DNA of 64,000 nucleotides from Sinomonas sp. R1AF57 (GTDB taxonomy: Bacteria; Actinomycetota; Actinomycetes; Actinomycetales; Micrococcaceae), in assembly GCF_002224485.1 (NCBI RefSeq), contig NZ_CP022463.1, positions 814,782 to 878,781 on the forward strand, written 5' to 3'. Positions 1-64,000 of this stretch are shown here, in pieces. The first letter of the stretch is position 1. Each line of letters opens with the position of its first letter. The notes under the pieces are model-generated. The model had not been told where the DNA came from and did no database searches. It saw only the letters and a program-made list of their open reading frames with translations. The position numbers were made by a program, and so were the translations under genes.

Positions 1-114
1 CTTGCGCGAGACGCCCATCGCCGCGGCGATGTGGGCCTGCTTCCATCCAGCCTGATGCCGCTGGACGATCAGCCGGCGGCCATGGACAGTCAAACGGGCG
101 CTACGGTGGAACAC
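1..114 (-). mobile_element. IS481-family transposase, N-terminal fragment cut by the window edge
   Basis: Reading leftward from a GTG at 114, 38 codons run off the window edge. The peptide begins VFHRSARLTVHGRRLIVQR and continues with QAGWKQAHIAAAMGVSRK, which is the helix-turn-helix start typical of IS481-family transposases. The catalytic DDE domain would lie left of the window, so intactness cannot be judged. A 14-bp inverted repeat sits directly upstream of the start. The family call rests on this N-terminal signature only. Confidence 0.75.
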
Positions 115-171
115 GAGAACCTCCGAGTTGGAGTGGGCCTTCGACAAGCCACATCCCACTCGGAGGTTCTC
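115..171. repeat. Inverted repeat next to the IS481 transposase start
   Basis: GAGAACCTCCGAGT at 115-128 is the exact reverse complement of the bases at 158-171, with a 29-base spacer. It sits immediately upstream of the transposase start. It could be part of the element's end or a hairpin shielding the transposase gene from outside transcription. The element boundary and target duplication are not identifiable here. Confidence 0.5.
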
Positions 172-218
172 CCTTGTTCAACCAGACTCGCCGCTACCAA
201 CGTCCTGGCCGGGTACAG

Positions 219-1004
219 CTAGGACTGCTCGGGCGGGGCGACGCGGCTCGCGGCGTCGCGCGCCTGGAGGGCGGCGGTGAGCCGGGCGACCTGCTCGGTG
301 AGGGCCTGGACCCGGGCCTCGAGGGACTCGTCGAGGGCCTCCACCTCCGCCTCGACCTCCTCGACCTCGGCCTCGACCTCGTCCAGCTCGGCGGCCGTGC
401 GCGCGGACACGCTCTCCACGAGCCACGCGGCGATGGAGGCTGTGATGACGCCGAGCACCGCGATGCCCGAGACCATGAGCGCCGCCGCCACCAGCCGCCC
501 GATCACCGTGATCGGGTAGTGGTCGCCGTAGCCGACCGTCGTGATCGTCTCGAGGGCCCACCAGATCGCGTCGCCGAAGCTGCGGATGTTGGCCCCGGGG
601 ATGTTCTGCTCGACGTCCTCGACCGTGAGCGCACCGCAGTAGGCGAGGGTCGCCGCGGCTGCGATGACGTATACGACGAGGCGCCCGCGGAGCGCGGAGC
701 CCGCCTTGTTGTGGACGATCCGCAGGAAGGTCACGAGCCGCAGCGGGCGCAGGGCCGGCAGCGCGAGGATCGCCAGCTCGTGCAGGTTCCGGATGAACCA
801 GCGCGCGCGGTGCGGGGCCAGCCACAGCTGCCCCGCGTAGTCCACGACGAACACCGCCCACGCCGCCCACAGGAAGGTCTCCGCCCAGAGGCCTTCCTCG
901 GGATCCAGGTTCCCGATCACCTGCACGGAGTACGCGGCGAGGAACACGAAGGCGGCGGCGAGCGTGGGCCACTCAGTCAGCTTCCGCCATCGCTCCTGGG
1001 TCAT
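219..1004 (-). CDS. Voltage-gated-type potassium channel protein with C-terminal coiled coil
   Basis: A 261-residue membrane protein of the ion-transport family. The K+ selectivity filter TVGYGD is at residues 156-161, between a pore helix (about 143-155) and a last membrane helix (about 168-195). Upstream hydrophobic segments and an arginine-bearing stretch near 86-96 (LRPLRLVTFLR) look like a six-helix channel with a reduced S4 voltage sensor. Residues about 203-250 are rich in Glu, Val and Ala in heptad-like order and should form a coiled coil, perhaps for tetramer assembly. It lies 22 bp after the SHOCT gene and is probably co-transcribed with it. The true ligand or voltage dependence is unknown. 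Confidence 0.88.
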   Translation of the reverse strand: MTQERWRKLTEWPTLAAAFVFLAAYSVQVIGNLDPEEGLWAETFLWAAWAVFVVDYAGQLWLAPHRARWFIRNLHELAILALPALRPLRLVTFLRIVHNKAGSALRGRLVVYVIAAAATLAYCGALTVEDVEQNIPGANIRSFGDAIWWALETITTVGYGDHYPITVIGRLVAAALMVSGIAVLGVITASIAAWLVESVSARTAAELDEVEAEVEEVEAEVEALDESLEARVQALTEQVARLTAALQARDAASRVAPPEQS

Positions 1005-1026
1005 CTATCGAAGGGTACCGCCGGAA

Positions 1027-1344
1027 TCACGCCCCGCCACGGTGCTGCTGCTTCAGCACGTCGAGGCGTGCGCGGTACTCGGCCTCGTCGATCTCGCCGC
1101 GGGCGAAGCGGTCCGCGAGGACCTGCTCTGGTCCGGGACCGGGGTACTGCCCGGGAGGCATGCCGACCGGCATCGCCCCGCCGCCCCACCCCGGCTGTCC
1201 CCAGGCTCCCGAGCCCTGCCCGCCATGCCGGACGGAGCGGGCGAGGAACACGATGCCCGTGATGATGGCACCCCAGAACAGCAGGAAGCTCAGGATCATG
1301 AAGATCCAGCCCCACACGCCCATGTTGCCGTTCCAGTACATCAT
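1027..1344 (-). CDS. Small membrane protein with C-terminal SHOCT domain
   Basis: A 105-residue protein starting MMYWNGN. A single membrane helix spans residues about 10-36, followed by a Gly/Pro-rich linker (41-72) and a SHOCT motif at about 73-100 (ADRFARGEIDEAEYRARL). The start at 1344 is chosen because GGAGG lies 8 bases upstream; the frame stays open further upstream but without this site. SHOCT domains are short oligomerisation modules of unclear function, often at the end of membrane proteins. The K+ channel gene follows after 22 bp, suggesting a shared transcript. Confidence 0.82.
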   Translation of the reverse strand: MMYWNGNMGVWGWIFMILSFLLFWGAIITGIVFLARSVRHGGQGSGAWGQPGWGGGAMPVGMPPGQYPGPGPEQVLADRFARGEIDEAEYRARLDVLKQQHRGGA

Positions 1345-1361
1345 CGCGGCCACCTCCGATC

Positions 1362-1390
1362 GGTAGGGGACGCCGTCCGCGTCCCCTACC
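1362..1390 (-). promoter_or_regulatory. Leader hairpin upstream of the SHOCT gene
   Basis: GGTAGGGGACG (1362-1372) pairs perfectly with CGTCCCCTACC (1380-1390) around a 7-base loop. It lies within the divergent gap between the SHOCT gene and the PaaK-like gene, 18 bases from the SHOCT start and close to its ribosome-binding site. It may be an RNA leader structure or an operator. No trans-acting partner is evident. Confidence 0.4.
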
Positions 1391-1478
1391 CGCAGTGTCC
1401 GCCCGCCCGGCACTCCTGCCCAGAGTCCACGGGCCCTACTTCTCCCGGGCCTGGGCCGCGGCGCCGTACGCTGATGCC

Positions 1479-2834
1479 ATGGATGCCGCCCTGATGGCCC
1501 GGGTCCTCGCACTGCGCTTCCTGTGGCGCGCCCGCGACCGCTGGAGCGCCGAGCGGATCGCCGCCCACCGCGAGCGGGCCGTGGCCGCGGCGCGCCGCCA
1601 CGCCGTCGAGCGCTCGCCGTTCTACCGCCGCCTCCACGCCGGGCTCGAGGACGCGCCCCTGACGGCGCTCCCGCCCGTGACCAAGGCGCAGCTCATGGAG
1701 CACTGGGACGACGCCGTCACGCGCCCCGGCCTGCGCCTCGCCGACGTCGAGGCGCATCTCGCCGACCTCGTGGAGCACGACGGCGACCCCGGACGCCCGT
1801 GGCGCGGGCGCTGGTGGGCCGCGGCCACCGCCGGCACGACCGGCCGCCGCGGCGTCTTCATCTGGGACCGCCGCGAATGGGCGACTGCGCTTGCCTCCTA
1901 CTCGCGTCCCAACGACTGGGCCGGCATCAAGGCCGGCCCCCTGCACCCTCCGCGCATCGCCTTCGTCAGCTCGGCGCGCCCCACCCACGCCTCGGCACTG
2001 CTGGGAGCCACCCTGGGCGCAGTCACCCCGACCCTCCGGCTCGACGCCGGCGCGCCCCTGGCCGAGACCGTCGCCGCGCTGAACGGCTTCGCCCCGGACA
2101 TCGTGGTGGCGTACGCGTCGGCACTGCGGCCCCTCGCGGCAGAGCAGGCGGCGGGGAAGCTGCGCATCTCCCCGAGCCAGATCACGAGTTCCTCCGAGGT
2201 GCTTTCCGCCCAGACGGCGCGCGACGTCGAACGCGCGTGGGGCATCCGGCCACTGGACTCCTATGCCGCCACCGAGACCGCGGCCATCGCGTCCGTCTGC
2301 ACAGCCGGGCGGCGGCACCTCTACGAGGACCTCGTCATCGCCGAGTCCGTCGACGCCCGCAACCGGCCCGTGCCGCCGGGGACGCCGGGGGAGAAGCTCC
2401 TCGTCACCGTCCCGTTCGCGCGGACCCTCCCGCTCATCCGCTACGAGATGTCGGACCGGCTCGTGATCGACCGCCCGGGCTGCCCTTGCGGGCGCGCCTT
2501 CGCGATCGTCACGCGGGTCGACGGCAGGGCCGAGGACGTCCTCGAGGTGCCCCGCGTCCACGGAGCCGTGAGCGTCCACCCGATCGTGTTCGAGGACGCG
2601 CTCGAAGACCTGCCCACCACGGGGTGGCAGGTTGTCCAGCGCCGGGACGGGATCGACGTCCTCCTCGTGGGGCTCCCACCGGGGACGGAAACGGACGCGG
2701 TCCGCGCCCGAGTCGAGGCCGCGCTCGCCGCGGCGGGCGCCGCAGGGGTCCAGGTGCGCGTCGTGCCCGTCGCCGCGCTCGAGCGCACGGCCCTGGGCAA
2801 GGTTCCGCTCGTGCGCGGCCTGCCCCGCGCATGA
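1479..2834 (+). CDS. PaaK/coenzyme F390 synthetase-like adenylate-forming enzyme
   Basis: A 451-residue protein of the ANL superfamily branch that contains phenylacetate-CoA ligase and F390 synthetase-like proteins. The phosphate-binding loop appears as TAGTTGRRGVF, and later motifs (SYAATETAA, YEMSDRL, CGRAFAIVTRVDGRAEDVL) match the AMP-binding core and hinge. These enzymes activate a carboxylate with ATP. The acid used here cannot be told from sequence. The ATG at 1479 is chosen because the family homology begins shortly after it; the frame is open from 1395. It reads divergently from the SHOCT gene and is followed 47 bp later by the serine hydrolase. Confidence 0.8.
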   Translation: MDAALMARVLALRFLWRARDRWSAERIAAHRERAVAAARRHAVERSPFYRRLHAGLEDAPLTALPPVTKAQLMEHWDDAVTRPGLRLADVEAHLADLVEHDGDPGRPWRGRWWAAATAGTTGRRGVFIWDRREWATALASYSRPNDWAGIKAGPLHPPRIAFVSSARPTHASALLGATLGAVTPTLRLDAGAPLAETVAALNGFAPDIVVAYASALRPLAAEQAAGKLRISPSQITSSSEVLSAQTARDVERAWGIRPLDSYAATETAAIASVCTAGRRHLYEDLVIAESVDARNRPVPPGTPGEKLLVTVPFARTLPLIRYEMSDRLVIDRPGCPCGRAFAIVTRVDGRAEDVLEVPRVHGAVSVHPIVFEDALEDLPTTGWQVVQRRDGIDVLLVGLPPGTETDAVRARVEAALAAAGAAGVQVRVVPVAALERTALGKVPLVRGLPRA

Positions 2835-2881
2835 TCCCTGCGATACCCTGTGCCCGGGGAGAGGGGCCGGAACGGACAGCA

Positions 2882-4177
2882 ATGACGCGCGCGCGTCCCC
2901 TCGCCACGGCCCCCGCCCTGGCCCCCGCGGCCGCCCTGGCAGCCGCAGCCCTGGCACTGGCGCTGGCAGGCTGCACCCCGGCGTCCACCGCCCCGGCGGC
3001 CTCGTCGTCGGCCGGTGCCAGCACCCCGACGGGCGGTGCGGAGGCCGGGAGCGGCGCGTCGCCGTCGTCGTCTGCCCCGGCGATCGCGAAGGTGGGCGAC
3101 GACGAGATCCGCACCGCCTTCAACGACGCTGCGAAGGAGATGCAGGTCCCCGGCGCAGTCCTGCTCCTGAAGCGACCCGGCCAGCCGAACCTCGAGCTCG
3201 CGTACGGGACGCGGGAGCGCGGCGGCAGCGAGGCGGTGACGGTCGGGGACCACATCCGGGTCGGCTCCAACACCAAGACCTGGACCGGGACCGCCATCCT
3301 CCAGCTCGCGCAGGAGGGAAAGATCGGGCTCAAGGACCCGGTCTCGAAGTACCGCGACGGAGTGCCGAACGGGGACAGGATCACCATCGAGCAGCTGCTC
3401 GAGATGCGCTCGGGCCTCTACAACTACACCTTCGACCCGGACTGGAACCGGGCCGTCGACGCCGACCGGATGCGCGTGTGGAAGCCCGACGAGCTGCTGA
3501 AGGTGGCGTTCTCGCACGCGCCCACCTTCGACCCGGGCGCGAAGTGGGAGTACTCGAACACGAACACCGTGCTCCTCGGGACGATCGCGGAGAAGCTGGA
3601 CGGCAAGCCGCTCGAGCAGATCTTCCGCGACAGGCTCTTCACCCCGCTCGGGCTGACCGAGACGCAGCTGCCGGCCCCGGACTCCTCGGCGATCGCGGCC
3701 CCGTTCGCGCGCGGCTACTCGTACGGGACGTTCGAGAGCACGATCGAGACCTCCCTCCTTCCGCCGGACCAGCTCGCCTCCGCCCGCGCCGGCACGCTCG
3801 TCCCGACGGACTACACGGAGGTGAACCCCTCGTGGGCGTGGGCCGCGGGATCGGGGATCTCGACCGCGCCCGAGCTCGCAACCTGGGTCGAAGCCCTCGG
3901 CTCGGGCAGGCTGCTCTCCGCGGACATGCAGCGCACCCGCATGGAGAGCATCCAGATGACCCAGCCCAACGCCGGCTACGGCATGAACATCGCGCAGTTC
4001 GGGGCGATGTACGGCCACACCGGGGAGCTCCCCGGCTACAACTCCTTCATGGGGTACGACCCGGCGAACAGGGTCACGCTCGTGACGTGGGCCAACCTCG
4101 CCCCGCTTCCGGACAACCGCGCCCCCGCGACCGAGCTCGCCAAGCTCGTGATCGGGAAGCTGTACCGGGCCTCCTGA
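2882..4177 (+). CDS. Beta-lactamase-family serine hydrolase lipoprotein (class C / D-Ala-D-Ala carboxypeptidase-like)
   Basis: A 431-residue exported protein. The N-terminus is a lipoprotein signal ending LALAGC with Cys31 as the lipidation site, followed by an Ala/Ser/Thr-rich linker to about residue 70. All three active-site motifs of the fold are visible: S129-N-T-K132 (nucleophile and general base), Y224-S-N226, and H379-T-G381. The family includes class C beta-lactamases, DD-peptidases and esterases; this distant member is more likely a peptidase or esterase than a clinical-type lactamase. It is the last gene before a convergent terminator region. Confidence 0.85.
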   Translation: MTRARPLATAPALAPAAALAAAALALALAGCTPASTAPAASSSAGASTPTGGAEAGSGASPSSSAPAIAKVGDDEIRTAFNDAAKEMQVPGAVLLLKRPGQPNLELAYGTRERGGSEAVTVGDHIRVGSNTKTWTGTAILQLAQEGKIGLKDPVSKYRDGVPNGDRITIEQLLEMRSGLYNYTFDPDWNRAVDADRMRVWKPDELLKVAFSHAPTFDPGAKWEYSNTNTVLLGTIAEKLDGKPLEQIFRDRLFTPLGLTETQLPAPDSSAIAAPFARGYSYGTFESTIETSLLPPDQLASARAGTLVPTDYTEVNPSWAWAAGSGISTAPELATWVEALGSGRLLSADMQRTRMESIQMTQPNAGYGMNIAQFGAMYGHTGELPGYNSFMGYDPANRVTLVTWANLAPLPDNRAPATELAKLVIGKLYRAS

Positions 4178-4205
4178 GCGGGGCCCTTGACCGGGCCGGG
4201 AGGGG

Positions 4206-4226
4206 TTTGTAAAATCGAGTTACAAA
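4206..4226. promoter_or_regulatory. Operator-like palindrome in a convergent gap
   Basis: TTTGTAA (4206-4212) and TTACAAA (4220-4226) form a perfect dyad with a 7-base spacer, in an A/T-rich patch of otherwise very GC-rich DNA. The form resembles TetR-type operators. Both flanking genes end toward this gap, so no start is nearby to regulate. Confidence 0.35.
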
Positions 4227-4232
4227 TTAACA

Positions 4233-4337
4233 GGCCGGCCCGGATATTCCCCAGCTGACGGGCCGGCCGCACTCTTCGGCCACGGCCACGCACGACGGCG
4301 GCGACGCACCCAGCGCGGGTGCGTCGCCGCCGTCGTG
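4233..4337. terminator. Two strong hairpins between convergent genes
   Basis: The first stem pairs 4233-4242 with 4259-4268 (GGCCGGCCCG). The second pairs 21 bases at 4291-4311 with 4317-4337 around a 5-base loop, perfectly. They lie between the serine hydrolase and the ABC substrate-binding gene, which converge here, so they would serve both directions. No U-tract follows. The outer part of the second stem, CACGACGGCG, recurs in other intergenic hairpins of this window. Confidence 0.7.
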
Positions 4338-4352
4338 GGCAGTGCGGGCGGG

Positions 4353-5615
4353 TCAGCCGAACTTCTCCGAGGTCGCGTAGCCCTTGCCGTTGTACTTCTG
4401 GACGAGCACGGTCGAGATCGCGGGCTGGCCGTCCTTCGTCGTGTCCACCGAGGTCCCCTTGAGCATGAGCGGCGCCTCGAGGCCCTTGATGTTCCTCAGC
4501 GCCTTCATGAAGCTGTCGCGGGTCGGGTCGGTCATGCTCCCGAACGCCTTCTCGAGGGTGGCCCCGGCGATGTAGCTCCACATGCAGTGCGGGAACGCGG
4601 GGGCATCCGAGTAGCTTCCGTACTGCTTGAGGTCGGAGAGGAACTTGACCACGTCGTCGTCCTTCGCGAACTCAGGGCTCTGCGGCGCCTTCGCGAAGGC
4701 GACCGTGTACACGCCCGGGTACGCCGTGGCCCCGCCTGGCTGCAGGATCGCCGTGGGGCTGGACGTGTTGGAGGGCAGGAACCAGCTGGGCTTCCAGCCG
4801 ATCTGCTGCGCCTTCTGCAGCGAGGCGATGACGAGCGGGGTGATCGACATGGCGTTGAAGAACACGTCGGCGCCCGTCGCGGCGAGCTGGGTGAGCTGCG
4901 CGTCCACGGACGTGTCCGTGGCCTCGTAGGTCTGCTCCCCGACGACCGTGATGTTCGAGCTGCCCTTGATCGCGTCCTTGAAGCCCTGGACGTAGCCCTT
5001 GCCGTAGTCGTCGTTCTGGGACAGGATCGCGACCTTGTGCGCTCCGCCGGACGCCGCGACGAGCTTGCCGAACGCCTCGCCCTCGTTCTGGTAGATCGGC
5101 ACGAGGCCGAGCTGCCAGGGGCTCTGCTTCTGGTCGCTGAACAGCGGGTCACCCGTCATGACGAGGATCTGGGGGACCTTCTGGCTGATCGCGGCCTCGC
5201 GGAAGGCCCGGTTCGTCGGGGTGCCGAGGCCGATGCCCTCGGCGAAGACGTTGTCCGAGACCATCTGCTGGAAGTTTGCCAGCGACTTCTGCGGGTCGTA
5301 GCCGTCGTCGTAGGTCTTGATCTCGACCTTGCGGGTCTTGCCGTCGCCGAACTTGATGCCGCCCTCGGCGTTCTTCGCGCCGAAGTACGCCTTGGCGCCG
5401 GCGACCGTGCAGGTGCCCGGGCCGGCGGTGGCGCCGCTGAGCGGCGTCGTGATGCCGAGCGTGATGGTGGTGTCCGTGATGCCGGGGGAGGCCGCCGAGC
5501 CCCCGCCCCCGCCGCCCTCGTTCGCGCTTCCGCGGCAGCCTGCCAGCGAGAGCGCGAGGACCGACGCCACTGCGACGGCGCCGAGGACTCCAGGTGTCCT
5601 TCTTCGTTCCTTCAT
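4353..5615 (-). CDS. Branched-chain amino acid-type ABC transporter substrate-binding lipoprotein
   Basis: A 420-residue extracytoplasmic solute receptor of the LivJ/LivK type (periplasmic-binding-protein-like I fold). The signal ends ALSLAGC, giving a lipidated Cys, then a Gly-rich linker. The mature part contains the family start (TITLGITTPLSG), a YDDGYDPQKS segment and a KVAILSQNDDYGKGY region. Its ATG overlaps the stop of the upstream permease gene (ATGA at 5612-5615), so it is the last gene of the liv-like operon. Members bind amino acids, but also aromatic acids, amides or urea. Given the neighbouring O-demethylation genes, an aromatic ligand is possible but unproven. Confidence 0.9.
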   Translation of the reverse strand: MKERRRTPGVLGAVAVASVLALSLAGCRGSANEGGGGGGSAASPGITDTTITLGITTPLSGATAGPGTCTVAGAKAYFGAKNAEGGIKFGDGKTRKVEIKTYDDGYDPQKSLANFQQMVSDNVFAEGIGLGTPTNRAFREAAISQKVPQILVMTGDPLFSDQKQSPWQLGLVPIYQNEGEAFGKLVAASGGAHKVAILSQNDDYGKGYVQGFKDAIKGSSNITVVGEQTYEATDTSVDAQLTQLAATGADVFFNAMSITPLVIASLQKAQQIGWKPSWFLPSNTSSPTAILQPGGATAYPGVYTVAFAKAPQSPEFAKDDDVVKFLSDLKQYGSYSDAPAFPHCMWSYIAGATLEKAFGSMTDPTRDSFMKALRNIKGLEAPLMLKGTSVDTTKDGQPAISTVLVQKYNGKGYATSEKFG

Positions 5616-6712
5616 GACGGATCGTGCCTCTCTGTGCTGGCGGGTGCTGTGCGTGGGGGTGCTGTGCCTTCGGGTGCTGGGTTCTGCGGTGCCGGGTCCG
5701 GGGAAGCGTGGCTCGAGGGCGGTGTTCCGGCAGGGGCCGCCCGGGCCGGCTTCCGGCGGGTGATGCGCCGGAGCACGCGTGGGAGGCTCACGAGCCCCTC
5801 GGGCAGCAGGAACAGCACCGCGAGGAGGATCACGCCCTGGCTGACGGTGGTGAAGTTCGGGTCGATCGCGTTGGTGAACTGCGGGACGAAGACGTAGTAC
5901 GCGCCGCCGATCAGCGAGCCGATGATGCTCCCCGCGCCGCCGATCACCATCGCCGCGAGGAGGCTGATCGAGTGCCCGAAGCTCAGCGTCTCCGGCGAGG
6001 TGTACTGCACGGCCGCGAGGTAGAGGAAGCCGCTCGCGCCGCCGTAGACCGAGGCGATGGTGAACGCGAGCACCTTGGTCCAGTACGGGGAGATGCCCAT
6101 CGAGGCCGCGACCGCCTCGTTGTCCTTCACGACGGCGAACGCCCGCCCGTACTTCCCGCGCACGAGGGCTCGGGCGAGCAGGAATCCGGCCCCGGCCACG
6201 ACGAGGATGATGTAGTACTGCCACTGGTCGTTGAACAGGCCCGACCAGTCTGGGGCGGTGGAGAAGATCGCCGAGATCCCCTGCGACCCGCCGGTGAACA
6301 TGTCGAGCCGCTTGGCCAGGGGGACGCCGACGATCGGGAGGGCGATCGTGACCATCGCGATGGCCAGTCCGCCGAGGCGCGCCGCCGCCAGGGCGACGAG
6401 GAGCCCGACGATCCCGGCGATCACGCATGCGGCGATCAGGACGATCAGGATGTTCCAGCCCTGCTTGACACCGTAGGCGGTGACGTAGGCGCCCAGGCCC
6501 ACGAAGAAGATCTGGCCCAGGTTCACCTGGCCGGCGTACCCCATGACGATGTTCAGGCCCAGGACGGCGACGGCGTACACGCCCACGCGCACGAGCGTCA
6601 GGTTGGTGATCGCGGGCAGGAAGAGCGGGGCGGCGAGGAGCACGATCACGACGACGGCAATGAGCCCGACGCGAGCCCATCGGTTCCCGAGGGCGGAGGA
6701 GAGCGTAGCCAT
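5612..6712 (-). CDS. Branched-chain amino acid-type ABC transporter permease (LivM-like)
   Basis: A 366-residue integral membrane protein with the LivM signature LGLNIVMGYAGQVNLGQ near the N-terminus and a cytoplasmic loop VRGKYGRAFAVVKDNEAVAASMGI that contacts the ATPases. It ends with a Pro/Ala/Arg-rich tail of about 45 residues beyond the usual family end. Its start shares one base with the LivH-like stop, and its stop overlaps the substrate-binding gene's start, so translation of the operon is coupled. Confidence 0.92.
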   Translation of the reverse strand: MATLSSALGNRWARVGLIAVVVIVLLAAPLFLPAITNLTLVRVGVYAVAVLGLNIVMGYAGQVNLGQIFFVGLGAYVTAYGVKQGWNILIVLIAACVIAGIVGLLVALAAARLGGLAIAMVTIALPIVGVPLAKRLDMFTGGSQGISAIFSTAPDWSGLFNDQWQYYIILVVAGAGFLLARALVRGKYGRAFAVVKDNEAVAASMGISPYWTKVLAFTIASVYGGASGFLYLAAVQYTSPETLSFGHSISLLAAMVIGGAGSIIGSLIGGAYYVFVPQFTNAIDPNFTTVSQGVILLAVLFLLPEGLVSLPRVLRRITRRKPARAAPAGTPPSSHASPDPAPQNPAPEGTAPPRTAPASTERHDPS

Positions 6713-7593
6713 CAGACTCGTACCACGACCTTCCGTCCGAACAGGCCCTGGGGCCTGAGCACGAGGATCACGAAGATGAGCACGAACGGCACCGCAATCT
6801 TCAGGTCGTGCCCGATGAGCGGGATGTACACGGCCACGAGGTTCTCGAGCACGCCGATCGCCCAGGCCGCGGCCACCGCCCCGACCGGGCTGTCGAGCCC
6901 GCCGAGGATGACGGCGGCGAGCGCGTAGACGAGCGCGCCGTCCAGCATCCCCGGGGTGAGGGTCAGCTGCGGTCCGACGAGGGCGCCTGCGATGGCCCCG
7001 AGCGCGGCGGCCAGGCCCCACCCGACCATGAGGAGCCGCCCGACCGGGAGCCCGGAGAGCGCGGACGACGCCGGGTTGTCGGCGACCGCGCGCAGGGCCA
7101 GCCCGAGCTTGGTCTTCATGAAGAGCAGCTGGAGGATTCCCATGATCGCGAGGATCGTGAGGGTCGTCGCGAGAGAGCGGAGGCTCACGACCGCGCCCAG
7201 GACCTCCACGCTCGTGAGCGGGAACAGCGACGGGAACTGGCGGTTGTTGTAGCCCCAGACCACGGCGATGACCCCTGTGACGAGCGTGAGCAGGCCGATC
7301 GTGGCGACGACGGCCGTGTCCGGGTCACCGCGCTCGAACCGGCGGATCAGGAAGCGCTCCACGAGCGCTCCGACCGCGAACGAGACCAGGACCGCTGCCA
7401 GGAGCGCCAGGATGAGCGGCAGCCCCGCCTCGAGGAAGGCGTAGGCGAGGTACGCGGACAGGACGGCCATGCCGCCCTGGGCGAAGTTGATGAGGCCCGT
7501 GGCCTGGTTGACCAGCACGATGGCGAGCGCGAGGGCGGCGTAGATCGAGCCCGTCGAGAGGCCGTCCACGGTGAGCTGGATGAAGGTGTCCAC
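6712..7593 (-). CDS. Branched-chain amino acid-type ABC transporter permease (LivH-like)
   Basis: A 293-residue permease with the LivH signature GSIYAALALAIVLVNQATGL followed by INFAQGGM, and the loop TKLGLALRAVADNPASSALSG. About eight membrane segments are evident. With the LivM-like protein it would form the translocation channel. It starts 5 bp after the LivF-like gene ends, within one five-gene operon transcribed leftward from about 9.1 kb. Confidence 0.92.
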   Translation of the reverse strand: MDTFIQLTVDGLSTGSIYAALALAIVLVNQATGLINFAQGGMAVLSAYLAYAFLEAGLPLILALLAAVLVSFAVGALVERFLIRRFERGDPDTAVVATIGLLTLVTGVIAVVWGYNNRQFPSLFPLTSVEVLGAVVSLRSLATTLTILAIMGILQLLFMKTKLGLALRAVADNPASSALSGLPVGRLLMVGWGLAAALGAIAGALVGPQLTLTPGMLDGALVYALAAVILGGLDSPVGAVAAAWAIGVLENLVAVYIPLIGHDLKIAVPFVLIFVILVLRPQGLFGRKVVVRV

Positions 7594-7598
7594 GCGGG

Positions 7599-8309
7599 TC
7601 AGCCCCCCAGGTAGGCGCGGCGGATCTCGTCCATGCCCTTGAGCTCGGCGGAGGTCCCGGTCAGCACGTTGCGCCCCGTTTCGAGGACCGTGGCGGTGTC
7701 GACGAGGGTGAAGGCGAGGTTGGCGTTCTGCTCGACGACGAGCATCGCGATGCCCGATTCGATGCGCAGGCGCCGGATGGCCTCGTACACGGTCTTGGCG
7801 GTTCCGGGGGCCAGCCCGAGGGAGGCTTCGTCGAGCAGCAGCAGCTTGGGCTTGGCCATGAACGCCCGCCCCACCGCGAGCATCTGCTGCTCCCCGCCGG
7901 AGAGCGCGGCGGCCCGGGAACCGATGCGCTCGCGGAGCTGAGGGAAGAGGTCGAGGCAGTAGTCGATGTCCGCGGAGATCTGCTTGCGGTCCTTGCGCAT
8001 GTAGGCGCCGACGAGGAGGTTTTCCCGCACGGAGAGCTGCGACAGCGTCCCCCGCCCCTCGGGGACGTGGGCGATGCCGAGCGCCGCGACCTGGTCAGGA
8101 CGGCGTCCGCGGATGTCGCGGCCGGCGAAACGGATCCGGCCGCCGGTCCTGACCGTCCCGCTGATGGCGCGCAGCGTCGTCGTCTTGCCCGCGCCGTTGG
8201 CGCCCAGGATGCCCACGGAGCCGTTCTCGGGCACGGTGAGGGAGACGCCGTCGAGCACCTGGACCGGGCCGTAGGAGGCGGTGACGCTGTCGAGTTCAAG
8301 CAGCGTCAT
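7599..8309 (-). CDS. ABC transporter ATP-binding protein (LivF-like)
   Basis: A 236-residue ATPase. Walker A GANGAGKT is at residues 36-43, the signature LSGGEQQ and Walker B LLLLDEASLGL follow, and the H-loop region is replaced by the family's ALVVEQN-type segment (MLVVEQNANLAF). The length and motif set match LivF. It overlaps the LivG-like gene by 14 bases, typical of coupled paired ATPases of this importer. Confidence 0.92.
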   Translation of the reverse strand: MTLLELDSVTASYGPVQVLDGVSLTVPENGSVGILGANGAGKTTTLRAISGTVRTGGRIRFAGRDIRGRRPDQVAALGIAHVPEGRGTLSQLSVRENLLVGAYMRKDRKQISADIDYCLDLFPQLRERIGSRAAALSGGEQQMLAVGRAFMAKPKLLLLDEASLGLAPGTAKTVYEAIRRLRIESGIAMLVVEQNANLAFTLVDTATVLETGRNVLTGTSAELKGMDEIRRAYLGG

Positions 8310-9078
8310 CCGCGGCGTCCTTCCCGATGTAGGCCTCGATCACGCGCGGGTCGGACTGGGCCTGGCCGGCCGTGCCCTCCATGAGCTTGCTGCCGTGGTC
8401 CAGGACGACCACGCGGTCGGTGAGCGCGGAGATCAGCCCCATGTGGTGCTCGACGATGACGATCGTGATGTCCTGCTCGGCGCGGACCTGCCTGACGGTC
8501 TCGATGAGCTGCTCGACCTCGCCGTGGGAGAGCCCCGCGGCGGGCTCATCGAGCAGCAGCAGGGACGGCTTCGACAGGAGCGCGCGCCAGAGCTCGATGC
8601 CCTTGTGGAGCCCGTGGGAGAGCTCGTCAGCGGGCAGGTGGGCGGCCCAGCCGAGGCCAGCGCGCTCGAGCAGCTCGAGGGCCTCCGCGCGCATCGCGCG
8701 CTCGGCGCGGGTGGTGTTCGGCAGCGAGAGGGCCCACGAGACCGGGCCGCCCGGAAGCCGCAGGTGTCCGCCGAGGAGCACGTTCTCGAGGACGGTCGCC
8801 CTCAGCTGCAGCGCGGGGTGCTGGAAGGTGCGCGAGAGTCCGAGCCGTGCGAGCCGCGACGGGGCGCTGCCCACCACCTCGGTGCCGTCGATCGTGATCG
8901 AGCCGGAGCTCGGCTTGTAGTGCCCGCTGATGCAGTTGAACAGCGAGGTCTTGCCGGCCCCGTTGGGCCCGACCAGGCCGAAGATGCTCCCGGGCTCGAC
9001 CTCGAAGCTCACGTCCTGGAGGACCTTGACGCCGCCGAAGTGCAGGCTGACGTCGCGAAGGGTCAGGCGTGCCGCCAT
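8296..9078 (-). CDS. ABC transporter ATP-binding protein (LivG-like)
   Basis: A 260-residue ATPase and the first gene of the importer operon. It has Walker A GPNGAGKTS, the LivG-type FNCISGHYKPSSG segment, an ABC signature around DELSHGLHKGIEL (a variant of LSGG in which the usual LSGGQ is LSHGL) and Walker B LLLLDEPAAGLSHGE. AAGGGG lies 6 bases before the ATG. A GntR-type half-palindrome lies about 85 bp upstream in the gap shared with the divergent regulator. Confidence 0.9.
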   Translation of the reverse strand: MAARLTLRDVSLHFGGVKVLQDVSFEVEPGSIFGLVGPNGAGKTSLFNCISGHYKPSSGSITIDGTEVVGSAPSRLARLGLSRTFQHPALQLRATVLENVLLGGHLRLPGGPVSWALSLPNTTRAERAMRAEALELLERAGLGWAAHLPADELSHGLHKGIELWRALLSKPSLLLLDEPAAGLSHGEVEQLIETVRQVRAEQDITIVIVEHHMGLISALTDRVVVLDHGSKLMEGTAGQAQSDPRVIEAYIGKDAADDAA

Positions 9079-9161
9079 CCCGCACCCCCTTCCGCGTCGT
9101 CGCCCTCGAAGAGCACGGCCGATGTGACTGGTGTCACTGACGCTACGGATCCGGAGACGAG

Positions 9162-9173
9162 ATTGTCAACGAT
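9162..9173. promoter_or_regulatory. Candidate GntR operator between the liv-like operon and gntR gene
   Basis: ATTGTCAACGAT matches the dyad ATTGT-NN-ACAAT at 9 of 10 defined positions. A perfect version, ATTGTGGACAAT, occurs between two demethylase genes at 11392-11403. The form fits FCD-type GntR repressors, and the adjacent gene codes for one. Confidence 0.45.
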
Positions 9174-9259
9174 TTTGGATGAGTCTTAGGATGGCAGCCA
9201 ATGCCGTCGCCTGCGTCGGGGCCGCCGCCCTGTCCGCCGAATCCGGGGAGTGAATGCAC

Positions 9260-9931
9260 ATGTCGTCAGCCGCGGAGAAGGCACCCGCTGCGGCGGTTGC
9301 CCCGGCGGGGGAGCGCGGCGTCGCAGACCTGATCCGCGACGCCATCATGCGCGGCGAGTACGCGCCGAACCAGCGGCTCATCGAGGCGGACCTGAGCGAG
9401 GCGTTCTCGGCGAGCCGGGCAACGGTGCGCACGGCGCTGCTCGAGCTCGCGGCCGAGGGCCTGATCGAGAGGCTGCCGAACCGTGGGGCACGGGTCCGGG
9501 CGGTGACGCTGGAGGAAGCCATCGAGATCATCGAGGTGCGGATCGGCGTCGAGGGACTGTGCGCGGCCAAGACGGCGTCGAGCCTGTCCGAGGCGGATGC
9601 GGAGGCCTTCGCGCGGCTCCGCGCGGACATGGTCGCATCCGTCGAGGAGGGCGACCTCGTGGAGTACGCGCGGCTGCACCAGCTGCTCGACCGGCGCGTC
9701 CGGGAGCTGGCCCATCACGGCACCGCCGCGGACGTGCTTGGGCGCCTGCACGCGCAGAGCGTCCGCCACCAGTTCAAGCTCTCGTCGCGTCCGGCGCGCG
9801 CCAAGGCCTCGGTGCTCGAGCACACCGCCATCATCGACGCCATCCTGGCCCGGGATCCCGGTGCCGCCGAGCAGGCGGTGCGCCGCCACCTGCTCAGCGT
9901 CATCGATGCGCTCCGGGAGCTTGCCGCCTGA
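9260..9931 (+). CDS. GntR-family transcriptional regulator with FCD-type ligand domain
   Basis: About 223 residues. The N-terminal winged helix-turn-helix shows the family pattern IRDAIMRGEYAPNQRL and LSEAFSASRATVRTALLELAAEGL. The C-terminal all-helical FCD domain contains the EEAIEIIEVRIGVEG start and a late His in HTAIIDAILARDPGAAEQ. The ATG at 9260 is chosen because GGAG ends 9 bases upstream; an in-frame ATG at 9254 is also possible. It is divergent from the liv-like importer and converges with the first demethylase gene. FCD regulators often respond to carboxylic or aromatic acids. The two ATTGT-type palindromes nearby are its likely targets. Confidence 0.9.
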   Translation: MSSAAEKAPAAAVAPAGERGVADLIRDAIMRGEYAPNQRLIEADLSEAFSASRATVRTALLELAAEGLIERLPNRGARVRAVTLEEAIEIIEVRIGVEGLCAAKTASSLSEADAEAFARLRADMVASVEEGDLVEYARLHQLLDRRVRELAHHGTAADVLGRLHAQSVRHQFKLSSRPARAKASVLEHTAIIDAILARDPGAAEQAVRRHLLSVIDALRELAA

Positions 9932-9940
9932 CCCCCGGCC

Positions 9941-12866
<2,926 letters not shown>

Positions 12867-12955
12867 ACTGCAGGCCTGGGGGATGAAGACGATCGAGACG
12901 TTCCACACGCACGGGACGCCGATCGCGCAGAAGTGACACCGTCAGGAGGCACACC

Positions 12956-14458
12956 ATGACCGAGACACTCAGCACTGCCGCGCCGAAGGCGCCCGTCAGC
13001 ACCGGCCTGTACATCGGCGGCCGCGAGCGCCAGGCCGCCGCGACGCTCGAGGTCCCCGACCCGGGGAAGCCGGGTACCGTCGTCGGGCACGCCGCAGCGG
13101 CGAGCGCCGCCGACGTCGACGACGCGATCGCCGCCGCGAAGGAAGCCTTCCCTGCGTGGTCCGCGCTGAGCGCGCAGGAACGCGCCGAGCACATGCGGGC
13201 GGCGATCGAGGGCATCGCCGAGGCCCGCGACGAGGACGCGGCGATCCTGTCCCAGGAGAACGGCAAGATCCGCATGGAGGCGTGGGTCGACTCGCTCGTG
13301 TTCGAGATCCGCTGGAACCTCGCCGTCGCCCTGGCGGACGAGGTCGACACCGGCAAGGTCCTGGACCCTGCCCCCGGCATCCCCGTCACGACCACGGTGA
13401 AGTACCAGCCGCTCGGCGTCGTCACCGTGATCGTGCCGTTCAACTGGCCCATCGCGATCCTCGGCGCGTCCCTGCCGCACGCCCTGATCGCCGGCAACAC
13501 CGCCATCGTCAAGCCGCCGCCCTCGACCCCGCTCGCCACCACCCGCGTGGTCCAGCGCGTCGCCGAGAAGCTGCCCCCGGGAGTCCTGAACGTCGTCACG
13601 GGCAAGGACGCGGACATGTCCGCGCTCATCACGAGCCCGGACGTAGCGAAGGTCTGCTTCACCGGCAGCGTCGCGGGCGGGAAGCGCATCATGGAGATGG
13701 CCGCGAAGTCGCTCACCCGGGTCACCCTCGAGCTCGGCGGGAACGACGCCGCCGTCATGCTCGAGGACGCGATCGTCGATGACACCCACCTCGACCGGCT
13801 CTACGCGGCGATCTTCGACACGACCGGGCAGATCTGCATGAACGCCAAGCGCGTCTACGTGCACCGCTCCCGGCTCGACGAGGTGGTCGCCGGCCTCTCG
13901 GCGCGGCTCGAGAAGGCGGTGATCGGGTACGGGCTCGACGAGGGCACCACGATGGGGCCCCTCAACTCCTCCGCGCAGAAGGCCTTCGTCGCGGAGATCA
14001 TCGAGGAGGCCAAGTCCTCCGGTGCGGACGTGCGCGAGTTCGGCACGCTGCCGACCGACCCGGAGCTGGCCGGCGGCAACTTCCTGCGCCCGGCGATCGT
14101 CGTGGACCCCGACCCGTCGCTGCGGGTCGTGACCCAGGAGCAGTTCGGCCCGGTGATTCCCGTGATCCCGTTCGACACCGAGGACGAGGCCATCCGCGCC
14201 GCGAACGACACGTGGGCCGGGCTCTGCGGGTCCGTCTGGACCGCGGACCCCGACGCCGCGAACCGCGTGGGCGGGCAGCTGGCGTGCGGCTACGTCTGGG
14301 TCAACGACCACGGCGCCACGAGGCTGGACCTGCGCGCCCCCTTCGGCGGCATGAAGCAGTCCGGCTTCGGCCGGGAGCAGGGGATCGAGGGCGTCCGCGC
14401 CTTCCAGGACACCCGCTCGATCGCCCACCTCGACCCGGACGCCCTCGCGGCCGGCTGA
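12956..14458 (+). CDS. NAD(P)-dependent aldehyde dehydrogenase
   Basis: A 500-residue ALDH-superfamily enzyme. The catalytic Cys294 lies in GQICMNAKR and the general base Glu259 in LELGGND, with PFNWPIAI as the oxyanion-hole Asn segment. Length and motif spacing are normal. AGGAGG lies just before the ATG. Position between an O-demethylase and a transporter suggests oxidation of an aromatic aldehyde such as vanillin, as known vanillin and benzaldehyde dehydrogenases do, but substrate specificity is an inference. The MFS gene starts 6 bp after the stop. Confidence 0.9.
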   Translation: MTETLSTAAPKAPVSTGLYIGGRERQAAATLEVPDPGKPGTVVGHAAAASAADVDDAIAAAKEAFPAWSALSAQERAEHMRAAIEGIAEARDEDAAILSQENGKIRMEAWVDSLVFEIRWNLAVALADEVDTGKVLDPAPGIPVTTTVKYQPLGVVTVIVPFNWPIAILGASLPHALIAGNTAIVKPPPSTPLATTRVVQRVAEKLPPGVLNVVTGKDADMSALITSPDVAKVCFTGSVAGGKRIMEMAAKSLTRVTLELGGNDAAVMLEDAIVDDTHLDRLYAAIFDTTGQICMNAKRVYVHRSRLDEVVAGLSARLEKAVIGYGLDEGTTMGPLNSSAQKAFVAEIIEEAKSSGADVREFGTLPTDPELAGGNFLRPAIVVDPDPSLRVVTQEQFGPVIPVIPFDTEDEAIRAANDTWAGLCGSVWTADPDAANRVGGQLACGYVWVNDHGATRLDLRAPFGGMKQSGFGREQGIEGVRAFQDTRSIAHLDPDALAAG

Positions 14459-14464
14459 GCGTCC

Positions 14465-15730
14465 ATGGGTCGCGAGGCGCGGGAGCAGGCACCGACCCGG
14501 GTGCGGCGCCCGCGCCTCGCGCTCCTGGCCGCGGTCCTGCTCGTCGCGGCGAACCTCCGCTCGCCGATCACCGGGGTCGGGCCGCTCCTGAACCAGATCG
14601 CGGCGGACCTGGGAACGACCGAAGCAGCGCTGGGGCTGCTCGCGGCCATCCCGCTCATCGCGTTCGCGGTGGTCTCCCCGCTCGCCCATGCCCTCAGCGC
14701 GCGGTTCGGCATGGGCCCGGTGGTGCTCGTCTCCCTCGTGGCCCTAGCCCTCGGCACGCTCTGGCGCTCGGTGCCCGGCGCCGAGGCGAACGTGTGGGCC
14801 GGCACGGTCCTGGTCGGCTCGGCCCTCGCCATCGCGAACGTGCTCCTGCCCGCCGTGATCAAGAGCGACTTCGCCGACCGCGTCCCTGCCGCCACTGCCG
14901 TCTTCACCGCGACGCTGAGCGGCTTCGGCGCGCTCGCCTCGGGCGTGGTGGTGCCGGTCTCGCACCTCGACGCCGGCCAGGGACCGCTCGGCTGGCGCTG
15001 GGCGCTCCTCGCCTCGGGTGCCCTCGTCCCGGTGGCGATCGCCGTCTGGGCCGGCGCCCACGGGCTGCGTCGCCGCGCGCCGTCGTCCGCCGCCGGCACT
15101 GGGGTGGCGCACGACGCCGCCCGGCTGCCCGCCGCGGTCCGCGTCCCCTCGCGCCTGGGGGTCTGGGGTGACGGGGTCGCGTGGCAGGTCCTCGCGTACA
15201 TGGGTGTGCAGGCGATGACGTTCTACATGCTCGTCACCTGGCTCGCGCCGCTCTCGCTGAGCAACGGCAGGCCCGAGGTCGTGGCGGGCGCGGACGTCAT
15301 GCTGCTGCAGGTCAGCTCGCTGGGCGGCTCGCTCGTCACCCCGTTCCTCCTGCGGGGCCGGCTCGCGCGGTGGGCACCCGCGCTGATCCCGGTGGTCGGG
15401 CTCGCGGCCATGGCGGGCCTCCTCGCCGTACCGGGCCTGTTCCTCGCGTGGGTGCTGCTGTTCGGGCTGTCCTCGGGCGCGTCGCTGGCCACCTCGTTCA
15501 GCCTGTTCAGCCTGCGCGCCGGGACCCCGGCCGTCGCGGCGCGGCTCTCGGGCATGGCCCAGTCCGGCGGCTACGCGATCGCCGCCGTGGGGCCCGTGGC
15601 GTTCGGCGGGCTGCTCACGGCCACGGGCGGGTGGCTCGTCCCCCTGCTGTTCGTGGTCCTCGTGCTGGGCGCGCAGCTCGCGGTGGGGCTCGCCGTCGGC
15701 CGCGAGCGGCACGTGCTGGCCGGCTCCTGA
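14465..15730 (+). CDS. MFS transporter, CynX/NimT-like
   Basis: A 421-residue, about 12-helix transporter. The N-terminal LLVAANLRSPITGVGPLLNQI segment, shown here only in part as NLRSPITGVGPLL, is characteristic of the cyanate/nitroimidazole (CP) branch of the MFS. It begins 6 bp after the aldehyde dehydrogenase and precedes the metF promoter region. The solute could be an aromatic acid or its product; the family has few characterised substrates. Confidence 0.87.
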   Translation: MGREAREQAPTRVRRPRLALLAAVLLVAANLRSPITGVGPLLNQIAADLGTTEAALGLLAAIPLIAFAVVSPLAHALSARFGMGPVVLVSLVALALGTLWRSVPGAEANVWAGTVLVGSALAIANVLLPAVIKSDFADRVPAATAVFTATLSGFGALASGVVVPVSHLDAGQGPLGWRWALLASGALVPVAIAVWAGAHGLRRRAPSSAAGTGVAHDAARLPAAVRVPSRLGVWGDGVAWQVLAYMGVQAMTFYMLVTWLAPLSLSNGRPEVVAGADVMLLQVSSLGGSLVTPFLLRGRLARWAPALIPVVGLAAMAGLLAVPGLFLAWVLLFGLSSGASLATSFSLFSLRAGTPAVAARLSGMAQSGGYAIAAVGPVAFGGLLTATGGWLVPLLFVVLVLGAQLAVGLAVGRERHVLAGS

Positions 15731-15735
15731 CAGAT

Positions 15736-15769
15736 ACCTATAGACAGTCCCTATGTGCATAGGTAAAGT
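15736..15769 (+). promoter_or_regulatory. Putative promoter and operator of metF
   Basis: TAGACA (15741-15746) and TAAAGT (15764-15769) are spaced 17 bp as -35 and -10 boxes. The spacer holds a perfect dyad, CCTATG-TG-CATAGG (15750-15763), and an extra half-site ACCTAT precedes the -35. A repressor bound to the dyad would block the promoter. It would allow metF, purU and the third demethylase gene to be controlled separately from the upstream genes. Confidence 0.5.
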
Positions 15770-15812
15770 CGAAGGAGGCGCACCGCCGCGCCGCCGAAAG
15801 GAGTCCGGCACC

Positions 15813-16721
15813 GTGAGCAGAACCGCCCCCGCGAGGAACCGTTCAGCCTCGCTCCAGCTCGTCAACGGCTTCTCGCTCGAGATGACGGGCAAGGACGTGC
15901 CCGCCCTCCTCGAGGCGAAGGACCGCATCCCCGAGGGCACGAGGATCAACGTCACGTTCCTCGGCAACGAGGACCTCGAGATGCGCGTGGCCGCCGCGAA
16001 GGCGGTGCGGGACAGCGGCTTCATTCCCATCCCGCACATCTCCGCCCGCCGCCTCGCGTCCCAGGCCCAGCTCGAGGAGTTCCTCGGCCGCCTGCAGGAG
16101 GTCGGCGCCTCCGAGCACGTCTTCGCCGTGGGCGGCGACCCCGCCACCCCGGAAGGGCCCTACGAGGACTCCCTCTCCGTCATCGAGAGCGGCATCCTGC
16201 CCCGGTACGGGGTGAAGGAAGTGGGCATCGGAGGGTACCCCGAGGGCCATCCGGACATCCCGAAGCCGGTCCTCGCCAGCGCGCTCGAGGACAAGGCTGC
16301 GGCCCTCAAGCAGCAGGGACTCGGGGCCGTCATCATCACGCAGTTCGCCTTCGACATCGACCCTGTAGTCGCATGGATCGACGCCGTCCGCTCCCGCGGC
16401 ATCGACGCGCCGGTCCGCGTCGGCACCCCGGGCCCAGCCGGCATCAAGCGGCTCCTCGGCTTCGCCCGCCGTTTCGGAGTGGGCGCCAATGCGATGATCG
16501 TGAAGAAGTACGGCTTCTCGCTCACCAACCTGATGGGCGACGCCGGCCCCGACCGCTTCGTCGACGACCTCGCCGCCGCGCTCGCCGCGCCGCCGCAGGG
16601 AGAGCCGGCACAGGAGAACGAGGCCGAGCGCCTCGGCGGGGTCGGGCTGCACTTCTACACGTTCGGCGGCCTCGGCGCGACCGCCGACTGGGTCCGGTCC
16701 TTCACGGCAGAGCGCAGCTGA
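15813..16721 (+). CDS. metF: Methylenetetrahydrofolate reductase
   Basis: A 302-residue flavoprotein of the MetF family (TIM barrel with FAD), with the segments FIPIPHISARR, VFAVGGDPATPEGPY, VGIGGYPEGHPDIP and TQFAFDIDPVVAW. The GTG at 15813 has AAAGGAG 9 bases upstream; an ATG at 15753 lies inside the promoter palindrome and is less likely. Next to LigM-like demethylases the enzyme would run in the oxidative direction, turning 5-methyl-THF into 5,10-methylene-THF. A metF-ligM pairing is known in Sphingobium SYK-6. This may be a second, dedicated copy beside a biosynthetic MetF elsewhere. Confidence 0.88.
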   Translation: MSRTAPARNRSASLQLVNGFSLEMTGKDVPALLEAKDRIPEGTRINVTFLGNEDLEMRVAAAKAVRDSGFIPIPHISARRLASQAQLEEFLGRLQEVGASEHVFAVGGDPATPEGPYEDSLSVIESGILPRYGVKEVGIGGYPEGHPDIPKPVLASALEDKAAALKQQGLGAVIITQFAFDIDPVVAWIDAVRSRGIDAPVRVGTPGPAGIKRLLGFARRFGVGANAMIVKKYGFSLTNLMGDAGPDRFVDDLAAALAAPPQGEPAQENEAERLGGVGLHFYTFGGLGATADWVRSFTAERS

Positions 16722-16732
16722 GGGGACCGGCC

Positions 16733-19074
<2,342 letters not shown>

Positions 19075-19146
19075 GGTTGTGGCCCCGGCACGGGGGAGCG
19101 GGCTTCCCCGTGCCGCAGGCCCACCCCCACGCCGAAGGAGACCGCC

Positions 19147-19770
19147 ATGAGCCTGAAGTTCGCTCTGCTCGCGCTGCTCCGCGTCGGTCCGCTCTCGGGG
19201 TATGACCTGCAGAAGCAGTTCTCGCTGTCGGTCGGCCACGTGTGGCACGCGCCCGACTCGCAGATCTACCCGGAGCTGCGCAAGATGGAGGCCGAGGGCC
19301 TTATCGAGGGCGAGGAACAGGCGAGGGGCCAGCGCGGGACGCGCCGCGTGTACCACGTCACGGACGCGGGGGAGCGGGCCTTCGCCGCGTGGATCCGGAC
19401 GCCGCTCGAGTACGCGCGCATCCGCGACCCGGCGCACCTCAAGGCGGCCTACCTCGAGAACGCGACCCCGGCCGCGGCGCGCGCCTTCTTCCGCGCGCAC
19501 ATCGAGCAGTGGGAGGCGGAGCTCGCCCAGTGGGAGGGCGAGCTCCGGCGGATTGCGGCCGTCGAGAACCCCATGCTCGTGCGCCGCCTCGCGGTCACGC
19601 CCGCCGAGGAGCAGGAGCGCACGATCGCCTTCAAGCGGTTCGCCTACGAGGGCCTCGTCGAGCGGGCCCGCGGCGAGATCGCGTGGGCGCAGCGTGGGCT
19701 CGGCCTCGTCGACAGCCTCTCCGGCACGGACGGCTCCTGGGCCGCCAGCGCGACGGTCGCCGAGGCGTAG
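19147..19770 (+). CDS. PadR-family transcriptional regulator
   Basis: A 207-residue regulator. The N-terminal winged helix (KFALLALLRVGPLSGYDLQK, SQIYPELRKMEAEGLIEGE and GTRRVYHVTDAGERAF) is typical of PadR, and the C-terminal helices match the longer subfamily with a second domain. PadR proteins often sense phenolic acids and repress their detoxification genes, which fits the O-demethylation context. AAGGAG lies 6 bases before the ATG. It is the last gene of the rightward block and converges with the hexuloisomerase gene. Confidence 0.9.
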   Translation: MSLKFALLALLRVGPLSGYDLQKQFSLSVGHVWHAPDSQIYPELRKMEAEGLIEGEEQARGQRGTRRVYHVTDAGERAFAAWIRTPLEYARIRDPAHLKAAYLENATPAAARAFFRAHIEQWEAELAQWEGELRRIAAVENPMLVRRLAVTPAEEQERTIAFKRFAYEGLVERARGEIAWAQRGLGLVDSLSGTDGSWAASATVAEA

Positions 19771-19819
19771 CCGCGCTGCTCGGCGATGCTGCTCGTCGCG
19801 GTGGTACTCGTCGCTCGTG

Positions 19820-20374
19820 CTACTCCGTGTTGGCGTGGGCCGCCCGGGCCGCGTCGTTGTCGACCTGCCTCCGTTCTGCGAGGTCCAGGCACACCGCGTC
19901 CAGCGTGAGGTGGGTGGCCTGGTCGAACAGGCTCGAGAGCGGCTGGCGGCTGGGGGCCTCGCCCGGCCGCCGGTGCTTGGTGGCCGCGGGCAGGACCAGC
20001 CGCGTCGCCGCCAGCCGCGCGAGCGCGGACTCCGCATCCGAGGTGACCGCGTGGACCCGTGCCCCGGCAGCGACGGCGGCCTTCGCGACCTGGACGGTGT
20101 GGGCCGTGGTGCCGGATCCGGAGACCGCGACGAGGAGGTCGCCGCCGCGGAGGGCTGGGGTCGTCGTCTCGCCGACCACGTAGGCGGTCAGGCCCAGATG
20201 CATGAGACGCATCGCGAACGCCCTGCCCATGAGGCCGGAGCGGCCCTCGCCGGTGACGAAGACTCGCGGGGCCTCCTCGAGGGCGCGCACCGTCCCTTCG
20301 AGCTCGTCGCGGTCGACGCCGGCGAGGACGGGCTCCAGTTCGCGGGCGATCGTGGTCAAGGAATCATCGGCCAC
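19820..20374 (-). CDS. hxlB: 6-phospho-3-hexuloisomerase (SIS domain)
   Basis: A 184-residue SIS-fold protein of the PHI family: VFVTGEGRSGLMGRAFAMRL, TPALRGGDLLVAVSGSGTT and PLSSLFDQATHLTLDAVCL fit it well. PHI converts D-arabino-3-hexulose 6-phosphate to fructose 6-phosphate, the second step of formaldehyde fixation by the ribulose monophosphate route. The GTG start has AAAGGA upstream and overlaps the synthase gene by 11 bp. It ends the leftward operon starting at 24066. Confidence 0.85.
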   Translation of the reverse strand: MADDSLTTIARELEPVLAGVDRDELEGTVRALEEAPRVFVTGEGRSGLMGRAFAMRLMHLGLTAYVVGETTTPALRGGDLLVAVSGSGTTAHTVQVAKAAVAAGARVHAVTSDAESALARLAATRLVLPAATKHRRPGEAPSRQPLSSLFDQATHLTLDAVCLDLAERRQVDNDAARAAHANTE

Positions 20375-21008
20375 TGCGGGTCCTTTCGAGGCTGGTGAGG
20401 CGGCGGCGCAGCTCCTGCGCCGCGGCGAGCGGGTCGGCAGCGCCGGTGACGGCGCTGCCCACGATCACGCGCAGGCGCGGAATGCCTGCGAGGGCGGGCA
20501 GGTCGTCCGCGCCGAGCCCGCCGGCGAGCGCGAGCCTCCGGCCGGTGGCCCATGCGCCGAGCAGGCTGGCCGGCCCGTCCTGCGCGGACTGGACGTCCTT
20601 GGCCACGTGGGCGGCCAGGACGGCGTCGTCGGGCAGGTTCGCGGCCAGCTGCGTGCGCCGCCCCTCGGTGGTCGCCATGAGGTCGACGACCGTCTCGGCG
20701 CCGTAGTCTCCGGCGGTCCTGATGGCCTTCTCGAGGGTCGCGTCGTGGGCGACCGCGAGCACCGTCGCGGCCCCCGCTCCCGCGTCGAACGCCATGCCGA
20801 ACTCGGTGGCGGCGTCGTCGGCCGTCTTCAGGTCCGCGAGGACGGGGGTGGGTCCGGCCGCGGCGACGATCTCACGGACCACGTCCATGCCGTGCGCCTT
20901 GATGAGCGAGGTTCCCACCTCGATGACGTCCGCCGAGGGGGCCAGCTCGCGGGCGAGGGCGAGCGCCCGTGCCCGGGGAAGGCGGTCGAGTGCTATCTGG
21001 AGCTCCAA
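20364..21008 (-). CDS. hxlA: 3-hexulose-6-phosphate synthase
   Basis: A 214-residue OMP-decarboxylase-suprafamily barrel. The catalytic pattern D-x-K-x-x-D appears as LADLKTAD, and GTSLIKAHG, AGGLGADDLP and IVGSAVTGAADP match HPS. It would condense formaldehyde with ribulose 5-phosphate. The start is a rare TTG at 21008, supported by AGGAGG 6 bases upstream and by homology starting at LELQIALDRL. Related 3-keto-L-gulonate-6-phosphate decarboxylases share the fold. The overlapping PHI gene favours HPS, although the sugar-acid neighbours leave some doubt. Confidence 0.8.
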   Translation of the reverse strand: MELQIALDRLPRARALALARELAPSADVIEVGTSLIKAHGMDVVREIVAAAGPTPVLADLKTADDAATEFGMAFDAGAGAATVLAVAHDATLEKAIRTAGDYGAETVVDLMATTEGRRTQLAANLPDDAVLAAHVAKDVQSAQDGPASLLGAWATGRRLALAGGLGADDLPALAGIPRLRVIVGSAVTGAADPLAAAQELRRRLTSLERTRSGR

Positions 21009-21018
21009 GCGGGTCCTC

Positions 21019-21978
21019 CTAGGTGGTCGGGGCCATGGCGGCCGCGGCGGTGAACGCGTCGAGCCCTGCGCGCGTGGGCAGGCCGTCGCGGTCGCCGCGG
21101 TGGGTGGTGGCCAGGGCCCCCACGGCGCTCGCGCGCTCGAGGGCGGCCGCGTCGTCGAGCCCGTCGAGGTAGGCGCTGATGAGGCCCGCGGCGAATCCAT
21201 CACCCGCCCCGACGGTGTCGACGACGCCGACCCGGAAGCCCGGGTGGTCGAGCCGGCCATGGGTGGTGTGCAGGGATGCCCCGGCGGCGCCGTCCTTGAC
21301 CGCGACGCGCGAGGCGCCGAGGGTGAGGTAGAAGTCGGCGATGCCGTCCGCGCTGTCCCGGCCGGTGAGCAGCAGCCCTTCGGTCCGGCCCGGCAGCACC
21401 CAGTCGGCCGCGGCAGCGATGGCGTTCGTCGCCTCGACGAGCTCGGCCTCGCTGCTCCACAGGGTGGGCCGGATGTTCGGGTCGAAGGAGACCGTCGCCC
21501 CGTTGGCCCGCGCGATCTCGAGGGCGCGCACCGCGAAGGCGCGGGTGCTGGCGGAGAGCGCGAGCGGGATGCCGGTGAGGTGGAGGTGCCGGGCCGAGGC
21601 GATGCACGCGTCCGTCGCCTCGCTCGCGGTGAGCCGGCTGCCGGCGGAGCCCTTCCTGAAGTAGAACACCTCTGGGTCGCCGCCGAGGGCCAGTCCCTTG
21701 AGCTGGAAGCCGGTGGGGGCGGCGTCGTCGACCGTGGCCGCTCCCGTGTCCACGCCTTCGGCGCGGAGCGTGGCGAGGGCGTAGCTGCCGAAGGGGTCTG
21801 CCCCCACCCTCCCGATCCATCCGGACCGGTGCCCGAGCCGGGCCAGGCCGACGGCGACGTTGGTCTCCGCCCCGGCCAGTCCCCGCTCGAAGGCGGCCAC
21901 CTCGTGGAGAGGCCCGGGCTCGCAGGCCATGAACATGGCCATGGCCTCACCGAACGTGACGGCGTCCAGGGCGCTCAT
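21019..21978 (-). CDS. PfkB-family sugar kinase, 2-keto-3-deoxygluconate kinase-like
   Basis: A 319-residue ribokinase-fold enzyme. It starts with TFGEAMAMFMA and has GAETNVAVGLARLG, NIRPTLW and the anion-hole and catalytic-Asp motif VVDTVGAGDGFAAG. The GEAM start and overall layout resemble KdgK. It overlaps the FAH-family gene by four bases (ATGA) and precedes hxlA by 10 bp, so one transcript is likely. The exact sugar is uncertain; KDG or a related 2-keto-sugar acid is the best guess. Confidence 0.82.
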   Translation of the reverse strand: MSALDAVTFGEAMAMFMACEPGPLHEVAAFERGLAGAETNVAVGLARLGHRSGWIGRVGADPFGSYALATLRAEGVDTGAATVDDAAPTGFQLKGLALGGDPEVFYFRKGSAGSRLTASEATDACIASARHLHLTGIPLALSASTRAFAVRALEIARANGATVSFDPNIRPTLWSSEAELVEATNAIAAAADWVLPGRTEGLLLTGRDSADGIADFYLTLGASRVAVKDGAAGASLHTTHGRLDHPGFRVGVVDTVGAGDGFAAGLISAYLDGLDDAAALERASAVGALATTHRGDRDGLPTRAGLDAFTAAAAMAPTT

Positions 21979-22739
21979 GCCGCGGCCCCCTGCCGTGCGT
22001 GCCAGGCCTCCACCGGGTTGCCGAGCTCCCCGAGGCCGCCGATGCGCACGCCGACGGCGTCCCCGGCTCGCAGGGGGGCCTCGGGGCCGGGGGCCCCGGT
22101 CAGGACGAGGTCGCCCGGACCCAGCGGCATGAGCCGGGCCACGTAGGCCAGGATCTCGCCGGGGTCGCGGGCGAGGCCGGCGGTCGAGGCGCGGCTCGCC
22201 TCGACGCCGTTGACCGTCACCGTGACCTGGAGGTCGGCCGCGTCCAGCCCGGTCTCGATCCACGGCCCCACCGGGGTGAACGTGTGCCTGCTCTTGGCTG
22301 CGGTCCACAGCGGGTCGTCGCGCTGGGCGCTCCGGTCGGTGACGTCGTTGGCCACGGTGAGGCCGAGGACGCACGAGAGCAGGTCCGCCGGGCGCACCCC
22401 CGTGGTCTCCCGGCCGATCACCAGGGCGAGCTCGCCCTCGGCGACGGTCCGGCCGGCGTCGTCCGGGAGGCGCACGGCGGCGCCCGGGCCGACCACGGAG
22501 CGCGCGGCCTTCAGGAAGGCGGCCGGGGGGAGCGCCCTGTCGGCCGCGCCGGTGTTGTGTGCCATGCCGACCACCGTGCGGGGCTCGGCCGGGGCGAGCA
22601 GCCGCGCTGCCGCGGGGGAGATCCTCGTCCCGGTGTGGCGGGGCCGGGGTGCGAAGGGGTCGGCCAGTTCGGCGAACTCCTCGCCCTCCCAGCTGGCGTA
22701 GCTGGTGCCGCCGGCGTGGGCGATCCTGCAGATGCGCAT
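21975..22739 (-). CDS. Fumarylacetoacetate hydrolase-family protein
   Basis: A 254-residue protein with the FAH-fold metal site: the acidic residues in AEGELALVIGRET, GLTVANDVTDRSAQRDD and the C-terminal PGDLVLTGAPG are in the expected order. Family members act as hydrolases, 2-keto-3-deoxy-sugar-acid dehydratases, decarboxylases or oxaloacetate decarboxylases. Coupling to a KDG-type kinase and an ACS-type MFS carrier favours a role in sugar-acid breakdown. It starts 4 bp after the MFS stop. Confidence 0.83.
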   Translation of the reverse strand: MRICRIAHAGGTSYASWEGEEFAELADPFAPRPRHTGTRISPAAARLLAPAEPRTVVGMAHNTGAADRALPPAAFLKAARSVVGPGAAVRLPDDAGRTVAEGELALVIGRETTGVRPADLLSCVLGLTVANDVTDRSAQRDDPLWTAAKSRHTFTPVGPWIETGLDAADLQVTVTVNGVEASRASTAGLARDPGEILAYVARLMPLGPGDLVLTGAPGPEAPLRAGDAVGVRIGGLGELGNPVEAWHARQGAAA

Positions 22740-22743
22740 CGGC

Positions 22744-24066
22744 TCAGGACTCCGCCGTGCGGAGCGCGGACCGGGACGGCTTCGCGGTGCGCGGGCGGAC
22801 GAGCGGGATGAGCACCGCGGATCCCGCGAGGCTGACCGCCATGAGCAGGAACGAGGCGCTGCTCGATCCGGTGGCGCCGTCGAGCCAGCCCACGAGGTAG
22901 GACCCGGCGAATCCGCCGAGGGCGCCCAGGGAGTTGACGAGAGCAATCGCCGGACCGGCGACGTCGCGGGGCATGAGCTCCGGGATCGCGGCGAAGAACG
23001 GCCCGTACGGGGCGTACATCGCGGCGCCCGCGACCACCAGCAGGACGAAGGCCGCCCAGAAGTTCGAGGGCCCGATGAGGTAGGAGCCGTAGAAGGCCAC
23101 CGCGCTGAGTGCGAGCCACGGCCAGACGTACCGGTTGCGGTGGCCCGAGAGGTCCGAGAGGCGGCTGTTGACGACCATGAGGATCACCGCGAAGACGTAG
23201 GGGATGGCGGAGATGAGCCCTGTCATCCCGATGCCCTCGCCGCTCGCTGCCTTCACGATCGAGGGGAGCCAGAAGACGAAGCCGTAGACGCCGAGGCTCC
23301 ACAGGAAGTACTGCACCGACAGGATGACGACGTTTCGGGACCGCAGCGCGCTCCACAGCGAGGCGGCCGGGGTCATCGAGCGCTGCTCGGCGTCCAGTGC
23401 GTCCTCGACGTAGCTGCGCTCGTCCTTGCTGAGCCAGCGCGCCTGGTGCGGGTGGTCGGCGACGAGCGCCCGGAAGACGAAGGCCCACACGATGGCCGGA
23501 ACACCCTCGATGATGAACATCCACCGCCACGACGTCGCCTCGACGAGGTAGCCGGACACCGCGGTCAGCCAGAGGACGGTGACCGGGTTGCCGAGGATGA
23601 GATAGGTGTTGGCCCGGCCCCGTTCGGCCTTCGTGAACCAGTGGCTCAGGAAGATCACCATGGCGGGCAGGACGGCGGCCTCGACGACGCCGAGGAGGAA
23701 CCGCACCACCATGAGCCAGACGACGTCGGAGACCACGCCCTGCAGGGACGCGAGGACGCCCCAGGCGATGAGGCTCCAGAAGATCAGGGTCCGCGCGCTG
23801 CGCCGCTCGGCGTAGACGCCGGCAGGGACCTGGAACAGGAAGTAGCCGAGGAAGAACAGGGCGCCCAGGAGGGCCGAGACGCCGGCGTCCAGGTTCAGGT
23901 CGGTCTTCAGGCCGCCGGCGACGCCGATGGAGTAGTTCGAGCGGTCCAGGTACGCGAGCGAGTACGTGACGAAGGCTATCGGGAGGAGCCGTGCCCAGCG
24001 GGCCCGTCCCGGAGACGCTGCGACCGCACGGGCCGGCCCGTGGCTGGTTGCGGAGTGGTGGGTCAT
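22744..24066 (-). CDS. MFS transporter, anion:cation symporter family (sugar-acid type)
   Basis: A 440-residue, 12-helix MFS protein and the first gene of the operon. LAYLDRSNYSIGVAGGLKTDL after helix 1 and FFLGYFLFQVPAGVYAERRS in helix 2-3 match the ACS family, whose members carry galactonate, glucarate, phthalate and similar acids. An IclR-type palindrome lies 21-35 bp upstream of its start, in the gap shared with the divergent regulator. Confidence 0.9.
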   Translation of the reverse strand: MTHHSATSHGPARAVAASPGRARWARLLPIAFVTYSLAYLDRSNYSIGVAGGLKTDLNLDAGVSALLGALFFLGYFLFQVPAGVYAERRSARTLIFWSLIAWGVLASLQGVVSDVVWLMVVRFLLGVVEAAVLPAMVIFLSHWFTKAERGRANTYLILGNPVTVLWLTAVSGYLVEATSWRWMFIIEGVPAIVWAFVFRALVADHPHQARWLSKDERSYVEDALDAEQRSMTPAASLWSALRSRNVVILSVQYFLWSLGVYGFVFWLPSIVKAASGEGIGMTGLISAIPYVFAVILMVVNSRLSDLSGHRNRYVWPWLALSAVAFYGSYLIGPSNFWAAFVLLVVAGAAMYAPYGPFFAAIPELMPRDVAGPAIALVNSLGALGGFAGSYLVGWLDGATGSSSASFLLMAVSLAGSAVLIPLVRPRTAKPSRSALRTAES

Positions 24067-24086
24067 GAGATCACCTCAGTGTGATG

Positions 24087-24101
24087 TTCCATATAATGGA
24101 A
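24087..24101. promoter_or_regulatory. IclR-type operator 1
   Basis: TTCCA-TATAA-TGGAA is a dyad with a 5-base spacer (extended TTCCAT/ATGGAA) just upstream of the MFS gene and 128 bp from the iclR start. The same half-sites recur at 24193-24207. The position suits repression or activation of the leftward operon by the divergent IclR protein. Confidence 0.65.
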
Positions 24102-24192
24102 TGGCTTGTCGCCACCCGGAATCAAGTGTGCGCCTCGGTGGGGGTGGCGCACAAGGGGGAGCGACCGACTTTTTCCTCCTATCGGCACGGTC

Positions 24193-24207
24193 TCCCACAT
24201 CGTGGAA
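24193..24207. promoter_or_regulatory. IclR-type operator 2
   Basis: TCCCA-CATCG-TGGAA keeps the 5-base spacing and one exact half-site of operator 1. It lies 22 bp upstream of the iclR ATG, so it would mediate autoregulation. The centres of the two sites are 106 bp apart, about ten helical turns, which allows looping. Confidence 0.55.
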
Positions 24208-24228
24208 TGGCTCTGGCATACTGGGGGC

Positions 24229-24990
24229 ATGACGTCGACTCCTCCCGACATGGTCGGAAAGGCCCTGCTGCTCCTGACCCTGCTCGGCGACTATCCGGAC
24301 GGGGCATCCCTCTCCGAGGTGGCCAGGAAGGCAGGCTTCCCGCCGAGCACCGCCCACCGGCTGGCCACTGCCCTCGTGCGGGACGGCTACGCCTCAGTCG
24401 ACGAGGCCAGCCGGCGCTACAGCCTCGGGCTCCAGACCTTCTCCCTCGCGAGCCGTGTGGCCCACCGGCACGGATTCGCGGGGTCCGCCCTTCCGGTGCT
24501 CCGCAGGCTCGCCGACCGGACCGCCGAGAGCGCCCTCATGTCGGTGATCGACGGGCACCACCAGCTCTACGTGCACCACGTCCAGGGCAGCCATTCGGTC
24601 AGCGTCAGCGGCGAACCGGGACGGCGCGGCCCGCTCCACTGCACCTCGATGGGGAAGGTGCTCGTGGCCTTCGCGGCCGAGGCTGCCCGCAGCGAGCTCG
24701 TGGAGCATCTGGAGCTCACGGCCTTCACGCCGCACACCATCGTGGACCGGCAGCGGTTCCGGGACGAGATCGACGAGGTCTCCCGTCAGGGCTACGCCGT
24801 CGCCGACGAAGAGCACGAGGCGGGCATCCGCGCCATCGGGGTCCCCGTGCGGAATCCCGACGGCGTCACGGTGGCCGCGCTCTCCGTCGCGGCCCCGGCC
24901 TACCGTGTCAGCCGGGAGAGGCTCCTCGACTACCTTCCCGCCCTGAACGAGGCCGCGCAGGAGCTGACGGTCCGACTGCCCCCGCGCTGA
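24229..24990 (+). CDS. IclR-family transcriptional regulator
   Basis: A 253-residue regulator with an N-terminal winged helix (ALLLLTLLGDYPDGASLSEV, KAGFPPSTAHRLATALVRDGY) and the IclR effector domain (GPLHCTSMGKVLVAF, IRAIGVPVRNPDGVTVAALS). The ATG at 24229 is chosen by homology; the frame is open from 24106. It is divergent from the MFS-FAH-kinase-HPS-PHI operon and flanked by two matching operators. IclR members often sense keto or aromatic acids. It converges with the FAD monooxygenase gene, 15 bp away. Confidence 0.9.
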   Translation: MTSTPPDMVGKALLLLTLLGDYPDGASLSEVARKAGFPPSTAHRLATALVRDGYASVDEASRRYSLGLQTFSLASRVAHRHGFAGSALPVLRRLADRTAESALMSVIDGHHQLYVHHVQGSHSVSVSGEPGRRGPLHCTSMGKVLVAFAAEAARSELVEHLELTAFTPHTIVDRQRFRDEIDEVSRQGYAVADEEHEAGIRAIGVPVRNPDGVTVAALSVAAPAYRVSRERLLDYLPALNEAAQELTVRLPPR

Positions 24991-25005
24991 CCTGCCGGGA
25001 GGTCC

Positions 25006-26310
25006 TCAGCGCGGCTCGAGCCGCTCGAGCCGGCGCGCCCAGCTCGGTGCGTGCTCGGGCCGGGGTCCGATCGCGATGAGTCGGGCGGGGACGCGCTGGA
25101 GGAGCGGGAAGCGGGCCAGGAGCCGCAGGGGGAGCGGTACCCGGGTGGCCGACGTCGCGAGCGTGCCCTTCAGTGCCCGGCTCACGACGCCGCGGTGCGC
25201 AAGCCGCTGGAAGGCCTGGACGAGCCGGGTGGGCGGCAGCCGCCGCGCCTGGACCTCGGCGAGGACCTTCTCCGGCACGGGGCCGGGTGCGTGCCGCATC
25301 CACTGGCCGACGATCCGTGACGCGGCGACGGCGTCCTGGATCGCGAGGTTGATGCCCACCCCGCCGACCGGGGACATGGGGTGCGCGGCGTCGCCGATGA
25401 GGAGCAGGCCGTCCCGATGCCACTCGCGCAGGCGCTCGACGCGGACGTCGAGGAGCTTGACGTCGTCGAACGAGCCCGGCCACCGTGTGAGCCGGTCGGC
25501 GAGCCAGGGCTGCAGCCGCGCGAGCCTGGACCGGAACGCCTCAAGGCCCTCGGCGCGCAGCTGCGCGTCCTGGCCCTTGGCGATGAGGTAGCCGCACTGC
25601 CACTCGTGGCCGCGGTCGATCATGACCATGAACTCGCGCCCCGAGAGCCGGCCCACGCCGCCGTCGGGATCGCCCTCGTGGCGCGGCAGCCTGAACCACC
25701 ACACGTCGATCGGCGCCCCGAAGGTCTCGGCCGAGAGCCCCGCGGCCGCGCGCACGTCCGACCAGCGGCCGTCGCACGCGACGACGAGGTCGGCGGCGAG
25801 GAGGTGCTCGGGGAGGGGTTTCGACTCCGCTGCGCTGCGCTCAACCGGCGTGGGGCGGTAGTCGCGCCACCGCACCCCGGCGACCCGCCCGCCGTCGTGC
25901 GCCAGGCCCACCGCCTCCGCCGAGCGCAGCAGCGTGAAGTGCGGCTCGCGCTCCGCGGCGTCGGCGAGCATCTCGAGGAAGTCCCACTGCGGGACGAGGG
26001 CCACGTGCCGGTGCAGCCCGGGGAGGGAACGGCCCAGGTCCGCCAGACGCACCGTTCCGGCGTCGAGCTGGATCTCCGCCCGGTCCATGAGCCGGTGGGG
26101 GAGCTCGGCGAACGCGGAGCCCAGCCCGAGCTCGTCCAGGAGCGTCAGGGTCGACGCGTGGACCGTGTCGCCGCGGAAGTCGCGGAGGAAGTCCGGGTGC
26201 TTCTCGAGCACCACCGTCTCGATCCCGCCCCTCGCGAGCAGGAGTCCCAGGACCATGCCCGCGGGTCCGCCGCCCACCACCGCCACGCGCGTCCGCTCGG
26301 GTGCAGCCAT
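25006..26310 (-). CDS. FAD-dependent monooxygenase (aromatic hydroxylase-like)
   Basis: A 434-residue class A flavoprotein. The dinucleotide-binding start VAVVGGGPAGMVLGLLLARGG and the second FAD motif LLLIGDAAHPMSPVGGVGIN are both clear, with VACDGRWSDVR as the middle motif. Such enzymes hydroxylate phenols or modify polyketides with NAD(P)H. Its C-terminal basic region (about 350-434) is less typical. It is a single leftward gene convergent with iclR. A role in aromatic catabolism is plausible but not shown. Confidence 0.85.
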   Translation of the reverse strand: MAAPERTRVAVVGGGPAGMVLGLLLARGGIETVVLEKHPDFLRDFRGDTVHASTLTLLDELGLGSAFAELPHRLMDRAEIQLDAGTVRLADLGRSLPGLHRHVALVPQWDFLEMLADAAEREPHFTLLRSAEAVGLAHDGGRVAGVRWRDYRPTPVERSAAESKPLPEHLLAADLVVACDGRWSDVRAAAGLSAETFGAPIDVWWFRLPRHEGDPDGGVGRLSGREFMVMIDRGHEWQCGYLIAKGQDAQLRAEGLEAFRSRLARLQPWLADRLTRWPGSFDDVKLLDVRVERLREWHRDGLLLIGDAAHPMSPVGGVGINLAIQDAVAASRIVGQWMRHAPGPVPEKVLAEVQARRLPPTRLVQAFQRLAHRGVVSRALKGTLATSATRVPLPLRLLARFPLLQRVPARLIAIGPRPEHAPSWARRLERLEPR

Positions 26311-26355
26311 GGCTCCAGCGTACGCGGGGGCGCCCGGGGAGTCAGGCGACGCGTC

Positions 26356-27402
26356 CTAGTCGATCTGCTTGACCGTGATGGTCACCGGCTGGCTCGTGGT
26401 CCCCTGGTACATGGCCGTGATCCGGGAGGTCCCGGCCTTCTCGGGGTAGGCGTTGCCGTGGTCGTCCATCCGGACCGCCTCGCCGTTGTCAGAGGACCAG
26501 GACACCGCGTCCACCACCTCGGACTTCCCGGTCGTGTAGGTGACGGTCGCGGTCAGCTTCACGGGCTTGTCGCCCACGAACAGCGGGGGCACGGTCGCGG
26601 GCTCGATCTGAAGCCGCACCACCTCCGGCGGGGTCACGACGACCAGGGCGAGCGCCTCGTACGAGGCCCCGAGCGGGTCCTTGGCGGTGGCCGTCAGCAG
26701 CGCGCTGCCCGGCGCGACCCCGGTGACGGTCCCCGCCGCGTCCACCGTGGCGATCTTCTCGTCGCTGGTCTTCCACGTCAGCTGGGAGGCCGGGATGACC
26801 GAGTTGTCGCTCAGGCGCAGCTGCGCGGAGAACGCGGTGGTCAGCCCGGCCCGGACGCTCGTGCTCTCCGGGTCGACCTCCAGCGCGCGGACCGTGACCG
26901 AGGGGGTGGGGGTGAAGGTGGACCCGGGGACCACCGAGAAGGTGAGCGACGAGGTGAAGCCGCCGAACGTGGCGCTGACGGCGGTGGAACCCTCGGCGAC
27001 AGCCGTGAGCAGCCCTGCGCCGTCGACCGCGACCACGGAAGGATTCGCGCTCGACCACACCACCCCGTCCTCGAGCTGGCGGGTACGGCCGTCGCTCAGG
27101 GTGGCCTTCGCCGAGGCCTGGATCTTCAGCCCCAGCGGGAGCTGCTGCCCCGGCGCCGAGACGACGATCCCGATCACCGTCGCGGAGCGGCTGCTGTCGC
27201 CCCCGGCTGGCCCGACCAGCCGCACGATGACGAGCGCCGCCGCGGCCGCGAGCACGGCGACCGCTGTGAGGACGCTCAGGAGCGTGGCACGGTTCCGGAG
27301 CCGCTCGTGCCCGCGGGCGACGGCGCTCTCCAAGTCCGCGGGATGCCTCGCGGCGAGCTCGGTCGCCTCGGCGTAGAGCCGCTGCCGGAGCTCGCTGTTC
27401 AC
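26356..27402 (-). CDS. Membrane-anchored protein with three Big_2-like Ig domains
   Basis: A 348-residue protein with a charged cytoplasmic N-terminus (1-36), one membrane helix (about 39-63) and an extracellular part of three Ig-like repeats of Big_2 type. Each repeat carries a W-x-S-x(n)-V-V/I-x-V-D-x-x-G signature: VVWSSANPSVVAVDGAG, LTWKTSDEKIATVDAAG and VSWSSDNGEAVRMDDHG. Its ATG overlaps the stop of the sigma-like gene (ATGA, 27399-27402), so the two proteins are translationally coupled. It could be a surface sensor or adhesin whose cytoplasmic tail talks to the sigma-like partner. No recognised anti-sigma motif is visible. Confidence 0.75.
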   Translation of the reverse strand: MNSELRQRLYAEATELAARHPADLESAVARGHERLRNRATLLSVLTAVAVLAAAAALVIVRLVGPAGGDSSRSATVIGIVVSAPGQQLPLGLKIQASAKATLSDGRTRQLEDGVVWSSANPSVVAVDGAGLLTAVAEGSTAVSATFGGFTSSLTFSVVPGSTFTPTPSVTVRALEVDPESTSVRAGLTTAFSAQLRLSDNSVIPASQLTWKTSDEKIATVDAAGTVTGVAPGSALLTATAKDPLGASYEALALVVVTPPEVVRLQIEPATVPPLFVGDKPVKLTATVTYTTGKSEVVDAVSWSSDNGEAVRMDDHGNAYPEKAGTSRITAMYQGTTSQPVTITVKQID

Positions 27403-28064
27403 GGCGAACCGCTCCCGGTGGGGCCGCTGCCGAGCGAGAGCTGGGCCTGCTCGTTGGCGCGTGCGAGGCGGTCGGTGACGGTCGAGGTGGTGCTCTCAGT
27501 CAGTCCGGCGATCTCGGCGATGGTGAGCGCGGCGAAGTCATGGAGCACGACGGCGACGCGCTCGCCGATCGGCAGCTTCGCCAGGAGGGTCTTCGCCTCG
27601 GCAGGGGTCTCGGGCTGCGCCCAGCGGTCCCTCTTCTCGAGGAGCTGGACGAGCACGCACAGCGTGTAGAGCCGCAGCTGCGGCGTGACCGGGCCGCGCC
27701 AGACCTCCGCCGTCCGCGACCAGGCCGCCTCGAGGAGGGCCTTGGCCTGCTCCGGGTCTCCGCACAGCAGCTGCGCGCAGAGCTGGAGGTCCCCGCGCTG
27801 CTGCTCGAAGACGCTCTCGATGTCCTGCTGCCGCCCGGACAGCGCAGCGGTGAGCTTCAGGTCTCCCGGCAGGCCGAGCTCGATGTCCCGCACGGCGGGC
27901 ACGACGGCGGCGAGGAGGACCAGGGCCCCTGCGCCGATCGGGACGGCGGAGAGGAGCGTCGGCACGAGCCACCCGGCCGCGATCGCAGCGATCCCGACGG
28001 CGGCGACGAGGACCCGCGCTGGACGGATGGCCGCCCTGAAGCGGCGCTTCGGCAGATCGCACAT
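27399..28064 (-). CDS. Membrane-anchored protein with a sigma-70 region 4-like helix-turn-helix
   Basis: A 221-residue protein with two predicted membrane helices (about 14-32 and 40-58). After a linker, residues about 155-206 read LAKLPIGERVAVVLHDFAAL and TIAEIAGLTESTTSTVTDRL, the pattern of sigma-70 region 4. No clear region 2 is seen; residues 95-150 are helical and might be a degenerate one. A sigma-type HTH tied to the membrane is unusual. It is probably expressed with the Big_2 protein from a promoter just upstream (TAAAAT about 26 bp before the ATG). Confidence 0.72.
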   Translation of the reverse strand: MCDLPKRRFRAAIRPARVLVAAVGIAAIAAGWLVPTLLSAVPIGAGALVLLAAVVPAVRDIELGLPGDLKLTAALSGRQQDIESVFEQQRGDLQLCAQLLCGDPEQAKALLEAAWSRTAEVWRGPVTPQLRLYTLCVLVQLLEKRDRWAQPETPAEAKTLLAKLPIGERVAVVLHDFAALTIAEIAGLTESTTSTVTDRLARANEQAQLSLGSGPTGSGSP

Positions 28065-28166
28065 GACGCACCCCTGAGGTCTGGACCCATTTTACGTCCA
28101 GCAACTGGAGCAACGTGAGGGTCCACGACCGTCAGGGGTGCGCGCGGGCGTCCTTCCCGGTGCCTG

Positions 28167-29381
28167 CTAGTTCTTGACGTAGCCGTTCGGGTTGAGGACG
28201 TACTTGGTGGCGGCGCCGGCGTCGAACTCGGCGTAGCCGCGCGGCGCGTCGTCGAGGCCGATCGCCGTGGCGTTGACGTTCTTCCCGATCTGGACGCGGT
28301 CGTGGAGGATCGCCATCATGAGCCCCCGGTTGTACTTCATGACGGGGCACTGGCCGGTGGTGAAGGACAGCGACTTCGCCCACCCCGTGCCGAGCGAGAG
28401 GGACAGCGAGCCCTTCTGGGCGGACTCGTCGATGCCGCCGGGGTCGCCCGTGACGTAGAGGCCCGGGATGCCGAGGGCGCCGCCGGCGGCCGTGATGTCC
28501 ATGAGCGAGTTCAGCACGGTGGCCGGGGCCTCCTTCGCCCCCGAGCCGTGGCCCTTGGCCTCGAACCCCACCGCGTCGATGCCGCAGTCCACGAGCGGCT
28601 CGCCGAGGATCTGCTCGATCTGCTCCGCCGGGCCGCCCTTGGTCAGGTCCACGGTCTCGCAGCCGAAGCTCGCCGCCTGCTTGAGCCGGTCCGCGTTCAT
28701 GTCCCCCACGATGACGACGGCGGCGCCCAGCAGGAGCGCGCCCGTCGCCGCCGCGAGGCCCACCGGCCCGGCCCCGGCCACGTACACGGTCGAACCGACC
28801 CCGACGCCTGCGGTGACGGCGCCGTGGAACCCCGTGGGGAAGATGTCCGAGAGCATGGTCAGGTCCATGATCTTCTCCAGCGCCTGGTCGCGGTCAGGGA
28901 ACACCAGGAGGTTCCAGTCCGCGTAGGGGACCAGGACGTACTCGGCCTGGCCGCCGACCCAGCCGCCCATGTCCACGTACCCGTACGCGCTGCCGGGCCG
29001 GTCGGGGTTGACGTTGAGGCAGATGCCGGTCTTGCGCTCCTTGCAGTTCCGGCACCTGCCGCACGCGATGTTGAACGGGACCGAGACGATGTCCCCGACC
29101 TTGACGAACTCCACGTCGGGACCGACCTCGACGACCTCGCCAGTGATCTCGTGCCCGAGGACGAGGTCCTTCGGCGCGGTCGTGCGGCCGCGCACCATGT
29201 GCTGGTCGGAGCCGCAGATGTTCGTGGTGACCGTCTTCAGGATGGCTCCGTGGGGGACCTTCCGCCCCACATTCGCCGGGTTGACCCCGGGCCCGTCCTT
29301 GAGCTCGAACGTCGGGTAGTCGGTGTCGATGACCTCGACGACGCCCGGCCCCTTGTAAGCGACCGCTCTGTTGCCTGCCAT
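28167..29381 (-). CDS. fdhA: Glutathione-independent-type formaldehyde dehydrogenase (zinc MDR family)
   Basis: A 404-residue zinc-dependent medium-chain dehydrogenase. NICGSDQHMVRGRT supplies the catalytic-zinc Cys, LGHEITGEV the His-Glu, and CGRCRNCKERKTGIC the structural-zinc cysteines. The long QCPVMKYNRGLM segment, and the Rossmann motif GAGPVGLAAATGA, are typical of Pseudomonas-type FdhA. It oxidises formaldehyde to formate with NAD+. It is a single gene and fits the formaldehyde and C1 theme of the upstream clusters. The related enzyme at 48081 is a more distant MDR member. Confidence 0.87.
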   Translation of the reverse strand: MAGNRAVAYKGPGVVEVIDTDYPTFELKDGPGVNPANVGRKVPHGAILKTVTTNICGSDQHMVRGRTTAPKDLVLGHEITGEVVEVGPDVEFVKVGDIVSVPFNIACGRCRNCKERKTGICLNVNPDRPGSAYGYVDMGGWVGGQAEYVLVPYADWNLLVFPDRDQALEKIMDLTMLSDIFPTGFHGAVTAGVGVGSTVYVAGAGPVGLAAATGALLLGAAVVIVGDMNADRLKQAASFGCETVDLTKGGPAEQIEQILGEPLVDCGIDAVGFEAKGHGSGAKEAPATVLNSLMDITAAGGALGIPGLYVTGDPGGIDESAQKGSLSLSLGTGWAKSLSFTTGQCPVMKYNRGLMMAILHDRVQIGKNVNATAIGLDDAPRGYAEFDAGAATKYVLNPNGYVKN

Positions 29382-29552
29382 GGATGCTGGTCCCCTGCCT
29401 TGGTTCGGGCGGGGCCGGTGCCGACCCCGCGTGCTGATGCAGTCAATCTGCCTGGCGCGGGCCGGGCGCACGGTGCTGTGCGGGTGGCGCGCGTCACTTC
29501 TCGGCGGTACGGGCACCGTAGGCAGAGGCGCCGGGGCAGGTCAAGGCACGTC

Positions 29553-30278
29553 TCAGGCGGCGCTGAGGGGCCAGCCGGTGACCTTCTTGGGGCGCGGCGG
29601 CGCGTAGGTGCGCACCTTGGACGTGCTCAGCCCGAGCCGGACGAGGCCCTCTGCGACGGCCACGGCGGCAGCGACGCCGTCGACCACGGGGACGCCGCAG
29701 CGCTCGCGGATCCGGGCGTCGAGGCCGCTCATGCCGCCGCAGCCGAGCACGATCACCTCCGCCCTGTCGTCGCCCACCGCTGCCTCGGCCTGGGCGACGA
29801 TCTCCTTCACCGCCCGCTCGGGGTCCTCCTCGAGCTCGAGCACGCCGAGCCCGGACGCGCGCACCGAAGCGCAGCGGGCGTCGAGCCCGGCGAGCCTGAG
29901 CCGGTCCTCGATCAGCGGGACGGCCCGGTCCAGCGTCGTCACCACGGAGTACCTGTGGCCGAGGAACATCGCTGTCGAGGCGGCGGCCTCGGTGATGTCC
30001 ACGACGGGCACGTCGAGGAGCTCCTGGAGGCCCTCCCGCCCGTGCTCGCCGTAGCCGGCCTGGATCACGGCGTCGAACTCGCCCTCGTAGCGGGAGACCG
30101 CGTCCATGACCGCGACGGCGGCCAGGTAGGACTCGAAGTTGCCCTCGCACGAGTCTGCGCCGAGGCGTGGCGTGATGCCGACGATCTCCGTGCCCGCCGA
30201 TGCGGCTGCGCGTGCGGCCGCGGCGATGGAGTCGGTCATGGACTGGGTGGTGTTGACGTTGGCGACAAGGATGCGCAT
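29553..30278 (-). CDS. Aspartate/glutamate/hydantoin racemase-family protein
   Basis: A 241-residue two-domain racemase. It begins MRILVANVNTTQSMTDSI and has an active-site Cys in VILGCGGMSGL-like form. The first catalytic Cys is less obvious (possibly in GADSCEGNFESYL). Because an NCS1-type hydantoin/allantoin transporter gene precedes it in the same direction, hydantoin or allantoin racemase is the best call. The transporter and racemase are separated by a hairpin, so the racemase may be partly uncoupled. Confidence 0.85.
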   Translation of the reverse strand: MRILVANVNTTQSMTDSIAAAARAAASAGTEIVGITPRLGADSCEGNFESYLAAVAVMDAVSRYEGEFDAVIQAGYGEHGREGLQELLDVPVVDITEAAASTAMFLGHRYSVVTTLDRAVPLIEDRLRLAGLDARCASVRASGLGVLELEEDPERAVKEIVAQAEAAVGDDRAEVIVLGCGGMSGLDARIRERCGVPVVDGVAAAVAVAEGLVRLGLSTSKVRTYAPPRPKKVTGWPLSAA

Positions 30279-30330
30279 GGGGGTACCTGGCTTCTGCTGG
30301 TGAGGAGGCCCCGCAGGGGGCTGCGGTGGT

Positions 30331-30377
30331 CACGACGGCGGCGGGCCGGGCGCGGGGGCCGGGCCGCCGCCGTCGTG
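30331..30377. terminator. Intergenic hairpin between hydantoin transporter and racemase genes
   Basis: CACGACGGCGGCGG at 30331-30344 pairs with the last 14 bases ending at 30377. It lies in the 125-bp gap downstream of the transporter stop and belongs to the same CACGACGGCG-type hairpin family as others in the window. It may attenuate read-through into the racemase gene. Confidence 0.5.
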
Positions 30378-30403
30378 CTCGGGATGGCGCGTGGAGGTGG
30401 GCG

Positions 30404-31942
30404 TCAGTGGACGCTGGGGACGGCGATGGCCTCGCCGTCCGCGTCGTTGAGGGCTCGGGTGCGGTCGGCGATGAACCAGTAGTTCACGGCGGCGATGCCG
30501 GCGCCGAAGAACCAGGCGAACGAGCTCAGCATGGACAGGGCGGGGATGAAGGCGATCGCCAGGGCGACGGCCGCGGCGGGCACGAGGGCGGCGATGGCGC
30601 GGGGGTTGACGCCCTTGGTGTAGTGGTAGTCGGCGGCCGCCGCCTCGGTGTACAGCGCCGGGACATTGACCTTGCCGCGGCGGATGAGCCAGTAGTCCGC
30701 CATGATCACGCCGAACAGCGGGCCCAGGAGCGCGCCGAGGCCGCCGAGGAAGTAGACGATCACGATCGGGTTGTTGTAGAGGTTCCACGGCAGGATCACG
30801 AGGCCGACCACGGCCGAGACCATCGCGGCCCTGCGGAAGTTCAGGCGCCGCGGGAACAGGTTGGTCAGGGCGTAGGTCGGGGCGACGAAGTTGGCCATGA
30901 GGTTCACGGCGATCGTGAGGACGAGGAGCGCGAGGGACGCGGCGGCGAGCAGGAACGTATTCGGGATCGAGGCGACGATGTCCGACGGGCTCGTGATGAT
31001 CTGGCCGTTGATCCTGAACTGGGCCCCGGCGAGGACCACGGTGATCGCGCCGAAGAGGAGCATGTTGACCGGGATGCCCCAGAAGTTGCCCTTGACGATT
31101 GCGGCCCTGGTCTTGGCGGAGCGGGTGAAGTCGCAGAAGTTGAGCACGAACGTGCCGTAGATGGAGACCCAGAGGGCGCCGCCGCCGAGGATGTGCAGCC
31201 ACATGTCCCCGCCGGTGAGGCTCCTGTCGGTGCTCCACGCGATCTGGAAGCCCGCCTGCGCGAACATCCAGACGGCGAGGGCGAGCATGGTGGCCAGGAT
31301 GATGGGCCCGGCGAAGGCCTCGTACTTGCGGATCATCTCCATGCCGTAGGAGACGATGACGACCTGCACGACCCACAGGCCCACGAACGCGATCCAGCCG
31401 AGAGGGGAGAGGCCGAGGAGCTGGCCCTCGTCGAGCGGGGCGAGGCCGGGCGCGACGGCGATCAGCAGCACGCGCAGCACGACCGAGGCCAGGTAGGTTT
31501 GGATGCCGAACCACGCAATGGCGACCGCGCCGCGGACGAGGGCGGCGATCTGCGCGCCGTGGATGCCGAAGGCGATCCGGCTCATGACGGGGAACGGGAC
31601 GCCCGTCTTCTGCCCCATGAAGCCGGAGAGGTTAAGCAGGGCGAACAGGAGGGCCGCGCCGACGCCGAGGGCCGCGAGGACCTGCCAGCCGCCGAGGCCC
31701 AGGGCGAAGAGGCCGATCGCGAACGCGTAGTTGCCGAGGCTGTGCACGTCGTTGGCCCAGAGGGTGAAGATGCTGTAGGCGCTCCAGCTGCGGCCGGCGC
31801 GCTGGGTGGGGGCCAGGTCCTTGTTGTAGAGGCGGGTGCTGAGCCCGGCGGGGACGGCCGACGGCGCGTGGCTGCGGGCGGTGTCCATCGGGGCGGCGGC
31901 GGTGTCCAGCTCGGGGACGACAGTGTCCGGGGTGCTGTTCAT
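30404..31942 (-). CDS. NCS1-family transporter, hydantoin/allantoin type
   Basis: A 512-residue, 12-helix transporter of the nucleobase:cation symporter-1 family. After a 50-residue hydrophilic N-terminus come LYNKDLAPTQRAGRSWSAYS, ANDVHSLGNYAFAIGLF and FPVMSRIAFGIHGAQIAALVR, close to the hydantoin permease Mhp1 pattern. With the racemase downstream it suggests use of hydantoins or allantoin as nitrogen source; no hydantoinase is in the window. Two direct TTGGTATCCCA repeats lie about 85-118 bp upstream. Confidence 0.88.
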   Translation of the reverse strand: MNSTPDTVVPELDTAAAPMDTARSHAPSAVPAGLSTRLYNKDLAPTQRAGRSWSAYSIFTLWANDVHSLGNYAFAIGLFALGLGGWQVLAALGVGAALLFALLNLSGFMGQKTGVPFPVMSRIAFGIHGAQIAALVRGAVAIAWFGIQTYLASVVLRVLLIAVAPGLAPLDEGQLLGLSPLGWIAFVGLWVVQVVIVSYGMEMIRKYEAFAGPIILATMLALAVWMFAQAGFQIAWSTDRSLTGGDMWLHILGGGALWVSIYGTFVLNFCDFTRSAKTRAAIVKGNFWGIPVNMLLFGAITVVLAGAQFRINGQIITSPSDIVASIPNTFLLAAASLALLVLTIAVNLMANFVAPTYALTNLFPRRLNFRRAAMVSAVVGLVILPWNLYNNPIVIVYFLGGLGALLGPLFGVIMADYWLIRRGKVNVPALYTEAAAADYHYTKGVNPRAIAALVPAAAVALAIAFIPALSMLSSFAWFFGAGIAAVNYWFIADRTRALNDADGEAIAVPSVH

Positions 31943-32026
31943 TGGCTGACTCTCTGGGAGGGGGCAAGGAGACTGCGCAACTTTTGGGGGACGAGACGGG
32001 AGCGTGTGTGATCCGCGTCTCTCCTT

Positions 32027-32060
32027 TTGGTATCCCAAATGTACAGCTCTTGGTATCCCA
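32027..32060. promoter_or_regulatory. Paired repeats upstream of the NCS1 transporter
   Basis: TTGGTATCCCA occurs at 32027-32037 and 32050-32060, start-to-start distance 23 bp (about two helical turns). Each is itself a near-dyad (TTGG..CCAA). They lie upstream of the transporter start and look like tandem operator sites for a regulator not encoded in the window. Confidence 0.5.
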
Positions 32061-32129
32061 GCGCAAGGGTGGTCGGAAGGAGTCTGCTGCCGCGGGATCC
32101 CGCCGGATGCCGAACCCGGGGACGAGAGA

Positions 32130-32241
32130 AGCGCCGCACCAGAGCCCGCCGTGGTGCCCGCGAGCGCGGGTGGGCGAATTCTGGTGCGGCGCTGAGGGGG
32201 AGGGTGGTTGTGCGCGGCACTTGGGGGGCGGCGCCGCGCAC
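32130..32241. terminator. Two stem-loops downstream of the rpf-like gene
   Basis: In the 311-bp gap between the NCS1 gene and the Rpf gene, GTGCGCGGC (32210-32218) pairs with 32233-32241, and a longer-range pair joins AGCGCCGCACCAGA (32130-32143) to 32180-32193. The nearer stem is 13 bp past the rpf stop and is the likely terminator for that gene. The rest of this gap holds the transporter's promoter region. Confidence 0.55.
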
Positions 32242-32253
32242 GTCCGCCCGGCC

Positions 32254-33266
<1,013 letters not shown>

Positions 33267-36200
33267 TCAGTCCAGGAGGCTCCGGACGTCGTCGGCGGTC
33301 AGGGTCGAGGCGAACATGGCGTCGTCGTCCATGACGGAGGAGAAGAGGGCGGCCTTCTTCTCCTTGAGCTCCATGACCTTCTCCTCGATCGTGCCCTTGG
33401 CCACGAGCCGGTACGTCATGACACGGCGGGTCTGCCCGATGCGGTGCACGCGGTCCACGGCCTGCGCCTCGGCCGCGGGGTTCCACCATGGGTCCAGCAG
33501 GAAGCAGTAGTCGGCCTCCGTCAGGTTCAGCCCGAAGCCGCCCGCCTTGAGCGAGATGAGGAAGACCGGCGCCTCGCCCTCCTTGAAGCGCGACACGACC
33601 TCCCCGCGGCGGCGTGTCGACCCGTCGAGGTACTCGTAGGCGATGCCCTCGGCCTCGAGCCGGGCAGCGGCCTTCTTGAGGAAGGACGTGAACTGGCTGA
33701 ACACCAGCGCGCGGTGCCCCTCGGCGACAACGTCGTCGAGCTGCTCGAGGAGCGAGTCGAGCTTCGCGGGCGAGACCGCCTCGTGCGCATCGTCGACGAG
33801 GGACGGGTCGAGGGCCATGAGCCGCAGGAGGGTGAGGGAGCGGAAGACGATGAAGCGGTTGCGGTCCAGGTCCTCGACGAGGCCCAGCACCTTCTCCCGC
33901 TCGCGCTGGAGGTACTGCTGGTAGAGCTTGCGGTGCCTGGGGTCGAGGTCCACGTCGAGGCGCTGCTCGAGCTTCTCCGGGAGCTCCTTCGCGACGGCGT
34001 CCTTGGTGCGGCGCAGCATGAGCGGCCGGACGCGGCGCCGGAGCCGGGCGAGCCGGTCCGCGTCGGCGTTCTTCTCGATTGGCTTGGCGAAGTCCTGGCC
34101 GAAGTGGTGGGCCGCCGGGAACAGGCCCGGGGCCACGATCGCGAAGAGGGACCACAGCTCCATGAGGTTGTTCTCGAGCGGCGTGCCCGTGAGGGCGAGC
34201 TTGAACGGCGCCTCGAGGTCCCGGGCGCACTGGTGGGCCTTCGTCGCGCGGTTCTTCAGGAACTGCGCCTCGTCCATCACGAGGCCCGACCAGGCCAGGG
34301 CCGCGTACGCCTCGAAGTCCAGCCGGAACAGGGCGTAGCTCGTCACGACCAGGTCCGCGTCCGCGCACGACTGCGCGAGCGGCACACCGGACTTCCCCTC
34401 GGTGTCGGTCAGTGCGACCGTCCTCAGGCCGGGCGCGAAGCGCGCCGCCTCCGTGGCCCAGTTCGCCACGACCGAGGTAGGCGCCACGACGAGGAACGGC
34501 GGCTTCGGTTCCCCGGCCAGCGCGTGCAGGATGAGCGCGAGCGTCTGGAGGGTCTTGCCCAGGCCCATGTCGTCCGCGAGCACGCCGCCGAGCCCGTGCC
34601 GGTGGAGGAAGGCGAGCCACTGGAACCCGTCGTCCTGATAGGGGCGCAGCTGGGCCTGGAGGTCGGCGGGCACCGGGACCCGGTCGAGCGCATGCGGGTC
34701 GAGGAGGCCGTCGACCGCGGTCCTCCAGCGCGGCGCCTGAACGGTCTCGCCCGCGATCTCGGCGATCTCGTCCCAGAGCCCGGCCTGGTACAGGCTCAGC
34801 CGGGGCGGCTTCTTCGAGGTGCTCTCGGCGCGCCACTCGCGCAGCTCGTGGGATTCGTCGATGAGCTTCTTGAGGCGGCGGATCTCAGGGGTGTCGATGC
34901 GGAACCAGGTCTTGTCCGGCAGCATGACCTTCTCCCGCCCCTTGGCCAAGGCCGTGAAGATGTCCTGGAACGGGATGGAGCGGCCCTCCACGGTGACCAT
35001 GAGCCCGAGGTCGAACCAGTCGCGCTTCTCGCTCTCGACCGTGCTGACCACGAGCTCGGGGGCGCCGTGGAGCTGCCGGTAGTCGGGCCGTGTCCCCTCG
35101 ACGCGGACCTCGATCCCGTCCGCGGCCTCGAGGACGGCAAGGGTGCGCTCCGCGAAGTCCGCGGTGTCGAGGCCCTCGAGCCTGGCCGGGCCGAGCGGCT
35201 TTCCCGCGAGGACGCTGTCGGCGAGGGCCGCCGCAGCAGCGGCCGCTCTGGACTCCTCCTCCGACTCGTCCCGGCGCATGCCGTCGCCAGGGGAGGCCAC
35301 GAGCGGCAGCCGCCGGACGGCGTCGCCCGAACGGTACTCCCAGTGCCAGTCCAGCCGCAGGACGTCGCGCGGTTCGAAGCGGGCGGTGAGCACGAGCGCG
35401 GGCGGCTCGATGGGCGGCAGGCCGAGCGCATCGTCGTCTGCCGTGAGGGTGACCGCGCGGGCGAGGTCCGGGTAGAACTCGGCGACGAACGCCTCCCGGT
35501 CGCCCGCGGGGATCTCGATGCCCTCGGGCGTCTGCAGCAGGGCCCGCTCGCGGTCGCCCAGGCGGGACGCGGCCTGGGCGAGGACGATGCGCTCCTCGGT
35601 CCCGGTGCGCACGACGGCGTAGGCCCCGTGGTCGCCGATCGTTCCCGCCGCGGTGGTCGGCGCCGGGACGCCGCCGATGGCGAGGACGGGCGCGAGGCGG
35701 ATCGCGCCGTCGTCCGCGGGGAGCGCCTCGAGGCTCACCGTGGCGAGCTCACGCGCGACCTCGACCGAGACGCCCTTGCGGGTGCCCACGAGCTCGACGC
35801 CCACGTGGGCCGCCGCATCGAGGAGGGTCCACAGGAGGGGGCTGATGAAGTCGTCGAGGTAGATCCAGGGGTCATTGCCGTTCCAGTACCCCGAGCCCGT
35901 CCCGAGGCGGAGGGCCTGGATCTCGCGGAAGCAGGCGAAGTGGGCCTCGACGTAGTCCCCGTTGTAGTCCTGGCGGCCGAACGTGCTCCACGTGAGGTTT
36001 CCCTTGACCCACTTGCCCGTCTTCGGGCTGCTGGCCACCGGGCGCATCGCGAGCTTGCGGCCCTGGCTGAAGCGGGGCGCATGCGGGCCGCTGAAGCGGC
36101 GGGAGAACGCGGCGTCGAGGTCGCGGAACTCGAACTGGAGGCCCAGGCGCTGCGCCGCCCCTCCGGCCCGGCCGCGCGCGCCGGACGGGGAGATGATCTG

Positions 36201-36620
36201 CCGCAGCTCCGCCTTCCATGCGGGCTCCGCGGCCTCGGCCCGGCCCCGGGCCGCGCCCGCCAGACCGCGGAGGTGGTCCGCGTTCGCGGCCAGCACCGCG
36301 GCGGCCATGTGCTTGCAGTCCGTGCCAACGGGGCAGGTGCACCACCCGCCGTCGTACCTGAACGTGGAACCGGAGGGCTGGAGGTAGACCTTGACCTCGT
36401 ACGGCTCGGGGTCGCTGCCCTGGACCAGGCCGACGAGCTCGAGGGCTCCGGAGTTCCAGTCCAGCTCGAGGACGTGCCCGCCGCGCGTGTAGGCGTTGGC
36501 CTTGGCCATGGCGGTCGGCCCCACCCGGTGCAGCATCGTCACCGCGTCGACCAGCGGCAGGCTGGCGCTCGCCAGGCTGTCGCGGGGTGCGGGGAAGGGG
36601 GTGGGGGCCATGGATTCCAT
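33267..36620 (-). CDS. SNF2-family DEAD/DEAH-type helicase with SWIM zinc finger
   Basis: A large protein of about 1,117 residues. An N-terminal SWIM finger (WCTCPVGTDCKHMAAAVL) is followed by a long middle region and the SNF2 ATPase: Walker A DDMGLGKTLQTLAL, DEAQ box MDEAQFLKN, and helicase motifs V-VI (LISLKAGGFGLNLTEADYCF, VDRVHRIGQT). Such proteins remodel nucleoprotein or assist repair; specific partners are unknown. The start is either ATG at 36620 or at 36611, both after G-rich sites. It is a single leftward gene following ugd by 79 bp. Confidence 0.92.
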   Translation of the reverse strand: MESMAPTPFPAPRDSLASASLPLVDAVTMLHRVGPTAMAKANAYTRGGHVLELDWNSGALELVGLVQGSDPEPYEVKVYLQPSGSTFRYDGGWCTCPVGTDCKHMAAAVLAANADHLRGLAGAARGRAEAAEPAWKAELRQIISPSGARGRAGGAAQRLGLQFEFRDLDAAFSRRFSGPHAPRFSQGRKLAMRPVASSPKTGKWVKGNLTWSTFGRQDYNGDYVEAHFACFREIQALRLGTGSGYWNGNDPWIYLDDFISPLLWTLLDAAAHVGVELVGTRKGVSVEVARELATVSLEALPADDGAIRLAPVLAIGGVPAPTTAAGTIGDHGAYAVVRTGTEERIVLAQAASRLGDRERALLQTPEGIEIPAGDREAFVAEFYPDLARAVTLTADDDALGLPPIEPPALVLTARFEPRDVLRLDWHWEYRSGDAVRRLPLVASPGDGMRRDESEEESRAAAAAAALADSVLAGKPLGPARLEGLDTADFAERTLAVLEAADGIEVRVEGTRPDYRQLHGAPELVVSTVESEKRDWFDLGLMVTVEGRSIPFQDIFTALAKGREKVMLPDKTWFRIDTPEIRRLKKLIDESHELREWRAESTSKKPPRLSLYQAGLWDEIAEIAGETVQAPRWRTAVDGLLDPHALDRVPVPADLQAQLRPYQDDGFQWLAFLHRHGLGGVLADDMGLGKTLQTLALILHALAGEPKPPFLVVAPTSVVANWATEAARFAPGLRTVALTDTEGKSGVPLAQSCADADLVVTSYALFRLDFEAYAALAWSGLVMDEAQFLKNRATKAHQCARDLEAPFKLALTGTPLENNLMELWSLFAIVAPGLFPAAHHFGQDFAKPIEKNADADRLARLRRRVRPLMLRRTKDAVAKELPEKLEQRLDVDLDPRHRKLYQQYLQREREKVLGLVEDLDRNRFIVFRSLTLLRLMALDPSLVDDAHEAVSPAKLDSLLEQLDDVVAEGHRALVFSQFTSFLKKAAARLEAEGIAYEYLDGSTRRRGEVVSRFKEGEAPVFLISLKAGGFGLNLTEADYCFLLDPWWNPAAEAQAVDRVHRIGQTRRVMTYRLVAKGTIEEKVMELKEKKAALFSSVMDDDAMFASTLTADDVRSLLD

Positions 36621-36699
36621 GCTCCCACGCCCCTCCGACGCGTTTCGAACCGGGACCGCGCCCTGTGGACAGATCTTCGCTCTGGGCTGACAGGGCGGG

Positions 36700-38052
36700 T
36701 CAGGCGACCTGGACCCGGGCCGCATCCCCGGTGCCGACGCCGTGGACCGTCCATCCGGCCGCGCGCCACTCCGTCCGGGGCAGGACATTGCGGGCGTCGA
36801 TGATCACGGGACGGCGCACGCGGCCCGCGAGGTCGAGCGGGTCGAGGGCGCGGAACTGGGGCCACTCCGTCAGCAGCAGGACGATCTCCGCGCCCTCCGC
36901 CGCCGCCGCGACGGACGACTCGAACTGCAGCTGCGGGTACCGCATCCACGCGTTGTTGATGGCCTTGGGGTCGGTCACAACCACATGCGCTCCTGCGCCC
37001 GCGAGCCGCACCGCGACGTCGAGGGCGGGGGAGTCGCGGATGTCGTCGGTGTCCGGCTTGAACGCGGCGCCCAGCACCGCGATCCGGCGGCCGGAGACCG
37101 CGCCGCCGCACAGCTCCGCCGCCAGCGCAGCCACCCGGCCGCGCTGGCCCACGTTGATCGAGTCGACCAGGCCCATCCACGCATCCACCGAGTCCACCGC
37201 GAGCTCGCGCGCCTGCGCCCGGAACGAGCGGATGTCCTTGGGCAGGCAGCCGCCGCCGAAGCCGAGTCCGGCGGCGAGGTACCGCTGGCCGATCCGCGGG
37301 TCGAGTCCCATCGCCGCGGAGAGCTGGGTGACGTCCGCGCCGGCGGCGTCGCACAGCTCGGCCATGGCGTTGATGTAGGAGAGCTTCGTGGCGAGGTACG
37401 CGTTGGCGGCGGACTTGATGAGCTCCGCGGTTGCGAAGCTGGTCACGATCCGGGGGACGCCGGCGTGCAGGAGGGGAGCGTAGACCTCGTCGAGCGTGCG
37501 CACGGTGCTGGGTCCTGCGGACCCCGGCCCGGCGGCGTCGTCCGAGTCCTCCACCCCGTACACGAGGCGGTCTGGCACGAGTGAGTCCTTCACCGCGGTG
37601 CCCTGCCGCAGGAATTCCGGGTTCCACGCGAGCGCCAGGTCGGCTCCCGAGAGCCACTCCCGCACCCGGTGCACCGTGCCGACGGGGACGGTGGACTTGC
37701 CCACGACGGCGGAGCCCGCCTTGGCCCGCGCGCCCACCGCCCGCGTCGCGGCCTCGAGATAGCCCAGGTCCGCGACGTCGCTCGTCTTGGACTGTGGGGT
37801 GCCGACGCACAGGAAGTGCACCTCGGCGTCCGCCACCCGGTCCATGTCGGTGGAGAACGTGAGCCGGCCGCTGTCCCGGCCGTCGGCGAGGAGCTCCTCG
37901 AGCCCGGGTTCGAAGAACGGCGCGAAGCCCCTCGAGAGGTGACCGACCTTGTCGGCGTCCGTGTCGATGCCCACCACGTCGTGGCCCATCGACGCCAGGG
38001 TCGCGGCGTGGACCGCGCCGAGGTATCCGCAGCCGATGACGGAGATCTTCAT
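36700..38052 (-). CDS. ugd: UDP-glucose 6-dehydrogenase
   Basis: A 450-residue NAD-dependent enzyme that makes UDP-glucuronate. The N-terminal Rossmann motif is MKISVIGCGYLGAVHAATLA, the catalytic Cys269 lies in GFGGGCLPKDIRSF, and the C-terminal UDP-binding domain has GAAFKPDTDDIRDSPALDV. Length is normal. The mannosyltransferase gene ends 18 bp upstream in the same direction, suggesting joint work on a glucuronate- and mannose-bearing glycolipid or polysaccharide. Confidence 0.94.
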   Translation of the reverse strand: MKISVIGCGYLGAVHAATLASMGHDVVGIDTDADKVGHLSRGFAPFFEPGLEELLADGRDSGRLTFSTDMDRVADAEVHFLCVGTPQSKTSDVADLGYLEAATRAVGARAKAGSAVVGKSTVPVGTVHRVREWLSGADLALAWNPEFLRQGTAVKDSLVPDRLVYGVEDSDDAAGPGSAGPSTVRTLDEVYAPLLHAGVPRIVTSFATAELIKSAANAYLATKLSYINAMAELCDAAGADVTQLSAAMGLDPRIGQRYLAAGLGFGGGCLPKDIRSFRAQARELAVDSVDAWMGLVDSINVGQRGRVAALAAELCGGAVSGRRIAVLGAAFKPDTDDIRDSPALDVAVRLAGAGAHVVVTDPKAINNAWMRYPQLQFESSVAAAAEGAEIVLLLTEWPQFRALDPLDLAGRVRRPVIIDARNVLPRTEWRAAGWTVHGVGTGDAARVQVA

Positions 38053-38070
38053 GGTGTTCCCTTTCGCTGG

Positions 38071-39231
38071 TCAGCCGGCCGCGAGCGACGCCCGCCGGGC
38101 GATCACGGCCTCGTAGTGTCCGATGAGCTGCTCGGAGATGGCGCGCCAGGACCGACCCCGCACGCTCCGCCGCGCGGCGGCGGCGAAGGCGGCGCGCTTG
38201 GCATCGTCCCCGAGAAGGTCGAGGGCGTACGAGCGCAGCTCGTCGAGGCGTCCCGGCGTGTACAGCCAGCCGGTCTTCGAGTTGTCCACGAGGTCGAGGG
38301 GCCCTCCCCGTCCCGTGGCGACGACCGGGACCCCCGAGGCCATGGCCTCCTGGATGGTCTGGCAGAAGGTCTCGAACTCGCCCGGGTGGACGAAGAGGTC
38401 GAAGCTGGCCACGATCCTGGCCAAGTCTTCCCCGCCCTGGAAGCCGGCGAAGTGGGCGGACGGCAGCTGGGCCTCGAGCTGGGTGCGCAGCGGGCCGTCG
38501 CCGACGACCACCAGCTTCGTTCCGGGGATATCCGCGAGGACGTGGAGGTCCTCCACCTGCTTCTCCGCGGCGAGCCTGCCCACGTACCCGATCACCTTCA
38601 CCGGGCGCCCCTCGCGGGTGCAGCCGGCGACGGAGGCCCGCCACGCGGCGTCGCGCTTCGAGGGGGTGAAGCGCACGGTGTCCACGCCGCGGCGCCACAG
38701 CTCGACGTCGAGCACGCCGCGGCCGCGCAGCTGGTTGAACGCGAAGGTCGACGGCGCGAGCGTGCGGTCCGCGAGGAGGTGGATGGCCTCCACGCGCTGC
38801 CACGCCCAGTTCTCAAGGAACGGCAGGCCGTAGCGCGCCGCGTACCCGGGCACCTCGGTCTGGTAGACGGCGATGGTCGGCAGGCCCAGCTGGTCCGCGG
38901 CGCGGACCGCGCGCCACCCCAGCTCGAACGGGGAGGCGAGGTGGACGACGTCCGGGGCGAAGGCCCTCAGGATGCGCTTGACCTTGGGCACGGCGCCGAA
39001 TGCGACCCGCACGTTTGGATACCCGGCCACGGGAAGGGCCGGCAGGCGGTGCACCTGGGCGCCGGCCACCCGCTCCCGCACCGGGAAGACGGCGCTGGCC
39101 CCCTCACCGGAGGGGGCGATGACGAGCACCTCGTCGCCGCGCTCCTGGAAGTGGTCGAGGATCCGCAGGATGGAGTGCGTGACCCCGTTCATCTGCGGCA
39201 GGAACGACTCGGCAACAATCGCGATCCTCAC
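38071..39231 (-). CDS. GT4-family glycosyltransferase, MgtA/PimB-like mannosyltransferase
   Basis: A 386-residue GT-B enzyme with a GTG start. MRIAIVAESFLPQMNGVTHS and the region ASPFELGWRAVRAADQLGLP resemble the GDP-mannose-dependent alpha-mannosyltransferases that act on glucuronosyl-diacylglycerol (MgtA) or phosphatidylinositol mannosides. The C-terminal donor site has the E-x7-E motif in GEFETFCQTIQEAMASG. Its neighbour ugd supplies UDP-glucuronate, which supports the glycolipid role. Confidence 0.85.
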   Translation of the reverse strand: MRIAIVAESFLPQMNGVTHSILRILDHFQERGDEVLVIAPSGEGASAVFPVRERVAGAQVHRLPALPVAGYPNVRVAFGAVPKVKRILRAFAPDVVHLASPFELGWRAVRAADQLGLPTIAVYQTEVPGYAARYGLPFLENWAWQRVEAIHLLADRTLAPSTFAFNQLRGRGVLDVELWRRGVDTVRFTPSKRDAAWRASVAGCTREGRPVKVIGYVGRLAAEKQVEDLHVLADIPGTKLVVVGDGPLRTQLEAQLPSAHFAGFQGGEDLARIVASFDLFVHPGEFETFCQTIQEAMASGVPVVATGRGGPLDLVDNSKTGWLYTPGRLDELRSYALDLLGDDAKRAAFAAAARRSVRGRSWRAISEQLIGHYEAVIARRASLAAG

Positions 39232-39345
39232 GCCTCAACCATCCTGTGACCATTTGACCGAAGGGCAGAGGAGGCGTGACGCGGCGTGGAAGCCTAAGTG
39301 AACGCGGGGAGGACGGGTGCGCCAGTCGGGGCCCGGCGCGGGAGG

Positions 39346-40545
39346 TCAGTCCTGGGCGTGAGACGGCGCACGCGGGGCTGCGAGCCCGGCGAGCGCTACC
39401 GCGCCTGCGAGGGCAGCGAGGCCCCAGCCGAGGCCCGCTCCCGCGGCGACCGCCCCGACCAGGAGCGGGCCGCCGGCGTCGCCCGCCTCCCGTCCGATCT
39501 CCGCCGAGCCCATCGTGCGGCCCATCCGCTCGGGCGGGGTGGCGTCGGCGAGGTGTGCGAACGCGAGCGGGGTCGCGAGACCGATCCCGGCTCCCACGAG
39601 CAGCGCCGCGGCGTAGACGGCCAGGGCCGCGGCCGCGGTCCCGGCAGTTGCCCCAGCGGCCCCAACGAGAGCCCCGACGACGATGAGCCCGAGGCCGAGG
39701 AGGATGCCGCGCGTGTCGGTGAGGCGGCCGGCGTCCCTCAGCGCGCCGACGCGCGGCTGGACGAGGGACGAGGCGATGGCGAGGACGGTCACGGCCGCGA
39801 TCGCGGCGGCGGTGCTGAGCCCTGACTGGGCTGCGAGGGCGGGCAGGAAGCCCACGGCGGCGCCGAGCGATCCCGTCGCGGCGGCGAGCACGAGGGTGGG
39901 GCCGAGGAACGAGCGGTCGCCGATCTGGCGCGCGAGGTCCGCCACGGTGTAGCGGCGGCGGGGGAGCGGTTCGAGGCGCGGCATCGCCGCCGCGACCCAG
40001 ACCGCGACGCCTGCGGCGACCAGCGAGAGGACGCCGAACAGCAGCGGGAACCCGCCGAGGTAGAGCGCGGCGGCCCCAAGCAGCGGCCCGATCGCGTACC
40101 CGATCCCCTTCCACGAGCCGTAGCGCCCGAAGTACCGCCCGGTGAGCGGGCCTGCCAGCCGTGCGACGCTCGCCGACGACGCGGGCGAGAAGGCCGACGC
40201 CGCCGCGCCCTGCCCGAGCCGGGCCACGGCGAGCGCCCACGGCGCCTGGACGAAGACCCCCACGAGCGAGGCCGCGGCGAACGCCACGAGCCCGCCGACG
40301 ACCACCGGCTTGGGGCCGAGCCTGTCCGCGAGGGAGCCGAAGAGGGGCTTGAGGAAGACCTCCGCCAGGTCGTACAGGGCCAGCAGGACGCCGAGCGCGA
40401 ACAGGTTCAGGCCCAGACCGCCAGGGCCGCTCTCCGCGCCGAGGCCCGCTGCGATGCTGTGGGCGCCGAACGCCGTCGTGAACCCCGCCGCGTAGAGGGG
40501 GACGACGGCCGCGAAGGGCGGGGGTGCTGGAGCGGGCTGGGTCAC
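39346..40545 (-). CDS. MFS transporter
   Basis: A 399-residue, about 12-helix MFS protein starting with GTG. It has FLKPLFGSLADRLGPKPVVVG (the loop 2-3 motif, G-x-L-A-D-R-x-G) and a second RMGRTMGSAEIGREAGD segment. The general build suggests a drug or metabolite efflux carrier of the DHA1 type. It stands alone, with 114 bp to the glycosyltransferase and about 100 bp to the DUF4383 gene. The substrate is unknown. Confidence 0.88.
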   Translation of the reverse strand: MTQPAPAPPPFAAVVPLYAAGFTTAFGAHSIAAGLGAESGPGGLGLNLFALGVLLALYDLAEVFLKPLFGSLADRLGPKPVVVGGLVAFAAASLVGVFVQAPWALAVARLGQGAAASAFSPASSASVARLAGPLTGRYFGRYGSWKGIGYAIGPLLGAAALYLGGFPLLFGVLSLVAAGVAVWVAAAMPRLEPLPRRRYTVADLARQIGDRSFLGPTLVLAAATGSLGAAVGFLPALAAQSGLSTAAAIAAVTVLAIASSLVQPRVGALRDAGRLTDTRGILLGLGLIVVGALVGAAGATAGTAAAALAVYAAALLVGAGIGLATPLAFAHLADATPPERMGRTMGSAEIGREAGDAGGPLLVGAVAAGAGLGWGLAALAGAVALAGLAAPRAPSHAQD

Positions 40546-40648
40546 GGCCCTGATTCTAGGCCGGGCAGCGAGCGGTGCGGGCAGCGAGCGGCGCGGGCCC
40601 CGAGCAGGGCCCGCGCCGCGGTGGCAGGGACTGCAGGACGCGAGGTGC

Positions 40649-41113
40649 CTAGGCCCTCTCCTCCTCGACCGGGCTGCGGGTGAACAGCCAGCTGCACACC
40701 ATCATGGCCAGCCCGAGGACGGCGAACGCCCAGTTGTCGGCCATGTTGGACGCCAGGACGTTGGCGGCGGACGCGGTGCCGACCGCGAACCCGTAGACGC
40801 CCAGCAGGATGTAGACGACGCCGAACCAGAGCAGGAAGCTGCGCGCCCCTGTCCACTTCTGCGCCATGGTCAGGCCGACGGCCCCGATGGCCAGGTGCAC
40901 GATGTTCAGCAGCATGGACACCTGGAACACGCCCAGGAACATGGCGTGGGAGTCGGGCCCGAGGAACCTCAGGTCCCCGTAGCTGCCGGTGATTCCCGGG
41001 ACGAACCCAAGGATGCCGACGAGCATCACGATGATGCCGACGCCGATGGCGACGTTCTGGACGTCCCTGCGCCCGAAGTGGACACCATGTGCGTGCGGCG
41101 CGGCGGTGGTCAT
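40649..41113 (-). CDS. DUF4383 membrane protein
   Basis: A 154-residue protein with four predicted membrane helices, His-rich at its N-terminus (MTTAAPHAHGVHFGRR). The pattern FLGPDSHAMFLGVFQVSMLLNIVHL followed by AIGAVGLTMA (quoted in part) matches DUF4383 proteins, common in actinobacteria and often stress-linked but without assigned function. GGAGGAG lies directly before the ATG. It is divergent from the Old Yellow Enzyme gene. Confidence 0.82.
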   Translation of the reverse strand: MTTAAPHAHGVHFGRRDVQNVAIGVGIIVMLVGILGFVPGITGSYGDLRFLGPDSHAMFLGVFQVSMLLNIVHLAIGAVGLTMAQKWTGARSFLLWFGVVYILLGVYGFAVGTASAANVLASNMADNWAFAVLGLAMMVCSWLFTRSPVEEERA

Positions 41114-41270
41114 GTCTCCTCCGAACCCCAAGCTGCCCGGGGGCTCATGCCCGGCGGGCGTCGGTGGAGTGCCGGTCCGCCGACACCTCAATTCTACGCG
41201 GTGTAGTGAGTCGCGTCACAGCCGGGGGTGTCCGGGAATGCCCCGCACCAGGCCGCCGGTTGGGCCTGTC

Positions 41271-42431
41271 ATGACAACCGAGCACGCGCCTGACACCACG
41301 TCCACCGCCCCGCTCTCGAGCCTCTTCACACCGTTCGACCTCGGACCCGTCCGCCTCCCGAACCGCTTCGTGATGGCCCCCATGACGCGCGAGTTCTCCC
41401 CGGACGGCACGGTGACGCCCGACGTCGTGGGCTACTACGCGCGCCGCGCGGCTGCCGGCGTGGGCCTGCTGATCACCGAGGGCGTCTACGTCTCCCAGGA
41501 TTCGGGTCCGAGCACCTCTGTCCCGCGGCTGTTCGGCCGCGAGCAGCTCGATGCGTGGCGCCGCCTCGTCGACGCCGTCCACGCCGAGGGCGGCCGCATC
41601 GTCCCCCAGCTGTGGCACCTCGGAGCGGCGCGCGGGAACCATGCGGAATTCAACCCGCAGCTGCCCAGCCTGAGCCCCTCCGGCATCGCTCCCAACGGCG
41701 CCGAGCGCGGCCGCGCCGCCACCGTCGAGGAGCTCGCCCGCATCCGCGAGGACTTCGCCCGCGCCGCGGTCGCCGCGCAGGAGGCCGGGTTCGACGGTGT
41801 CGAGCTCCACGGAGCCCACGGCTACCTCCTCGACCAGTTCCTCTGGGCCGGGACCAACCGCCGGACCGACAGCTACGGCGGCTCGCTCGAGGCGCGTCTC
41901 CGCTTCCCCGCCGAGGTCGCCGCGGCCGTGCGTGCCGCCGTCGGGCCCGACTTCCCCGTCATCTTCCGCTTCTCCCAGTGGAAGTCCGGCGACTACGGCG
42001 CCCGGATCGCCGAGACTCCCGAGGAGCTGGGCACCATCCTGAAGACTCTCGCCCACGCAGGCGTCTCCGCCTTCCACCCCTCGACGCGGCGCCACTGGGA
42101 GCCGGCCTTCCCCGAGGCCGACGGGTCTGGGGACACCGAGGGCGCCCGGCTCGGCCTCGCCGGCTGGACCAAGAAGCTCACCGGCCTTCCCGTGATCACC
42201 GTGGGCTCCGTGGGCCTGGACAACGCGTTCGAGGTCACGTGGCAGGAGGGCGGGCGCTCCGAGGTCCGCGGCCTCGAGACGCTCCTCGCCCAGTTCGCGC
42301 GCGACGAGTTCGACCTGGTCGCCGTCGGCCGCGTCCTCCTCTCCGATCCCGCATGGGTCGCCAAGGTCCGGGACGGGCGCACCGACGAGATCCGGCCCTT
42401 CAGCGCCGAGGACCGTCTACGCCTCTCCTGA
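41271..42431 (+). CDS. NADH:flavin oxidoreductase / Old Yellow Enzyme family
   Basis: A 386-residue FMN-dependent TIM-barrel oxidoreductase. It has LPNRFVMAPMTREFSPDG at the start, the His pair motif in GVELHGAHGYLLDQFL, TDSYGGSLEARLRFP and VAVGRVLLSDPAW near the end. Members reduce activated alkenes, often in detoxification or aromatic and terpenoid metabolism. The start at 41271 follows from the homology; the same frame is open upstream. It is a single gene ended by a hairpin. Confidence 0.92.
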   Translation: MTTEHAPDTTSTAPLSSLFTPFDLGPVRLPNRFVMAPMTREFSPDGTVTPDVVGYYARRAAAGVGLLITEGVYVSQDSGPSTSVPRLFGREQLDAWRRLVDAVHAEGGRIVPQLWHLGAARGNHAEFNPQLPSLSPSGIAPNGAERGRAATVEELARIREDFARAAVAAQEAGFDGVELHGAHGYLLDQFLWAGTNRRTDSYGGSLEARLRFPAEVAAAVRAAVGPDFPVIFRFSQWKSGDYGARIAETPEELGTILKTLAHAGVSAFHPSTRRHWEPAFPEADGSGDTEGARLGLAGWTKKLTGLPVITVGSVGLDNAFEVTWQEGGRSEVRGLETLLAQFARDEFDLVAVGRVLLSDPAWVAKVRDGRTDEIRPFSAEDRLRLS

Positions 42432-42455
42432 CCCCAGCGACGGGTGGGCCGGACG

Positions 42456-42483
42456 CACGACGGCGCGTGGCCGCCGTCGTGCG
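42456..42483. terminator. Hairpin after the Old Yellow Enzyme gene
   Basis: GCACGACGGCG pairs perfectly with CGCCGTCGTGC around a 6-base loop, 25 bp after the stop. It is the shortest member of the ACGACGGCG hairpin family in this window. Confidence 0.6.
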
Positions 42484-42548
42484 CGGGCGGGGGCGAGCAC
42501 GGTGCGCCTGAGCCCGCGCGCGGCGCGTCCGTGGCACAGTGGAGGGCG

Positions 42549-43865
42549 ATGAAACTCCGCGCCGACCAGTCAGGAATCCGGGGCCTGCCCATGCCGCTGT
42601 GGCTCCAGGGCGCGGTCGAGGCCATCCAGGCGATCATCATCTCCGCCGTCCTCGCGCTCGTCCCGATCGTCGCGGTCTGGCTGACCGGCGGCCTCGGGGG
42701 GTGGGGCCCGGAGCCCGTCGGGCGGCTCGGGGGGCAGGCCTGGCTCCTCGTCCACGGCGTGCCGCTCAGCCTCAGTGTCGCTTCCCCCGCGGCCGGCGCG
42801 GACGTCCCGGCGGAGGCGGGCACCCTCTCGCTCATCCCCTTGGGCTTGACGCTCCTGCCCATCCTGCTCGCGTGGCGCTCGGGCCGGCGGCTGGCCCGCG
42901 CCTCCTATGCGGACAACCTGTGGCAGGCGCTCGCCGGTGCCGCCGCGGCCTACGCCGCCTTCGGCTTCGCGACGGGCTTCCTGTGCCGCACCCCTCAGGT
43001 CGGCGTGGGGCTCATCGCCGCGGCGCTGACGCCGCTCGCGCCGTTCGGCCTCGGGCTCGTGATCGGGGCCCGGCGCGAGGCGGGATCCTGGGCGCGCCTG
43101 ATCGGCGTCGACGCCGTCGACTGGATTGCCCGGACGGGCCAGTACTCCCGGTGGGCGGGAAGCTACGTGTGGGCCGTCCTGCGCGCCGGACTCGTCGCGC
43201 TGCTCGGCTCCCTGGCACTGTCCGGCCTGCTGCTCGCGGCCAGCCTCGTGGCGCACTGGGCCCAGATTGTCACCGTGTACGAGGCCGTCGGTGCCGACCC
43301 GGTCGGCGGAGCCGCCCTCACCGTCGCGCAGCTGGGGTACGCCCCGCACCTGCTCGTGTGGACGCTGGGCTGGGCCTCGGGCGCGGGCGTCACGCTCGGG
43401 GCAGGCTCGACGGCGGGGGCGCTCGCGACCGCTGTTGGACCCCTGCCGCCCGTGCCGGCGCTCGCCGCCCTTCCCAGCGGGGAGCTCCTCCTGGGTCCCG
43501 CGGCGCTGGTCGTCCCGGTGCTCGCCGGGGTCCTGGCAGGCTGGTGGTTCGTGCGCGAGGGCGAGGACCACTTCGACGAGTGGCTCTCCATCAAGGTCAG
43601 GGCCCGCTGGTTCACGGCCCCCGTCTCCGCACTGTTCCTGGGCGCCCTCGTCGGGGCCTCTGCCGGCGCGCTCGCGGCGGGGCTCGCGTGGCTGACGGGC
43701 GGCTCGGCGGGAATGGGCCGCTTCACCCAGCTCGGGGTCGACCCCCTGTGGATGCTCGTCTGGGTCGGCGCAGAGACCGCCGTGGGCGCCTGCATCGGGT
43801 ATGCCCTCGGACCGTGGCTCGAGCGGTCCCGCGCGGAGCGGGAGCTGGCCGCCACCTCCCTCTGA
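42549..43865 (+). CDS. DUF6350 (PerM-like) integral membrane protein
   Basis: A 438-residue protein with about ten membrane helices, starting MKLRADQSGIRGLPMPLWLQ. It is the DUF6350 family that in actinobacteria lies directly upstream of purN; Mycobacterium PerM is the reference name. PerM is linked to cell division under stress. The purN gene follows, separated by a large inverted repeat array. GGAGGG lies just before the ATG. Confidence 0.85.
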   Translation: MKLRADQSGIRGLPMPLWLQGAVEAIQAIIISAVLALVPIVAVWLTGGLGGWGPEPVGRLGGQAWLLVHGVPLSLSVASPAAGADVPAEAGTLSLIPLGLTLLPILLAWRSGRRLARASYADNLWQALAGAAAAYAAFGFATGFLCRTPQVGVGLIAAALTPLAPFGLGLVIGARREAGSWARLIGVDAVDWIARTGQYSRWAGSYVWAVLRAGLVALLGSLALSGLLLAASLVAHWAQIVTVYEAVGADPVGGAALTVAQLGYAPHLLVWTLGWASGAGVTLGAGSTAGALATAVGPLPPVPALAALPSGELLLGPAALVVPVLAGVLAGWWFVREGEDHFDEWLSIKVRARWFTAPVSALFLGALVGASAGALAAGLAWLTGGSAGMGRFTQLGVDPLWMLVWVGAETAVGACIGYALGPWLERSRAERELAATSL

Positions 43866-43866
43866 T

Positions 43867-44032
43867 GCCGAGGTCACCCCGTGTGGTGCCGAGGTCACCC
43901 CGTGTGGCGCCGAGGTCACCCCGTGTGGCGTCTCTGAAAGCCGATCTCGCGCTCACAGGGGGTGACTTCGCGCTCACAGGGGGTGACTTCGCGCTCACAG
44001 GGGGTGACTTCGCGCTCCCTGGGGGTGACTTC
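43867..44032. repeat. Inverted pair of 21-bp tandem repeat arrays (3 + 4 units)
   Basis: Three copies of a 21-bp unit (GCCGAGGTCACCCCGTGTGG plus one base) fill 43867-43929. Four copies of GCGCTCACAGGGGGTGACTT plus one base fill 43949-44032. The left unit's reverse complement matches the right unit closely (CACNNGGGGTGACNTC), so the two arrays can pair into one long stem with a 19-base loop. The array ends 40 bp before purN. It may act on purN transcription or be a site for a DNA-binding protein. Confidence 0.85.
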
Positions 44033-44072
44033 AGCGCGGGGGAGGGGCGGTGCCCGCCGGTATGGTGGGTCC

Positions 44073-44660
44073 ATGCGCATCGTGGTCCTCGTATCCGGCA
44101 CCGGCTCGAACCTCCAGGCTCTGATCGACGCCGTGGAGTCCGGCGACCTCGCGGGCGTCGAGATCGCCGCCGTCGGCGCCGACCGCGAGGGGACCTACGG
44201 GATCGAGCGGTCCGAGGATGCGGGCCTCGAGACCTTCATCGTGAACTTCAACTCGTTCCCCACCCGCGACGAATGGGATGCCGCGCTCACCGCGAAGGTT
44301 GCCTCCTACAGCCCGGACGTCGTCGTGTCCTCAGGCTTCATGCGGATCGTGAGCCCGGACTTCATCGAGCGCTTCAAGGGTAAGTACCTCAACACGCACC
44401 CCGCGCTCCTCCCGGCGTTCCCCGGCGCGCACGGCGTCCGCGACGCGCTCGCGTACGGCGTCAAGGTCACCGGCTGCACGGTCCACTGGGCCGACGCCGG
44501 GGTGGACACCGGCCCGATCATCGCCCAGGAGGCCGTGGTCATCGCCGAGGGGGAGGACGAAGAGTCCCTCCACGAGCGCATCAAGGTGGTCGAGCGCCGG
44601 CTGCTCATCGACGTCCTGCGTCGCATCGCGGTAGGGCAGGTCCCGGCCCCCGTGGCGTAG
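44073..44660 (+). CDS. purN: Phosphoribosylglycinamide formyltransferase
   Basis: A 195-residue enzyme of purine synthesis that formylates GAR with 10-formyl-THF. MRIVVLVSGTGSNLQALIDA is the substrate-binding start. The active-site Asn-His lies in NTHPALLPAFPG and the Asp in VHWADAGVDTGPII. No ACT domain is present, so it is PurN rather than PurU. Its usual partner purH is displaced to 49397 by a block of opposite-strand genes, and a strong hairpin follows its stop. Confidence 0.95.
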   Translation: MRIVVLVSGTGSNLQALIDAVESGDLAGVEIAAVGADREGTYGIERSEDAGLETFIVNFNSFPTRDEWDAALTAKVASYSPDVVVSSGFMRIVSPDFIERFKGKYLNTHPALLPAFPGAHGVRDALAYGVKVTGCTVHWADAGVDTGPIIAQEAVVIAEGEDEESLHERIKVVERRLLIDVLRRIAVGQVPAPVA

Positions 44661-44670
44661 CCACAGCGCA

Positions 44671-44722
44671 CAGCGCACGACGCCGCGTGCCCGCCGTGGC
44701 GAGCACGCGGCGTCGTGCGCTG
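44671..44722. terminator. Perfect 20-bp hairpin between purN and the SRPBCC gene
   Basis: The 20 bases at 44671-44690 (CAGCGCACGACGCCGCGTGC) pair without mismatch with 44703-44722, loop 12. It lies between convergent genes and would terminate both. It shares only the ACGACG core with the main hairpin family. Confidence 0.75.
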
Positions 44723-44744
44723 CGTGAGCTGGATCAGACGGGTG

Positions 44745-45218
44745 TCAGAACGTCTCGCCCGTCTGCGGCGGGGAGTCCACGTCGCCTCGCCAGGCGCCGG
44801 TGGCGCCGTGGGACTCGACGAACTCCTTGAACCGCTTGAGGTCCTTCTTCACCTGGGCGTCGTCAGCGCCGAACGCGGCGCCGAGCTTCTCGGTGGCAGA
44901 GTCCGGCTCCCACTGGAACTGGACCGAGACCCGGGATTCGGTGTCGTTGAGCCGGTGGAACGTGACGACGCCGGCGTGGTTGACGCCTTCGGTGGTCTTC
45001 CACGCGATCCGCTCGTCGGGGTGCTGCTCGGTGATCTCCGTGTCGAACTCGCGCGTCTGACCTGCCACCTTGGTGGTCCAGTGGAGGTGGGTGTCGTCCC
45101 GCTGGACGACCGACTCGACCCCGCCCATGAACTCCGGGAAGCTCTCGAACTGGGTCCACTGGTTGTACGCGGTGGACACGGGGACGGCGACGTCGATGGA
45201 TTCCTGCACTGTGGACAT
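44745..45218 (-). CDS. SRPBCC (polyketide cyclase/dehydrase-like) family protein
   Basis: A 157-residue protein with a START-like fold: MSTVQESIDVAVPVSTAYNQ, WTQFESFPEFMGGVESVVQ and WKTTEGVNHAGVVTFHRL match the cyclase/dehydrase 2 group common in actinobacteria. These bind hydrophobic ligands, but the function is not known. AAGGAG lies before the ATG. It is the last gene of the leftward island between purN and purH. Confidence 0.85.
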   Translation of the reverse strand: MSTVQESIDVAVPVSTAYNQWTQFESFPEFMGGVESVVQRDDTHLHWTTKVAGQTREFDTEITEQHPDERIAWKTTEGVNHAGVVTFHRLNDTESRVSVQFQWEPDSATEKLGAAFGADDAQVKKDLKRFKEFVESHGATGAWRGDVDSPPQTGETF

Positions 45219-45388
45219 GCGTTTCTCCTTGAGGGTTGGCGCTGTACTTCGGCAGTGGGCGGCGCCTGTCAGACGGTCGCCCTGTGCCTGCGGCCTCTCT
45301 CCGGACCGTCATCCTTTCGGCTACCCGACGCTGTGCGGCCCAAACAGCGTGCGCTGCCGGGCCTGCGAGCCCCCAAGCCAGCGCAAGC

Positions 45389-46741
45389 TCAGGAGAGCGA
45401 GCGCTGCCGGGTCTCGGGCGCCGACACTGCCATCCAGACGACCGCGAGCACCACGAGGCCGCCCGTGAGCGCGAAGGAGGCCGCCAAGCCGAGGGTCGGC
45501 CAGAACCAGGCGGCGAACACGAGCGGGCCGATGCCGGCGCCGATGCGGGAGAACGTCGAGGCCCAGCCGAACCCGGAGCCGCGCAGCTCGGTCGGGTAGA
45601 GCTCGGACACGTAGGCGTACAGCACCGGAATCGCCACCTGGACCACGAAGCCGAACGCGAGGAGCCAGCCGATGGCGGCGGCTGGAACATCGACGACCCA
45701 CGCGACGACCACGAGCGTCAGCGCCGAGAGCGGCCCGGTGACCGCGAGGATCCACTTGCGCCCCACGCGTTCCACGATGAGGGCGGCGACCACGACGCCG
45801 AGCAGGCCGACGGCGGCCATGCCCGCCGTCGTGAGGAAGGCCCGGTACTCAGCGAAGCCGGCCCCGATGAGGATGCGCGGCATCCAGGTGAGGGCGAGGT
45901 AGTAGACCAGCAGGATGCTGAAGAAGAGCGCCCAGGCCACGCCCGTGACCCTCCAGTTGAAGCGCCACACCCGGCCCAGCTGCTCCGCCCACGAGCCGGG
46001 CGAGAGCCTCGGGACGTCGTGGGGCTCGGGGAGGCGGTACTCGGTGGGCTCGGCGCCCGTGCGCTCGACGAGCCCGTCGATCACGGCCCGAGCCTCCGCG
46101 CCGCGGCCCTTGCGGATGAGGAACAGCGGCGACTCGGGCACGCCCCGGCGGATCCAGAACACGAGCAGGGCGGGCAGGACCATGACGAGCAGCGGCAGTC
46201 GCCAGTCCGCGAACGCCCCCACGAGCCAGGCGGACACGAAGCCGCACAGTGCGGCCCCGACCGGCCACCAGCCGTCCATGGCGGTCAGGACGCGTCCGCG
46301 CAGCCTCCGCGGCGTGAACTCGCCCACGAGCGCGTAGTCCACCGGGACGCAGCCGCCGAGGCCGAAGCCGGCGAGGAACCGGAAGACGCAGAACCACACG
46401 ATGTCCGGGCTCACTGCGCCGGCCACCGTGAACACCGAGAAGATGAGCAGGGTCGCGGTGAACGCCACCTTGCGGCCGACCGTGTCGGCGATCGTGCCCC
46501 AGGCGAAGGCGCCGACGGCCATCCCGATGAGGTTCGCGGTGCCGATCCACGCCGCCTGGGCGGGTTCGAGGCTCCAGTGGGCGGAGAGCAGCGGGATCAG
46601 GACGCCGTTGAGTGTCACGTCCCAGGCGTCGAACATGAAGCCCAGGCCGCCGATCAAAAAGATCTTCCCCTGCACCCCCCAGCGCCAGGGAAGGTTCTGC
46701 ACGACGGTGTCCCCGGTGGGCAGCGCGGTGGAGGTGCTCAT
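45389..46741 (-). CDS. MFS transporter, sugar-porter/SV2-like
   Basis: A 450-residue, 12-helix MFS transporter. FAWGTIADTVGRKVAF (loop 2-3), GVPESPLFLIRKGR after helix 6 and YAYVSELYPTELRGSGFGWAS in the second half fit the sugar-porter/SP group and related metabolite:H+ symporters. It lies 170 bp upstream of the SRPBCC gene in the same direction. The substrate is unknown. The start region adjoins a 31-bp repeat array. Confidence 0.87.
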   Translation of the reverse strand: MSTSTALPTGDTVVQNLPWRWGVQGKIFLIGGLGFMFDAWDVTLNGVLIPLLSAHWSLEPAQAAWIGTANLIGMAVGAFAWGTIADTVGRKVAFTATLLIFSVFTVAGAVSPDIVWFCVFRFLAGFGLGGCVPVDYALVGEFTPRRLRGRVLTAMDGWWPVGAALCGFVSAWLVGAFADWRLPLLVMVLPALLVFWIRRGVPESPLFLIRKGRGAEARAVIDGLVERTGAEPTEYRLPEPHDVPRLSPGSWAEQLGRVWRFNWRVTGVAWALFFSILLVYYLALTWMPRILIGAGFAEYRAFLTTAGMAAVGLLGVVVAALIVERVGRKWILAVTGPLSALTLVVVAWVVDVPAAAIGWLLAFGFVVQVAIPVLYAYVSELYPTELRGSGFGWASTFSRIGAGIGPLVFAAWFWPTLGLAASFALTGGLVVLAVVWMAVSAPETRQRSLS

Positions 46742-46773
46742 GCAGCCAAGCCTAGCCCCGCCCCTCCCCCCGG

Positions 46774-46982
46774 TCTCGGGTACACCAAGGCGCACCCTGA
46801 GCGCTCTCGGGTACACCAAAACCCGCCTCCGGCGTTCTCAGGTACGCACGACGGCGGGTGGCCGGGCCGCGCGGGCCGCGTCGCCGACGTCTGGCGTACC
46901 CGAGATGGCAGGGCGGTGAATCTGGCGTACCCGAGATGGCAGGGCGGTGAATCTGGCGTACCCGAGACGGCAGGGGGCGGCG
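46774..46982. repeat. Inverted pair of 31-bp tandem repeat arrays (3 + 3 units)
   Basis: Three 31-bp units beginning TCTCGGGTAC occupy 46774-46866, and three 31-bp units beginning TCTGGCGTACCCGAGA occupy 46890-46982. The first two right-hand units are identical. The right arm's reverse complement shares TCTCGGGTACNCCA with the left arm, so the arrays form a long imperfect stem. The right array ends at the stop codon of the DoxX gene. The architecture parallels the 21-bp arrays before purN. Confidence 0.82.
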
Positions 46983-47438
46983 CTACTTGGCGATCTTGCG
47001 CACCTTGGCCTTGGCCGTCTTGAGGGGCTTCCTCGGGCGGCGGCTGACGAGGAGGGCGACGCCGATGGCGGCGAGCCAGACGTCCTTCGCCATGGTGAGG
47101 CCGGCCTGGGTGGGCCGGACGCCGTCGGACTCCGTCATCCCGGGCGTCTTGGCGTACACGGCCAGGAGGCCTCCGGAGAACGCGGTGAGGCCAAGCGCCG
47201 CGAGCCGGGTCGGGACGAACGGGGCCAGGAGGGCGGCGCCGAGCCCGATCTCGGCGGCGGCCACGGCCTTGCCGAACGTCTCCGGGGCTAGCTGCTGGGC
47301 CTGTGGGAAGGCGTTGGCGGTCATGTCCCGCAGGCCTGTGGCGCTGTCCCGGTCGAGCCGGAGCTTGGACAGGCCCTGGTTGAGGATGAACGCGCCCGTG
47401 GCGAGGCGGAGGACGGAGCGGCTGAGGCTGAATCCCAT
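46983..47438 (-). CDS. DoxX-family membrane protein
   Basis: A 151-residue protein with about four membrane helices: SRSVLRLATGAFILNQGLSKL, FGKAVAAAEIGLGAALLAPF and LTMAKDVWLAAIGVALLV. The basic C-terminal tail (RRPRKPLKTAKAKVRKIAK) is distinctive. DoxX proteins are linked to redox or thiol stress in some actinobacteria. It follows the hypothetical and zinc dehydrogenase genes on the same strand and ends against the 31-bp repeat array. Confidence 0.85.
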   Translation of the reverse strand: MGFSLSRSVLRLATGAFILNQGLSKLRLDRDSATGLRDMTANAFPQAQQLAPETFGKAVAAAEIGLGAALLAPFVPTRLAALGLTAFSGGLLAVYAKTPGMTESDGVRPTQAGLTMAKDVWLAAIGVALLVSRRPRKPLKTAKAKVRKIAK

Positions 47439-47495
47439 GATGGTCCTTCTCTGGTGGCTTCGGTGGACGCTGGTGATTGGACAATACGACGGCGG

Positions 47496-48068
47496 TCAGG
47501 CGCCGCGGAACGCCCGGAGGGTCTTCCGCGCGGCGAGGACCGCGACGACGGGGGCCGCGATCCACGGCCCGGCGACGATGATCGGGTCGATCCACTGGTG
47601 TCGCACGTCGGCGCGCCCGCGCCCGAAGCGGGATGCCACGGGGTGGTGCCCGGCCTCGCCCAGGATGCCCGTCTCGGTCACCGGGTTGTCTGGAGCGCCG
47701 GAGAAGAGCGAACGGGCATGGGATTCCCAGGCGTCGACCCGGTCCCCGGCGATGAGCAGGAGCCAGTGGGCTGTCTGGCCCTCGCTGTACCGGCGGTAGG
47801 CGAACCGGCGGATGGCACCCGAGACTCCGCGCAGGGGGACGGAGGTGCCGAAGACGGGCGTGACGAAGCGGTGCTCGAGCGAGTGCTCGTGGGGCGTCGT
47901 TTCCGCCTGGCGCTCCGGGAAGTCCCAGTGAGCGCCGGTCTCCAAGCGCTGCTCGCGGGGCACGGAGGGACGGTCCTTCGGGTCGAGGTCCGCGCCCCAG
48001 CCGGGGATGCGGGCGCGCAGCTCGTCGCGCGACGGCGGCTGGCGGTGTGCGTCTGCGGTGTAGGGCAT
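47496..48068 (-). CDS. Hypothetical protein with C-terminal membrane helix
   Basis: A 190-residue protein I do not recognise. The first 150 residues are soluble and rich in charged and aromatic residues (WDFPERQAETTPHEHSLEHR, FAYRRYSEGQTAHWLLLIAG). A single hydrophobic segment near 163-178 ends in a short basic tail, suggesting a tail-anchored protein. It lies 12 bp after the zinc dehydrogenase and 57 bp before the DoxX gene, so it belongs to that operon. Confidence 0.75.
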   Translation of the reverse strand: MPYTADAHRQPPSRDELRARIPGWGADLDPKDRPSVPREQRLETGAHWDFPERQAETTPHEHSLEHRFVTPVFGTSVPLRGVSGAIRRFAYRRYSEGQTAHWLLLIAGDRVDAWESHARSLFSGAPDNPVTETGILGEAGHHPVASRFGRGRADVRHQWIDPIIVAGPWIAAPVVAVLAARKTLRAFRGA

Positions 48069-48080
48069 GGCGGGCTCCTC

Positions 48081-49232
48081 TCAGGCGGCCGCGTTCGGCA
48101 CGACGAGCGGCTTGATGATGTTGTCCAGCTTGCTCGAGAAGATGTGGTAGCCCTCGGCGATGTGCTCGAGCGGGATGCGGTGGGTGACGATCTCGCTGGG
48201 CCTGAGGTAGCCGTTCCGGATGTGCTCGAACAGCCGCGGCCATTGCCTCTTCACCGGGCACTGGTTGGTGCGGATCGTCAGCCCCTTGTTCATCGCGTCG
48301 CCGAAGCGGATCGCGCTGAACATCGGGCCGTAGGCCCCGACCACCGAGACCGTGCCGCCCTTGCGGACGGAGTCTATGGCCCAGTTCAGCGCGATGGGGG
48401 AGCCGCCCTGGAGCTTGAGCTTGGACGCGAGGACGTGCTGGAAGAAGCTTCCGTCCGCCTCCGCGCCCGCCGCGTCGATCACCACGTCGGCCCCGAGGTA
48501 GTCGGTGTCCTTCTTGAGCTGGAGGACGATGTCGCCGTACTCGGTGAAGTTGTACGTCTCCGCGTGCGCGAAGTCGCGCGCCTTCTCGAGCCGGTAGTCG
48601 AGGTGGTCGATGACGATGACCCTGCCCGCGCCCATCAGCCACGACGACGCCGCCGCGAACAGCCCCACGGGCCCGGCCCCGAAGACCACGACGGTGTCGC
48701 CCTCCGCGATGTCCCCGAGCTGGGCGCCGAAGTAGCCGGTGGGGAGGGCATCGGTGAGCAGGACGGCGTCCTCGTCCGACATCCACTCGGGGATGCGGGA
48801 GGGCCCGACGTCGGCGAACGGCACGCGCACGAACTGCGACTGGCCGCCGTCGTACCCGCCGGCCGTGTGCGAGTAGCCGTAGGCCCCGCCGACCGCGGTC
48901 GCGTTCGGGTTGACGTTGTGGCAGTTCGAGTAGAGGCCCCGCGCGCAGAAGTAGCAGGATCCGCAGAAGACGTTGAAGGGGACCATGACCCGGTCGCCCT
49001 TCGAGAGGTTCTGGACGGACGGGCCGACCTTCTCGACGACGCCGACGAACTCGTGGCCGAACGTCATCCCGACCCGGGTGTCGGGGAGCATCCCGTGGTA
49101 GAGGTGTAGGTCTGAGCCGCAGATGGCGGCCAGGTCCACCCGGACGATCGCGTCGTTCGGGTGCTCGATGGCCGGGATGTCCTTCTCCTCGACCCGGATC
49201 TTGTACGGTCCGCGGTAGACCATGGCTCGCAT
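48081..49232 (-). CDS. Zinc-dependent alcohol dehydrogenase (MDR family)
   Basis: A 383-residue zinc dehydrogenase. AAICGSDLHLYHGM and FGHEFVGVVEKVG supply catalytic-zinc ligands, CGSCYFCARGLYSNC the structural-zinc cysteines, and VVVFGAGPVGLFAA the cofactor-binding turn. It resembles the glutathione-independent formaldehyde dehydrogenase branch (NQCPVKRQWPRL late segment) and may oxidise alcohols or formaldehyde-like aldehydes. A second ATG lies three codons inside. It is first in the leftward island between purN and purH. Confidence 0.87.
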   Translation of the reverse strand: MRAMVYRGPYKIRVEEKDIPAIEHPNDAIVRVDLAAICGSDLHLYHGMLPDTRVGMTFGHEFVGVVEKVGPSVQNLSKGDRVMVPFNVFCGSCYFCARGLYSNCHNVNPNATAVGGAYGYSHTAGGYDGGQSQFVRVPFADVGPSRIPEWMSDEDAVLLTDALPTGYFGAQLGDIAEGDTVVVFGAGPVGLFAAASSWLMGAGRVIVIDHLDYRLEKARDFAHAETYNFTEYGDIVLQLKKDTDYLGADVVIDAAGAEADGSFFQHVLASKLKLQGGSPIALNWAIDSVRKGGTVSVVGAYGPMFSAIRFGDAMNKGLTIRTNQCPVKRQWPRLFEHIRNGYLRPSEIVTHRIPLEHIAEGYHIFSSKLDNIIKPLVVPNAAA

Positions 49233-49346
49233 GTGGGGGCGCCTTCCTCGCGCGGTATCGTTCCGGTCACTGAGACATGCCCCTTTCGCCCCGGCGGGAA
49301 ACATGCTGGACCGGCGCAGGGGCGGGGCCGGCCCCCGGGCGGTCGA

Positions 49347-49352
49347 TAGAAT
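49347..49352 (+). promoter_or_regulatory. Possible -10 box of purH
   Basis: TAGAAT lies 44 bases before the purH start in the divergent gap. I see no convincing -35. A dedicated promoter is expected because purH has been separated from purN by genes on the other strand. Confidence 0.3.
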
Positions 49353-49396
49353 GGCCGGGACCCCTCCCCGCCCCGTTTCGAGAAAGACGAGTGCCT

Positions 49397-51064
<1,668 letters not shown>

Positions 51065-51097
51065 TTCCACGAAGCCGCGGCTTTCCGGCCGCGCACG

Positions 51098-51134
51098 ACG
51101 ACGGCGCGCTCCCTGGGCGGGGGCGCGCCGTCGT
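51098..51134. terminator. Hairpin between purH and the peptide gene
   Basis: ACGACGGCGCGC (51098-51109) pairs perfectly with GCGCGCCGTCGT (51123-51134). It lies between the convergent purH and the 66-residue peptide gene at 51147 and can terminate both. It belongs to the ACGACGGCG hairpin family. Confidence 0.65.
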
Positions 51135-51146
51135 GCGTTCACGCAG

Positions 51147-51347
51147 CTAGTTGTGCTGCCACGTGACGAGGTTCTGCCATGCGCCGGCATTGGCGGTGGA
51201 ATTGATCGTTGCCGCATTGATTGCGATAGCGAAGTTGATCCCGACGACCGGTGCGATGTTGATGTTGACCAGCGCGAGCGTGTCGCGTTCGGGCAGCAGG
51301 ACTGCCTCCTCTGCGGCGAGAACGCGCTGGGGGAGTTCCTGGGCCAT
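51147..51347 (-). CDS. Putative 66-residue peptide of the M50/SARP locus (P1)
   Basis: A 66-residue peptide that shares with the two other small peptides of the locus the segment LLPERDTLAL (compare LLPARHTLGL and MLPSRETLSW) and a hydrophobic, Asn-rich C-terminal half (VVGINFAIAINAATINSTAN). It has no signal peptide. AAGGAG lies 7 bases before the ATG. It is the most divergent of the three. A perfect 12-bp hairpin separates it from the peptide gene upstream. I do not recognise it as any named peptide family. Confidence 0.78.
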   Translation of the reverse strand: MAQELPQRVLAAEEAVLLPERDTLALVNINIAPVVGINFAIAINAATINSTANAGAWQNLVTWQHN

Positions 51348-51370
51348 GTCCCAACTCCTTGAGGATCTGT

Positions 51371-51402
51371 TGCCGGGTGCCCGAGGGGCCGGGCACCCGG
51401 CA
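51371..51402 (-). terminator. Hairpin between two peptide genes
   Basis: TGCCGGGTGCCC (51371-51382) pairs perfectly with 51391-51402, loop 8 bases. It is 15 bp after the stop of the middle peptide gene and ends 24 bp upstream of the next peptide start, so it could act as an attenuator or an mRNA-stabilising 3' end. Confidence 0.65.
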
Positions 51403-51416
51403 GCGTGTGGTCGGCG

Positions 51417-51617
51417 TCAGGACTGGCTGACCGTGACGGTCTGCGAGGCGGCGCTGAGCGCGGCCGCGAGAGCGGACGTGTCGTTGACCGCGGTCGACGA
51501 GTTGGCCGCGAGCACGAGGGCAAAGTTGTTGCCGAGGTGGAAGCTGGTGAGGCCCAGCGTGTGGCGCGCCGGAAGCAGCTCGATCGTTTCCGCGGTGACA
51601 TCGGTGATCTTCTCCAT
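51417..51617 (-). CDS. Putative 66-residue peptide of the M50/SARP locus (P2)
   Basis: A 66-residue peptide with a very strong ribosome-binding site (AAAGGAGGTGA) before its ATG at 51617. A charged N-terminal part ends in ETIELLPARHTLGL, then comes SFHLGNNFALVLAANSSTAV, close to the equivalent in the peptide at 53171 (SFHFGDNLAVVLASNSSTAG). The C-terminus is Ala/Ser/Thr/Gln-rich. It has no signal peptide and no Cys. The gene follows the M50 protease gene by 71 bp. A precursor peptide with a conserved leader-like segment is the best guess. Confidence 0.82.
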   Translation of the reverse strand: MEKITDVTAETIELLPARHTLGLTSFHLGNNFALVLAANSSTAVNDTSALAAALSAASQTVTVSQS

Positions 51618-51688
51618 GGTGTTCACCTCCTTTCGGATGCTCGGTGGTGCTGATGCAGGGTCTGGAGCCTGGAGGCCCAAGGGATGGG

Positions 51689-53068
51689 TCAGGCGCGGGC
51701 TGTTGGCGCCTGCCGGTGGCGGGGGTTGCGCCGTACGTGGCGGCCAGTCCATGCGCGGCGCTTCCGCTGGGAGGCAAGCCGGGCCGAGACCACACGGACG
51801 CCGTTCATGGCGAGCTGGGCCAGGATGATGCAGAGCCCCGCCACCGGCAGGACGAGCAGCACCAGCGCGATCGCCGCGAGGATGGCCTCGACGGGACGGC
51901 CGCTGGCGAAGAAGCCTGTGAAGCTGCTGACGTGCACCGCCGCCGCCTGGACTGTCTGGCCGATCACGACCGGCAGGGTGATGAAGAGCCAGGTGAGGAC
52001 GATGGTCAGGAAAGGGACGACCGTGAGGACCCAGACGGTCACGATCCAGCGCGAGTAGGGCTTGAGCTCACTGACGCGCGGGTCGGTCGGCCGGCCCGGG
52101 AGAAGGCTGGTCAGGACGGGCTTCACCCTGGCGAACAGGTCGGGGATACCGGCGAGGTCCGCGAGGACGAAGTAGCCGTCGAGCCTGACGAAGGGCGGGA
52201 GCTGCTGCAGCATCTGCAGCTGGGTCACGATGACCACCAGCAGGAGGAAGGGACTGCCGCTCGCGAGGAAGGCGCCGCCCGCAGCCAGAACCCACAGCAG
52301 GTTGAAATACAGTCCCCCGAGGTCCGTGCGGATCCGACCGGCCCGTCCTAGGCGGTAGGAGTCCGTGACGTTGGTGAAGAACGCTGGGAAGACCAGGTAG
52401 AGGCCTATGCCGATGACGCCGGGCCTTGCGCCTCCATAGCGGCAGGCTGCGGCGTGGCCGATCTCGTGGAACACGGTGCCCACGAAGATGAGGCCGTACA
52501 GGGCCAACAGGGCAGACGGCGTGACGAGCACTGCCCCCAGGGCCTGCAGGGCGTCGGCCCGGAAGGCGAGGTACACGTCGAGGCCGACGAACGCCAGCAC
52601 GGCGGCCACTACCACGGGTGGGACGAACAGGAACCGGAACACCCCGGCCAGGAACTGCACGCCCCGCGTGGGGATGAGCGTGCCCTTGAGGGTGAGGGCG
52701 AGGATCGGCTTGGCCGCCTCGAGGTGCTCGGGCGGCACTGCCCCGTCATCGGACAGCAGCCCGATGGGCTCGAGCCGCCCGGCGAGCGTGTTGAGCCCGT
52801 CGACGTCGAGCTCCTTGCCGAGACGCGCGGAGATGGCGGCCGCGAGCTCCTCCGGGGCCTGCGGCGCATCCGCGGCATCGATCACGCGGTAGAGCAGTTC
52901 GGTCAGCTGCACCACCTGGCCGTCCGACCGGCGGACGAGGAAGACGGGCTTCGTAAGCCCGGTTCCCGTTGCCTCCCCGAGAAGCTCGACGCCGGCGGAA
53001 CGCACCCAGTGGACGCCGCGGTCCGCGATGAGCCCGGAGGCTTCGGTCGCCGGTTCCTGGAGTGCCAT
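51689..53068 (-). CDS. Membrane M50-family metalloprotease with PqqD-like N-terminal domain
   Basis: A 459-residue protein. Residues about 40-105 (VFLVRRSDGQVVQLTELLYR onward) resemble the PqqD-like winged domain that binds peptide leaders. The protease core follows with several membrane helices: the zinc motif HEIGH at 201-205 in a helix, and the third ligand Asp297 in FVRLDGYFVL. More helices follow at about 342-375 and 394-420, and the tail is strongly basic. Such 'peptide zinc metalloprotease' proteins occur next to small peptides. The three flanking 66-residue peptides are its likely clients. Confidence 0.85.
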   Translation of the reverse strand: MALQEPATEASGLIADRGVHWVRSAGVELLGEATGTGLTKPVFLVRRSDGQVVQLTELLYRVIDAADAPQAPEELAAAISARLGKELDVDGLNTLAGRLEPIGLLSDDGAVPPEHLEAAKPILALTLKGTLIPTRGVQFLAGVFRFLFVPPVVVAAVLAFVGLDVYLAFRADALQALGAVLVTPSALLALYGLIFVGTVFHEIGHAAACRYGGARPGVIGIGLYLVFPAFFTNVTDSYRLGRAGRIRTDLGGLYFNLLWVLAAGGAFLASGSPFLLLVVIVTQLQMLQQLPPFVRLDGYFVLADLAGIPDLFARVKPVLTSLLPGRPTDPRVSELKPYSRWIVTVWVLTVVPFLTIVLTWLFITLPVVIGQTVQAAAVHVSSFTGFFASGRPVEAILAAIALVLLVLPVAGLCIILAQLAMNGVRVVSARLASQRKRRAWTGRHVRRNPRHRQAPTARA

Positions 53069-53124
53069 CGGTCCGTCCTGTCATCGCCGGAGAGCCGGAT
53101 GTGGGGGAGGGTGGGGCGGGTGAT

Positions 53125-53160
53125 GGGGGCCCAGAGGTGCTGGGGAAACCTCGGGCCCCC
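53125..53160 (-). terminator. Hairpin between the first peptide gene and the M50 gene
   Basis: GGGGGCCC (53125-53132) and GAGG (53134-53137) pair with CCTC (53149-53152) and GGGCCCCC (53153-53160), with one bulged base. It begins 11 bp after the peptide stop. It could let the peptide be made in excess over the protease. Confidence 0.65.
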
Positions 53161-53170
53161 ACGTTCCGTG

Positions 53171-53371
53171 CTACTTCTGGGTGACGTTGATGGTCTGGTT
53201 GGCCACGCTGTAGGCCAGGCCACCGATCGTGTACATGTTGCCCGCGGTCGAGGAGTTCGAGGCGAGAACGACGGCGAGGTTGTCACCGAAGTGGAAGCTG
53301 CTTCCCCACGAGAGGGTCTCGCGGCTCGGGAGCATCTCGATGGTCTCTTCGGCGATGGAGAGCTTGGTCAT
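53171..53371 (-). CDS. Putative 66-residue peptide of the M50/SARP locus (P3)
   Basis: A 66-residue peptide from the ATG at 53371, with AGGAG 8 bases upstream (a GTG 9 bases earlier is weaker). It has the shared ETIEMLPSRETLSW segment, then SSFHFGDNLAVVLASNSSTA and a C-terminal part with N-x-T motifs (NQTINVTQK). It differs from the peptide at 51417 by one small insertion across the conserved core. It is the first gene downstream of the SARP-type direct repeats, so it probably heads the peptide operon. Confidence 0.82.
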   Translation of the reverse strand: MTKLSIAEETIEMLPSRETLSWGSSFHFGDNLAVVLASNSSTAGNMYTIGGLAYSVANQTINVTQK

Positions 53372-53450
53372 TGCAATCACTCCTGATGCATTGGTGGTTA
53401 TTCAAGTCGATTGCTGATCCAATCGATGGCACCAGTCAAGCGGGTGGCCA

Positions 53451-53479
53451 GTTATCGCTCCGTTACCGGGGCGTTATTG
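53451..53479 (-). promoter_or_regulatory. SARP-type operator: three heptamers spaced exactly 11 bp
   Basis: On the plus strand GTTATCG, GTTACCG and GTTATTG start at 53451, 53462 and 53473, so the centres are 11 bp apart with 4-bp spacers. Read on the coding strand they are CAATAAC, CGGTAAC and CGATAAC. Direct heptamers at 11-bp spacing are the known binding layout of SARP/BTAD regulators, and one is encoded 1 kb upstream. They lie 80-108 bp before the first peptide gene; a TTGACT element follows them. Confidence 0.7.
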
Positions 53480-53524
53480 GCCTGATGGGGGAGGGCTCGG
53501 GCGGGTTGTCTGGCCACAGCACGG

Positions 53525-53565
53525 AGAGGCCTCCGCCGGCTGGTGTCCCAGCAGGCGGAGGCCTC
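53525..53565 (-). terminator. Terminator of the secreted CxxC-protein gene
   Basis: GAGGCCTCCGCC (53525-53536) pairs perfectly with GGCGGAGGCCTC (53554-53565). It lies 17 bp after the stop of the secreted protein and separates that gene from the peptide promoter. Confidence 0.72.
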
Positions 53566-53582
53566 GCGGCCTGCCCGGGCGC

Positions 53583-54311
53583 TCAGCCCTCCGTGTCCAG
53601 GTCCACCTTCGTTTGGACGGCTGCCCCCGTGTCCGCGGCGATGACGGCCCGTGCCCGCTCCGCGGCATCATTCGCGGCTGCGCGGGCGCGCGCCGACCGC
53701 TCAGTCTTGGGACGCCACGAGTCGTTCTTGAAGGTGTAGCTGAGCTCCTGTTCAATCCCCTGAACGATCGCCTTAGCTTGGTCGGAGAGATCCAGTGACT
53801 TGCCCCCCACGATGATGTACTGAAGCGCGGCGGTGGTGGCGGTGCACCCAGTGCAGCCCTCGTTGATTGACACGGCGCGGTTGTTGGCGATGATCACGTT
53901 TGACCCTGTGGCCGTGACGACCTGCACCGAGACCGCGGTCGACGACGCCCAGTTGCCCGTCGTGTAGGCCGTCGCGGTGTTGTTGGCCCAGATGTTGGCG
54001 GCCTGAGCGGAGGAGAGGACCTGAAGGGTGGTCGCCTGGGCCGAACAGCCGGAGCAGTTGGCCTGAGCGCTCGCGGTGGCCGACGCCGGCGAGTCGTCGG
54101 ACGATTTCAGCGGACCCCACACCGCGGCGGAGTCGACGGCGACCTTGTGGGCCGGGTTGGCGACCGCCCGTGAGGTCACGTTGAGATACTTCCCCCAAGC
54201 ATTGCCCTGGCCAGGGGCTGCGGACGCGGACGCCACGGGGACGGCGAGGAGCCCGGTGATGGTGAGCGCCGCGGCGGCGGCCGCTGACAGGAACTTCGAC
54301 TTCTTCTTCAC
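53583..54311 (-). CDS. Secreted protein with duplicated CxxC motif
   Basis: A 242-residue exported protein with a GTG start. The Sec signal has a Lys-rich start (KKKSKF), a hydrophobic core and an ASASA-AP cleavage site near residue 31. Two matching segments each hold a CxxC: NCSGCSAQATTLQVL (about 85-99) and GCTGCTATTAALQYI (about 152-166). The region between is rich in Asn, Thr and Ala. The C-terminus (200-242) is charged and helical. I recall similar paired-CxxC secreted proteins in other actinobacteria, but not their function. It lies 88 bp after the SARP gene and is probably transcribed with it. Confidence 0.8.
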   Translation of the reverse strand: MKKKSKFLSAAAAAALTITGLLAVPVASASAAPGQGNAWGKYLNVTSRAVANPAHKVAVDSAAVWGPLKSSDDSPASATASAQANCSGCSAQATTLQVLSSAQAANIWANNTATAYTTGNWASSTAVSVQVVTATGSNVIIANNRAVSINEGCTGCTATTAALQYIIVGGKSLDLSDQAKAIVQGIEQELSYTFKNDSWRPKTERSARARAAANDAAERARAVIAADTGAAVQTKVDLDTEG

Positions 54312-54399
54312 GGATCCTCGTTTCTCGTGCAGGGCAGGGCGGACCGACCCGGCGCCAGAGCGTCGGGAGGCAGGGGAGGTGAGGCAGCGCCGTCGCGCG

Positions 54400-55206
54400 C
54401 TAGGCGGGGCGCATGGCAATCGGTGAGAGGCGGGGGCGGGGACGCGGGTCGGGACGGGCTGCCCGCGAACGGCCGGGTTCGGCCGGGTCTGCTGTGGTGA
54501 TCTTCCGGACGGTCGCCATCGCGACCGGTCCGAGCAGGCTCCTGAGGCCGTCGGAGGGTTCGACGCCGAGCTCCTCCCAGAGGCGGGCCTCGAAGTCGAT
54601 GAAGGTGCGCCGGGCCCCGGCCGCGTTGCCGGCCCGGAGCTGGACCTCGATGAGCAGGCGCTGCGCGGATTCGCGCAAGGGCTCGATGGCGGCGGCCGAC
54701 CGGGCGGCGTCGAGCGCGCGTTCGGTGTCCTCGTCCAGCAGGTGCCGACGGGAGAGGGACTCCAGGACCAGGACCCGCTGCTCACGCAGCCGCTCCTGCT
54801 CGAAGAGGACCCAGTCGTCGTACCAGCCCGGCAGGAGCTCGGCGGAGCGGAGCACGTCGGTGAAGTCCGCCGGGACGTCGGCTGGCCCTGCCGCACCGGC
54901 CCCTGCCAGGTGCGAGCGGAACTCGTGCAGGTCCACCGTGACCGATCCGCTGAGGCCCACCGGTTCGGTCCTGTCGTCGAGCAGGCCCGGCAGCTGGTGG
55001 CTGATCTTGAAAAGGGCCGCCCTGAGGTTGCCGCTGGCCTGCGCCTCAGAGCTGTCGGGCCAGAGCAGGCCGGAGAGGAACTGCCGTGGGCGTTCGCCCA
55101 GCAGAGCGAGGGCCGCGATCAGCCGCTGCTGCCGGAGCCCCACCTGAACGGTCTCTCCATCGCGTTTGAGTTGCCAGCATCCGAGTAAACGGACTCGCCA
55201 TACCAC
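54400..55206 (-). CDS. BTAD/SARP-family transcriptional regulator
   Basis: A 268-residue regulator with an N-terminal winged-helix DNA-binding domain (RVRLLGCWQLKRDGETVQVG, QQRLIAALALLGERPRQFLS) and a C-terminal bacterial transcriptional activation domain of TPR-like helices (VLVLESLSRRHLLDEDTERA, AGNAAGARRTFIDFEARLWE). This is the short SARP layout without ATPase. It is likely to activate the peptide operon through the 11-bp-spaced heptamers at 53451-53479. The C-terminal 30 residues are Pro/Arg-rich. Confidence 0.9.
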   Translation of the reverse strand: MVWRVRLLGCWQLKRDGETVQVGLRQQRLIAALALLGERPRQFLSGLLWPDSSEAQASGNLRAALFKISHQLPGLLDDRTEPVGLSGSVTVDLHEFRSHLAGAGAAGPADVPADFTDVLRSAELLPGWYDDWVLFEQERLREQRVLVLESLSRRHLLDEDTERALDAARSAAAIEPLRESAQRLLIEVQLRAGNAAGARRTFIDFEARLWEELGVEPSDGLRSLLGPVAMATVRKITTADPAEPGRSRAARPDPRPRPRLSPIAMRPA

Positions 55207-55340
55207 CGCACTGATCCCCTCGTCATACCGTGATACTTCAGGCAGCAGGACAAGGACGCCCTCGAAGATCGGCGAGATGCAGTGTTCAAACGCGAGCCCG
55301 GCTGCTGCGTACGATCAGGATGATGACGCGGTCACGAGCC

Positions 55341-55366
55341 TGTCAATAACGGGTGTGCAATTGACA
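55341..55366. promoter_or_regulatory. Inverted TTGACA-type elements upstream of the SARP gene
   Basis: TGTCAAT (55341-55347) and ATTGACA (55360-55366) form a perfect dyad with a 12-base spacer. Each arm includes a -35-like TTGACA pointing outward. It lies 135 bp upstream of the SARP start in an A/T-richer patch. It may be an operator or overlapping divergent promoters; -10 boxes are poor on both sides. Confidence 0.35.
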
Positions 55367-55407
55367 AATTCCTTCAAGGACCAGCTATTCGGCTCCCGAT
55401 ATCGGGC

Positions 55408-55680
55408 TCAGGCGCCAGCGGCGCGGCGCGCATCGGAAGAATCCTCCCCCGCCTGCTCCTTCAGCCAGGCCTCGACCGCGTGGAGGACCGAGTCGGGACT
55501 GTCCGTGACGAGGACGCTCGCAGGCGCCTCCGCGCCCGAGGCGCTCAGCAGCCGCACTCGCAGCCGCCCGTCCGGCTCCCGCCATGAGCGGAGCACGAGT
55601 GTGCCGGACCCGGCCGAGTCCTCCGGGTCCTCGTGGATCTCCCTGTGGCTGCCTGAAGGCATCGACGCCTCGGATGTCAT
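55408..55680 (-). CDS. Small hypothetical protein
   Basis: A 90-residue acidic protein with Ser/Glu-rich ends and a compact middle (TLVLRSWREPDGRLRVRLLS, SVLVTDSPDSVLHAVEAWLK). I do not recognise a named family. The GGGGG ribosome-binding-site candidate lies inside a small hairpin (55688-55693 with 55705-55710). It precedes the SARP gene on the same strand by 200 bp and is divergent from icd. Whether it belongs to the peptide locus is unclear. Confidence 0.6.
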   Translation of the reverse strand: MTSEASMPSGSHREIHEDPEDSAGSGTLVLRSWREPDGRLRVRLLSASGAEAPASVLVTDSPDSVLHAVEAWLKEQAGEDSSDARRAAGA

Positions 55681-55851
55681 GTGTGCTGCCCCCAGCTAGT
55701 GACCGGGGGCAGGGCCCCGGTGCGCGTACCACCTGAACGTCACACAGTGTAAAACGACTCAGTCTGCCACGCGAGGAAGGCTCGGGTAGATTGGACCCGT
55801 TGATCTGGAAGAAGATCCCGCACAAGCAGCTCCACAGGGAGGCGCCCACCC

Positions 55852-58074
55852 ATGGCCACCATCATCTACACGCATACCGACGAAGCGCCGATGCTCGCGA
55901 CCCACTCGTTCCTGCCCATCGTGCAGGCATTCGCCTCGACGGCTGGGATCGACATCGAGACCCGCGACATCTCCCTTGCGGGGCGCATCATCGCAGCGTT
56001 CGGTGATTACCTGACGGAGGAGCAGCGCACGTCGGACGCGCTTGCGGAACTGGGTGCCCTGGCGAAGACGCCGGAGGCGAACATCATCAAGCTCCCGAAC
56101 ATCAGCGCCTCCGTCCCGCAGCTCAAGGCCGCCGTCGCCGAGCTCCAGTCGCAGGGCTATGCCCTCCCGGACTACCCGGACAACCCCTCCTCGGACGAGG
56201 AGACGGACATCCGTTCGCGCTACGACAGGATCAAGGGTTCCGCGGTGAACCCCGTGCTCCGCGAGGGCAATTCGGACCGCCGTGCCCCCCTCTCCGTCAA
56301 GAACTATGCGCGCAAGAACCCGCACTCCATGGGTGCCTGGACCGCCGATTCGAAGACCAACGTCGCCACGATGGGCGAGAGCGACTTCCGTGCCAACGAG
56401 AAGTCCATCGTGCTGCCTGCCGACGACTCGCTGACCATCCAGCTCGTGCTCGAGGACGGCACCGTCAAGGAGCTCAAGAAGGGCATCAAGGTCCTCGCGG
56501 GCGAGGTCGTCGACGGCACGTTCATGGACTCCGCCGCCCTTGACAACTTCCTCGCGGCCCAGGTCAGCCGGGCCAAGGAGGAGGGCGTCCTGTTCTCGGC
56601 GCACCTCAAGGCCACCATGATGAAGGTCTCGGACCCGATCATCTTCGGCCACGTCGTCAAGGCGTACTTCGCCGAGCTCTTCGACACCTACGGCAAGCAG
56701 CTCGCCGCCGCCGGCCTGAGCCCCAACAACGGCCTGGCCTCGATCCTCAACGGCCTCGACGACCTCCCTGAGGACGTCCGCGAGGGCGTCAAGGACGCGA
56801 TCCAGAAGTGCCTCTCGGACGGACCGGCCCTCGCGATGGTCGACTCGGACAAGGGCATCACCAACCTCCACGTGCCCTCCGACGTCATCGTGGACGCCTC
56901 CATGCCGGCCATGATCCGAATCGGCGGCCACATGTGGGGCCCGGACGGCAAGGAGCACGACACGCTCGCCGTCCTGCCGGACTCCTCGTACGCGGGCGTC
57001 TACCAGACCGTGATCGACGACTGCCGCGAGCACGGCGCCCTCGATCCCACCACCATGGGCACCGTGCCGAACGTGGGCCTCATGGCCCAGGCGGCCGAAG
57101 AGTACGGCAGCCACGACAAGACTTTCGAGATCCCTGCCGCCGGAACGGTCCAGCTGGTCAACGCCGCCGGCGACGTCCTCCTCGAGCACGCGGTCAAGGC
57201 GGGCGACATCTGGCGCGCATGCCAGACCAAGGACGTGCCGATCCGCGACTGGGTCAAGCTCGCCGTGAACCGCGCCCGCGCCACCGGCTCCCCGGCCGTC
57301 TTCTGGCTCGACGAGGAGCGCGCCCACGACCGCAACCTCATCGCCAAGGTGCGCGAGTACCTCGGCGAGCACGACACCGAGGGCCTCACGATCGAGATCC
57401 TCGCGCCTGCCGAGGCCACCGCCTACACGCTCGACCGCCTCCGCAAGGGGGAGGACACTATCTCCGTGACCGGCAACGTGCTCCGCGACTACCTCACGGA
57501 CCTCTTCCCGATCCTCGAGCTGGGCACGAGCGCCAAGATGCTCTCGATCGTCCCGCTCATCGCAGGCGGCGGCCTCTTCGAGACGGGTGCCGGCGGCTCC
57601 GCCCCGAAGCACGTCCAGCAGCTCGTCAAGGAGGACTACCTCCGCTGGGACAGCCTCGGCGAGTTCTTCGCCCTCGTGCCGTCCTTCGAGCTCTACGCCG
57701 AGCAGGCCGGCGTGCCCGCGGCGAAGGTCCTCGCGGACACCCTCGACCGTGCCACGGGCACGTTCCTCGAGGAGAACAAGTCGCCGGGCCGCAAGCTCGG
57801 CACCATCGACAACCGCGGCTCGCACTACTTCCTCGCCCAGTACTGGGCGAGGGAGCTCGCCCAGCAGACGGACGACGCCGACCTCGCCGCCGCGTTCGCG
57901 CCCGTCGCCGAGGCCCTGACGTCGAATGAGGAGGCCATCGTCTCCGAGCTCCTGGCAGTCCAGGGCTCGTCGGTCGACCTCGGCGGCTACTACCACCCGG
58001 ATGAGGCCAAGGTCTCCTCGGTCATGCGTCCCTCGGCAACCCTTAACGGGGTCGTGGACGGCCTCCGCAAGTAG
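55852..58074 (+). CDS. icd: NADP-dependent isocitrate dehydrogenase, monomeric type
   Basis: A 740-residue enzyme of the citrate cycle, converting isocitrate to 2-oxoglutarate with NADP+. Its length and segments ([76 protein letters not shown]) identify the monomeric IDH found in Corynebacterium and relatives rather than the dimeric form. A TAGATT -10-like box lies about 60 bp upstream. Two stem-loops follow the stop. Confidence 0.96.
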
Positions 58075-58082
58075 GTCCGCAT

Positions 58083-58142
58083 ATCGATTGCTGAGAAAGT
58101 GTCGTTCTGACGGCTCATAACGACATTTCTGGAGCAGTCGAT
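58083..58142. repeat. Long imperfect palindrome after icd
   Basis: ATCGATTGCT (58083-58092) and GAGAAAGTGTCGTT (58093-58106) pair with AACGACATTTCT (58119-58130) and AGCAGTCGAT (58133-58142), giving a stem of about 22 pairs with one wobble and small bulges and a 12-base loop. It is A/T-rich compared with the surroundings. It may be a terminator or a dispersed repeat element. Confidence 0.6.
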
Positions 58143-58150
58143 TCACGAGC

Positions 58151-58207
58151 ACGACGGCGCCCCGCGCCTCAGGCGAGCAACTCGCCCGGGGCGCGGGGCG
58201 CCGTCGT
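58151..58207. terminator. Hairpin of the ACGACGGCG family after icd
   Basis: The 18 bases ACGACGGCGCCCCGCGCC at 58151-58168 pair perfectly with 58190-58207; an inner GGCGAG/CTCGCC stem extends the structure. It is the second stem after icd and closely resembles the hairpin after the next gene at 58841-58902. Confidence 0.7.
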
Positions 58208-58261
58208 CCGTCTGGCTGCGGTGATCTCCGGCACAGTGTTGCGGGGGAAGTCGGGGTGGCT

Positions 58262-58317
58262 TTGACAGCGTGCATCGACCATCACCACAATGGTTGAAAG
58301 TTCAATTGAAGATTGAA
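58262..58317 (+). promoter_or_regulatory. Promoter and TTGAA-type operator cluster of the DoxX gene
   Basis: TTGACA (58262-58267) and CACAAT (58286-58291) are spaced 18 bp. Immediately downstream lie TTGAA, the perfect palindrome TTCAATTGAA (58301-58310) and another TTGAA ending at 58317. Palindromes of this form are bound by MarR-type repressors, for example those sensing quinones or oxidants. The gene start is 60 bp further on. Confidence 0.5.
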
Positions 58318-58376
58318 CAGCGTGTCGCCTGTTCGGCGGCCACCGATCCGATGACCTCTGACAGCAAGGAGCCTCC

Positions 58377-58823
58377 ATGGCCACGACTTCCAGCCCCGCC
58401 CTCGCCGACGCCGCCCGCGCAGTCCTGCGGATCGCCCTCGGTGCGGTCTTCTTCGCCCACGGCTGGCAGAAGTTCTTCGAGTACACCATCCCGGGTGCTC
58501 AGGGTGCCTTCGCCCAGATGGGTGTCCCCGCCGCGCAGGTTGCCGCGCCGATCGCGGCCGGGCTCGAGCTCGTCGGCGGTGCGCTGCTCATCGTCGGCCT
58601 ACTGACCCGCGTGGCCGCGACGCTGCTGGCCGTCGAGATGCTCGGTGCGCTGTTCCTCGTCCACGTCTCGGCGGGCATGTTCGTCGAGAAGGGCGGCATG
58701 GAGCTCGTGCTGCTCCTGGCCGCCGGCGCCGCAGCGGTGGCCCTCGTCGGACCGGGCCGCATCTCGCTCGGCGCCGCCATCTTCGGCCGCAGCTCGGGTC
58801 GTCTCGCGGTCATCGCCGCCTGA
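58377..58823 (+). CDS. DoxX-family membrane protein
   Basis: A 148-residue, four-helix membrane protein: ARAVLRIALGAVFFAHGWQKF, QMGVPAAQVAAPIAAGLELV, GGALLIVGLLTRVAATLLAV and MELVLLLAAGAAAVALVG. AAGGAG lies 5 bases before the ATG. DoxX-type proteins are often induced by thiol or quinone stress under MarR control, which fits the palindromes upstream. It is a single gene with strong hairpins on both sides. It is not closely similar to the DoxX protein at 46983. Confidence 0.88.
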   Translation: MATTSSPALADAARAVLRIALGAVFFAHGWQKFFEYTIPGAQGAFAQMGVPAAQVAAPIAAGLELVGGALLIVGLLTRVAATLLAVEMLGALFLVHVSAGMFVEKGGMELVLLLAAGAAAVALVGPGRISLGAAIFGRSSGRLAVIAA

Positions 58824-58840
58824 GCCCGGGCTGTTCCAAG

Positions 58841-58902
58841 GCACGACGGCGCCCCGCACCTCAGGCGATGTTTCTCGCCCGAGGTGCGGGGCGCCGTCGT
58901 GC
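58841..58902. terminator. Long hairpin after the DoxX gene
   Basis: Bases 58841-58868 pair with 58875-58902: a 28-bp stem with one mismatch and a 6-base loop, beginning GCACGACGGCG. It lies between the convergent DoxX and repeat-protein genes and would end both transcripts. Confidence 0.78.
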
Positions 58903-58980
58903 GCGCTGTCTGCGTCACGGACGGCTTGAGGACCCGTCCTCATCGCCCGGGCCGGCAAGCCCGGGCAAACGAGGACTCTG

Positions 58981-60297
58981 TCAGGCCCGGACCCGGCGGC
59001 GAACGGTGCCGCCGAGGACCATCCCAAGGGTCAGGCCGATGGCGAGCGCCGCTGCGGCGAGGAGTGCAGCGAGCGTGAGCGAGACCCCGCCCACGGTGTC
59101 CTCGGCCATGGAAGCCAGGCACATGGCGGCCGGTGCGGCCGCGGGTGCTGCAGCCGCCGAAGGTGCGGCCGAGGCTGCAGCCGCGCCCGCTCCCTGCGTG
59201 GATACAGCCGGTCCGGCAGCCCCCGACGAAGCGGTCCCCGCCGCGTAGGCTCCGCCTGCGCCCGTCAGGATGGGTGCCGCGGCGGCAATGGAACCGGCCG
59301 TGGCGCCGGTCGTGGCACGAGCGGGGATGTCCGCGACGCCGGCAGGCGTTGCGCTTCCGGGAACGCCCTCAGCTGCGGCGCCGGCGTCCTGGACGGTCCC
59401 GGGCGCCGTTCCCGTGGTGCAGGAGCAGGGAGTGGTGCCCGAGCCCGCACCATCGCCCGCGGGCGTGCCGGTTCCCGGTTCTGCAGCCGGCGTCGCGATG
59501 CTGCCGCAGGTGCCGGCGGGCAGGGCTGCGGCCTCACCGTTCGTCGTCAGGGACAGCGGAGCCGAGAGGCAGACAGCCGGGACGGTGGTGAGGGTGGTGT
59601 CGCCGAGGACCGCGCCCGTGCCCGCTCCGGTGCCGCTGCCGGTGGCGCCGGTGAGGAGCCCGTCGGTGGTCAGCTGGGTGGGGGCGGTGGCCGCCACGGC
59701 GGGGACGGTGGTGAGGGTGGTGTCGCCGAGGACCGCGCCCGTGCCCGCTCCGGTGCCGCTGCCGGTGAGGAGCCCGCCGGTGGTCAGCTGGGTGGGGGCA
59801 GTGGCACCCACGGCCGGGACGGTGGTGAGGGTGGTGTCGCCCAGGACCGCGCCCGTGCCCGCTCCGGTGCCGCTGCCGGCTGTGCCGGTGAGGAGCCCGT
59901 CGGTGGTCAGCTGGGTGGGGGCGGTGGCCGCCACGGCCGGGACGGTGGTGAGGGCGGTGTCGCCCAGGACCGCGCCCGTGCCCGCTCCGGTGCCGCTGCC
60001 GGCGGTGCCGGTGAGGAGCCCGTCGGTGGTCAGCTGGGTGGGGGCGGTGGCCGCCACGGCCGGGACGGTGGTGAGGGTGGTGTCGCCCAGGACCGCGCCC
60101 GTGCCCGCTCCGGTGCCGCTGCCGGTGGCGCCGGTGAGGAGCCCGTCGGTGGTCAGCTGGGTGGGGGCGGTGGCCGCCACGGCGGGGACGGTAGTGAGTG
60201 TCGTGTTGTCTGCCGCGGTTGCGGCGGCTTGGCCGAGGCCGAACAGGCCTCCGGCCATGAGGGTGCCAAGGAGCACCCTTCGAGCGAGGGTATTCAC
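58981..60297 (-). CDS. Secreted, membrane-anchored protein with 41-residue tandem repeats
   Basis: A 438-residue protein. A signal peptide (to about residue 28) is followed by six near-identical repeats of 41 residues, one shortened to 38, each with LTTVPAVAATAPTQLTTDGL and a GSGTGAG linker. After a Cys-containing segment comes an Ala/Pro/Gly-rich part and a C-terminal membrane helix with a basic tail (GTVRRRVRA). It looks like a cell-surface stalk protein; it lacks an LPxTG sorting motif. Repeat number probably varies between strains. It lies 76 bp after a second low-complexity surface gene on the same strand. Confidence 0.8.
   Translation of the reverse strand: MNTLARRVLLGTLMAGGLFGLGQAAATAADNTTLTTVPAVAATAPTQLTTDGLLTGATGSGTGAGTGAVLGDTTLTTVPAVAATAPTQLTTDGLLTGTAGSGTGAGTGAVLGDTALTTVPAVAATAPTQLTTDGLLTGTAGSGTGAGTGAVLGDTTLTTVPAVGATAPTQLTTGGLLTGSGTGAGTGAVLGDTTLTTVPAVAATAPTQLTTDGLLTGATGSGTGAGTGAVLGDTTLTTVPAVCLSAPLSLTTNGEAAALPAGTCGSIATPAAEPGTGTPAGDGAGSGTTPCSCTTGTAPGTVQDAGAAAEGVPGSATPAGVADIPARATTGATAGSIAAAAPILTGAGGAYAAGTASSGAAGPAVSTQGAGAAAASAAPSAAAAPAAAPAAMCLASMAEDTVGGVSLTLAALLAAAALAIGLTLGMVLGGTVRRRVRA
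59581..60200. repeat. 123-bp coding tandem repeats
   Basis: The unit starts recur at about 59581, 59704, 59818, 59941, 60064 and 60187: spacing 123 bp with one 114-bp unit. The units are almost identical at the DNA level, including synonymous positions, which points to recent expansion or gene conversion. Confidence 0.85.
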
Positions 60298-60373
60298 AGT
60301 CTTCTCCTGACTAGGACGGAATGGCGCGGAGCGCCTGGGGATGCGGGTCTGCGCGAGGGCAGATGCGTCCCCT

Positions 60374-61324
60374 CTAGTCGGGAGTTGAGCCCGGATCGAA
60401 GGCCGGTGCGGCCGGCAACGGCGGGCCGGCGAGGCGCAGCCTTGCTCCCACGAGCCACAGGAGCCCGAGGGAGAACGACGCGGCCGCCAGCGCCGCCGCT
60501 CCGATCGGGCCTCCGCCCAGACCGGACGACGAACCCCCCAGCGAGCCCGGCGCCGGAGCCGGCGGAAGGACCGAGATCAGTGGCTGCCCGTCCGAGGGCA
60601 GCACGGGGACGATGCTCGAGAGCGCCTCTGCAGCATGGTGAGCAGCGAACGCCGTGAAGGCGTAGCCGGATGCCAGCGACCAAGGCGTGGGGGCACTGGC
60701 CGCTCCAGCGCTCAGAGGCGGGGCGGAGTCCAGGACCGCGGCCTGTGCGGGTGCGGTTGGCGCGTCAGCTTCGGCGCCGACCGGTGGAACGGACTCTGGC
60801 AGGGGTGCTGGCAGGGCAGGCTCGACCGCCACAGCGGTGTCGGCCACCGGCGTCACCAGGTCGACGACCGGGAGCACGGCGTCGTCCACCGCTCCGCCCG
60901 CGGCGTCTCCCACCACGGAAACCACCCCGCCTACCGCGGCCGCGGTGTTGCCGACCACGGGATCGAGGATGGGGGCAACCGGAGCGAGGGGACCGTGCGT
61001 CACCGGGGCGAGCGCGTCGGGGACATCCTCGACGACGGCACCGAGAAGGACGGTCGTGCTGCTGACGGTCTCGCCGGGGGTTCCGCCTGCAGGGCTCACC
61101 TCGGGAAGGGCATTCACGACGCTTGCAGCCTCGGACGCGACAGGGGAAGCCACGCTGGCGACAATGGACGACGGCGAGGCAGCAGTGCCGCCCAGAAGGT
61201 CGCCGGATGCCGCGGACGCGGGGGAGCCTGAGACGACGAGCCAGGCGAGGCCAAGGCCGGCGGCGGCTGCGGCGTGGCGGGCAAGGGCGACGGCGCGGAC
61301 TCGCCACGGTGTGGCAGTGCGCAT
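60374..61324 (-). CDS. Secreted Ala/Val/Pro-rich surface protein with C-terminal membrane helix
   Basis: A 316-residue protein from the ATG at 61324 (GGAGGAGG upstream). A signal peptide ends near SPASA (about residue 38). The long middle is Val/Ala/Pro/Asp-rich without Cys (DLVTPVADTAVAVEPALPAP), and a hydrophobic helix near 278-298 is followed by a short Pro-rich tail. No named family is evident. The build (export, low-complexity extracellular part, membrane anchor) matches the downstream repeat protein, and the two are probably made together. Confidence 0.75.
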   Translation of the reverse strand: MRTATPWRVRAVALARHAAAAAGLGLAWLVVSGSPASAASGDLLGGTAASPSSIVASVASPVASEAASVVNALPEVSPAGGTPGETVSSTTVLLGAVVEDVPDALAPVTHGPLAPVAPILDPVVGNTAAAVGGVVSVVGDAAGGAVDDAVLPVVDLVTPVADTAVAVEPALPAPLPESVPPVGAEADAPTAPAQAAVLDSAPPLSAGAASAPTPWSLASGYAFTAFAAHHAAEALSSIVPVLPSDGQPLISVLPPAPAPGSLGGSSSGLGGGPIGAAALAAASFSLGLLWLVGARLRLAGPPLPAAPAFDPGSTPD

Positions 61325-61421
61325 CGGCCCTCCTCCCCACGAGGTCGTTACGGCAGCCATGCTAAACGGGTCCGGTGCTGGAGGTCCAGAGCCGGAGGAG
61401 AAGAAGCTGCAGGCAGTCCGC

Positions 61422-62495
61422 TCAGCGGCGGGCGTCGTTGGGGTAGCTGATCCCCAGCTGCGCGCGCACCCCGTCGAAGAGGCGCATGGTGTCGAGGGTG
61501 TGCTGCCATGGCATGGTGGGGCTCTCGGTGACTCCCTGCTGGATGCAGCGGGTGACCTCGCGCAGCTCGTACACGTACCCCCGCGCGACGATCTCGAGCT
61601 TCTCCACGCGGGCCGGATCCCACCCACGGCGGACCACGAGCTCGGTCGGGTTGTTGATGCTCCCGACGGTCGTCAGCACGCCCTCGGTCCCGGCCACGGT
61701 GGCCGTCCGCGGTCCGTGCGCGAGGAGGGAGGATGTCAGGGCCGCGAGCTGGCCGCCGCTGTAGGCGAGGGTCAGGATGTTCTGGGAGTCCACGCCGTCG
61801 TCCGTGAGCGTGCCCACCGCGGTGAGCGAGTCGGGGAAGCCGAGCGTCCCGATGGCCCACAGCAGCGGGTACACCGTGAGGTCGAGGAGCGCGCCGCCGC
61901 CCGCGGCGACGTCCCAGAGCCGGCTGGCAGGGTCCTTGGGGGCGGGGAACCCGAGATCGGCCGAGACCCACTGCACCTCGCCCAGCTCCCCGGACTCGGC
62001 GATCTCGAAGGCCCGCTGCATGCCCGGAACGAACCGGCTCCACACCGCCTCCATGAGGAACAGCCCCCGAGCCGCCGCGAGGTCGACCAGTTCCTGCGCC
62101 TCGTGGGCGGTGACCGTGAAGGCCTTCTCGACCAGGACATGCTTGCCCGCCTCGAGGGCGGCCTTGGCCACCTCGTGGTGCTGCCCATGCGGCGTCGCCA
62201 CGTACACGACGTCCACGTCCGGGTCCTCCACGAGCCGGCGGTACCCTGGGACCCCGGCCTCGTCCCCATAGGCGTGCGCGAAGCCGAGCTCCCGGGCGAA
62301 CTGCACCGCACGGTTCGCGCTGCGCGAGCTCACGGCGTGCAGGCTCGCATCCGGCAGCAGCGTGAGGTCCCGCGTGACCGTCCGGGCTATCCCGCCGGTG
62401 GAGACCACGCCCCACCGCAGCGTCGCCCCGGTGGCGGCGAGCGGATCCGACGGGGTCTGCAGGGACAGCCACGGGTGCTGGATGTGACGCGTCAT
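61422..62495 (-). CDS. Gfo/Idh/MocA-family oxidoreductase
   Basis: A 357-residue NAD(P)-dependent oxidoreductase. The Rossmann domain reads WGVVSTGGIARTVTRDLTLL, with the family motif EKAFTVTAHEA carrying the conserved Glu-Lys, and VDVVYVATPHGQHHEVA before it. The C-terminal half forms the GFO/IDH substrate domain. The ATG at 62495 is chosen because GGAAGG lies 9 bases upstream; an earlier ATG at 62504 leaves no spacing. The sugar or polyol substrate is unknown. It is divergent from the P-type ATPase gene. Confidence 0.9.
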   Translation of the reverse strand: MTRHIQHPWLSLQTPSDPLAATGATLRWGVVSTGGIARTVTRDLTLLPDASLHAVSSRSANRAVQFARELGFAHAYGDEAGVPGYRRLVEDPDVDVVYVATPHGQHHEVAKAALEAGKHVLVEKAFTVTAHEAQELVDLAAARGLFLMEAVWSRFVPGMQRAFEIAESGELGEVQWVSADLGFPAPKDPASRLWDVAAGGGALLDLTVYPLLWAIGTLGFPDSLTAVGTLTDDGVDSQNILTLAYSGGQLAALTSSLLAHGPRTATVAGTEGVLTTVGSINNPTELVVRRGWDPARVEKLEIVARGYVYELREVTRCIQQGVTESPTMPWQHTLDTMRLFDGVRAQLGISYPNDARR

Positions 62496-62582
62496 ACGGG
62501 CCATCCTTCCACGTCCGGTACGGCTGACGAGGACAGCCTCGCCTTGCTGGACGCGCACCGGGGTCAGGGGCAGGATCGAAGC

Positions 62583-64000
62583 ATGGGGATCGTGGGTGTG
62601 GCCCGTCAGAATCCGCTCGTCGTCGCGGCGATCGCCGTCCTCGCCCTGTCCCTGGCGCTCGCGGCCGCAGGCCAGGACGGGCCCGCGCGGATCATCGCGA
62701 GCCTGTTCGCCGGGGGAGTGGCCGCGTGGACCGCCGTCGGCATGGTCCGCTCGCTCCTGAAGGGCAAGTGGGGGCTGGACATCCTCGCCGTCACCGCGAT
62801 CGTCGCGACGCTCCTGGTCGGCGAGTATGTCGCCGCGATCATCGTGGTCGTCATGCTCACCGGCGGCGAGGCGCTCGAGGACTTCGCGGCGGGGCGCGCC
62901 AAGCGGGAGCTGAAGGCCCTGCTGGACCGCGCTCCCCGCGTCGCGCACCGCCAGGTGGACGGCGGGCTGGTCGAAGATGTGCTGCTCGAGGAGATCCGCC
63001 CCGGCGACCTCCTCGTCGTGAGGCCCTCGGAGGTCGTCCCCGTGGACGCCGTCCTCGTCTCGGCCGCCGCGAGCTTCGACGAGTCGTCCCTCACGGGCGA
63101 GAGCCTGCCCGTGGACCGCGAGGAGGGCGAGGACGTCCTCTCCGGCTCCGTCAACGGCACGGCCGCCGCCCTCGTGAGGGCGACGACCTCGGCGGCGGAC
63201 AGCCAGTTCTCCCAGATCGTCGCCCTCGTGCGGGAGGCTTCCGAGAGCAAGGCCCCGGTGGTCCGGCTCGCCGACCGGTATGCCGTGCCGTTCACCCTCT
63301 TCTCGCTGGCCCTCGGCGTCCTCGGCTGGTGGCTCTCGGGGGACCCGCACCGCTTCGCCGAGGTCCTCGTCGTCGCCACGCCCTGCCCGCTCCTGATCGC
63401 CGCGCCGGTGGCCTTCATGGGCGGCATGAGCCGGGCCGCGAAGCACGGCGTGATCGTCAAGGGCGGGGCCGTCATCGAGGTCCTCTCACGCGTGCGCACG
63501 GTCGCGTTCGACAAGACGGGCACCCTCACGCGCGGCCGCCCCGAGCTCGTCGACGTCCGGCCGGCGGGCACGTTCGACGCCGGCACCCTCCTGGCGCTCG
63601 CGGCCTCCGCCGAGCAGTACTCGACCCACGCGCTCGCCTCGTCGGTCGTCGAGGCCGCGCTCGCCCGCGGCCTCTGGCTCGAACGGGGAGACGGAGCCGA
63701 GGAGGCGGCCACGAACGGTGTCCTCGCCCACGTCGGCGGCCACCGCGTCCTGGTCGGCAAGCGCGCCTACGTAGGCTCCGAGGTCGGCGCCGGCCTCGAC
63801 GAGCCGGACCTCGGGCCCGGCGAACTCGCCGTCTACGTTGCCGTCGACCGCGCCTTCGCCGGCGTCGTCGTGCTCCGGGACCTCCCGCGCCCCGAAGCGA
63901 AGGGGACCCTGGAGCGGCTCGCGGCGGCCGGCGTCGGGCACACGCTCATGCTCACCGGCGACTCGCCCACCACTGCGCGCAGCATCGCGGGAGAGCTGGG
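62583..64000 (+). CDS. Heavy-metal-translocating P1B-type ATPase, C-terminus beyond window
   Basis: A start at 62583 opens a frame of 472 codons to the window edge. Membrane helices occupy about 10-100. The actuator domain has DESSLTGESLPVDR, the metal-site helix TPCPLLIAAPVAF (a TPC variant of the usual CPC), the phosphorylation site DKTGTLT at Asp310, and the nucleotide domain starts after it (SAEQYSTHALA, an HP-like motif with HA). MLTGDSPTTA lies near the edge. It has no N-terminal metal-binding domain. The TPC motif suggests a P1B subgroup other than Cu+ pumps; the metal is uncertain. Confidence 0.9.
   Translation, partial: MGIVGVARQNPLVVAAIAVLALSLALAAAGQDGPARIIASLFAGGVAAWTAVGMVRSLLKGKWGLDILAVTAIVATLLVGEYVAAIIVVVMLTGGEALEDFAAGRAKRELKALLDRAPRVAHRQVDGGLVEDVLLEEIRPGDLLVVRPSEVVPVDAVLVSAAASFDESSLTGESLPVDREEGEDVLSGSVNGTAAALVRATTSAADSQFSQIVALVREASESKAPVVRLADRYAVPFTLFSLALGVLGWWLSGDPHRFAEVLVVATPCPLLIAAPVAFMGGMSRAAKHGVIVKGGAVIEVLSRVRTVAFDKTGTLTRGRPELVDVRPAGTFDAGTLLALAASAEQYSTHALASSVVEAALARGLWLERGDGAEEAATNGVLAHVGGHRVLVGKRAYVGSEVGAGLDEPDLGPGELAVYVAVDRAFAGVVVLRDLPRPEAKGTLERLAAAGVGHTLMLTGDSPTTARSIAGEL

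Follow-up and report, generated by a model that had tools for sequence, protein, structure and literature searches.

Functional amyloids of the curli and Fap type have Asn/Gln ladders in strand-turn-strand repeats, and the chaplins of Streptomyces have signal peptides. Chaplins are described as forming an amyloid surface layer and as including small single-domain members together with larger two-domain, wall-anchored ones, and Fap proteins as bearing a C-terminal CxxC (PMC5618241). A different group of small peptides depends on membrane proteases. For daptides (MpaA precursors, MpaP protease), PMC10036551 describes an intramembrane site-2 protease with an RRE domain at its N-terminal end, and clusters that each encode several short precursors sharing a conserved leader motif. 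Epipeptides (EpeX/EpeP, YydH/LiaK) have an M50 protease coded beside their own peptide; according to PMC10885120, EpeP is proposed to carry out both cleavage and export of the epipeptide, and the native producer still makes its product without its M50 protease. In TMcins (TmcA/TmcP), PMC13252029 describes a site-2-clan protease that removes the leader in the membrane and a mature product in the form of a transmembrane helix that has a disulphide of its own.

The 4-kb gene block studied here lies at 51147-55206 of the window (the whole 64,000-nucleotide stretch of a Sinomonas genome that was analysed) and is coded entirely on the minus strand. It contains three 66-aa peptides, an M50 protease, a secreted CxxC protein and a SARP regulator (Table 1). 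Like daptide clusters, it combines an RRE-like domain, fused to the protease, with several leader-bearing precursors. In contrast, the daptide decarboxylase, aminotransferase and methyltransferase are absent from the block and its ten Pfam-scanned neighbours, the leader is ELLPxRETL rather than ELExMEAP, and 0/36 aligned peptides end in the Thr that is invariant at the daptide C terminus. The protease scored 116.1 bits (E 2e-33) with the NCBIfam model NF041824 (daptide_HExxH), far below its cut-off of 300, and daptide membership was rejected on these grounds. Epipeptide membership was rejected because no radical SAM gene is present in the block or the ten neighbours, and the epipeptides themselves are different peptides. 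Leader removal in the membrane, if it takes place here, would be shared with TMcins, whereas TmcP is a DUF3267 protein and the term RRE is absent from the text of PMC13252029. Chaplins are likewise actinobacterial and likewise come in small and larger forms, but they have their own Pfam model (PF03777), whereas the block peptides are without a Pfam match and have a leader and an RRE-like protease. The proposed cores would resemble curli and Fap in their ladders and strand-turn-strand units, while the single-unit peptides and the RRE-like protease set the block apart; chaplin, curlin and other curated amyloid Pfam models were not matched by the three peptides. In the broad sense of an RRE-dependent RiPP, the block does have leader-bearing precursors beside an RRE-like protein, with binding of the leader as a prediction. 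The earlier note recognised no named class, and this was borne out: the peptides and the CxxC protein are without a fitting family in Pfam or NCBIfam, and neither they nor the protease group are named in the titles and abstract openings listed by searches of open-licence literature.

Layout of the gene block

Both the coordinates and the sequences confirmed the arrangement seen at first, in which three 66-aa minus-strand peptides share the motif E-x4-LP-x-R-x-TL (3/3) and the motif SFH-x-G-x-N-x-A-x-V-L-A-x-NSSTA (2/3), with a membrane M50 protease between them and the secreted protein and the SARP preceding them. The ATG of each peptide is preceded by a ribosome-binding-site-like stretch. Chance open reading frames were rejected as an explanation of the peptides by homology, ribosome-binding sites and synteny. 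RNA folding of 53072-53170 gave a z of -2.13 for the hairpin of peptide 1 (6/200 shuffles as good), and the first 75 nt past the stop of this gene gave -3.7. A hairpin with z below -2 follows 26 of the 38 peptide genes.

Table 1. Features in and around the gene block, with positions in the window
Feature	Position	Strand	Length	Remarks
Peptide 1, type A (NSSTA type)	53171..53371	-	66 aa	peptide alignment A2
Peptide 2, type A	51417..51617	-	66 aa	
Peptide 3, type B (INIAPVVGINFAIAINAAT type)	51147..51347	-	66 aa	
Site-2-type M50 metalloprotease with fused RRE-like domain (about residues 20-107)	51689..53068	-	459 aa	
Secreted paired-CxxC repeat protein	53583..54311	-	242 aa	GTG start
SARP/AfsR-type transcriptional activator	54400..55206	-	268 aa	Pfam BTAD
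Small protein, neighbour	55408..55680	-	90 aa	
Hairpin 3' of CxxC gene	53526..53565	-		bounds approximate; RNA fold z -3.97 for 53470-53582
GC-rich hairpin 3' of peptide 1	53123..53162	-		bounds approximate; RNA fold
GC-rich hairpin between peptides 2 and 3	51371..51402	-		bounds approximate; z -3.61, 0/200 shuffles as good
Strong hairpin between peptide 3 and purH (convergent)	51089..51146	.		bounds approximate; z -3.34, 0/200 shuffles

The SARP matched Pfam BTAD with 50.8 bits against a cut-off of 22.1. A SARP homologue is present at 12/13 fetched close loci, and the exception, L038, starts at a contig end. Clustering of neighbour ORFs placed a SARP-like group close to 52 of 80 named loci, which are the best 80 of 323 confirmed relatives obtained with two short protein patterns and are neither complete nor random. 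Because the clustering was full of wrong-frame shadows and genus-level flanks (by eye, purH, PEP carboxylase and others), it was relied on for the SARP group only. Pfam analysis of ten neighbours in the window, seven below the block and three above, gave a formyltransferase, Polyketide_cyc, MFS, DoxX (twice), a zinc ADH, purH and IDH, and two proteins without a family. The zinc ADH at 48081-49304 is PF08240/PF00107 and not PF00465. The absence of radical SAM and lanthionine genes, proposed earlier for the window, thus holds for the block and these ten neighbours, where no other tailoring enzyme was found either; a curli or Fap gene was also not found among the scanned neighbours. When 30 neighbour genes were scanned at six loci from different lineages, the loci had no family for tailoring or export in common. 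Single loci do have candidate tailoring genes, such as a methyltransferase at L121.

The membrane protease

The residues H201, E202, H205, D297 and G298 of the protease are invariant in 83 sequences. The HExxH and DG motifs are intact, and with HExxH plus a distal DG in the membrane core the protein has the features of a site-2 (M50) protease. Its AlphaFold2 model (pLDDT 88.6) matched the TbiB1 RRE, PqqD and SpoIVFB in Foldseek with probabilities of 1.00, 0.95 and 0.94, all with E above 0.05; for SpoIVFB the E was 0.14 and the superposition was poor. The model therefore resembles an RRE (PqqD-like) domain joined to a SpoIVFB-like site-2 protease. The earlier description as PqqD-like stands at this fold level but not at the level of the Pfam PqqD family, which had 0 matches in the whole genome. 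NCBIfam NF058609 matched weakly (44.5 bits, cut-off 225). Among the best 80 of 323 named loci, a MinD/ParA-like domain is fused to the protease at 37, as judged by motif, and a CxxC domain is fused to it at 5; four ORFs with such a fusion were read. Searches of solved structures with the alignments A2, A5 (both described below) and A4 (78 of the 80 named loci, more than 380 aligned residues each) returned nothing convincing, the MJ0392 site-2 protease appearing at E 0.83.

The peptides and their probable kinship to the CxxC protein

Peptide relatives from the motif search range in length from 61 to 71 aa, and the uniform length of 66 aa is particular to this Sinomonas genome. Alignment A2 holds 36 of the 38 peptides from the motif search, which missed some, for example type-B copies seen at close loci. 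Together with the A2-HMM matches at E below 1e-6, it gave 204 sequences (183 unique), a set that is not independent of A2 since it was recruited with the A2 HMM. In this set, L14, P15 and R17 of the leader-like segment are conserved at 97-100%, and N39, N45 and Q59 of the core at 98-100% across lineages. The conserved core residues of the 183 unique peptides strictly alternate in two strands flanking an arc, and strand 1 has one strongly hydrophobic face (mean hydropathy 2.1). Of the shared segments that the earlier note took for a leader or recognition site, the LPxR segment is conserved and leader-like, whereas SFH...NSSTA belongs to the core; its assignment of the Asn/Ala/Ser-rich half as the likely product is supported. 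Each of the 13 fetched close loci has one type-B copy with 57% or more identity to peptide 3, together with one or more type-A peptides. The three window peptides had no Pfam match up to E 10.

The CxxC protein has a candidate N-terminal Sec-type signal peptide (about residues 1-31, by eye) and two pairs, C86-C89 and C153-C156, which are 67 residues, or two repeats, apart. Many relatives have a third pair between the two. The pairs lie in arcs, at equivalent repeat positions. In the AlphaFold2 model (pLDDT 88.2), strands are followed by two helices and a final strand, and the strands match the two-strand conservation pattern of the peptides. When the peptide core was compared with the CxxC repeats by hhalign (alignment A5: 12 proteins plus 35 of 43 HMM matches over 90 residues, the eight others being named copies of loci already included), ungapped alignments were obtained with E of 7.1e-5 and 1.9e-4 and probabilities of only 48-63%. 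The in-register score was 12.7, the highest score among 16 other offsets was -4.8, and 0/20000 column shuffles reached it (best shuffle 11.1). Consistently, the peptide HMM matches the CxxC gene of genome G104 in frame (E 0.0022). On this alignment evidence, the peptides and the CxxC protein appear to share one repeat, which would make the latter more than a mere neighbour; the ungapped alignment of the peptide core with its repeats is new in this analysis. In Foldseek the CxxC model matched nothing significantly (best E 0.22), the amyloid FapC being among the non-significant matches (E 0.58, probability 0.01), and many of the weak matches are presumably beta-solenoids.

Distribution and co-occurrence

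Among 394 genomes of the class, drawn by tool and counted without regard to kinship, 86 had a protease match at E 0.001, and 58 of these had a strong one (E 5e-60 or better); the other 28 were excluded. All 36 peptide-bearing genomes have a strong protease match; this is the co-occurrence that the earlier note proposed to search for. Of 73 peptide matches, 67 lie within 3 kb of a protease, all 67 on the same strand. The remaining six are solitary, and in a family sample of 194 genomes G175:C23 (E 4e-29) and G135:C34 (E 2e-28) are strong solitary matches. Peptides widespread without the protease, named beforehand as the case against the module, were looked for and not found, and an independent spread of the peptides was rejected, given only these few solitary matches. 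Of the 22 strong-protease genomes without a short-peptide match, 19 encode a longer two-repeat substrate next to the protease, and 18 have a CxxC domain fused to the protease in the same frame. In the family samples (197 and 194 genomes), the 13 genomes with a close protease make up 13 of the 14 with a peptide match, the 14th being marginal (E 0.0026); 44/47 peptide matches lie within 4 kb, and peptide homologues adjoin all 13 fetched close protease relatives. At the best 80 of 323 named loci, which belong to Actinomycetota except for five Chloroflexi MAGs, peptides are present at 74 and a two-repeat substrate at 4 more. The peptide-protease family is large and not a local oddity. A CxxC homologue is found at 11/13 fetched close loci, and around 24 of the best 80 of 323 named loci no such protein was seen, so a CxxC template cannot be universal.

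Proposed function and alternatives

The block suggests a widespread, undescribed way of building an extracellular fibre or coat. In the reading preferred here, to which a probability of roughly 0.5 is given, the leader is cut off by the protease, and the unmodified peptides come together outside the cell in a functional-amyloid-like, beta-structured fibre or coat for which the CxxC protein, where present, acts as template. The SARP, a putative activator, would switch on the small precursor peptides. Their leader, E-L-x2-[EQ]-x2-E-L-L-P-x-R-E-T-L, would dock on the RRE-like domain of the membrane protease, which would cut it off and let the core leave the cell. Export might proceed by or at the protease; against this reading, no exporter was identified, and epipeptide production in the native host survives loss of the M50 protease (PMC10885120). 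No enzyme of the module would modify the cores chemically. Each core, from its conservation pattern, would form one strand-arc-strand unit, one face of which is a ladder of Asn, Ala and Gln, and type A and type B cores would stack. The secreted CxxC protein, predicted to consist of several such units and a helical C-terminal part, may act as template, anchor or end-cap; at the arc position it has CxxC where the peptides have T-x-x-S.

The same parts could instead make a two-peptide antimicrobial (bacteriocin-like or daptide-like), in which the protease would free unmodified amphipathic A and B peptides acting on competitor membranes. The constant pairing of two peptide types at 13/13 close loci and the SARP in the block would suit this, and the hydrophobic face of strand 1, which would equally fit a membrane-acting peptide, counts against a fibre. 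However, the cores are highly conserved across lineages, which is unusual for antimicrobials, the peptides align with a secreted multi-repeat protein, and an exporter or immunity family common to the six loci was not found among the 30 neighbour genes. An antimicrobial appears doubtful, even with the precedents that RRE-site-2 proteases mature daptides (as described in PMC10036551), that EpeP suffices for epipeptide production (as described in PMC10885120) and that antibiotic clusters often encode SARP regulators (as described in PMC8062868). RRE domains are also described as often serving modifying enzymes (PMC10036551), and a modified RiPP whose tailoring enzymes are coded elsewhere in the genome could bear its modifications on Thr, Ser and Cys of the arc; with no tailoring gene in the block or the ten window neighbours and none common to the six loci, this is unlikely.

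A peptide signal, with regulated intramembrane proteolysis yielding a pheromone that acts back on the SARP, is disfavoured by the core length of about 40 residues, the rigid strand pattern and the several divergent paralogues per genome. Site-2 proteases release peptide signals in other systems and the regulator is adjacent, but many Chloroflexi- or Acidimicrobiia-type loci among the matches listed, several of them on short contigs, gave no SARP match, and a signal is judged quite improbable. Least credible is a redox or metal-binding role of the CxxC protein with the peptides as its chaperones or inhibitors and not structural subunits: the regular placement of the CxxC pairs in the arcs would fit it, but peptides occur at loci where the CxxC protein was not seen.

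The fibre or coat reading can be extended, tentatively and with the odds somewhat against it, to a widespread functional-amyloid class, mainly of Actinomycetota. The protease would meter out self-assembling, single-rung beta-solenoid subunits, a multi-rung, capped CxxC protein homologous to them would template one-way growth, and the fused MinD/ParA-like domain, at about half of the sampled loci, would place the assembly site in the cell; RiPP-type leader recognition would there serve self-assembly and not chemical tailoring. If a fibre or coat is indeed made, the block joins RRE/site-2-protease maturation, known from peptide antibiotics, with self-assembling surface proteins. Many soil actinobacteria would then have a surface-fibre or coat system missed by current annotation, and the block would be a compact test bed.

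Boundary of the block

In four Sinomonas genomes without the block, the gap between purH and icd is only 0.6-0.8 kb. The 90-aa gene at 55408-55680 remains between purH and icd in 4/4 of them, and because it is kept there it was rejected as a member of the cassette; it is probably outside the block that comes and goes. The 90-aa protein is also found near the SARP at 10/13 fetched close loci, some of them distant from purH-icd.

Organization and gain or loss of the gene block

The genes of the block are transcribed from the minus strand in the order SARP regulator, secreted CxxC protein, peptide 1, M50 protease, peptide 2 and peptide 3. When seven local proteins were searched against Pfam and NCBIfam (E up to 10), BTAD in the SARP protein was the single match above a curated cut-off, and the protease gave below-cut-off matches to daptide and epipeptide metalloproteases.

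The protease had a match in 30 of 197 genomes of the family, and its close form (at least 50% identity) was found in 13 genomes, the window's own counted. Besides the window, 13 close loci were fetched from 12 genomes (two from G135). Peptides were present at all 13, SARP at 12 and the CxxC protein at 11; the locus L038, which is without SARP and CxxC protein, starts at a contig end beside a peptide. At every one of the 13 loci there is a single type-B peptide, with 57% identity or more to peptide 3, together with at least one peptide of type A, the type of peptides 1 and 2.

Four Sinomonas genomes lack the close form, and in them the gap between purH and icd is about 0.6–0.8 kb versus 4.8 kb in the window; therefore, the block of about 4.1 kb comes and goes as one unit. 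The bounds proposed in the earlier note (51147-55206) fit this unit. Two of the four genomes carry elsewhere a second form, in which M50 is fused to a CxxC domain and accompanied by a two-repeat protein. In the four genomes that lack the block, the gene of a small 90-aa protein still separates purH from icd; the gene also lies near SARP at 10 of the 13 fetched close loci. Sinomonas susongensis (L036, and L058) has a second copy of the block away from purH-icd, in which about 1.7 kb separates the CxxC gene from the first peptide.

Features in and around the block
Feature	Position	Remark
purH	49277-51064	One flank of the block
Very stable hairpin	53526-53565	Downstream of the CxxC gene; z -3.97 on RNA folding of 53470-53582
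Small 90-aa protein	55408-55680	Without Pfam or NCBIfam family
icd	55852-58074	Other flank of the block; Pfam IDH

Co-occurrence of the peptides with the protease

A peptide HMM built from an alignment of 36 sequences (A2) found peptides in 36 of 394 genomes of the class. The window protease matched in 86 of these genomes at E 0.001 and in 58 at E 5e-60 or better, and all 36 peptide genomes fall within the 58 (hypergeometric P 4e-36, relatedness not corrected for). Among the 73 peptide matches, 67 lie less than 3 kb from a strong protease, all on its strand. The other six are three in G205 (C87, a contig other than that of the protease) and one each in G539 (C178), G295 (C1:5247661) and G327 (C1:2812709).

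Another substrate was looked for in the 22 genomes that have a strong protease but no short-peptide match. A longer repeat-bearing protein with a leader motif of LPxKE type adjoins the protease in 19 of them, and 18 have a CxxC domain within the protease's own reading frame. G303, where the protease is at a contig end, G348 and G547 showed no substrate. A substrate of one kind or the other was thus found in 55 of the 58 genomes.

Of the 47 matches of the peptide HMM in the family sample, 44 are no more than 4 kb from a close-form protease; 42 share its strand and two, both in G143, are on the opposite one. The CxxC gene of G104 accounts for one of these 44 matches. Strong, full-length solitary matches were found at G175:C23:297738 and G135:C34:35477, and a marginal one in G183, a genome without protease match. 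Peptides widespread without an M50 neighbour, which the earlier note had named as evidence against its proposal, were seen in neither the class nor the family sample.

Distribution and forms of the protease

Searching one genome from each of 84,980 species with the protease alignment yielded 323 confirmed relatives, and the 80 best of these were analysed. They include Sinomonas, Arthrobacter, Pseudarthrobacter, Nocardioides, Intrasporangium, Georgenia, Frankia, Mycobacterium and others, as well as MAGs whose unverified names are Acidimicrobiia, Thermoleophilaceae and Chloroflexi (five). The protease-peptide family is large. Among these best 80 of 323, peptides adjoin the protease at 74 loci, with at least two peptides at 70, and a SARP-like group is near 52. 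Four of the six loci without peptides have the two-repeat protein and L105 lies near a contig start; at L114 neither peptides nor two-repeat protein were seen beside the protease.

In the same 80 loci, the protease stands alone at 38, is fused to the CxxC domain at 5 and to a MinD/ParA-like ATPase at 37, the last count resting on a loose Walker motif in the protease tail. Two of three such C-terminal domains tested were above the Pfam cut-off (L066, CbiA 37.7 bits, cut-off 25.4; L059, AAA_31 31.1, cut-off 27), and that of L064 was below it. The three forms point to one pathway.

In the second form, the two-repeat protein (221–246 aa in four called ORFs), with a leader of LPDKEV type, precedes the M50-CxxC fusion. 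The fusion was read in L044-L047, and is in frame at 18 of the 22 fetched strong-protease loci without short peptides. Second-form loci are L044-L047, L014-L024 (two-repeat protein in 11 of 11), L121, L126, L128, L130 and L165-L186, and they occur in genomes of the window's family, Mycobacterium/Mycolicibacterium species and Nocardioides MAGs.

An apparent repeat common to the peptides and the CxxC protein

By hhalign, the peptide core aligned without gaps to the last CxxC unit (E 7.1e-5, probability 63% with alignment A3; E 1.9e-4, probability 48% with the CxxC-protein alignment A5). The 47 A5 proteins supplied 127 CxxC-centred units, whose profile scored 12.7 in register against the peptide profile; the 16 other offsets gave at most -4.8, and 20000 column shuffles never reached the in-register score (best 11.1). 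The peptides and the CxxC protein thus appear to share a repeat, in which consensus T48 and S51 of the peptide correspond to the two cysteines.

Over 204 peptide sequences, 183 of them unique, conservation falls on columns N31, A33, V/I35, A/G37, N39, A/S41, A43 and N45, followed by S51, A53, A/S55, A57, Q59, I/L61, V63 and Q65, each exceeding both even neighbours in information. Alternation of this kind marks a pair of beta strands that keep one face constant and are joined by a five-residue arc. AlphaFold2 models the CxxC protein (pLDDT 88.2, pTM 0.82) with eight strands from 43 to 168, of which 139-150 and 157-168 coincide with the aligned peptide strands; after these, two helices and a final strand could form a cap at one end. 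Foldseek gave no significant match to this model; many of the weak matches are what we take to be beta-solenoids, including FapC and ice-binding proteins. The period of 33-34 residues, with N/Q/C at equivalent places, suggests a parallel solenoid, as read from the repeat pattern rather than from coordinates.

Protease model and proposed mechanism

The AlphaFold2 model of the protease (83-sequence alignment, pLDDT 88.6) has strands within residues 21-55, three helices up to residue 99 and then the membrane core; H201, E202, H205, D297 and G298 are invariant in the 83 sequences. Foldseek matched the model to the TbiB1 lasso-peptide RRE with leader (probability 1.00), MibB (0.96), PqqD (0.95) and, with poor superposition, SpoIVFB with pro-sigmaK (0.94), all with E-values of 0.08 or worse. 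The RRE matches probably fall on the N-terminus, judged from target length and secondary structure, as the Foldseek table is without ranges. The same domain order is found in daptide clusters, where, according to PMC10036551, an RRE is fused N-terminally to an intramembrane site-2 protease and each cluster has several short ORFs.

The most likely working, proposed from the genes and predicted folds, is that the RRE domain would bind the peptide leader and the site-2 protease would cut after it, in or near the membrane. The core would then leave the cell, perhaps through the protease itself; this route has been considered for EpeP, although EpeX production was not abolished without epeP (PMC10885120). 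Outside, cores of types A and B would stack, and the CxxC protein, which has a signal peptide of its own (recognized by eye) for export, would present rungs that fit the cores and are capped at one end. At 24 of the best 80 of 323 loci a CxxC protein was not seen nearby, so templating by this protein is at most one variant of the system. Of the 24, ten belong to Arthrobacter/Pseudarthrobacter and have the MinD fusion, and some of the others lie on short contigs; L064, L071, L072, L074 and L120 have peptides, SARP and M50-MinD, but out to 6 kb they showed no CxxC protein.

Strand 1 of the peptide has one strongly hydrophobic face, which would be expected in a coat and equally in a peptide that acts on membranes. 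An antimicrobial action of the peptides on membranes is thus a possible alternative to the stacking of cores. Among 30 neighbour genes from six loci of different lineages, no common family of tailoring enzyme, exporter or immunity gene was found.

Hairpins (z below -2) were found downstream of 26 of 38 peptide genes, which would suit strong, separate expression, although GC-rich genomes often have such hairpins.
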